Of a DNA stretch of 33,335 nt, positions 1 to 33,335 are shown in pieces. Source of the DNA: an uncultured Granulosicoccus sp. (GTDB lineage Bacteria; Pseudomonadota; Gammaproteobacteria; Granulosicoccales; Granulosicoccaceae). A program made the translations under genes and the position numbers. Positions within the stretch are counted from its first letter, which is position 1. Every line of letters begins with the position of its first letter. The DNA is taken from contig CALKLO010000071.1 in NCBI GenBank assembly GCA_937991945.1, positions 1 through 33,335 of the forward strand, read 5' to 3'. The notes beneath the pieces were generated by a model. The model was not told where the DNA came from. It ran no database searches and saw only the letters and a list, made by a program, of their open reading frames with translations.

Positions 1-1
1 C

Positions 2-1498
2 CTATACATGTCTATTGCCGAGCAAATGGGTACCACTCTGGCTAATACAGCGTACTCAGTGAACATCAAAGAGCGTCTAGATTTTTCGTGTGCACTATTT
101 GATGCGGGTGGCAATTTGGTGGCTAATGCTCCACATGTTCCTGTGCATCTTGGATCGATGAGTGAAAGTGTAAAAATCTTGTCGCGCCTGAACGAAGGTC
201 AAATGTTTCCAGGCGACAGTTTCATGCTCAATGCGCCTTTTAATGGCGGTACTCATTTGCCTGATGTGACCGTGGTGACACCGGTGTTTGATAAAACAGG
301 GGCTGATATTTTGTTCTTTGTTGCATCCCGAGGTCACCATGCCGATATTGGTGGCCGGACACCAGGTTCCGCACCACCGGATAGCAAACATATCGAGGAA
401 GAAGGCGTTGTTATAGACAACTTCAAGCTCGTCGATAAGGGTAACTTACGGGACAAAGAGACACGAGACTTACTCGCTTCGGGTCGCTACCCCTGTCGCA
501 ATATTGATAACAATATGGCCGACCTTGAAGCGCAAGTCGCCGCTAATGCAACGGGCATTCGAGAAGTACATCGAATGATTGAAAGCTTTGGTATAAACGT
601 GGTTCAAGCGTATATGACGCATGTTCAGTCTAATGCAGATGCATCCGTTAGGCAGGTTATTGAACGGCTTAGTAATGGATCGTGTGTTTACGCCCTAGAT
701 AGCGGTGCAGAAATACATGTGAAAATATCTGTATCAAAAAAAGACAGAGAAGCCGTCATAGATTTTACGGGTACGTCCAAGCAAGACGCTGGCAATTACA
801 ATGCACCTCTTTCAATTTGTCACGCTGTTGTTCTGTATGTTTTTCGCACACTAGTAGGAAGTAATATCCCTTTGAACGAGGGTTGCTTGAAACCGTTAAA
901 AATCATTGCTCCAGAGGGCAGCATGATCAACCCTAGTTACCCGGCCGCTGTTATTTCTGGAAATACAGAAGTCAGTCAATCTATCGCTGAATGCTTATTT
1001 GGTGCTCTTGATGTCATTGCAGGCTCACAAGGAACGATGAACAATTTTGTTTGGGGTAATGAGCGCTTTCAAAACTACGAAACCATAGCGGGTGGAACAG
1101 GTGCAGGCCCCGGATTTAACGGGGCTTCGGCAGTTCATTCTCATATGACTAACACGCGTATGACTGATCCGGAGGTGTTAGAAAAACGTTTCCCTGTAAG
1201 AGTTGAAAAATTTGCTATCCGAAATGGTTCGGCAGGTATTGGTCAATGGAATGGTGGCGAGGGTATAGAGCGTACGCTTCGTTTTCTTGAGCCGGTGACC
1301 GTTACCACGCTTTCCTCACATCGTCGAACACGTCCCTTAGGTCGTGCCGGTGGCGGTGATGGGGCTAGTGGTGTCAATTCGATTATTGATAAGAACGGAC
1401 AGCGTCAACTGTTGGGTGGTAACGATGAACGAAACCTTAACGTAGGTGATTGCTTTGAAATGCTGACACCCGGTGGTGGTGCTTGGGGTGATTCCTAG
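2..1498 (+). CDS. Hydantoinase B / 5-oxoprolinase family protein, 5' end outside window
   Basis: This is the C-terminal part of a HyuB-type subunit or domain, from the family that hydrolyses 5-oxoproline, hydantoins or related cyclic amides with ATP. The visible 498 residues begin [10 protein letters not shown]. That is an internal motif of the family, so the frame continues upstream and the ATG at 8 is not the start. [14 protein letters not shown] and [13 protein letters not shown] follow (about residues 21-51), and the protein ends in the usual glycine-rich GGGAWGDS. The [13 protein letters not shown] wording resembles the fused HyuA-HyuB 5-oxoprolinase of about 1200 residues more than stand-alone HyuB, but this cannot be settled here. 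An 11-bp hairpin lies about 55 bases after the stop. The family is secure; the substrate is not. Confidence 0.9.
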
Positions 1499-1551
1499 TA
1501 AACACGGTGTTGAGTGTTTTTCTAGGTTTTTGCAAGATTTGCTAGAGTTGT

Positions 1552-1578
1552 TTGGGGTAAGGGTTATCCTTACCCCAA
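1552..1578. terminator. Hairpin between convergent genes, possible terminator
   Basis: A perfect 11-bp stem, TTGGGGTAAGG (1552-1562) with CCTTACCCCAA (1568-1578), closes a 5-base GTTAT loop. It lies between the stop of the oxoprolinase-family gene and the end of the minus-strand VOC gene. No proper T-run follows on either strand. It may act as a transcript-end stabiliser or a Rho-assisted end rather than a textbook intrinsic terminator. Confidence 0.55.
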
Positions 1579-1635
1579 TGCTTAGTTAATGCGTGTTAGC
1601 AGGCTGGCACGAGCCATTGTCGTGTGAGTTGCTGG

Positions 1636-2271
1636 TTAGTCAACAACCACTAAGCCTTGAGGCGTGTTCAGGGAAAATGAAAGCGCACTCGCGCCTTCAC
1701 TCACGCTGGCAAGGTGTGCCACCTGAAGAGCTTCAAGCATGGATTGCAGCTTGGCAGGTTCAGGATGCGATAAATTAACCGATGCGAGTTGTACGCCTAA
1801 ATCCTGTTGAGCGGTGCTGGGGTGAGGACCCGGAGACCATTCTATAAAGGCTGGAAGTAAGGCATTTTCAAGTAAATCGCCATTTTTGGGTACGGTTAAT
1901 CGCCATGATCTATCACCTCGTGTAAACGTGACTATTTCGCCTAGATCAATAGGGCTGTTAGCCACGAGTGTGTCAAGGTCGTCGGTATTAACAACCCAGC
2001 ACAGCGCACGGGGCCGAGTCACTAACTTTGCTTGTGTCTTAGGATCATCAAGCGTAAACCAGCGCGTACGACCTGGGTCTGGGGCATCAGGATCAATCGC
2101 TATGAGTTCTAGAAAGCTTTCATTACCAGATTGCATCACGCGATTGTGCGTGCTCATCAAATCATGCTTGCTACCTAAGCTTAAGGTGACTCCTAGCTGC
2201 TCTTTCAAGTAGTCAACGCCTTGAGTCAGGTCGTTAGCACCAATAGCGAAATGATCAATTTTGTTTTGCAT
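1636..2271 (-). CDS. VOC superfamily / glyoxalase-like domain protein
   Basis: A 211-residue protein of the glyoxalase-like (VOC, Glyoxalase_3 type) group, whose members are metal-dependent enzymes or binding proteins built from paired beta-alpha-beta-beta-beta units. It opens with KIDHFAIGANDL (possible metal ligand His7). It continues with STHNRVM (His42) and FLELIAIDPDAPDPGR (Glu55 and the following loop), which is the typical wording of this subgroup. There is no signal peptide, so it is probably cytoplasmic. It is the last gene of a minus-strand group behind the rhodanese, with a 70-base gap. The reaction cannot be inferred from the sequence. Confidence 0.8.
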   Translation of the reverse strand: MQNKIDHFAIGANDLTQGVDYLKEQLGVTLSLGSKHDLMSTHNRVMQSGNESFLELIAIDPDAPDPGRTRWFTLDDPKTQAKLVTRPRALCWVVNTDDLDTLVANSPIDLGEIVTFTRGDRSWRLTVPKNGDLLENALLPAFIEWSPGPHPSTAQQDLGVQLASVNLSHPEPAKLQSMLEALQVAHLASVSEGASALSFSLNTPQGLVVVD

Positions 2272-2341
2272 AACAGATTTTGAAAGGGTCCGAAAAGTCT
2301 TTGAGGTATGTGAGTCGCTAACGTTAAAGCGTGCCCGATGC

Positions 2342-2743
2342 TTACGCTTTCTTCTCAGGGAATTCGACTGGGCCGTTGTTCTTTTCCCATGTTGAGAATC
2401 CTTCTTTTAAGTGTGATGCTTCAAAACCCATGTCTTGGAGGGTGGCTACAGTAAGTGCTGAACGCCAGCCAGAGGCACAATGGAAAACGTATTTTTTATC
2501 TTGTGCGAAAACCTCTTTGTGGTACGGGCTATCTGGGTCTACCCAAAATTCAATCATGCCGCGTGGAGCGTGGATGCTGCCAGGAATGAACCCACTGCGT
2601 TGCCGTTCTCGGATATCTCGTATGTCAACAACGACGACGCTGGGATCATCCAGTGTAGCGATAAGATCGGGTGTCTCTATCTCTTCGATGCGATCTCGGG
2701 CTGCAGCAACCATGTCGGCCGCGGATATTTTCAGTGTAGACAT
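2342..2743 (-). CDS. Single-domain rhodanese-like protein
   Basis: A 133-residue one-domain rhodanese (sulfurtransferase fold). It shows VVVVDIRDIRERQRSGFIPGSIHAPRG (about residues 36-62) and the active-site loop HCASGWRSA, with Cys89 as the expected persulfide-forming residue. The loop is intact, so catalytic activity is plausible; the sulfur donor and acceptor are unknown. The length fits single-domain family members. It lies between the truncated dehydrogenase remnant (82-base gap) and the VOC gene, all on the minus strand and probably co-transcribed. Confidence 0.88.
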   Translation of the reverse strand: MSTLKISAADMVAAARDRIEEIETPDLIATLDDPSVVVVDIRDIRERQRSGFIPGSIHAPRGMIEFWVDPDSPYHKEVFAQDKKYVFHCASGWRSALTVATLQDMGFEASHLKEGFSTWEKNNGPVEFPEKKA

Positions 2744-2825
2744 AGTCTGTAGAGGTTCACAAAGCTAAAGAGTGAGCTCATATGTGAACACGATTCTCGT
2801 ATTCTTGCAATGTTGCCATATGCCC

Positions 2826-3431
2826 TCAAACAAATGAAAAACAGAACTCAGCTTTCTCAGTCACGTTTGCACGGGATAGCATACCTTCAGCCGTTGTATA
2901 CGAGCATGAAAAGGTCGCGAGTTCCGCAGCACTCAGCGAGCTGTTGATGACACCAACGTTGCGATGATCGATGCGAGCATATTGCGCAAAGCCTCCGTCG
3001 CATTCAGAGCCGTAGTAGCCGGTGGTTTTTTTGTTTAGTGGGTCATCCCAGTTTCGTATCCAATTATCAGTAATGACTCGTTTGCCGACATAGTTTTTTG
3101 GGTCAACTGATTCTCCAACAGCGACAATAGTGCCGACAGCATCAGCGCCTTGGATGCGAGGAAAGGAAATAGGAGCTCCACCCCATGTTGGACCAGCATC
3201 GTCAACCTTTGCGTACTCATCGCCGGTGGTAGCTTCGGTTACTGCCTTGGAGTACCAGCCAGAGCGGGTATTTACATCTGTGTTGTTCAAACCACATGCT
3301 GCTACTTTGATAATGACGTCGTGTGGGCCAGGTGTTGGCGTTGGCCAACTCTCATGCCATTCAAGTTTATCAAGTCCTCTATGACCCGTTAGCACGAAGG
3401 CGCTCATAGTGCTTGGAAGCTTCTGAGTCAT
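2826..3431 (-). pseudogene. Zinc-type alcohol dehydrogenase / quinone reductase family, C-terminally truncated
   Basis: The 201 residues match only the N-terminal GroES-like catalytic domain of medium-chain dehydrogenases (MDR family): WPTPTPGPHDVIIKVAACGLNNTD (about 30-53), the FPRIQGADAVGTIVAVG segment (90-106), and GGFAQYARID (146-155). Family members are usually about 330-370 residues. After SRANVTEKAE (186-195), where the nucleotide-binding Rossmann domain with its GxGxxG motif should begin, the frame ends in FCFSFV and a stop. No Rossmann sequence is found in the roughly 80 bases before the rhodanese gene. This looks like a 3' deletion, leaving a probably non-functional remnant. Met9 is an alternative start. 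It is divergent from the gene at 3608. Confidence 0.72.
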
Positions 3432-3607
3432 GGTTTTTTTCAGCTATTGTTTGGCAGGTGTGCGTTGTTAACTGAAACGGTAGTGTCTCGAGGCAACCTG
3501 TATTGATAACAGTGAGTTTATGATTAGGTGGCTAGCGGTTAAGATGATACCGGTTATGCGCACCGCTTAAGTCGTTAATAAACCGATTGACCATAGGATA
3601 TAAAATT

Positions 3608-4003
3608 ATGAGTGCAGAGCTTTTTAACGAAGATTTATTCCTGAAAGGTCTTGAGCAGCGTAAAGGCACGCTAGGCGATGAATATGTAGAAAAAAATCTT
3701 GCAGCGGCTGATGAATTTACACGGCCCTTTCAAGAAGCTATGACGGCTTGGTGTTGGGGCTTCGGTTGGGGGGACGATGCGATAGATGCAAAGACACGCT
3801 CCATGATGAACCTATGCATGATTGGTGCTTTGGGCCGAATGCATGAATGGAAAATACATTGCCGCGGAGCACTGAGTAATGGGGTAACAAAGGAACAAAT
3901 TCGCGCTATCGTGCATGTTATTGGCATCTATTGCGGCGTACCTATGGCTTTAGAGTGTTTCAGGGTCGCACGTGAAGTGTTGGAAGAGGCTGGCGAATTA
4001 TAA
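3608..4003 (+). CDS. Carboxymuconolactone decarboxylase (CMD) family protein
   Basis: A 131-residue all-helical CMD-fold protein. The core reads MHEWKIHCRGALSNGVT (about residues 78-94), then IRAIVHVIGIYCGVPMA (98-114), the familiar pattern of PcaC-like proteins including His84. The AhpD-type CxxC is absent, so a peroxidase role is unlikely and a decarboxylase or lactone-type role is more plausible. I chose ATG 3608 because AGGA at 3595-3598 lies 9 bases upstream; an in-frame TTG at 3587 would place that site inside the gene. No other protocatechuate-pathway genes are nearby, so a role in that pathway is not supported. Confidence 0.85.
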   Translation: MSAELFNEDLFLKGLEQRKGTLGDEYVEKNLAAADEFTRPFQEAMTAWCWGFGWGDDAIDAKTRSMMNLCMIGALGRMHEWKIHCRGALSNGVTKEQIRAIVHVIGIYCGVPMALECFRVAREVLEEAGEL

Positions 4004-4319
4004 ACTGTGACGCATGCAAGTTTTTTTTGGATTGCGAAATCGTTAATTTAATCACTAAGTCTCGTTCTTTGACTATATAAAAACGTACGGTGTTGTTATT
4101 GATGAAAACATAATCCGCACCCCAAAATATATCGTCATTAAGCGTATGTTTTAGTGATGTTTAGTTCACGGTTCGCTAAATCTGTCGAGCAATGAGGGGG
4201 CTGTTAACCGCATACTAGGTCATCAAAAACTGCCAGTCATAGCCTGAGAATTTCGGCTTGGTACAGACAGTCATAATAAAGCGTTATTTTGTAAGGCGCA
4301 GGAAAAAGCGAAAGCCGAT
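4004..4319. other. 316-base gene-free stretch
   Basis: An AT-rich intergenic stretch with a run of eight T at about 4021-4028 and no convincing open frame or RNA gene. TTGACT at 4069-4074 resembles a -35 box, but no good -10 box is seen at normal spacing. It presumably holds the promoter of the membrane protein that starts at 4320. Confidence 0.5.
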
Positions 4320-5561
4320 ATGACATTGTATCCAGTATTGCTACTACCGCTAATAGCGTTCGCCATGTTGGTGTTCTTGCCGTTGTTCGGTAACGATAGA
4401 AACGTCTCGAAAAAATTCAGAAGCCGCAAACGGCGGAAGGTTTTGCTTGGGCGTTTGGCTGTTTTTATGTTGCTTTTCGCAACATTCTTGACGCTTGTTT
4501 GGCCAATTGATGGCATAAGCAGTCTCGTGCAGGGCCTTCTAATTACCGTACTAGTCATGATTCCCGCTCTGGTGCTTCATTTTCTTGTTTCCATACATTA
4601 CGGAAACGAGGTAGATGGATTTTCAAAGTGGGGCAATGACGAAGACGGTGACGTGAAATGGGTGGACAGCCGCAGTTCTAGCCAATCGCAATCTGCGTCA
4701 ACTAATCAGGCTTTTGCTGGTGGAAAAAGCACACCAAACAAATCTCAAAAACAACGTTCAGCAGCACCTGCTAGTCCTGTTTCGGATCACGACAGACGGC
4801 AGTCAGAACAACCCATTCACCTCGGTCAAGACACGGAAGATCGCAGGCAGCCAAACCAGGCTATCCACCTCGGGCAGGAAACTGATCGCAGGCAGCCGAA
4901 TCAGGCGATACCACTTGGGCAGGAAAATGTCTCCAGCTCATCCAGCCAGGCTATACCCCTTGGTCAGGATTCACCTAGGCAGCGGCCAAATCAGGCCATT
5001 CATTTGAGCCGACAATCTGCGAGTGGGCGAAATGCAGGAGCAGACGTTAATAGTCGGCCTCGTACAACGCCTGAGGTGCGCGAGCAGTTAAACCAAGTTT
5101 CCAACTTAGTTCAATCTCATGATTTAGACTACGACGACGCCGCAGTAGATCCGGCAATTCCTGTGGTGAGTAAGCCGATCAGAGAACTTCCAAGATCTGC
5201 GATGAGTCAGGGGCTTACTGCTTCTGAGTCTGACGATTTAAGCTCCATGAGCACGGATCGCATGTCCGGCTTAGTCACCTCTCTGCGCGAAGAGAAAAGT
5301 CGATTGCAGAAGCTCGTCATCGCACAACACGCGGTGATCGAGTCCGAGCGAGAGTCAAACATTCGAAATCGTGGCCTTGCCCGCGACGCCATCGATCTGA
5401 TGCAAGGTGCGCAGAAAAATCTGAAAGTTGCCGAAAAACTGGCAAGGCGAGAGCGCACCGAACGCCAGCGCATTGAACTTGAGTACAAGAAAGTATCCGT
5501 GGCGCTCAACAATGCGATGTCGATCATCAGGACAAGGCAGAATTCTCCTAACCCAGGATAG
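4320..5561 (+). CDS. Unrecognised membrane protein with QAIHLGQ-type repeats and coiled-coil tail
   Basis: A 413-residue protein I cannot assign to a family. There are three hydrophobic segments (about residues 3-23, 44-62 and 66-92), with a very basic stretch between the first two (KKFRSRKRRK, 31-40). A polar Ser/Gln-rich linker follows (116-160). Next come five heptads, QPIHLGQ, QAIHLGQ, QAIPLGQ, QAIPLGQ and QAIHLSR, at 164, 180, 195, 210 and 225. The C-terminal part (about 313-402) is charged and heptad-like, probably coiled coil, and ends in a short Pro/Asn tail. ATG 4320 has only a distant AGGA (4300-4303); Met16 is an alternative start but would shorten the first membrane segment. The topology suggests a membrane anchor carrying a long cytoplasmic binding arm. 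No function is claimed. Confidence 0.75.
   Translation: MTLYPVLLLPLIAFAMLVFLPLFGNDRNVSKKFRSRKRRKVLLGRLAVFMLLFATFLTLVWPIDGISSLVQGLLITVLVMIPALVLHFLVSIHYGNEVDGFSKWGNDEDGDVKWVDSRSSSQSQSASTNQAFAGGKSTPNKSQKQRSAAPASPVSDHDRRQSEQPIHLGQDTEDRRQPNQAIHLGQETDRRQPNQAIPLGQENVSSSSSQAIPLGQDSPRQRPNQAIHLSRQSASGRNAGADVNSRPRTTPEVREQLNQVSNLVQSHDLDYDDAAVDPAIPVVSKPIRELPRSAMSQGLTASESDDLSSMSTDRMSGLVTSLREEKSRLQKLVIAQHAVIESERESNIRNRGLARDAIDLMQGAQKNLKVAEKLARRERTERQRIELEYKKVSVALNNAMSIIRTRQNSPNPG
4809..5012 (+). repeat. In-frame protein repeats, five units of about 15 codons
   Basis: Five copies of a Q-[AP]-I-[HP]-L-[GS]-[QR] heptad recur at residues 164, 180, 195, 210 and 225 of the 4320 gene, so the spacing is 16, 15, 15 and 15. 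The DNA is partly repeated as well: GATCGCAGGCAGCC occurs at 4839-4852 and again 45 bases later at 4884-4897. The linkers vary (DTEDRRQPN, ETDRRQPN, ENVSSSSS, DSPRQRPN) while the heptad stays constant, as expected for selection on a binding motif. Confidence 0.85.
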
Positions 5562-5676
5562 GTAGATTGGCACCCAGCCCAAGGTGTTTTGGCGCTGCGG
5601 AAAATTCTAAGAACGACAGGCTCCCATAAGGGTATTATTTCATTCGAAATTCTTTCTAATTTCCATGAAATAGCGC

Positions 5677-6597
5677 ATGCCTTATCTTCTTATCGCTGAG
5701 CAGCTACTAAACGGGATTCAGTTTGGTGTCATGTTGTTTCTCATGGCAGCTGGATTGACCTTGGTTTTTGGCGTGATGGGTCTCATTAACTTGGCCCACG
5801 GCTCACTCTTTATGATTGGAGCCTTCGCCGCTGCATGGGCGTCAGCCGCCAGTGGCTCCTTCACGGTAGGTCTCATTGCTGCGTTGGCGGCCGCCGCTGC
5901 CGCAGGTGCGCTAGTCGAGGTCGTTGTCATTCGACGTTTGTATGCGCGTGATCACCTTGACCAAGTGCTTGCCACATTCGCGTTAATACTGGTGTTCTCG
6001 GAAGGCACTCGTTGGATATTCGGCTCGTTTCCTCTATACCTCAATATTCCTGAGGCGCTCTCAGGCTCTATCACGCTGCCAGGGGGGATACGGTATTCCT
6101 TGTACCGTTTGACGTTGATAGGCGTTGGCCTATTGGTAGCATTGGGCCTTTACTTGTTAATAGCGCACACACGTCTCGGCATTCAGGTTCGCGCAGGTGA
6201 AAGTGATCGAGAAATGATCGCAGCCTTAGGCGTCGACATATCCAAACTCTATACCGTTGTGTTTGCCTTAGGCGCTGCATTGGCTGGGCTGGCAGGTGCC
6301 TTAGTGGGTGCTATTCAGTCTGTGCAAGTGGGCATGGGCGAGCCTGTGTTAATACTGGCTTTTGTTGTCATTGTCATCGGTGGTATCGGCTCCATCAAGG
6401 GGGCTTTTGTTGGAGCGCTTCTGGTCGGTCTTACCGACACGGTGGGTGGTTTATTTCTCCCTTCATTATTCGAATTGTTTATGGAGCCATCAGCGGCAGC
6501 CTCTGCAGGCTCAGCGCTAGCTTCAATGTCTATCTACATACTTATGGCAGTGGTGCTAATCATTAAGCCCTCAGGTTTGTTTGGGGCGAAGCCATGA
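5677..6597 (+). CDS. LivH-type ABC transporter permease
   Basis: A 306-residue inner-membrane permease of the branched-chain amino acid/urea (HAAT) importer class. It has about eight hydrophobic segments. Family wording includes the N-terminal LLNGIQFGVMLFLMAAGLTLVFGVMGLINLAHGSLFMIG and the internal loop VRAGESDREMIAALGVDI, followed by GAALAGLAGAL. It is the first gene of a tight operon: its TGA overlaps the next ATG (ATGA at 6594-6597). No strong Shine-Dalgarno sequence precedes ATG 5677. The substrate is unknown, since homologues carry amino acids, amides, urea and aromatic acids. Confidence 0.9.
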   Translation: MPYLLIAEQLLNGIQFGVMLFLMAAGLTLVFGVMGLINLAHGSLFMIGAFAAAWASAASGSFTVGLIAALAAAAAAGALVEVVVIRRLYARDHLDQVLATFALILVFSEGTRWIFGSFPLYLNIPEALSGSITLPGGIRYSLYRLTLIGVGLLVALGLYLLIAHTRLGIQVRAGESDREMIAALGVDISKLYTVVFALGAALAGLAGALVGAIQSVQVGMGEPVLILAFVVIVIGGIGSIKGAFVGALLVGLTDTVGGLFLPSLFELFMEPSAAASAGSALASMSIYILMAVVLIIKPSGLFGAKP

Positions 6598-7577
6598 ATA
6601 GAGAGCTGATTTTTGATGTAATGCTGATGCTCGGGCTGGTGTTGGTTCCTATCTGGGCGCACTTTGCCGATGAGCCATTTATTATCACGCTGGCTACGCG
6701 AGCAGCGATCTTCGCGATAGCGGGTGTGGGGTTGAATTTAGCCCTAGGGCAGGGTGGTTTAGTGAGCCTTGGGCATGCGACATTTTTTGGGTTAGGCGGT
6801 TATGCCATGGGAATACTGGCCAGCCACGCTCAATCGTATACTGCAATCACGGATTGGCCTGTCTTGATTGAGGGCACTAAGTCCATGCCAATTATCTGGT
6901 TAGTGGCTGTCCTGGTATCCGGTTTTGCGGCACTGCTTATAGGCGCTTTGAGCCTAAGAACAACCGGCGTGTACTTCATCATGATCACATTGGCCTTTGG
7001 CCAAATGTTTTACTACTTTGCTGTGAGTTGGTCGGCTTATGGGGGTGATGATGGTTTGTCTATTTATATACGCAATGATTTCCCCGGGCTCAATACGTTG
7101 GATCCCATTCAGTTTTTTCTTATCGTGTTTACGTGTCTCTTGGGTGTATTAGGATTTGCATCGATGTTAATTCGATCGCCATTTGGGCTAAGTTTAAATG
7201 CCGCACGACAATCGCCAGAACGGGTAGAAACCGTGGGTATCAATCCCTACCATTTACGCCTAACCGTGTTTGTTATTTCGGGCATGATCACAGGCTTGGC
7301 GGGTGCCTTATTTGCCGATTTAAATCGATTCATCAGCCCGAGTATGTTCAGCTGGCAAACCAGTGGTGAAATAATGGTTTTCATCATCCTTGGCGGTGTT
7401 GCAAGACGCAGTGGCCCTATCGTAGGGGCTGTTGTCTTTATTGCGTTGGAGCATTTTCTAGGAGGCCTGAGTGACTATTGGCACATCTATCTGGGTGCGT
7501 TGTTGCTGCTCATTGTTCTGTTTGCTCGTGGTGGCATTATCGGCTTGTTACTAGGTCAGGGGCGTGTTCATGACTGA
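6594..7577 (+). CDS. LivM-type ABC transporter permease
   Basis: The 327-residue partner permease of the HAAT importer. The family signature GVGLNLALGQGGLVSLGHATFFGLGGYAMG lies near residues 42-71. The loop LNAARQSPERVETVGINPYHLRL and the following GMITGLAGALFADLNRFISP are typical of the C-terminal half. It starts in a 4-base ATGA overlap with the LivH-type gene and overlaps the start of the LivG-type gene by 8 bases, implying translational coupling. It should pair with the LivH-type protein to form the membrane channel. Confidence 0.9.
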   Translation: MNRELIFDVMLMLGLVLVPIWAHFADEPFIITLATRAAIFAIAGVGLNLALGQGGLVSLGHATFFGLGGYAMGILASHAQSYTAITDWPVLIEGTKSMPIIWLVAVLVSGFAALLIGALSLRTTGVYFIMITLAFGQMFYYFAVSWSAYGGDDGLSIYIRNDFPGLNTLDPIQFFLIVFTCLLGVLGFASMLIRSPFGLSLNAARQSPERVETVGINPYHLRLTVFVISGMITGLAGALFADLNRFISPSMFSWQTSGEIMVFIILGGVARRSGPIVGAVVFIALEHFLGGLSDYWHIYLGALLLLIVLFARGGIIGLLLGQGRVHD

Positions 7578-8319
7578 CGTGGTTCTTCAAACACTCAACA
7601 TTAACAAGCGTTTTGGGGCTGTGCACGCAGCTCGCGATATCTGTATCGATTTGCGTCGTGGCGAGATACACGCATTAATAGGCCCCAACGGCGCTGGGAA
7701 ATCCACGCTCATCCAGCAAATAGCGGGAAGCTTGAGTCCGGATACGGGCAGTATCATTTTAGAGGGCGAGGACGTCACGCGGGACAGCACGGTGTCCCGA
7801 GCTAGAAAAGGATTAGCACGCACGTTTCAAGTGTCGGCGTTGGCAATGGAAGATACAGTCCTCCAAAATGCCTTACTTGGCGCGATGGGCGCGACAGGGC
7901 AATCATTTAAACTATTTGGCGCAGCGCTTAAGCAGTCAGCTTTACTAACTAGAGCCAACGATGCGCTGGAGCGTGTTGGACTACTCGACGTTGCACGTTC
8001 ACGCACATCTGAGTTGTCTCATGGGCAGAGGCGTCAGTTGGAAATAGCCATTGCACTGACCCTGAAACCTAAATTGTTTGTTATGGACGAGCCTATGGCA
8101 GGTTTGGGCACACAAGGCTCTCTTCAACTAACGCAGTTTTTAGACACACTACGCACGCAGGCACCCATATTGTTGGTTGAACACGACATGGATGCTGTGT
8201 TCGCATTGGCTGATCGCATCAGTGTTTTAGTGTATGGCCAACTTTTAGCCACAGGAACCGTAGCTGAGATTCGGGCCAACGAGAGTGTCAGGGAAGCGTA
8301 CCTAGGAAGCGACTCATGA
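7570..8319 (+). CDS. LivG-type ABC transporter ATPase
   Basis: A 249-residue cytoplasmic ATPase energising the LivHM-type channel. It has Walker A GPNGAGKST (38-46), the signature LSHGQ (149-153), Walker B VMDEP (171-175) and the H-loop His205 in LLVEHDMDAVF. I chose ATG 7570 because AGGGG at 7558-7562 is 7 bases upstream; a GTG at 7564 is in frame but sits too close to that site. It overlaps the LivM-type gene by 8 bases and the LivF-type gene by ATGA at 8316-8319. Confidence 0.9.
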   Translation: MTDVVLQTLNINKRFGAVHAARDICIDLRRGEIHALIGPNGAGKSTLIQQIAGSLSPDTGSIILEGEDVTRDSTVSRARKGLARTFQVSALAMEDTVLQNALLGAMGATGQSFKLFGAALKQSALLTRANDALERVGLLDVARSRTSELSHGQRRQLEIAIALTLKPKLFVMDEPMAGLGTQGSLQLTQFLDTLRTQAPILLVEHDMDAVFALADRISVLVYGQLLATGTVAEIRANESVREAYLGSDS

Positions 8320-9005
8320 GCCTACTTACAATGACGCATGTGGCAAGCTGGTATGGATCCACACAAGCATTGTTTGATGTTTCTTTATCGCTCAATGCTG
8401 GAGAGGTTGTTGCGCTAATGGGGCGCAACGGCATGGGTAAATCAACAACGATTAAAACTATTTGTAAAATGCTACCGGTGGGCGCAGGTGACATTGTTTT
8501 AGATGGTCATAAGCTCAATAGCCTGCCTTCTTTTAAAGTAGCCCGTCTGGGTGTCGGTCTTGTACCTGAGGGGCGGCGATGTTTTCCTAATCTTACCGTT
8601 GAAGAAAATTTAAGTGCAGCTTCGCGAGCGGGTGAATGGAATTTTGTCACCGTTGCTAAATTGTTCCCTCGACTTGAAGAGCGACGTCGCCAAATGGCAA
8701 ATACCTTGTCAGGGGGTGAGCAGCAAATGTTGGCTATTGGCAGAGCGCTGATGACCAACCCTCGCATTTTAATCTTAGATGAAGCAACGGAAGGCTTAGC
8801 GCCATTAGTAAGGCAGGAAATTTGGTCTGCTTTGCACACCTTAAAAGAGACGTCAAATCTATCACTGTTGGTGGTTGATAAATCATTGAAGGAACTTAAG
8901 GGCGTTGCCGACACTGCCGTTATTTTGGAGCGTGGTTCCACGGTGTGGTCTGGCGGCATAGATACGTTAGATGATCAAACCGTTAAGCAGTACTTAGGTG
9001 TTTAA
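8316..9005 (+). CDS. LivF-type ABC transporter ATPase
   Basis: The 229-residue second ATPase of the HAAT importer. It has Walker A GRNGMGKST (36-44), PEGRRCFPNLTVEENL (84-99, typical of LivF), the signature LSGGE (131-135) and Walker B ILILDE (151-156). The switch region reads VVDKS (186-190) where LivF proteins usually have VEQN; this is a mild deviation. It is coupled to the LivG-type gene by an ATGA overlap. The EamA gene begins 6 bases after its stop. Confidence 0.9.
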   Translation: MSLLTMTHVASWYGSTQALFDVSLSLNAGEVVALMGRNGMGKSTTIKTICKMLPVGAGDIVLDGHKLNSLPSFKVARLGVGLVPEGRRCFPNLTVEENLSAASRAGEWNFVTVAKLFPRLEERRRQMANTLSGGEQQMLAIGRALMTNPRILILDEATEGLAPLVRQEIWSALHTLKETSNLSLLVVDKSLKELKGVADTAVILERGSTVWSGGIDTLDDQTVKQYLGV

Positions 9006-9011
9006 CAACGC

Positions 9012-9881
9012 ATGAGTGCCGTTAAGCTTAGATCTCGCGCGGATCTATTGGTTTTGTTCGCAGCGCTTATTTGGGGCGTGGCTTTCTATTTCCAAAAAAT
9101 CGCAATGGAGCATGTTGGTCCATTGTTGTTTATAGGTTTGCGCGGCATGTTGGCAGCCGTAGCACTGCTGCCGTTAGCTTTGTTAGAGCAGAAAAAATCT
9201 GCACAGTCACCCCGAAAGCTTGTACCTATTGCCTTGTTGGGCGGATTGATTTTTTTCATTGCAGGTTCTATACAGCAACTGGGGTTGGTTACGGCTACCG
9301 TTACTAATACGGGTTTTCTAACCGCTATCTATGTGGTTATCACGCCTTTTTTATATTGGGTCATAAAGCGTCGAGCGCCATCCAGTATCACCTGGCTTGC
9401 TGTGGGTTTGGCTTTTCTTGGGGTGTGGGGACTCAGTGGTGGCTCTATTGCAAGCTTGTCCAACGGTGACTTGTTGGTGGCTGCATCTTCACTGTTCTGG
9501 GCGCTCTTGCTCATTACAACCGGCGAATCCTCTAAGTGGAATCTACCGCTTAGCTATACGTGTTTTCAGTTTTTTATCGTTGGACTACTCGGGTTAACGT
9601 CAGCTTTGTTTTTTGAAACAATTGACGTAGAAAAGATAAAGAGTGCCGCGATTCCAATCATCTATGTGGGGTTATTGTCCACAGCCTTTACGTTTGCACT
9701 CATGGCAATGGCCTTAAAACATGTGGCAGCTCCAAGAGCGTCCGTGCTCTTGTCCACTGAGACATTGTTTGCAGCCGCTGCGGGTTACATCATGCTAGGT
9801 GAACGTTTGAGTATCATTGCTTGGGTAGGTGCTGCGTTGATATTGTCAGCAGTGTTAGTACTGACAAAAGAGCGTAGTTAA
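9012..9881 (+). CDS. EamA/DMT-family permease
   Basis: A 289-residue drug/metabolite transporter superfamily protein with about ten hydrophobic segments in two EamA repeats. The first repeat starts LLVLFAALIWGVAFYFQKIAME. The second ends STETLFAAAAGYIMLGERLS, a conserved EamA hallmark. It follows the LivF-type gene by 6 bases and so probably belongs to the same transcript, perhaps exporting a product or a toxic analogue of the imported compound (inference). Its stop overlaps the convergent otnK stop by 4 bases, so transcripts from both sides must end inside the neighbouring gene. Confidence 0.87.
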   Translation: MSAVKLRSRADLLVLFAALIWGVAFYFQKIAMEHVGPLLFIGLRGMLAAVALLPLALLEQKKSAQSPRKLVPIALLGGLIFFIAGSIQQLGLVTATVTNTGFLTAIYVVITPFLYWVIKRRAPSSITWLAVGLAFLGVWGLSGGSIASLSNGDLLVAASSLFWALLLITTGESSKWNLPLSYTCFQFFIVGLLGLTSALFFETIDVEKIKSAAIPIIYVGLLSTAFTFALMAMALKHVAAPRASVLLSTETLFAAAAGYIMLGERLSIIAWVGAALILSAVLVLTKERS

Positions 9882-11116
9882 GCGCTCAAAATACCACGGG
9901 CTTTTTCAAAGAAATCGATAGCACCAAAGTTCCCAGATTTTAAGGCAATGGTTATGGGTTGATTGCTGATTCTCAATGCTGGCACACCTGGGTCAATCAT
10001 GGGGCCAATCTCTAATGCCTCCATATCCAACGCTTGAACAATAGCGCCGGAGGTCTCACCACCTGCACAAATAAGCGAGTGATAGCCTTGTGTGACCGCT
10101 AGCGTTGCCAGCTCACCAAAAAATAGCTCGATGGTGTTGGCTGCTTTTTCAGCGCCGTATTTTTCTTGTAGTGCTTTGACGTTTTCTGGTGTGTCGGAGG
10201 TTGATACTAACGGCAGTGATGTCTGTGTTTTCGCCCAGTCAATAATAGCTTGTGCGTGTATTTTGCCGTCCAGAAGTTCGGCTATGTTAATAGCCTTATG
10301 TGCGCCACCGTGGTCTTTATGGTGCTCTACTTGAGACAGTGTTGTGGCAGAGCACGATCCGGATAACGCAAGCGTCATACCGTTCTCACCTTGCCAATCG
10401 CTTTGATCGGACGCAGTTTTTCCATAGAGTTGCGGCAGGCCAATCGCTATGCCTGAACCTCCCGTTAGCAACTTTAATCCTTGGGTTGCATTGGCAAGTT
10501 CTATTAAGTCACTGTCAGCGACTGCATCAGCCACAATGTACTGCTTACCCGATGTGGCTTCAGATTGAAGATGTGCACGAGCATTGCCTGTGCGCAATGT
10601 GTTTAAGGGCAGGTGCCCGATGGGCATTGTCGTTTGATGTGCCAGCCAACGACGAAGGTCAGGGTCGCTCATAGGTGTGATGGGGTGATTCTGAAGCCCG
10701 CTCTCTGATAGCAGTGTGTCGAACACAAATAAATGCCCCTGATAAATGGTGCGGCCCGTTGCTGGAAACGCAGGGCAAACAATGACAGGCTCTTTTATCT
10801 GTAGTGCGTTAACTAAGGCATCAATGACAGGGCCAATATTGCCTGCAGGTGTTGAGTCAAATGTTGAGCAATACTTGAATATGATTTGTTCGCAGCCTTG
10901 TTCTAATAACCACGTTAACGCTTGCAAAGAATTTGCTACGGCTTCATCTATTGGGCACGAGCGAGATTTGAGCGAAATGATGCCAGCTTCTACAGTCGCA
11001 TTGGCAGGCGACGTAGGGGTGCGAACATATTGCACAGTGTTCATGCCGCCCTGGGCCAGGGTCAGAGCAATATCGGATGAGCCGGTAAAGTCATCACCAA
11101 TAACACCGATTTTCAT
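9878..11116 (-). CDS. otnK: Four-carbon acid sugar kinase, 3-oxo-tetronate 4-kinase type
   Basis: A 412-residue cytoplasmic kinase of the OtnK/YgbK family (formerly DUF1537), which phosphorylates 3-oxo-tetronates with ATP. Diagnostic segments are IGDDFTGSSD (6-15), KYCSTFDSTPAGNIGPV (81-97) and, near the C-terminus, ICAGGETSGAIVQAL, the nucleotide-binding half. The length is typical. Its ATG overlaps the ltnD stop (ATGA at 11113-11116), so the two are translationally coupled. The family places it after LtnD: L-threonate or D-erythronate is oxidised and then phosphorylated. The isomerase OtnI and decarboxylase OtnC needed to finish that route are not in this window. Confidence 0.88.
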   Translation of the reverse strand: MKIGVIGDDFTGSSDIALTLAQGGMNTVQYVRTPTSPANATVEAGIISLKSRSCPIDEAVANSLQALTWLLEQGCEQIIFKYCSTFDSTPAGNIGPVIDALVNALQIKEPVIVCPAFPATGRTIYQGHLFVFDTLLSESGLQNHPITPMSDPDLRRWLAHQTTMPIGHLPLNTLRTGNARAHLQSEATSGKQYIVADAVADSDLIELANATQGLKLLTGGSGIAIGLPQLYGKTASDQSDWQGENGMTLALSGSCSATTLSQVEHHKDHGGAHKAINIAELLDGKIHAQAIIDWAKTQTSLPLVSTSDTPENVKALQEKYGAEKAANTIELFFGELATLAVTQGYHSLICAGGETSGAIVQALDMEALEIGPMIDPGVPALRISNQPITIALKSGNFGAIDFFEKARGILSA

Positions 11117-12033
11117 TTAGTGTCTCCTTCGGGTAAGTCTAGGTTCGCTTGTGCTGCATAGACCTTGGCAACGGCTGAATCATCTTCGCCACCAAAGCCC
11201 ATGCCTGAGGCTGCTACGAACTGTTGCAGGGCCGTGGCGGCGATAGGCGCTGCGAATCGGCTTTGCCGAGCTATGTCGCTGACAATGCCTAAATCTTTGA
11301 CGAAGATTTCTACAGAGGAGTGGGGGGTGTAATCGCCTTGCGCAATATGTGGGCCGCGATTTTCAAACATCCACGACGTGCCTGCGCATTGCGAAATAAC
11401 GTCTACACATTGCGAGGCTTCGATACCTTGGCTAATACCAAACGTTATAGCTTCTGCAGCTGCCGCAATATGTACACCGGCAAGCAGTTGGTTTACCACT
11501 TTCATAGCAGAGCCTGGTCCTGCATGATCCCCCAGTTCGAATACTTTTTCTGCGAGTGCTCCCAGCACTGGGCGAGCGCCGTTAAATGCGTCTGCTGAAC
11601 CGCTAGCCATAACGGTTAACAATCCGGCTGCAGCTTTTACTGAGCCGCCTGAAATAGGCGCATCAAGGTAATGGATGCCAAATTCGTGGCAATGGGCTTC
11701 CATACGTTTGGCAAATTCTGGCGGAACCGTTGCGCAGGCAATAACGGTAGATCCAGATTTCATGTTTTTTAAAATACCCGCGTCGCCCACGAGTACTGTT
11801 TCAGTTTGTGCAGCGTTTACCACCACCACGACGACTACATCTAGGGTGCGTGCAATATCGTCTGGGGACGCCTGCTTACCGCCCAGATCAACAAATTGTT
11901 GAATCGCCTTAACGTTGGGGTCAAACCCATACACACTGAAACCGGCATTGTGCGCTGATGCTGCCATGCCGAATCCCATGGAGCCGAGTCCAAAGACACC
12001 GACTGTTGTTTCAGAGTTGGATGCTGTGTTCAT
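11113..12033 (-). CDS. ltnD: L-threonate / beta-hydroxyacid dehydrogenase
   Basis: A 306-residue NAD-dependent dehydrogenase of the 3-hydroxyisobutyrate dehydrogenase family. It has the Rossmann motif GVFGLGSMGFGMA (12-24), the substrate-site DAPISGGSVKA (124-134) and the catalytic Lys178 in GSAMKVVNQLLAG. The all-helical C-terminal domain follows. The name LtnD is chosen from the partnership with otnK, because the same fold also includes 2-hydroxy-3-oxopropionate reductases. It is separated from the sugar permease genes by a terminator at 12071-12100, so it may have its own promoter in the remaining roughly 40 bases or depend on read-through. Confidence 0.82.
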   Translation of the reverse strand: MNTASNSETTVGVFGLGSMGFGMAASAHNAGFSVYGFDPNVKAIQQFVDLGGKQASPDDIARTLDVVVVVVVNAAQTETVLVGDAGILKNMKSGSTVIACATVPPEFAKRMEAHCHEFGIHYLDAPISGGSVKAAAGLLTVMASGSADAFNGARPVLGALAEKVFELGDHAGPGSAMKVVNQLLAGVHIAAAAEAITFGISQGIEASQCVDVISQCAGTSWMFENRGPHIAQGDYTPHSSVEIFVKDLGIVSDIARQSRFAAPIAATALQQFVAASGMGFGGEDDSAVAKVYAAQANLDLPEGDTK

Positions 12034-12070
12034 AACGTGAGTGTGTGTTGGTTGACATCAAATGGGTGAT

Positions 12071-12100
12071 AAAAAAAGGGCCCCATGAGGGACCCTTTTA
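12071..12100 (-). terminator. Intrinsic terminator behind the sugar permease genes
   Basis: The stem pairs AAAAGGG (12074-12080) with CCCTTTT (12093-12099). After one C/A mismatch, CCC (12082-12084) pairs with GGG (12089-12091) around the loop ATGA. A-tracts and T-tracts on the two sides make it usable on both strands. For the minus strand the run of T is seven long (complement of 12071-12077). It lies 30 bases after the last permease stop and should end the transporter transcript before ltnD. Confidence 0.8.
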
Positions 12101-12129
12101 GTTTACATCAGACATGGACTTACTAAAAA

Positions 12130-12981
12130 TCAGCCTTTAGTAGCACCTAGCGTCAGTCCTGCAATGAAGTGTTTTTGCATAGCGAAAAACATGACGACAG
12201 GAGGAACTGCTGCCAGCAGCGAGGCTGCAGACACCAACTGCCATTGGCTAACAAACTGCCCGTTTAGTGATCTGACGCCTGCGGTGATGGGTAGGGCGTG
12301 ATCACCTTGAAGCAGAACTGTTGCCCAGAAAAAATCATTCCAGATAAAAGTAAATATCAAGACCGATAGCGCTGCAATAGCAGGCTTAACAAGCGGTAAA
12401 ACGAGATACCAAAATATTTTGAATTCACCGACACCGTCTATGCGTGCTGATTCAATCAGTTCGAATGGCAAGGCTTTTATAAAGTTGCGCATAAATAGCG
12501 TACAAAACCCTAACTGGAAAGCTGAATGGAACAGCACCAAACCGGTGATTGTGTTGTATAGCCCAGTATTGACGGACAGGTCGCGAACCGGAACCATCAG
12601 GATTTGAAACGGGACAAAATTACCTGCGACAAAGACGAAAAATAACGGAATGGCCCATTTAAATCGGTACACCGACAGCGCGTATCCTGTTAGGCATGAC
12701 AGGCCCACGGCCAATATAACGGTGGGGACTGTGATGCGTATTGAGTTCCACAAATATAGACCCGCCTTAGATTGTTTAAACACGGCCGTATAATTTTCTA
12801 TGAGAAGAAAATCGGACGGTACCCCGAAGAGGTTGCCGGCATTAATATCAATCGAGGGGCGGATGGATGTCAGAAAAATTGCCAGTAAAGGAAGCAGCCA
12901 AACAAACAGGGCTATGGGCAAGATGATCTGATAGCTAACACGAACGCCAGCACTGGATTTTTCTATCGGTTTTGGAAACAT
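12130..12981 (-). CDS. Carbohydrate ABC transporter permease, MalG-like
   Basis: A 283-residue inner-membrane permease of the CUT1 sugar importer class, with six hydrophobic segments. The cytoplasmic EAA loop that docks the ATPase is clear at about residues 177-200: ESARIDGVGEF followed by WYLVLPLVKP. It ends SLLAAVPPVVMFFAMQKHFIAGLTLGATKG, the usual MalG-type C-terminus. The gene follows the MalF-like permease by 6 bases. The matching ATPase is encoded at 23075 on the other strand. Confidence 0.92.
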   Translation of the reverse strand: MFPKPIEKSSAGVRVSYQIILPIALFVWLLPLLAIFLTSIRPSIDINAGNLFGVPSDFLLIENYTAVFKQSKAGLYLWNSIRITVPTVILAVGLSCLTGYALSVYRFKWAIPLFFVFVAGNFVPFQILMVPVRDLSVNTGLYNTITGLVLFHSAFQLGFCTLFMRNFIKALPFELIESARIDGVGEFKIFWYLVLPLVKPAIAALSVLIFTFIWNDFFWATVLLQGDHALPITAGVRSLNGQFVSQWQLVSAASLLAAVPPVVMFFAMQKHFIAGLTLGATKG

Positions 12982-12987
12982 GTCTAC

Positions 12988-13932
12988 TTACCCCTTTTCG
13001 TCTTGATACATGCGCCACAAGAAAAAACTTATGTAGACGAGCATGATGAGGAAGAGCACCGTTGCGATAGCCGATCCGTAACCCATACGAAAACCATACT
13101 CTGAGAGTGCTGTTTCGTACATGTAGTAGGCGAGTACATTCGATGAACCATAGGGTCCGCCTTGCGTCATGATCGCAATCAAGTCAAAGGATCGTAATGC
13201 GCCAATAACCGTGACCACAATAGCAATGAATGTCGCAGGTTTGAGTTGCGGCAAAATAATAAACCAAAGCATTTTCCAGCCCTTGGCATTATCTAAACGG
13301 CCCGCCTCAACTTGATCGGGAGAGACATTGTTAAGACCTGTAAGGTACAGAATCATGCAATAGGCAATTTGAGGCCAGAGGCCTGCTGCGATGATGCCGA
13401 AAGTAACTAGGTCTTCATCAGCAAGAATAGCAGGAGGTTTTGCACCGAAGAACTCCCAGACAATACCTACGATGCCAAAGTCCGGGTTGTAGAACCACGT
13501 AAAGATGAGTCCGACAACAACTTGGCTAATAACAAACGGAAAGAAGAATAAAGACTTATAGAGTCTGATACCAGTGACGGTTTGATTCAAAAATAGCGCT
13601 ATGCCTAGACCTGCTGGCACCGCCAGCATGTAAAGCACAAGCCACCAAACATTATTGATGAGTGAGGTATAAAACCGATCATCGTCCAACAGCTCAACAT
13701 AGTTGGCTGTGCCAACCCATTGCTTAGGACTCAGGCCATCCCATTCGTAAAAGGAAATCCAGATGGACTGGAAAATAGGGGCAATGACGTAAACGGAAAA
13801 GAAGAGTAGGCCTGGCAGAAGAAAAAGCCAGGGCGCTAATTTGATACGATTTCGGAAAAACCAACTTCGCTGTCCACCTGGGGAGGCGCCCGATTTGTTA
13901 TCTGCAACCTGCGCACTACCGGTACTAGACAT
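12988..13932 (-). CDS. Carbohydrate ABC transporter permease, MalF/LacF-like
   Basis: A 314-residue CUT1 sugar permease. A polar N-terminus of about 30 residues is followed by six hydrophobic segments. The segment APWLFLLPGLLFFSVYVIAPIFQSIWISF (about 33-61) is characteristic. The EAA loop EAGRLDNAKGWKMLWF-IILPQLKP is at about 209-232. It lies between the binding-protein gene and the MalG-like gene and forms the heterodimeric channel with the latter. A strong inverted repeat sits upstream at 13964-14007 and may lower its expression relative to the binding protein. Confidence 0.92.
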   Translation of the reverse strand: MSSTGSAQVADNKSGASPGGQRSWFFRNRIKLAPWLFLLPGLLFFSVYVIAPIFQSIWISFYEWDGLSPKQWVGTANYVELLDDDRFYTSLINNVWWLVLYMLAVPAGLGIALFLNQTVTGIRLYKSLFFFPFVISQVVVGLIFTWFYNPDFGIVGIVWEFFGAKPPAILADEDLVTFGIIAAGLWPQIAYCMILYLTGLNNVSPDQVEAGRLDNAKGWKMLWFIILPQLKPATFIAIVVTVIGALRSFDLIAIMTQGGPYGSSNVLAYYMYETALSEYGFRMGYGSAIATVLFLIMLVYISFFLWRMYQDEKG

Positions 13933-13963
13933 TATCTGCTCTCCTTACTCGGTGATTACAACG

Positions 13964-14007
13964 TTTCGACGTACCAGCGGTAACACTGAATGGCTGGTAC
14001 GCCGAAA
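13964..14007 (-). promoter_or_regulatory. Intercistronic hairpin between binding-protein and permease genes
   Basis: TTTCGACGTACCAGC (13964-13978) pairs with GCTGGTACGCCGAAA (13993-14007): 14 of 15 bases pair, with one A/C mismatch and a 14-base loop. It lies 29 bases after the stop of the binding-protein gene and 32 bases before the permease start. No T-run follows on the transcribed strand. The position matches the hairpins that protect abundant malE-type messages from 3' decay, giving more binding protein than permease. That role is inferred. Confidence 0.7.
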
Positions 14008-14035
14008 TCTACTGCTTACTACTTAAACGCAAGTT

Positions 14036-15280
14036 TTACTTGTAAACACGTTCTTGAACTTTGTCGAGACGCTTAAGAATTGCATCTAAACGCTCAGGCT
14101 TAATCATGAACTCTTGAAAGCCTTCCATGCCAGCTTTTGCCATTTCAGCAGGAGCATCACGGTCGAAGAACTGAGCCAGTCCTTCTGCAGTACTTACCGT
14201 TTCAAATCCTTTTTGAATGAACTTGTCATCACCAACAGTTGAGTTCTTGTTGATAGGTAGCTGACCGATAGTCGCGTTCCACTCAGATTGGATATCAGGC
14301 TGTGCAACAAATGCTAAGAATTTACGAGCATCTTCTGGGTTCTTTGCATTTGAAGGAATGAAGAAAGCATCAGTAGGTGCTTCTTCTGCACGTGCTACAC
14401 CCGGAGTAATTTCAGGGAATTGGAAGTAATCGATTTGGTCGTCAGTTAGGCCACCTTCGCGCATTGCCGCAACACTGAAGTTACCCATAACGTACATAGC
14501 AGCTTCACCTTTAATGAAAGGTGCTAGTGCTTCCTGCCAGCTCATAGTCGCGTGGTTTTCGATGAAGTAACCAGGCTCAACCAGTTCTTTCCACTTTTCG
14601 AATACATCAACGATACGTGGATCGGTGTACTTGATTTTGCCAGCTGTCAGATCGTTATGAACGTCATAGCCGTTAGTTCGTAGGTTCAGGTAGTCAAATA
14701 CACCTGCTGCAGTCCAAAGGTACTTAGTACCAATAGTGAATGGAGCGATACCCGCTTCTTTCAATTTTGCAGAAGCTGCTAGCAAGCCTTCCCAGTTAGT
14801 TGGAACTTCGATGCCTTGAGCTGCGAAGATGTCAGAACGGTAGTAGATGCCCCACTGGTAGTACGTGTAAGGAACACCCCATTGCTTACCATCGATAGTC
14901 ATTGCAGACTTAGTAGATGCTAGTGAATCGTTGAAGCCTTCAGATTCCCACAAGTCAGACACATCAGTAAATTGACCGGCGTTAACGAAAGGTGCCATAC
15001 GATTTCCTGGGTACCAAGAAGTGACGTCAGGAGCATCTGCGCTTAGGAAGTTACGAATCGCAGTTTTGTGAGCTTCACGATCAGTGATGTTCACAATAAC
15101 GTTGATGTCAGGATTAGCTGCTTTGAATTTTTCAACAGCTGTTTCGAAGCCCAACTTAGGCGCTTCGTTAAGGTCATCAAAGTTGATAACCAGGTCAGCG
15201 GCTAATGCCGGTGCACTGATCAGACTGGCAACAGCAAGTGCTGCAGCAGTTCTCTTTAGTGTGTTAAACATTGGTTTCAT
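14036..15280 (-). CDS. Extracellular sugar-binding protein of ABC importer (family 1)
   Basis: A 414-residue periplasmic binding protein of the MalE/UgpB-like family 1. It has a classical signal peptide: basic MKPMFNTLKR, hydrophobic core to about residue 23, and APALA|ADL, with cleavage expected after Ala27. The mature start DLVINFDDLNEAPKLGFETAVEKFKAANP is typical, and APFIKGEAAMYVMGNFSVAAM (about 250-270) is a family landmark. GGAG lies just upstream of the ATG. The neighbouring intracellular alpha- and beta-galactosidase genes suggest galactose-containing oligosaccharides or galactosides as ligand. No cysteine lipobox is seen, so the protein should be soluble. Confidence 0.92.
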   Translation of the reverse strand: MKPMFNTLKRTAAALAVASLISAPALAADLVINFDDLNEAPKLGFETAVEKFKAANPDINVIVNITDREAHKTAIRNFLSADAPDVTSWYPGNRMAPFVNAGQFTDVSDLWESEGFNDSLASTKSAMTIDGKQWGVPYTYYQWGIYYRSDIFAAQGIEVPTNWEGLLAASAKLKEAGIAPFTIGTKYLWTAAGVFDYLNLRTNGYDVHNDLTAGKIKYTDPRIVDVFEKWKELVEPGYFIENHATMSWQEALAPFIKGEAAMYVMGNFSVAAMREGGLTDDQIDYFQFPEITPGVARAEEAPTDAFFIPSNAKNPEDARKFLAFVAQPDIQSEWNATIGQLPINKNSTVGDDKFIQKGFETVSTAEGLAQFFDRDAPAEMAKAGMEGFQEFMIKPERLDAILKRLDKVQERVYK

Positions 15281-15432
15281 TATCTCCAGAAAATGGCTTA
15301 CTTAAGTTTGGCATTTAATTTTTACGGGCGTTTGCCGTAACCCGTGATCCTGTGCGGATCGTAGTGAAATGCTTTTAGGCATTTAATTCACTAGTACAAA
15401 ACGTCATTAATTCTCACCATAACATTATCCCA
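15281..15432 (-). promoter_or_regulatory. Intercistronic region with inverted repeats upstream of binding-protein gene
   Basis: A 152-base gap between the GH42 stop and the binding-protein start. On the plus strand, AGTGAAATGC (15363-15372) is partly complementary to GCATTTAATTCACT (15379-15392). Further along, ACGGG and CCCGT (about 15324-15345) and GATCC and GGATC (15346-15360) form smaller inverted repeats. GGCATTTAATT occurs twice about 65 bases apart. The region could hold a separate promoter for the transporter genes or processing hairpins. No copy of the TGGAACA palindrome found at 22056 is seen here. Confidence 0.4.
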
Positions 15433-17469
15433 TCATCGAACCGCCCAGACAGCAACTTCGCCTTGGTGCAGTATTGAAGAGCCAATGATAACGGGGGTGT
15501 TGGCTGTAAAATCGAAGCTCAGACCCAGGTTATCAGCCAAATTGACGGGTTCCTTGCCGAAATTGAAGGCTAAGCGCCAATTCCCAACGCGCTGAGTGCG
15601 TAAATACGGGCCTAGGTTTTTAGCCCTTATTCCACTTTCGTGGAATAGACGGCCAAATAGTTCTAGTAGCCCTGTGGCGTCGGGTATCGCATTAATATAA
15701 TGAATGCGATCTTGCTGATAATGAAAGCCCCAGCCATCGTCAAACTGAGCATGCGGTTTAATGTTGCTCTGAATGCATTCCCGCCATTGTCCACAATGAG
15801 TGGTTAGATTATCGGCGGATTTCGCCGTTAACATTTCGTGAGGGGGGAGGGATTCACTACGGGTTACGCGCAGATCAATTAATGTTTGCAAGGCACCTGG
15901 GGCTAACATATTTGGCATGCGGTATTCGCGGCTTCTACTAGCGGTGCCTGGAAATAAAGCAACAACACAGTCCGAGCTTTCGTGAGCAGCCCTGAGTACA
16001 GCTAAAAGTTCAGGCGTGTCTTCGGTGCTCGTGCATAGGATGATTAGCTTATAGCCTGTCAACGATGCAGTGGGCGAGACTATATCGACGTTTGCACCCC
16101 ATTGACGGCATGCGCTATACAGCTTCTGACAAAAGCCCAGTGCACTAAACTGCTCACCGCCTGGCGGTTGTATATCTTGTATTGCAACACCGGCATAACT
16201 GAACACAATGGCAATATCAGATTGCACCGTTTTAGCATCATTAATCGATGCCGACGGTTGCTCACTAGGTAGACTGTTTGCTTGGGCGAATGCGTTCAGT
16301 GTCTGAAGCTCTGCATTGAGCCGAGCAACCTCCGTGGCTGCGATATCTTCAGAGGCATCGCATAAGAGCAAGCCGGCATGTGTTTGTTCTTGGGCAAAGG
16401 GTGCTTGTCGCCAGCGAAAATAGCTCATCACTTCAGCGCCATGAGCGAAAGCTTCCCAACCCCATAAACGAACCATGCCGTTAACCGGTGAGGGATTGTA
16501 CGGCGCCCAATTGACAGGGCCGGGCTGTTGTTCCATGACCCACCAACGCCCGTCGCAACATCCGCGGTACAAATCGTGGTGAAAGGCTGAGCCGTCTGGG
16601 TGACCTGTACGCGCGAAGCGCTCCTGGTCCAATGGGTCTGTGTTGTCGCGTGTTAGAAATCCCAGTGGGTAGTTGTCCCATGTGGCGATGTCCAAATCTT
16701 TAGATACTTCGTGATGATCAAATTCGACAAAGTTGCCCATGAAGTTATGCAATACATCGGTGCCTGGCGAGAGTCGTCGAATAATATCAACTTGAGCTTT
16801 GTTGAAGCGTTGTATTTGCGTGCTGGAAAAGCGCCAGTAAGCAAGCTGATGGGAAGGATTGCTTTCGGTGACAGTACCCGTAGGTAGGCCTATTTGATGA
16901 AAGTTATCGTACTCCATACTCCAGAATACATTTCCCCACGCCTCGTTTAATGTGGTGATTGATCCGTACTGATCCTCGCACCATGTTTGGAAAGCTGCCA
17001 GCGCATGTTGCGAGTAACTAATACTCGTTTCATGGCACCCGTATTCGTTGTCCGTTTGCCACGCAATAATGGCAGGGTGTTGTCCAAAGCGCTCAGCTAA
17101 CAATGTCACGATGCGCTTACATTCTTCGAGGTAGGGAGCATGCGAGAAGCAATAGTGGCGTCTAGAACCAAAATCGCGAATACGGCCTTGGGTATCGACG
17201 GCTAGCATGTCGGGGTGTTTATCCAGCATCCAACGAGGTGGGGTGGCTGTGGGGGTTCCTAGAACAACCGAAAGACCTTCCGCGTGTAGCGTATCAATAG
17301 CACGCTCCAGCCAATCGAAATTTAAGGTGCCCTCAAAAGACTCCAACCGACTCCATGCAAATTCGCCAATACGAATGACTTGCAGACCCATTTCACGCAT
17401 GTGCTTAGCATCAAGCGCCCAACGTTCTTCAGGCCAGTGCTCAGGGTAGTAGCAAACGCCTGTTTTCAT
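15433..17469 (-). CDS. Beta-galactosidase, glycoside hydrolase family 42
   Basis: A 678-residue GH42 enzyme cleaving terminal beta-galactosides. The N-terminal barrel begins GVCYYPEHWPEERW (4-17). The acid/base is expected at Glu142 in WQTDNEYG and the nucleophile at Glu313 in VMEQQPGPVNW, matching the E141/E312 pair of the Thermus A4 enzyme. The trimerisation-like middle domain (about 385-600) and a short C-terminal beta domain follow, so the protein is full length. There is no signal peptide, so it acts in the cytoplasm on imported substrate. Its ATG overlaps the galT stop (17466-17469). It is the last gene of the enzyme operon before a 152-base gap. Confidence 0.94.
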   Translation of the reverse strand: MKTGVCYYPEHWPEERWALDAKHMREMGLQVIRIGEFAWSRLESFEGTLNFDWLERAIDTLHAEGLSVVLGTPTATPPRWMLDKHPDMLAVDTQGRIRDFGSRRHYCFSHAPYLEECKRIVTLLAERFGQHPAIIAWQTDNEYGCHETSISYSQHALAAFQTWCEDQYGSITTLNEAWGNVFWSMEYDNFHQIGLPTGTVTESNPSHQLAYWRFSSTQIQRFNKAQVDIIRRLSPGTDVLHNFMGNFVEFDHHEVSKDLDIATWDNYPLGFLTRDNTDPLDQERFARTGHPDGSAFHHDLYRGCCDGRWWVMEQQPGPVNWAPYNPSPVNGMVRLWGWEAFAHGAEVMSYFRWRQAPFAQEQTHAGLLLCDASEDIAATEVARLNAELQTLNAFAQANSLPSEQPSASINDAKTVQSDIAIVFSYAGVAIQDIQPPGGEQFSALGFCQKLYSACRQWGANVDIVSPTASLTGYKLIILCTSTEDTPELLAVLRAAHESSDCVVALFPGTASRSREYRMPNMLAPGALQTLIDLRVTRSESLPPHEMLTAKSADNLTTHCGQWRECIQSNIKPHAQFDDGWGFHYQQDRIHYINAIPDATGLLELFGRLFHESGIRAKNLGPYLRTQRVGNWRLAFNFGKEPVNLADNLGLSFDFTANTPVIIGSSILHQGEVAVWAVR

Positions 17470-18524
17470 GCTGAGTGCTCCTGCACATTGATGGCGCGCA
17501 GTTGTTCTGCGGCAAGCTCAGGTTGAACAGGATTAACAATATTACTTGAGCCCGATTCGAAACCCGCTAAATACTTTAATTTTTCTGCATCACGTAGAGG
17601 CGGGTGAAAGGCTAAATGAAAACAGCATTGCTTGTTTTTATCAGCATCAAGCTCACTACATGGCGCGTTGTGAAGCAACGTAATGTTAGGGGCTGAGCGC
17701 TGGAACAAGACGTCGTAGCGGTTTACTTGTCGCTGATAAACACCCGCTAGCTCATCCAATTCTGTGTCGGTCATATCCGTTAAATTAGACACATGGCGGT
17801 GTGGCACTATCCAGGTCTCGTACGCGAAGCGTGCGGCAAACGGTACGATGACAGAAAAGTGTGTGTTCTTCTCAACCACTAGATGTTCTTGAGTGTGGGC
17901 ATCTTGCAGTAAACTCACTAACAGTGAGTCACCATTGTGAGTGTTGGCAAACTCAACTTGCGCATCACGCATGCTTGTTGCGGTATCGGTTAAAAAAGAG
18001 GTAGCGTAAATCTGCCCATGTGGATGTAAGTTAGAGACTCCAATTTCCACACCTTTGTTTTCAAAGATAAGAACGTTTGCAATGTTAGGCGTTTGAGCAA
18101 GGCGAGTATATTCAGCTTGCCAGAGCCGAACCACGGCTCGCATCTGTGCATCACTGATGTTTGCCAAGGTTGCGTCATGCTGTTCTGACCAGCACAACAC
18201 CCGACAGTGTCCGTGCGCAGGCGCTGTGCGTGTGAGCGACTGCGCATGCCCAGCCTCCTCAGCATCTGTATCGCTAACGGGTGCGTCGAAAGAGAGCGAT
18301 GGGAAGTCGTTGTCGAATGCATAAGCACCCGCATAATCAGGATTTGTTGTGCCATTGGCGCGAATAACGCGGGGGCATAGGTAACAATCAGGATCGTGAG
18401 CGGGCGTTAATTTAGCCTCCCGGTTGGGGATCGCTCCAGACCAAGGTCTGCCTGCAGAACGGGCAGAGATCATGACCCATTGTTGTAACAGGGGCTGCCA
18501 ACGCCGTTGCCAGTTACCGCTCAT
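17466..18524 (-). CDS. galT: Galactose-1-phosphate uridylyltransferase
   Basis: A 352-residue Leloir enzyme exchanging UMP between UDP-glucose and galactose 1-phosphate. The zinc-site CYLCPR (Cys47, Cys50) is present. The active-site NLHPHGQIYA carries the nucleophile His169 of HPHGQ, within the HIT-like fold. The C-terminal part has HNAPC and CCFHLAFHPPLRD. The length matches Gram-negative GalT. It is coupled to galK upstream and GH42 downstream by ATGA overlaps. UDP-glucose recycling needs GalE, which is not encoded in this window. Confidence 0.95.
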   Translation of the reverse strand: MSGNWQRRWQPLLQQWVMISARSAGRPWSGAIPNREAKLTPAHDPDCYLCPRVIRANGTTNPDYAGAYAFDNDFPSLSFDAPVSDTDAEEAGHAQSLTRTAPAHGHCRVLCWSEQHDATLANISDAQMRAVVRLWQAEYTRLAQTPNIANVLIFENKGVEIGVSNLHPHGQIYATSFLTDTATSMRDAQVEFANTHNGDSLLVSLLQDAHTQEHLVVEKNTHFSVIVPFAARFAYETWIVPHRHVSNLTDMTDTELDELAGVYQRQVNRYDVLFQRSAPNITLLHNAPCSELDADKNKQCCFHLAFHPPLRDAEKLKYLAGFESGSSNIVNPVQPELAAEQLRAINVQEHSA

Positions 18525-19720
18525 GCAGATGTCTCAATGCTGAGTTGTTTAACGCCATCACCAGGCTGCATTGCATAAAAATCTGCGGTTAGACCTGTTG
18601 CTGCCGTATAGGCCTTGCCGACGACTTGTTGGAATTTTTCAACATCGGCGTTGGGTACTATGCTGACCGTGCAGCCTCCAAAGCCTGCACCGGTTAAGCG
18701 ACTGCCTAATACGGATGTTTGTTCTCGCGCTAAATTCACCAATTGATTTAATGGTTCGCTGGATACTTCAAACAGATCTCGCAGCGAATCATGAGAGGCA
18801 TTCATTAAACGACCAAATTCTGCCATGTCGCCTGACTCTAGCGCGGGGACTGCCGCTCTAACTCGGGCGTTTTCCTCGCACACATGGCGTGCGCGTTTTA
18901 ACGCGACTGGGTCATTGGAAAACAACGATTGATGTTGGTCCAATGCCTCGGGTGTGAGTTGAGCAAGGTAGGTTATGTTAAGTACCGGCTTTAACAGCGT
19001 CAGTGCTCGTTCGCATTCGGATACACGATCGTTATAGGCAGATTCATTGAGTTCTCTGCGTTGGTTAGTATTACTAACCACTATGGAGTAGGTGTCTAAT
19101 TTTAAGGGTACCTGCCGATGCTCTAAGCTATGGCAGTTGAGCATCATGGCATGATCAGTTTGCGCGAAAGCGACTGCAAATTGATCCATGATGCCGCACT
19201 TCATACCAACAAAATCGTTTTCAGCGGCTTGCGATATTTTCACCTGATCAAGCAGTGATAAATGTGTGCCCATGAGTGTATTTAATGCAAATGCGGTTAC
19301 CACTTCGATGGAGGCCGAGGAACTAAGGCCGGCACCATTGGGGACATTACCTGAATAAAGGCAGTCAAAACCATCGAGTTCCACACCGTTACGGGTGAAT
19401 TGATCGAGCACACCGAGCGGGTAATTTATCCAATTGTCCCCGTAGGTTTGATTGATTTCAGCTTGCTCAAGTTGCGCCATTAAATCAAAATTAGTACTGG
19501 CAAACCGATACTGTTTATTGTGAGTTCTTCGTATGAGAAGCGTTGTACCTTGTGTAATGCCACAAGGGAAAACCAAGCCGCCGGTAAAGTCGGTGTATTC
19601 ACCGATTAAGTTGATACGTCCGGGAGCAAAGAAAGCCAATAATTGCTCTCCTTCTCGTCCAAATTTTTGATTAAAACGTTCAACTAAACGTTCGATGCTT
19701 TGTTCAACGACGGCACTCAT
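18521..19720 (-). CDS. galK: Galactokinase
   Basis: A 399-residue GHMP-family kinase phosphorylating galactose at C1. It has motif 1 APGRINLIGEYTDF (32-45, Arg35), the ATP loop PNGAGLSSSAS (127-137), the catalytic base Asp179 in IMDQF, and motif 3 LTGAGFGGCTVSIV near residue 350. I chose the ATG at 19720 because it forms an ATGA overlap with the GH36 stop, like the other junctions in this operon, and AAAGGTG lies about 10 bases upstream. A longer frame from 19741 would run 25 bases into GH36 without support. Confidence 0.95.
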   Translation of the reverse strand: MSAVVEQSIERLVERFNQKFGREGEQLLAFFAPGRINLIGEYTDFTGGLVFPCGITQGTTLLIRRTHNKQYRFASTNFDLMAQLEQAEINQTYGDNWINYPLGVLDQFTRNGVELDGFDCLYSGNVPNGAGLSSSASIEVVTAFALNTLMGTHLSLLDQVKISQAAENDFVGMKCGIMDQFAVAFAQTDHAMMLNCHSLEHRQVPLKLDTYSIVVSNTNQRRELNESAYNDRVSECERALTLLKPVLNITYLAQLTPEALDQHQSLFSNDPVALKRARHVCEENARVRAAVPALESGDMAEFGRLMNASHDSLRDLFEVSSEPLNQLVNLAREQTSVLGSRLTGAGFGGCTVSIVPNADVEKFQQVVGKAYTAATGLTADFYAMQPGDGVKQLSIETSA

Positions 19721-21855
19721 TGACCCAGCACCTTTTGACACCCGATTAGCAACGCTGATTGGGGCGGCATAACCGGTAAGGGGACGCCTATTTTCATGAG
19801 TAGTTCACCGCTGGTTGTTATGTCTTGTTCGCACCAATTGGGAATGATGGCGTTAAACGGAATTAAATCTGCCACGTTAATGCTCTCAAGTTTAACGGTG
19901 TAACGGGCGCTGGGGTCAAGACCGCGTAAGCGTATATGGCCTGCCTTGCTCGTTCGCAAGTTGCTGGTAGCAACAATACTGAAAAAAGCTCTGCTTTGAG
20001 TCGTATCAACATTGCCGCTGGCAATGAGCGATGAAGAATCGGTGGGTATTTGCCAGTACCGTGCGTTAGCTAACCAATCACGGTTAGCCTTATACAGCTG
20101 CGTGTAGTGCTGTAACGTGATGACATCTTGCGACTCGAGGCGACGTGCATCCAATTCGAATCCGAATTGACCTTGTAAGGCCACTATGGCTCGGGTGTGA
20201 AGGCTTGTTGCTCGCCCGGTTAAGTGCGCTGTCTTATGACCGACATGAGCGCCCATGATTTCTGGCGGCATGAATCGCAAAAAACCCTGCTGAATGCTCG
20301 CTCTTTCAATGGGGTCTATATTGTCAGAGGTCCAGACACGTCCCGTGTGTTCGAGCACCGCCATATCAAACCTGGCGCCTCCAGAGGCGCACGTTTCTAT
20401 CTCTAAACCTGGGCATTCGCTAAGGATTCTGGCGAGCAATCGGTATAAGGCAGTAGGCTGGGCTGCTGCACGCGCCTCACTGCCATTGCCAGCCAATACT
20501 AAGTCTCGATTTTGATCCCATTTTATGTAGTCGATGGCATATTCGTGGACCAAAGAGGTAATGCATTTGAAGAGGTAATCGGATACATCGTCACGCGAGA
20601 TGTCCAACGCCAATTGATTGCGCGCCAAAGGCGTGTTTATGTGCTCAATATGCAGAGCCCAGTCAGGATGCTCTCGGTATAAGTCACTGTCTGGGTTGAC
20701 CATTTCAGGTTCAAACCACAGACCGAACTGCATGTCATGTTGGCGCACCCTATCAACGATAGGTTGTAGACCATTGGGGTATACCGATTTGTCGACAAAC
20801 CAATCACCTAAACCTGCATTGTCGGTGCGTCGATGCAGAAACCAACCGTCATCAAGAACAAAACGTTCGGCGCCGACGCCTGCTGCTGCATCAATGAGCG
20901 AATACAAAGCGTCTTCGTCATGATTGAAATACAGCGCCTCCCAACTATTGGCATGTATGGGCCTGACTTGTCGCGTCCAAGCGGGTAGCACACAGCGGCG
21001 CATATAGTCGTGGAAACGCTGGGTACATTCGTTCATGCCTTGTCCACGGGAAAACACCAAGGTGGGAGTTGATACCTCACCATTGGGTTCTAGGACGCAT
21101 TCACCGGGCAGATAATGAACACCACACTGTAGGGAGATCTCGCTAGTGCTTAGTTGCTCAACTCTAAGGCTAAAGTTTCCGCTCCAGGCGAGGTGTGAAA
21201 ACAGCACATCTCCATCGTCTTCGCAAAAGCCTGCCGAGCCTAGAACCATGCTGGGGGAATGCTCATGGCTGGTGCGGCCGTGAAGATTGGTGATGTCAAT
21301 ACGTCCCGGTTCGATATCGCGTCGGTACGTCTGATTCTCGAATCCCCAACGTCCGTGTTGAGACAAGCATTCGCGGTAGTGAGCTGGAACCGGTAGTGTT
21401 CCCGCTGCAAGCCAATCCACTGTCAGCGGTGTAGTGCCGGTATTGAGTAATCGAGTGGATAGGGTGGCAACATCGCTATTCGGCTCTAGTGACAGAATAA
21501 TGTGGACACTGAGTCCTGCCTGTTCATCGCACAACTCAATATTCAGTGAATTATCTAGCGCCTTTACCGCGCGGGTCTCTAATCGATGGGCGAACTGTGA
21601 ACCGTTGCGATGCGCCGACAAGGCGGGGGAGGCGGCATAAGCCGTGCTGGCTTGAGGAAACAGAGACAGCGGGGTTACGGTGTCGCGAGTGCCAAATGCA
21701 AGTGCGGTGTCGTCAAGCGCGAGCAAAGAATCGATGGATAGGTCGGCATCCAGTTTGCTGCCAAACCAATAAAGTCTGGGCACGAGGTGGTCCTGCACAA
21801 CGAGAAGTGTGGTGGACGTACCGTCTAGTCGCCAGAAAGCTGTTTGAGTGGACAT
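19717..21855 (-). CDS. Alpha-galactosidase, glycoside hydrolase family 36
   Basis: A 712-residue GH36 enzyme removing terminal alpha-galactose, as from melibiose or raffinose-type sugars. An N-terminal beta-sandwich precedes the (beta/alpha)8 barrel. Landmarks are ANSWEALYFNHDE (about 302-314), FVLDDGWF (332-339), the nucleophile Asp447 in YIKWDQNRD, CASGGARFD (489-497) and the acid/base Asp511 in TSDNIDP. The 64-residue distance between the two Asp fits GH36. I used Met at 21855 because the frame to 22092 would extend past the promoter and operator and lacks family similarity. There is no signal peptide, so it is cytoplasmic. It is the first gene of the operon with galK, galT and GH42. Confidence 0.92.
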   Translation of the reverse strand: MSTQTAFWRLDGTSTTLLVVQDHLVPRLYWFGSKLDADLSIDSLLALDDTALAFGTRDTVTPLSLFPQASTAYAASPALSAHRNGSQFAHRLETRAVKALDNSLNIELCDEQAGLSVHIILSLEPNSDVATLSTRLLNTGTTPLTVDWLAAGTLPVPAHYRECLSQHGRWGFENQTYRRDIEPGRIDITNLHGRTSHEHSPSMVLGSAGFCEDDGDVLFSHLAWSGNFSLRVEQLSTSEISLQCGVHYLPGECVLEPNGEVSTPTLVFSRGQGMNECTQRFHDYMRRCVLPAWTRQVRPIHANSWEALYFNHDEDALYSLIDAAAGVGAERFVLDDGWFLHRRTDNAGLGDWFVDKSVYPNGLQPIVDRVRQHDMQFGLWFEPEMVNPDSDLYREHPDWALHIEHINTPLARNQLALDISRDDVSDYLFKCITSLVHEYAIDYIKWDQNRDLVLAGNGSEARAAAQPTALYRLLARILSECPGLEIETCASGGARFDMAVLEHTGRVWTSDNIDPIERASIQQGFLRFMPPEIMGAHVGHKTAHLTGRATSLHTRAIVALQGQFGFELDARRLESQDVITLQHYTQLYKANRDWLANARYWQIPTDSSSLIASGNVDTTQSRAFFSIVATSNLRTSKAGHIRLRGLDPSARYTVKLESINVADLIPFNAIIPNWCEQDITTSGELLMKIGVPLPVMPPQSALLIGCQKVLGQ

Positions 21856-22055
21856 GACTGGATCGTTTACTCGAAAACTTTGAATGTCGTGTATTCGGAT
21901 TGCAAGAGCACGGACTTTACCTGGCTGTGACCTTGCGGCTTCTTTCTCTATCAATGTTAGCTTCAACAATGGGGTAGAACGGCTAATTTTTGTGGCGACG
22001 CTAGCGCCATCAATGAATTCTGCCGAGCCTACACATTGCACCTGAAGCTTAAAAA

Positions 22056-22070
22056 TGGAACAATGTTCCA
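22056..22070. promoter_or_regulatory. Palindromic operator, probable IclR-family binding site
   Basis: TGGAACA-A-TGTTCCA is a perfect 15-base palindrome with 7-base arms, the size and style of IclR/KdgR-family operators. It lies between the iclR-type gene and the GH36 gene, starts two bases after the minus-strand -10 box, and covers the expected transcription start. Binding here should block the alpha-galactosidase operon and could also control the regulator gene. I saw no second copy in the window. Confidence 0.75.
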
Positions 22071-22072
22071 AA

Positions 22073-22102
22073 AGTATAAGAGCGACAGTCAAAAGCTGTC
22101 AA
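22073..22102 (-). promoter_or_regulatory. Sigma70-like promoter of the GH36-galK-galT-GH42 operon
   Basis: Read on the minus strand, TTGACA (22102-22097, perfect -35) and TATACT (22078-22073, 5 of 6 for -10) are 18 bases apart. TTATAC at a 17-base spacing is an alternative reading. Transcription would start near 22066, inside the palindromic operator, leaving a leader of about 210 bases before the GH36 ATG at 21855. The site also overlaps the upstream region of the divergent regulator gene. Confidence 0.75.
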
Positions 22103-22132
22103 TTGAAAACAGCAAAGTGACACCGCTTATTT

Positions 22133-23002
22133 ATGAGTGACGATTCAAAACCTGCTGAAACTGTGAAACGAACGTCGTCGGCTGCTGCTGCGACCGCGAC
22201 CGCGACAACACCCGCGTCCGCGCGCCGTAGCGTTGGCGGTGTGGTTCGTGCCATCAATCTACTCGATCTCATTGTCACTGAAGGGCCTTTGCGTTTTTCC
22301 GAGCTCGAGGAGCTCAGCAGTATTCCCAAAGCCACATTGCACCGCCTGCTCAACGAGCTGGCCGACGAGCGCTTGATCCAACTCGATGAGCGTTCCCTCA
22401 CGTGGTCCTCTGGCTACCGTATTCTCGAAATGGCAAATTGCATCTGGACTCGTTCAGATATTCGCGTATTAGCCCGAGATCAGTTGTTGGCGTTAAATGC
22501 TTTGAGTGGTGAGACGGTGCAAATAGCGGTACTCGCTGATACCCATGTGGTGGTTATCGATCATGTCGAAAGCACCCGTAGTGTGCGTCACTCAATCAGT
22601 GTGGGTAATCGAGAGCCGGTGTATTGCACGGGCACAGGCAAGGTACTGTTGGCGTGGTGTGAAGACAAGCAACAGAAGGATATTATGAGTCGGATATCCT
22701 TCGCACGCTTTACGCCCAACACAATTACTGACAAAGTAGCGTTGTCTAAAGAGCTAAGTGATGTTAGCCAGCAAGGCTATGCAATTGATGCCGAGGAGCG
22801 CTTTTTGGGGTCACGCTCAATTGCCGCACCGGTGGTCGATTCAACCGGGCGTGCTATCGCTGGACTAAGTATTACGGCTCCGGCGTTTAGGACCTCAGAA
22901 GATGAATTGGCAAGTTGGCGAGAATCGTTAATCGCTGCTGCCGCAGAGATTTCAAGGCGACAAGCACCTCGAACAGGTGTTTCGCCAGAATCTCCACATT
23001 GA
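22133..23002 (+). CDS. IclR-family transcriptional regulator
   Basis: A 289-residue regulator. After a low-complexity Ala/Thr-rich N-terminus (about residues 16-32), the winged helix-turn-helix spans about 36-95, with recognition helix PKATLHRLLNELADERL (65-81). The effector domain (about 100-280) has the family segments HSISVGNREPVYCTGTGKVLLA and AEERFLGSRSIAAPVVDSTGRAIAGLSIT. It is divergent from the alpha-galactosidase operon and next to the sugar ATPase gene, so it most likely controls galactoside uptake and breakdown, with galactose or a derivative as effector (inference). The palindrome at 22056-22070 lies 62 bases upstream, so autoregulation is plausible. Confidence 0.9.
   Translation: MSDDSKPAETVKRTSSAAAATATATTPASARRSVGGVVRAINLLDLIVTEGPLRFSELEELSSIPKATLHRLLNELADERLIQLDERSLTWSSGYRILEMANCIWTRSDIRVLARDQLLALNALSGETVQIAVLADTHVVVIDHVESTRSVRHSISVGNREPVYCTGTGKVLLAWCEDKQQKDIMSRISFARFTPNTITDKVALSKELSDVSQQGYAIDAEERFLGSRSIAAPVVDSTGRAIAGLSITAPAFRTSEDELASWRESLIAAAAEISRRQAPRTGVSPESPH
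22181..22207 (+). repeat. Short tandem codon repeats in regulator N-terminus
   Basis: GCT is repeated three times (22181-22189), followed by the hexamer GCGACC twice and a third degenerate copy (22190-22207). These encode the Ala/Thr stretch ahead of the DNA-binding domain of the IclR-family protein. Such repeats can change length by slippage. Gains or losses of whole hexamers would stay in frame. Confidence 0.7.
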
Positions 23003-23012
23003 ATTTTTACCG

Positions 23013-23053
23013 TAGCGATTATTTAAGCCACTGGCTGAGCTGTTTAATCGTTA
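23013..23053. repeat. Imperfect inverted repeat between regulator and ATPase genes
   Basis: TAGCGATTA (23013-23021) pairs with TAATCGTTA (23045-23053) through nine positions, one of them a G-T wobble. Inside it AGCCA-C-TGGCT (23026-23036) is a smaller inverted repeat. It lies in the 72-base gap just before the ribosome-binding region of the ATPase gene. It could be a partial terminator after iclR or a protein site. No T-run follows. Confidence 0.4.
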
Positions 23054-23074
23054 CACCAACTGAAGAGATGAGCA

Positions 23075-24175
23075 ATGGCTGAAGTAGAGCTGCGTAAGGC
23101 CTTTAAACGTTATGGGGATGCAGAAGTCATCCACGGCGTAGACATGAAGTTGCCCAGCGGTGAGTTCATTGTGTTCGTTGGCCCGTCTGGTTGTGGTAAA
23201 TCCACATTGCTGCGAATGATTGCAGGGCTTGAAGAAATTTCAGACGGCTCTGTTCACATCAAAGGTCGAGATGTCACAGAGGTTGAGGCGGTTGATCGTG
23301 GCATTGCCATGGTGTTCCAATCCTATGCTCTTTACCCTCACATGACAGTGGCTGAGAACATGGGCTTTGGTCTGCGCATGGGTGGCGCGAGCAAGGAAGA
23401 CGTTGCTGCCAAAGTAGGTGTGGCCGCTAAGACCCTTCAATTAGAGGCCTTACTCGATCGCAAGCCGAAAAACCTGTCGGGTGGGCAACGTCAGCGAGTC
23501 GCTATAGGGCGAGCTATTGTGCGTAACCCCGATGTGTTTTTGTTTGATGAGCCGCTATCAAACTTAGACGCTGAGCTTCGTGTTGAAATGCGACTTCAGA
23601 TTGCGCAGTTACACAATGAGCTTAATGCAACCATGATCTACGTGACCCATGATCAGGTTGAAGCCATGACTATGGCCGATAAAATCGTCGTGCTAAAAGC
23701 GGGTTATGTTGAGCAGATAGGCTCGCCATTAGAGCTGTATCATCATCCCGATAATTTGTTTGTTGCAGGTTTTATTGGTTCGCCAAGAATGAATTTTATT
23801 GAAGTAACTGTTCGTGAGGGCAGTGACACTCACGCTGTGATTGAGCTTCCTGACAATACGACGGCGACTGTGTCAGTGGATGCCTCTCGTGCAGTAGCAG
23901 GTTCCACTGCCACTCTGGGTATACGTCCTGAGGATGCAGGCAGCGATACCGGAGACTTCACTCTGCCTATAAAAATAGACGTGGTAGAGCGGCTAGGAGG
24001 GTCAACATTTTTGTACGGCCAATGTGGCGGTATGAAGCATTTTGTTGTGCAACGCCCAGGTATGGATGCAACAGGGCATGGTGATTCTATAGAGTTAACT
24101 ATTCCTGCTCGTCGCTGCTATTTGTTTGATAGTGAAGGGCTGGCGTACCAGCGTCCGCAAACGGTAGAAAGTTGA
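23075..24175 (+). CDS. Sugar ABC transporter ATPase, MalK/UgpC/MsmK type
   Basis: A 366-residue ATPase energising CUT1 sugar importers. It has Walker A GPSGCGKST (36-44), Q-loop MVFQSYALYPHMTVAENM (79-96), signature LSGGQ (134-138), Walker B DVFLFDEP (153-160), the D-loop SNLDAELR, and H-loop His192 in YVTHDQ. A C-terminal regulatory OB-fold domain (about 235-360) contains TLGIRPED. Separated from its permeases by the enzyme operon, it is still the only CUT1-type ATPase in the window and is the likely partner of the proteins at 12130-15280. UgpC/MsmK types often serve several sugar importers. It follows iclR by 72 bases on the same strand. Confidence 0.93.
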   Translation: MAEVELRKAFKRYGDAEVIHGVDMKLPSGEFIVFVGPSGCGKSTLLRMIAGLEEISDGSVHIKGRDVTEVEAVDRGIAMVFQSYALYPHMTVAENMGFGLRMGGASKEDVAAKVGVAAKTLQLEALLDRKPKNLSGGQRQRVAIGRAIVRNPDVFLFDEPLSNLDAELRVEMRLQIAQLHNELNATMIYVTHDQVEAMTMADKIVVLKAGYVEQIGSPLELYHHPDNLFVAGFIGSPRMNFIEVTVREGSDTHAVIELPDNTTATVSVDASRAVAGSTATLGIRPEDAGSDTGDFTLPIKIDVVERLGGSTFLYGQCGGMKHFVVQRPGMDATGHGDSIELTIPARRCYLFDSEGLAYQRPQTVES

Positions 24176-24201
24176 ATACGCTGTTTGTTCTTTACTAGCT
24201 T

Positions 24202-24233
24202 AAAAAAGGCCGCACAGTAATGCGGCCTTTTTT
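24202..24233. terminator. Bidirectional intrinsic terminator
   Basis: AAAAAAGGCCGCA (24202-24214) and TGCGGCCTTTTTT (24221-24233) form a perfect 13-bp inverted repeat with loop CAGTAA. The GC core is flanked by an A-run and a T-run, so it serves both the plus-strand ATPase gene and the convergent minus-strand aminotransferase gene. This is the clearest terminator in the window. Confidence 0.95.
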
Positions 24234-24246
24234 ATGCCTTCAATCA

Positions 24247-25602
24247 CTACAAACTTCGATGCACCTCGTTTAATGCATCGGCAACGGCGTCAAACATTTC
24301 GTCTATTTGATCATCGTTAATTATGAGCGGTGGGCAAAATGCAACGCTGTCTCCAGGTGTTGCTCGTAGTATCAGGTTCCTTTTGCGCGCCGCAGCCATG
24401 ACTTGTGCCGCCATTTTGTTAGCTGCCGGATATTGTTCTTTACTGGCTTTATCCGCGACCAACTCAATGGCACCAATCAAGCCTACGCTGCGTGCTTGAC
24501 CAACGAGAGGGTGGTTTTGTAATGCTTGCACGCGTTCTTTAAAATGCGGCGTACGTTCTCTTACATGCTCAAAGATTTTGTCAGATTCATAAATGCGCAA
24601 TGTTTCTAGCGCGACGGCTGCTGACACTGGGTGTCCACCGTAAGTTGAGCCCGTACCAAAAACACCGAGTTGATCGCTGTACTGTTGGAACGTGTCATAG
24701 ATATGATCAGTAATTAGCACCGCACCTATAGGCAGATAGGCGGAGGATAATTGTTTTGCACAGGTCATAATGTCTGGCTTTATGTTGTAAGTGTCACAGC
24801 CCCACGTATTGCCGGTTCGACCAAAACCGCAAATAACTTCATCAGCAATAAAAAGTATGTTGTGCTTTTTCAGCACCGCTTGCACTTTATCAAAGTAGGT
24901 GTTGGGTGGAATAACAACTCCACCAGCGCCCATGACAGGTTCTGCGATAAAGGCGGCGATGGTGTCTGCCCCTGCCGCGATGATTTGGTCGTCAAGCGAT
25001 TGGGCTAATCGTGACGCGTAGTTCTCTTCAGTTTCATCAGGTTCTGCATGCCGGTAGTGGTGAGGTGTTTCTACATGCATGACAGGAATAGCCGGTAAAT
25101 CGAAACCGTCCTGCGCATAAGGGAGTCCTGTCAAACTTCCCGCCGCAACCGTAATACCGTGATAAGCGCGGTGTCTGGCAATGATGGTTTTTTTCTTATG
25201 ACGCCCTAGCGCATTGTTGTAGTACCAAACCATCTTTATAGCGGTGTCTACTGCCTCAGAACCTGAGTTAACAAAAAACGCTTTGCCGATTCCCTCCGGT
25301 GCCATCTCTACTAGTTTTTGAGAGAGTTCTATCGCAGGAGCGGTAGAGCGGTGGGTGAACATGTGCGAATACGGTAGTTGTGCAAATTGCTTGGCGGCAG
25401 CATCTACTAACCGTTGCTCATTAAATCCTAGTGAGGTGCACCATAGGCCTGCCATACCTTCAAGCAGACGATTGCCTTGATCATCCCATACGTAAACACC
25501 ATCACCTTTTTCTATAATAAAGGGACCATCTGCCTGATGGGCTGATAAGTTGGTGAACGGATGAAGTGCGTACTGTTTGTCGGCTTGCTCGAGAGTAGTC
25601 AT
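24247..25602 (-). CDS. Class III (omega) aminotransferase
   Basis: A 451-residue PLP enzyme of the omega-amino acid/diamine:pyruvate aminotransferase group. Visible motifs are FFVNSGSEAVDTAIKMVWYY (109-128), the cofactor-contacting ARHRAYHG (142-149), the Asp254 region FIADEVICGFGRTG (251-264), and the Schiff-base Lys283 in MTCAKQLSSAYLPIGAV. FGTGSTYGGHPVSAAVALE follows. Length and motifs fit SpuC- and beta-alanine:pyruvate-type enzymes; the amino donor cannot be named. It is probably co-transcribed with the upstream histidine phosphatase gene, 21 bases away. Confidence 0.9.
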   Translation of the reverse strand: MTTLEQADKQYALHPFTNLSAHQADGPFIIEKGDGVYVWDDQGNRLLEGMAGLWCTSLGFNEQRLVDAAAKQFAQLPYSHMFTHRSTAPAIELSQKLVEMAPEGIGKAFFVNSGSEAVDTAIKMVWYYNNALGRHKKKTIIARHRAYHGITVAAGSLTGLPYAQDGFDLPAIPVMHVETPHHYRHAEPDETEENYASRLAQSLDDQIIAAGADTIAAFIAEPVMGAGGVVIPPNTYFDKVQAVLKKHNILFIADEVICGFGRTGNTWGCDTYNIKPDIMTCAKQLSSAYLPIGAVLITDHIYDTFQQYSDQLGVFGTGSTYGGHPVSAAVALETLRIYESDKIFEHVRERTPHFKERVQALQNHPLVGQARSVGLIGAIELVADKASKEQYPAANKMAAQVMAAARKRNLILRATPGDSVAFCPPLIINDDQIDEMFDAVADALNEVHRSL

Positions 25603-25623
25603 AGTGATTGCCTGGTGGTTTAT

Positions 25624-26292
25624 CTATATGAGCGTAATTAATGATGAGTCGTGGTGAGTTTGTAAATGCGGCACTGTGTTGAAGTCAACCAGACGAGCTT
25701 CTTTGCCGTCGAAGTGTAGTGTTGTTACAGAGGAGTTGCGAATGCGCCATATAGCATCAATAGTATGCTTAAAATCAAGCCCAAGCACGACTGAGACGAT
25801 GTTGGCTATCACGCCGCCAGATGTAAAAAACACGTGAGACTTCTGGTCTGCAGCGGTACTGTGCAGCTCTTGTACACATTGCCATCCTCGATGTTGAAAG
25901 TCTGCCCAAGACTCAGCCTGATGTTCGTCCAAGTGGCTTTCGTTATCACGCCATCGTTGCATGATGCCTAAATACATTTCAAAGGTCATTGAGTCGGGTG
26001 CGTCGCTTTTGGCGCCCATGCCGAACGTTGCGTCGATCACGTCATGATCGTATTCATTCAAACCGATATGTTCGATTGATGGCGATGTTGGCGTTAGTGA
26101 TTGCAAAGAGAGTTGGGCGGTATCGCGTTGGCGCGATAACGAACCATGTGAGGTTATATCGGGTGAAAATCCTTGCTTATCCCACCATTCGCCCAATAGT
26201 TGAGCCTGCTGGCGTCCTAAGGTTGAAAGTCTGTCGTAGTTGTCGGTGCCCGCTGAGGCTTGCCCGTGGCGAACGAGATACAGCATGCTCAT
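25624..26292 (-). CDS. Histidine phosphatase superfamily protein
   Basis: A 222-residue protein of the phosphoglycerate mutase-like branch 1 histidine phosphatases. It has the catalytic LVRHGQASAG (His9), the RLSTLGRQQAQLLGEWW helix typical of SixA/CobC/GpmB-like proteins, and a late HVFFTSGGVIANIVSVVLGL segment. In that segment the usual catalytic second His (commonly VxHGG) appears as TSGG. The missing His is worth noting, since it may weaken activity or mark a different subgroup. The start is ATG 26292 or 26286. The gene precedes the aminotransferase in one minus-strand unit. Confidence 0.82.
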   Translation of the reverse strand: MSMLYLVRHGQASAGTDNYDRLSTLGRQQAQLLGEWWDKQGFSPDITSHGSLSRQRDTAQLSLQSLTPTSPSIEHIGLNEYDHDVIDATFGMGAKSDAPDSMTFEMYLGIMQRWRDNESHLDEHQAESWADFQHRGWQCVQELHSTAADQKSHVFFTSGGVIANIVSVVLGLDFKHTIDAIWRIRNSSVTTLHFDGKEARLVDFNTVPHLQTHHDSSLITLI

Positions 26293-26571
26293 GATTTAGC
26301 TATTTTCCGAAGACGTTGAAACAGGATCACAAAGGGTAACCAAAAAACTCGTTTCGCGCTTACATGCTTTTTAATTCGTGTTTCGATGGTTGGCAGGTGG
26401 TGATCGAGCTCAGTCGTTTAGACAATTCTCTCCGCTCACCGAGTCCTGTTTCCTAGTCCACAAAATGGGTGTGTGCTTTGCACAACCTGATGGTCTGGGG
26501 GTTAAGTGACTGTGAACTAGACCGCTAGGAATTACACAGCGAAGAAAGAGCAGACCTAGGGCTTTTATAAT

Positions 26572-27009
26572 ATGAGTGCCAGTGCACAGAAAGCGATGTA
26601 TCAGGACGACCCTGACATTCACAATGTGGTGCATAGTGATAGTCAGGTAGTGCGCAAAGTGTTGCTTGTCGACGAGCAAGCACATATTTTGCGCGTATTG
26701 CGGCTGAATTTGGATCGACAAGGCTATGAAGTAGACATGGCCCTGAACTCTGAAAACGCCTTATTCATGATGCGTGAGCATTCATATGATGTGTTAATCA
26801 TCACGAGTGACCTTCCCGATATGAGTGCCCGGCAATTGTGTGAAAACTTGGAGCAACAGTTAGTGAATAACAACCCGTTGGTTCTGGTCGGCGCACGCGA
26901 AGATGACGCTTGGTTAGAGTCCTCAAGTACCGCCGAACGTTTGGATGTTCCCGTGAGTTTGCGCTGGATTGTCGCTCGCCTTAGCGAGGCGTTTGGCGAC
27001 TGCCGCTGA
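26572..27009 (+). CDS. Receiver-like (pseudo-receiver) protein
   Basis: A 145-residue CheY-fold protein after an N-terminal tail of about 28 residues. VRKVLLVDEQAHILRVLRLNLDRQGYEV (27-54) is a clear receiver beta1-alpha1, with acidic Asp34-Glu35. The phospho-acceptor should come in the YDVLIITSDLPDMS segment, but the aligned position is Thr78. The usual Lys before the last helix (KPF) is also missing (LDVPVSLRWIVARL). So it probably does not take part in normal Asp phosphorylation. There is no output domain. It is followed after 9 bases by the degenerate GGDEF/EAL gene, its likely partner. Confidence 0.8.
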   Translation: MSASAQKAMYQDDPDIHNVVHSDSQVVRKVLLVDEQAHILRVLRLNLDRQGYEVDMALNSENALFMMREHSYDVLIITSDLPDMSARQLCENLEQQLVNNNPLVLVGAREDDAWLESSSTAERLDVPVSLRWIVARLSEAFGDCR

Positions 27010-27018
27010 CACGTATTC

Positions 27019-28365
27019 ATGTCTGACGAATCATCAGTCGACCCTTCGACAGGACTGCTGCACCGCGCAGCTTTTTTGAAGGAAGTCCGCGAAGCTCAAC
27101 TTAAATCTGCATCGAGTCAACGTCGTGGGTGTTTGTTGATTTTGCACTTTCCCGGGCTCCTGGATTTAGGGCAGGACGAAGGCGTTGAAGTCTCTGATGA
27201 GACATTAAAAAACGTGTTAGCCATTATTGAAACGCGCTTGCGGCGTCGGGACACTTTGGGTCGTATCGGTGAGCAAAGCCTGTGTTTGTTGCTGCGCCAA
27301 TGCGAAGAGAGTGATGCGCTTGTTATTGCTGATCAATACGAAGCTTTACTAAACGATATCACCTACGACGAGCGCATACACAAAGCGCTGATGGGTTTTC
27401 ATTATCGCATTGTCTCTTTAGATTCCTCTCGGCATCGTTCGCCTAATGCGAAAGAGGGTGGGCTCAACACGCGAGCTCTGAGTGAGGCCTCAATTTTACT
27501 CTCAACCATTCGGTCGTTTATGCAATCGGATGTGCCGGTGCCTGGAGAGCTTCTTTCATTCGAGGACGCTAGCGCTGAGCAGCGAGAAGTTGCTCAGATA
27601 GTCAGAGCGCCAGACAATGACACGGTTGTTGATATTGATTCGCCAATAAAAGGTGAGCTATCGACACAAGACTGGCGATTGAAGCCGGGTCATTTGCTCA
27701 ATCAACAGATGTTAGTGACCTGTTACCGAATGCAGCCGGTAGGCTTTGCCACGTCTGATCAATCGTTAGATGAAAGTCCTATGTTTGAGGCTGCGTTAAG
27801 CGCCCTTGCATTAAATTTGAAGCTTGCACGACCCACGATTGAAAGTTTACTTATTCTGCCATTGAGCGCGAGACAGTTAACTAGCGAGTCGACTGTTTGG
27901 TTAAAAGAGCGGTGTAGAACTCAACGAATAGCGCCTTCGGATATCTGCCTATTGTTAAGTGTTGAGACAGTCTCACAAGATTTGCGAATGTGCATGCCTA
28001 TCCTGCGACGCCTGAATCGCCAAGGTATTCGCCTGATGCTTGAAGGTGTGAGCTCAGCGCCACAATTTACCGCTTTGCAGAATTTAGCGGGTTTTGATTA
28101 CTTGTGGATCACTGCTAAAGTGATGCAAGCTTCGATGTTTGATATTCGTAAACGTCAAGAATTAGAAGCGCTTGTGGAGACGGCACACGCTCAGCATCGA
28201 GAGGTTTGTGCTGCAGGCATTGATAATTTAGCCTTGCTAGAGCATGCACAAGTGTTGAATGTCGATATTGGCTTTGGTCGCGTGTGCGGCAGAAGTCTGC
28301 CTTTTCCAGCCGTTGATTTGGATGCCTTAACGTCGGAAGTATCGAACGGCAACATTGACGATTAG
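27019..28365 (+). CDS. Degenerate GGDEF/EAL-like protein
   Basis: A 448-residue protein showing both folds of cyclic-di-GMP enzymes without their catalytic residues. The GGDEF-like part (about 8-140) keeps the DPSTGLLHRAAFLKEV entry and RRRDTLGRIG, but the GGDEF site reads GEQSL (84-88). The EAL-like part (about 218-440) has no EAL. In it the Asp-rich DDFG site reads LEGVS, and the AEGVE region reads AAGIDN. It may be a non-enzymatic binding or scaffold protein, possibly an effector. It follows the pseudo-receiver gene by 9 bases. Its last 39 bases overlap the 3' end of the minus-strand membrane-protein gene. Confidence 0.78.
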   Translation: MSDESSVDPSTGLLHRAAFLKEVREAQLKSASSQRRGCLLILHFPGLLDLGQDEGVEVSDETLKNVLAIIETRLRRRDTLGRIGEQSLCLLLRQCEESDALVIADQYEALLNDITYDERIHKALMGFHYRIVSLDSSRHRSPNAKEGGLNTRALSEASILLSTIRSFMQSDVPVPGELLSFEDASAEQREVAQIVRAPDNDTVVDIDSPIKGELSTQDWRLKPGHLLNQQMLVTCYRMQPVGFATSDQSLDESPMFEAALSALALNLKLARPTIESLLILPLSARQLTSESTVWLKERCRTQRIAPSDICLLLSVETVSQDLRMCMPILRRLNRQGIRLMLEGVSSAPQFTALQNLAGFDYLWITAKVMQASMFDIRKRQELEALVETAHAQHREVCAAGIDNLALLEHAQVLNVDIGFGRVCGRSLPFPAVDLDALTSEVSNGNIDD

Positions 28366-28590
28366 CGACAGTGTGGTCGCGCCGAGTATGGCGAACAGTA
28401 ACGCCCCGCCGAGTAGGCCCCCGCTCGTATCGTCCAGGATGTCACGTAACATCAATCCCACGAACGCACCGACGCCCCCAGCGACAAGGCTGGCCTTGAG
28501 GTTATGCTCGCTCTGAGGAAATAACTTACTCACAGCCAAACCGCAGGCAACGCCCAGTAAGATAATCAGCATGGGGATGAGTAATCGCAT
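28327..28590 (-). CDS. Small membrane protein, GlsB/YeaQ/YmgE-like
   Basis: An 87-residue protein (89 from the ATG at 28596) with three hydrophobic segments: RLLIPMLIILLGVACGLAV, ASLVAGGVGAFVGLMLRDIL, and GALLFAILGATTLSLIVNVAV. It ends in basic RYFRR. The GAFVG-GLLGGALLFAILGA pattern resembles the GlsB/YeaQ transglycosylase-associated small membrane proteins, but similarity is modest. GAAGA, about 6 bases upstream of ATG 28590, favours that start. The 3' end overlaps the convergent GGDEF/EAL-like gene by 39 bases. Confidence 0.6.
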   Translation of the reverse strand: MRLLIPMLIILLGVACGLAVSKLFPQSEHNLKASLVAGGVGAFVGLMLRDILDDTSGGLLGGALLFAILGATTLSLIVNVAVRYFRR

Positions 28591-28648
28591 GAGCATTCTT
28601 CAGTTAATATATGAATTCCGATAAGGCCAGAGCCTACCTTCCCAGATT

Positions 28649-29641
28649 ATGAATGTCGACGTCACAGCAAACAATGCCATGAAGGGTGTCGGTTTTGGTC
28701 TCTTGGGCTTTGCCGTGTTCTCTTTCCACGATGCTGTCATCAAGAGCATCGAAGGCATTCCAGTTTTTCAAGTCGCCTTTTTCGCTGTTTTGTTCAGCTT
28801 TGTGCCATTCACGCTATTTCTAGCGTTTGATGGCAGAGAGCGCTCTATGCGGCCTCGATTGCCCGTGCACGTCGCTCTGCGCTGCCTGTTTACGGTGATT
28901 GGCCTGTTGTCTGTGTTCTACGCGTTCAGCAAACTACCTCTGTCAGAAGTGTATTCCATGCTGTTTGCAGCCCCCATTTTAATAACCTTGCTAGCCATAC
29001 CTATTTTAGGCGAGCGTATTCGGTTGATTCGCTGGTTTGCTATCGTGCTCGGGCTCATTGGCGTGCTAGTGGTGTTGAGGCCAGGATCTGGGTCTTTCAC
29101 ATTTGAGCACTTAGCGGCAGTCACAGCGGCAGTCTGCGTGGCATGCAATTCAATCGTGACTCGCAAAATAGGTTCGCGTGAGCACAGCGTTACACTGATT
29201 ATTTACCCCATGCTGACGAACGTGGTGGTTACAGGTATCGCAACAGCATTTGTCTATGTGCCTATGTCCGGTGAAGTGCTGCTAAAGCTGTGCGCTATTG
29301 GGGTGCTGAGTGTGATTGGGCAAACCCTAATGATCATGGCTTACCGCAGCTCAGAGGCCCAATTTGTTGCCCCGATGCAATACAGCCAAATGTTGTGGGC
29401 GCTGATTTTTGGCGCTTGGATATTCAACGAGTCGCCCGATCGTACTGTGCTGCTTGGTTCAGCGGTCATTGTCTGTTCCGGTCTGTTATTTTTGTGGCGT
29501 GAATTGGTGGCCTCCGTTATGCAGCCGGTTTTACGCACTCGAAACGTTCGTATAGCGGGTGGTCCACAAGCTCAGTCGGTTGAGACAGATACGGCTCCTG
29601 CCGGGCGTTTTGCTGACGAGTCAGGCAACCGTCACCCATGA
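28649..29641 (+). CDS. EamA/DMT-family permease
   Basis: A 330-residue drug/metabolite transporter superfamily protein with ten hydrophobic segments in two EamA repeats. It starts KGVGFGLLGFAVFSFHDAVIKS and includes LPLSEVYSMLFAAPILITLLAIPILGERI, a typical first-repeat end, and PMQYSQMLWALIFGAWIFNESPD in the second repeat. A polar tail of about 40 residues follows the last membrane segment. The substrate is unknown. Its stop overlaps the DUF3820 start (ATGA at 29638-29641), so the two are coupled. Confidence 0.88.
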   Translation: MNVDVTANNAMKGVGFGLLGFAVFSFHDAVIKSIEGIPVFQVAFFAVLFSFVPFTLFLAFDGRERSMRPRLPVHVALRCLFTVIGLLSVFYAFSKLPLSEVYSMLFAAPILITLLAIPILGERIRLIRWFAIVLGLIGVLVVLRPGSGSFTFEHLAAVTAAVCVACNSIVTRKIGSREHSVTLIIYPMLTNVVVTGIATAFVYVPMSGEVLLKLCAIGVLSVIGQTLMIMAYRSSEAQFVAPMQYSQMLWALIFGAWIFNESPDRTVLLGSAVIVCSGLLFLWRELVASVMQPVLRTRNVRIAGGPQAQSVETDTAPAGRFADESGNRHP

Positions 29642-29886
29642 ATACTGATTTGGACACGGCTGATCTGTTGGCGGCTGCATCTATGCCCATGCCGTTCGGT
29701 CGTTTTAAGGGAACCCGGCTTATAGATTTGCCAGAACCCTACGTTGTCTGGTTCAAGGGAGAGGGCTTTCCACCAGGTCTTTTGGGTCAGCGCATGGCGT
29801 TGATTTATGAAATTAAGTTGAACGGCTTAGAAAAATTGATCCGCCCGGTTTTAGATCTTCAACCTGGGCTTGACCCCGTGCGCTAG
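29638..29886 (+). CDS. DUF3820 family small protein
   Basis: An 82-residue cytoplasmic protein with the DUF3820 hallmark MPFGRFKGTRLIDLPEPYVVWF (residues about 17-38), then GEGFPPGLLGQRMALIYEIKLNGLEKLIRPV. Length and motif order are complete for the family, which is widespread in gammaproteobacteria and of unknown function. It shares an ATGA with the upstream EamA gene. No Cys or His cluster or membrane segment is seen. Confidence 0.88.
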   Translation: MNTDLDTADLLAAASMPMPFGRFKGTRLIDLPEPYVVWFKGEGFPPGLLGQRMALIYEIKLNGLEKLIRPVLDLQPGLDPVR

Positions 29887-30096
29887 CAGGACTAACCTGA
29901 CCCTATGACTTCGAATGCGCTCCTGTTAAGGCTTATGCGCCCGGCCGCTATATAGAGCGGGCCGGGAAAGCACCGCCTGGCGCCCTGTAAATGAATGCTG
30001 GGTTCCAAATACCTTAGCCATTGGCCAGATACACAAAATTGGCCACCCCGGTGACTTACACAACGTGAAAACACCGGTACAGCTCTCGAGATTGTC
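29887..30096. other. Gene-free stretch with GC-rich hairpins upstream of leuA leader
   Basis: No gene is seen here. A strong hairpin is formed by CCCGGCCGCT (29940-29949) with AGC-G-GGCCGGG (29956-29966): ten pairs, one bulged G, loop ATATAG. A weaker inverted repeat is CCGGTG (30048-30053) with CACCGG (30072-30077). ATTGGCCA occurs twice about 20 bases apart (about 30020 and 30038). Neither hairpin has a T-run. The stretch probably holds the DUF3820 transcript end and the leuA promoter. Confidence 0.5.
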
Positions 30097-31958
<1,862 letters not shown>

Positions 31959-31982
31959 CCTTAACCAGACCGGAACAACGAT

Positions 31983-33335
31983 ATGAGTGATCAAAAGAGT
32001 GATGGTCAAGGCGCTGGAACTACCAGTGCACAAACAGCCAATGAGTCGTTAGCTGAAGACGCTCTGAATTATCACCGGTATCCGATTCCTGGCAAGCTGG
32101 AAATATCGGCAACTAAAAATATGGTTAACCAGCGCGATCTTGCGCTGGCTTATTCGCCAGGTGTTGCGTTTGCCTGTAAAGCGATCGAAGAAGATCCTTT
32201 GCAAGCAGCTGAACTTACAGCTCGCAGCAACTTAGTTGCCGTTATAACCAACGGCACGGCTGTGCTTGGATTAGGGGCAATTGGTGCGCTTGCTTCCAAG
32301 CCGGTCATGGAAGGCAAGGCGGTTTTATTTAAAAAATTCGCCAATGTAGATGTGTTCGACCTAGAGTTGGATACAACTGATGTCGATCGTTTCTGCGATG
32401 CTGTTGAACTACTAGAGCCGACCTTTGGCGGTATTAATTTAGAAGATATCAAAGCCCCTGAATGCTTTGTCATTGAAGAGCGTTTACGCGCTCGCATGAA
32501 TATCCCTGTTTTTCATGACGACCAACACGGCACAGCGATTGTTGTTGCTGCAGCTATTCGAAATGGCCTTAAGGTTGCTGGGAAAAACTTAGAAGACATC
32601 TCGCTTGTCTGTTCAGGTGCGGGCGCTGCTGCGCTGGCCTGTCTGAACCTATTGGTTTACATGGGGCTTGATAAAAACAAAGTGACTGTGTGTGATAGAA
32701 GCGGTGTTCTGTACGAGGGGCGTAACGAGAATATGAACCCGTACAATTCACAGTATGCACGCGACACTAATGCTCGTGATCTCGATGATGTCATTGATGG
32801 GGCAGATGTCTTTCTAGGGCTGTCAGCTCCAAACGTTATTACCGGTGAGCAGGTGGCAAGAATGGCTGCGTCGCCGTTCATATTAGCGTTAGCCAACCCT
32901 GACCCCGAGATTAGTCCTGAAATCGTGCACAGTGTGCGTGACGATGCCATCATGGCGACCGGTCGTTCTGATTACCCTAACCAGGTAAACAATGTGTTGT
33001 GTTTTCCATTCTTGTTTCGTGGTGCCCTCGATGTGGGTGCTACTGAAATTAATGGTGCAATGCAGGAAGCGGCTGTTGAGGCTATTGCGAGTATCGCAAC
33101 TAAAGAAGCCTCTGATGTGGTGTCAGCTGCCTATGGCGGTAAGCCATTCAAGTTTGGTCGTGAATATTTAATTCCCAAGCCGTTTGATCCAAGACTGATG
33201 ATGGAAATTCCTCAGCGGGTTGCGCAAGCTGCCATGGACTCAGGTGTCGCCACACGTCCTATTGAAGACTTCGACGCTTATCGTCGTAAGCTGCGCAGTT
33301 TTGTGTTCCGATCGGGATTGGTTATGAAGCCTATG
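31983..33335 (+). CDS. maeB: Malic enzyme, MaeB-type, 3' end outside window
   Basis: The first 451 codons, without a stop, of a malate-to-pyruvate decarboxylating enzyme, usually NADP-dependent in this form. It has catalytic Tyr57 in [12 protein letters not shown], Lys112 in [14 protein letters not shown], the metal-binding FHDDQHGTA, and the nucleotide-binding [15 protein letters not shown]. It also has ALANPDPEI and [17 protein letters not shown]. Residue numbering and the run-on past position 430 suggest the long form of about 750 residues, with a C-terminal phosphotransacetylase-like domain beyond the window. The N-terminal 22 residues are polar and variable. The gene lies 24 bases after leuA, so some co-transcription is possible. 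Confidence 0.93.

Follow-up and report, generated by a model that had tools for sequence, protein, structure and literature searches.

A membrane-anchored coiled-coil protein of Granulosicoccaceae with a fast-changing arm that may carry repeated docking motifs

The window, by which we mean the whole 33,335-nucleotide stretch of DNA analysed here, lies on a contig that is part of a 3.83 Mb draft genome in 158 contigs, from an uncultured member of Granulosicoccus, a genus reportedly known from kelp, to judge by paper titles. It holds a gene for a 413-residue protein that we assign to a family, family A, with an N-terminal membrane anchor, a long arm and a C-terminal coiled coil. The open frame starts with ATG; among 12 family-A proteins checked, ten start with ATG and two with GTG, with the start sites in relatives chosen to align with the start of the window protein. 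The features of the gene are listed below.

4320..5561, + strand: whole gene, family-A membrane-anchored arm and coiled-coil protein, 413 aa (open frame; orthologues)
4335..4391, + strand: membrane segment 1, residues 6-24 (hydropathy; AlphaFold helix 4-19)
4392..4439, + strand: basic loop NDRNVSKKFRSRKRRK, 9 K/R and 1 D/E (positive-inside rule on hydropathy segments)
4440..4496, + strand: membrane segment 2, residues 41-59 (hydropathy; AlphaFold helix 31-60)
4539..4595, + strand: membrane segment 3, residues 74-92 (hydropathy; AlphaFold helix 68-101)
4809..4829, + strand: heptad copy 1, QPIHLGQ (pattern, residue 164)
4857..4877, + strand: heptad copy 2, QAIHLGQ (pattern, residue 180)
4902..4922, + strand: heptad copy 3, QAIPLGQ (pattern, residue 195)
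4947..4967, + strand: heptad copy 4, QAIPLGQ (pattern, residue 210)
4992..5012, + strand: heptad copy 5, QAIHLSR (pattern, residue 225)
5070..5111, + strand: short conserved segment EVREQLNQVSNLVQ, residues 251-264 (low-confidence AlphaFold helix, block pLDDT 46-56; family alignments)
5253..5543, + strand: long C-terminal coiled coil, residues 312-408 (pLDDT mostly >90; 3.52-residue periodicity)

The original prediction, made from the DNA letters, described three membrane segments, a disordered-looking arm with five heptads and a coiled coil, and this anatomy is right. AlphaFold2, supplied with 13 aligned sequences, places helices at residues 4-19, 31-60 and 68-101 (pLDDT about 57-77 by block), in agreement with the hydropathy segments, and gives pLDDT below 50 over residues 97-152 and 154-250, which makes the stretch from about 97 to 250 unstructured. 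The coil is predicted as a single long helix at residues 312-408 with pLDDT mostly above 90, and the hydrophobic periodicity of the family-A C-terminal alignment peaks at 3.52 residues. The full model is poor, with a mean pLDDT of 59 and a pTM of 0.26. A basic stretch, EKxARRERxERxRIE, is conserved within the coil (mean column identity 63% in the coil alignment A2), and HDL comes shortly after EVREQLNQVSNLVQ, where the family consensus reads VxEQLxxxDxLVxxHDLG. The window protein and 13 others of the 15 aligned family-A proteins have the three N-terminal membrane segments and the basic loop between the first two, which carries 6-9 K+R and 0-2 D+E in these 14; the exception is the second G006 copy, which is without segment 1. 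Because the positive-inside rule puts this loop in the cytosol, the long C-terminal part, arm and coil together, is predicted to lie in the cytoplasm.

The original prediction knew of no family with this arrangement, and the searches agree. In Pfam the window protein comes closest to DUF1761, scoring 13.7 bits over its full length and 17.6 bits when residues 1-110 are searched by themselves, against a cut-off of 31, and NCBIfam, PHROGs and PADLOC give no match at E up to 0.1. Against the PDB by sequence, the coil profile has no match at E up to 10, the membrane profile has a best E of 0.07 and the whole protein reaches 0.3 or worse; Foldseek against the PDB returns seven matches, the best at E 2.5. 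Separate profile searches of the N-terminal part and the coil, which had been proposed as a check, thus lead to no known family. SdrC (E 6.4e-4), ClfA, PspM, CCDC50, GspB, DUF898 and others were set aside as low-complexity, membrane or coil matches, and weak NCBIfam and Pfam matches such as SdrC each occur in one or two of the 15 members. A phage origin was rejected, with no relative in the viral_contigs scan and no PHROGs match of the window protein; five PHROGs families match one family-A member each, the best at E 0.0011. A defence gene was rejected too: PADLOC does not match the window protein, and its Cmr5 match in two of the 15 members (best E 0.005) is taken as a coil artefact. Among the papers listed in literature searches on scaffolds, motifs or Granulosicoccus, none concerned such a protein.

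Some well-known proteins share parts of the layout. ZipA, the FtsZ anchor of Gammaproteobacteria, has one membrane helix, a P/Q-rich disordered arm and a folded ZipA_C domain. It resembles the window protein in its N-terminal anchor, its cytosolic disordered P/Q-rich arm and its fast-evolving linker, but the window protein has three segments and a coil, and ZipA_C is not among its Pfam matches at E up to 10. ZipA_C is encoded separately in 25 of the 27 genus genomes, the window's included (it was not found in G003 and in the 68%-complete G006), so the window protein is not replacing ZipA, and the idea of a ZipA stand-in was dropped. FimV/HubP combines a periplasmic LysM part, one membrane helix, cytosolic disordered repeats and a C-terminal TPR-like domain. 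The membrane-anchored cytosolic disordered region with repeats is common to both, whereas neither LysM nor TPR-like domains are among the Pfam or NCBIfam matches of the window protein. The C-terminal scaffold of RNase E, likewise membrane-bound and disordered, carries short docking motifs for several partners; in contrast to the window protein, it forms part of a nuclease and attaches through an amphipathic helix, and the window protein matches no such family in Pfam or NCBIfam.

A search with the coil profile finds family A in 13 of 27 Granulosicoccus genomes, including the window's, several of the 27 being only 63-88% complete, with no orthologue in the 21 other Granulosicoccaceae genomes searched. 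Among 369 genomes sampled from the class, the same profile has three matches, all in the genus, and a scan of named genomes gives relatives at 11 loci, all 11 from Granulosicoccus or Granulosicoccaceae. The profile matches the window protein in its own genome at E 8.9e-45, by construction, as A2 has 14 rows and the protein supplies one of them; independent support comes from the single-sequence search. In that search, two arm matches outside the genus, in G032 (E 2.6e-4) and G050 (E 0.005), were not confirmed by the coil profile and were rejected, as were two coil-query matches in G030 (E 0.03) and G054 (E 0.07); one additional weak hit (E 0.006) in G015 was dropped. The sole match of the coil profile outside the genus, at E 6.9e-4 in a sister genus, belongs to a second form treated below. 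So far, then, the family appears confined to Granulosicoccaceae, and the window protein would be an unnamed protein restricted to close relatives. Across family A the membrane part and the coil are conserved and the arm is not, its length ranging from 65 to 256 residues.

The arm of the window protein contains the five predicted copies of Q-[AP]-I-[HP]-L-[GS]-[QR], at spacings of 16, 15, 15 and 15 residues. When residues 101-300 were shuffled 100,000 times, one heptad arose in two shuffles and two heptads in none. At the DNA level, Tandem Repeats Finder detects only two 45-base copies (4839-4926); from copy 1 to copy 5 the codons for I are ATT, ATC, ATA, ATA and ATT, and those for L are CTC, CTC, CTT, CTT and TTG. 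By the Nei-Gojobori method the heptads have pS 0.94 and pN 0.15, a pN lowered at the patterned positions by the way the copies were picked, and the eight spacer positions have pS 0.79 and pN 0.61. A recent minisatellite is ruled out, as synonymous sites are saturated. Because the pattern used to find the copies includes I and L, a pattern-free neutral simulation was run, using a simple star-like model of a unit of 15 codons, with four rates and 2000 runs per rate, scored by the pN of the best seven columns. A pN as low as that observed was reached in 0 of 8000 runs for the window array (0 of 2000 at each rate) and in 3 of 8000 for the array of the nearest relative, G015, of whose seven copies six were used; all three runs were at the lowest rate, at which the simulated pS was 0.49 versus an observed 0.76. 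For the window array, an old duplication with later selection on the motif appears a better fit than slippage, and selection seems to have kept the heptad peptides while the surrounding DNA changed.

Overall identity between G015 and the window protein is 57%; by region it is 74% for the membrane anchor, 32% for the arm and 78% for the coil. Seven cores lie in the G015 arm (AIPLS, AIPLS, AIHLS, AIPLS, PIQLA, AISLG and SIILG) at spacings of 16, 16, 15, 15, 15 and 13, so that both arrays keep to 15-16 residues save for one interval of 13. I-x-L fills every successive slot, five of five in the window and seven of seven in G015; I and L belong to the pattern that defines a copy, and the absence of missing slots does not. 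The G015 core has pS 0.81 and pN 0.25, and its spacers pS 0.79 and pN 0.60; over the whole heptad, pN in G015 is 0.41. What the two proteins have in common is x-[APS]-I-x-L-[GSA], without the Q's and the H/P. The motif is therefore better rendered as x-[APS]-I-x-L-[GSA]-x, often with D or E next, around a shared I-x-L core, and the heptad is a local version of this looser motif. The claim that the heptad is held while the linkers vary holds within the window array and fails for the whole heptad beyond it; as a conserved unit, only the I-x-L core carries over to G015. The suggested comparison of copy number between relatives gives five in the window against seven in G015, with no array in the other 13 family-A sequences.

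The AIxL[GS] array is accordingly not a family-wide trait, being present in 2 of 15 family-A sequences; a profile built from the 12 copies has no significant match in the other 13 (p 0.11-0.92). G001 has a different repeat, nine copies of D-[LQ]-[TS]-[ILV], with pS 0.80 and pN 0.21 for the motif and pS 0.81 and pN 0.65 for the spacers. A similar sequence, LDQT[IL], occurs once in each of five other members, at the conserved segment or immediately ahead of it. A single SLH lies at most 45 residues ahead of that segment in seven of the 13 remaining sequences, a number reached in none of 20,000 shuffles (mean 0.09), and a tree of 14 family-A sequences, with the partial G026 excluded, reduces these seven to three or four lineages. 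A loose Q[TS][LI] scan ahead of the conserved segment gives no excess (1 of 13), with a cut that falls within the motif in five sequences. The sequence G006a shares a six-sequence clade with the window protein (support 99/99). The resemblance between DTISLHQ in G006a and DAISLGQ in one G015 copy is a hint that the array may have grown from an ancestral single motif. The arm of G007 (L050, 9952-11415, - strand) holds a repeat of the GVTATKVAPTNGEAK type, 15 residues long and of recent origin (pS 0.27, pN 0.08), so slippage does make repeats in the arm. Arm self-repetition exceeds all 60 shuffles in 5 of 15 family-A proteins and in 2 of 14 of the sister form, so most members work without an array. 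Since other lineages have different repeats and 13 sequences are without the array, the heptad does not define a protein type. The window array is one lineage's form of an arm that changes fast within a protein whose anchor and coil are conserved.

The gene has no constant neighbourhood. A BPD_transp_2 permease gene lies downstream of it in three genomes (the window's, G015 and G006); in six (L051, L052, L053, L054, L057, L058) it sits between rnr/tRNA-Leu(CAG) and purA, in two near rplU with one gene between, in one after rnd and in one near a rimO-like gene; neighbours other than the permease and the tRNA were named by eye. The stretch beyond purA was examined in 11 genomes without family A and reached rnr in five (G003, G004, G005, G009 and G016), where the interval holds no family-A gene. 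The same interval is without one in the window's genome, G015 and G017 as well. As the interval is occupied in six genomes and lacks the gene in these eight, the family-A gene has changed place, and an explanation by gene place was dropped, the neighbours differing between lineages. Elsewhere in the window, an alcohol-dehydrogenase-like gene is cut short (2826-3431, - strand): it corresponds to residues 1-191 of a 367-residue G015 counterpart at 74% identity, and the rest of that counterpart has no match in the window. Three G015 genes between this dehydrogenase and a carboxymuconolactone-decarboxylase-like gene, named by eye as FAD-oxidoreductase-like, RpiR-like and Rieske-like, are unmatched in the window (window 2271-3587 against L047 3301-7908).

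The sister-genus match of the family-A coil profile led to a set of Granulosicoccaceae proteins of similar layout, for which we coin the unpublished name family B. Like family A, they have a hydrophobic N-terminus, a long disordered-looking arm and a C-terminal coil, but in most of them the arm is longer, more acidic and furnished with different motifs, and the C-terminal sequence is clearly distinct. A family-B profile finds members in 12 of the 27 genus genomes, in all three of one sister genus and in the only one of another, in none of 17 genomes from the remaining three genera, and in one of the 369 class genomes, G017; 14 of the 16 proteins were aligned in full, leaving out G014 and G022. 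Within the genus, A and B co-occur only in G017, and neither form is found in G005, G016 and G025. With independent genomes, an overlap this small (one or less) would have a probability of 2.8e-4; the genomes are not independent, because purA identity to G023 splits the family-A genomes other than G017 (82-100%) from the others with a purA match (66-73%). Comparison of the A and B profiles by hhalign aligns 62 ungapped C-terminal columns at a probability of 97.5 (90 and 82 in other comparisons), and the membrane parts reach 88.7. The coil score of 39.95 lies above 150 of 150 column shuffles of the B coil, 150 of 150 heptad-block shuffles and one reversal, but the best block shuffle, at 37.3, is not far below. 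On these profile comparisons families A and B are probably, though not certainly, one superfamily. Just downstream of the B gene, 12 of 15 loci (L157-L171) have a HiPIP signature, two of these genes (L158 and L159) being checked against Pfam HIPIP, and in several loci a rhodanese-like gene, identified by eye, lies beyond it.

The reading that we favour, at a probability of about one half, is that the window protein is an inner-membrane tether with a multivalent docking arm, restricted to Granulosicoccaceae. The three N-terminal helices would anchor it in the inner membrane, with the basic loop that joins helices 1 and 2, the arm of about 160 residues and the coil of about 97 residues in the cytosol, where the coil would probably form a parallel dimer. 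The flexible arm would present several copies of a docking peptide, x-[APS]-I-x-L-[GSA], whose alternation of I and L might let it pair as an edge strand with a cytosolic partner or fit a groove in it. With five copies per chain and ten per dimer, binding would gain avidity and the partner a raised local concentration at the membrane. The motif that is multiplied would be specific to the lineage: AIxL[GS] in the window protein and G015, D[LQ][TS][ILV] in another, a single SLH in several. Overall the arm has the look of a rapidly evolving docking region borne by a conserved anchor-and-coil chassis, and its motif copies would bind a partner. A broader proposal, which we regard as tentative and rather doubtful, is that forms A and B constitute a private scaffold superfamily of Granulosicoccaceae, largely replacing each other between species, with a fixed chassis on which docking peptides are swapped and multiplied by lineage, SLH and AIxL[GS] in one part of it and D[LQ][TS][ILV] in another; if true, bacteria would here provide a case of short-motif valency turning over rapidly under selection.

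It is also conceivable that the arm needs only length and polarity, the repeats being leftovers of replication slippage, in which case the protein would be one more orphan membrane protein. The spread of arm lengths from 65 to 256 residues, the different repeats per lineage and the young G007 repeat fit a neutral spacer of this kind, but we consider it unlikely: the window heptads have a pN of 0.15 against 0.61 in the spacers at saturated pS, which neutral simulation does not give, and the G015 core and the G001 motif contrast with their spacers too. A different function for the same parts would be spatial organization, with the coil placing a division, pole or flagellar-tuft machine and the arm recruiting clients, in the manner of ZipA, FimV/HubP or TipN. 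An anchor, a disordered arm and a coil follow the general logic of known organizers, and 13 of the 27 genus genomes retain the protein, 12 having its probable sister form; however, no sequence or fold match was obtained and ZipA is present separately in 25 of the 27, so we give this idea a low probability, although it is compatible with a docking arm.

The conserved EKxARRERxERxRIE stretch raises the further thought that the coil binds nucleic acid and the anchor holds a nucleoid or RNA at the membrane. K+R exceeds D+E over the C-terminal 105 residues in all 14 family-A proteins whose C-terminus is complete (21 versus 13 in the window protein), and few parts are as well conserved as the basic stretch. 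Charged coiled coils commonly have this appearance, however, no nucleic-acid-binding family is matched and the arm motifs would be left unexplained, which makes such a tether quite improbable. The place of the family-B gene by a HiPIP gene in most of its loci could point instead to a membrane protein that assists a redox or envelope pathway. We think this very unlikely for family A, since neither the window nor any of 13 stretches of 4.4-19 kb surrounding family-A genes shows the HiPIP signature in the same scan, and mature HiPIP works in the periplasm, whereas the arm is predicted to be cytosolic.

Work on short linear motifs in disordered arms is extensive for eukaryotes and far sparser for bacteria. 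Family A offers a natural series, in which one chassis bears arms of 65-256 residues with one to nine motif copies, two different motifs have been multiplied in separate lineages and the DNA gives evidence that copies were selectively retained. If a partner of the tether is found, the evolution of multivalent docking would become testable in a bacterium.

Two genomes carry the family-A gene in duplicate. On L048 of G006, two genes lie on the reverse strand of one contig (oriented 1129-2127 and 4395-5468), the first without membrane segment 1, which by eye no nearby upstream frame supplies. In G017 the two copies are 2.4 kb apart (L059, 6919-8016 and 10454-11509), and the family-B gene of the same genome (L177, 411-2474, - strand) has an arm full of DLLDDET repeats.
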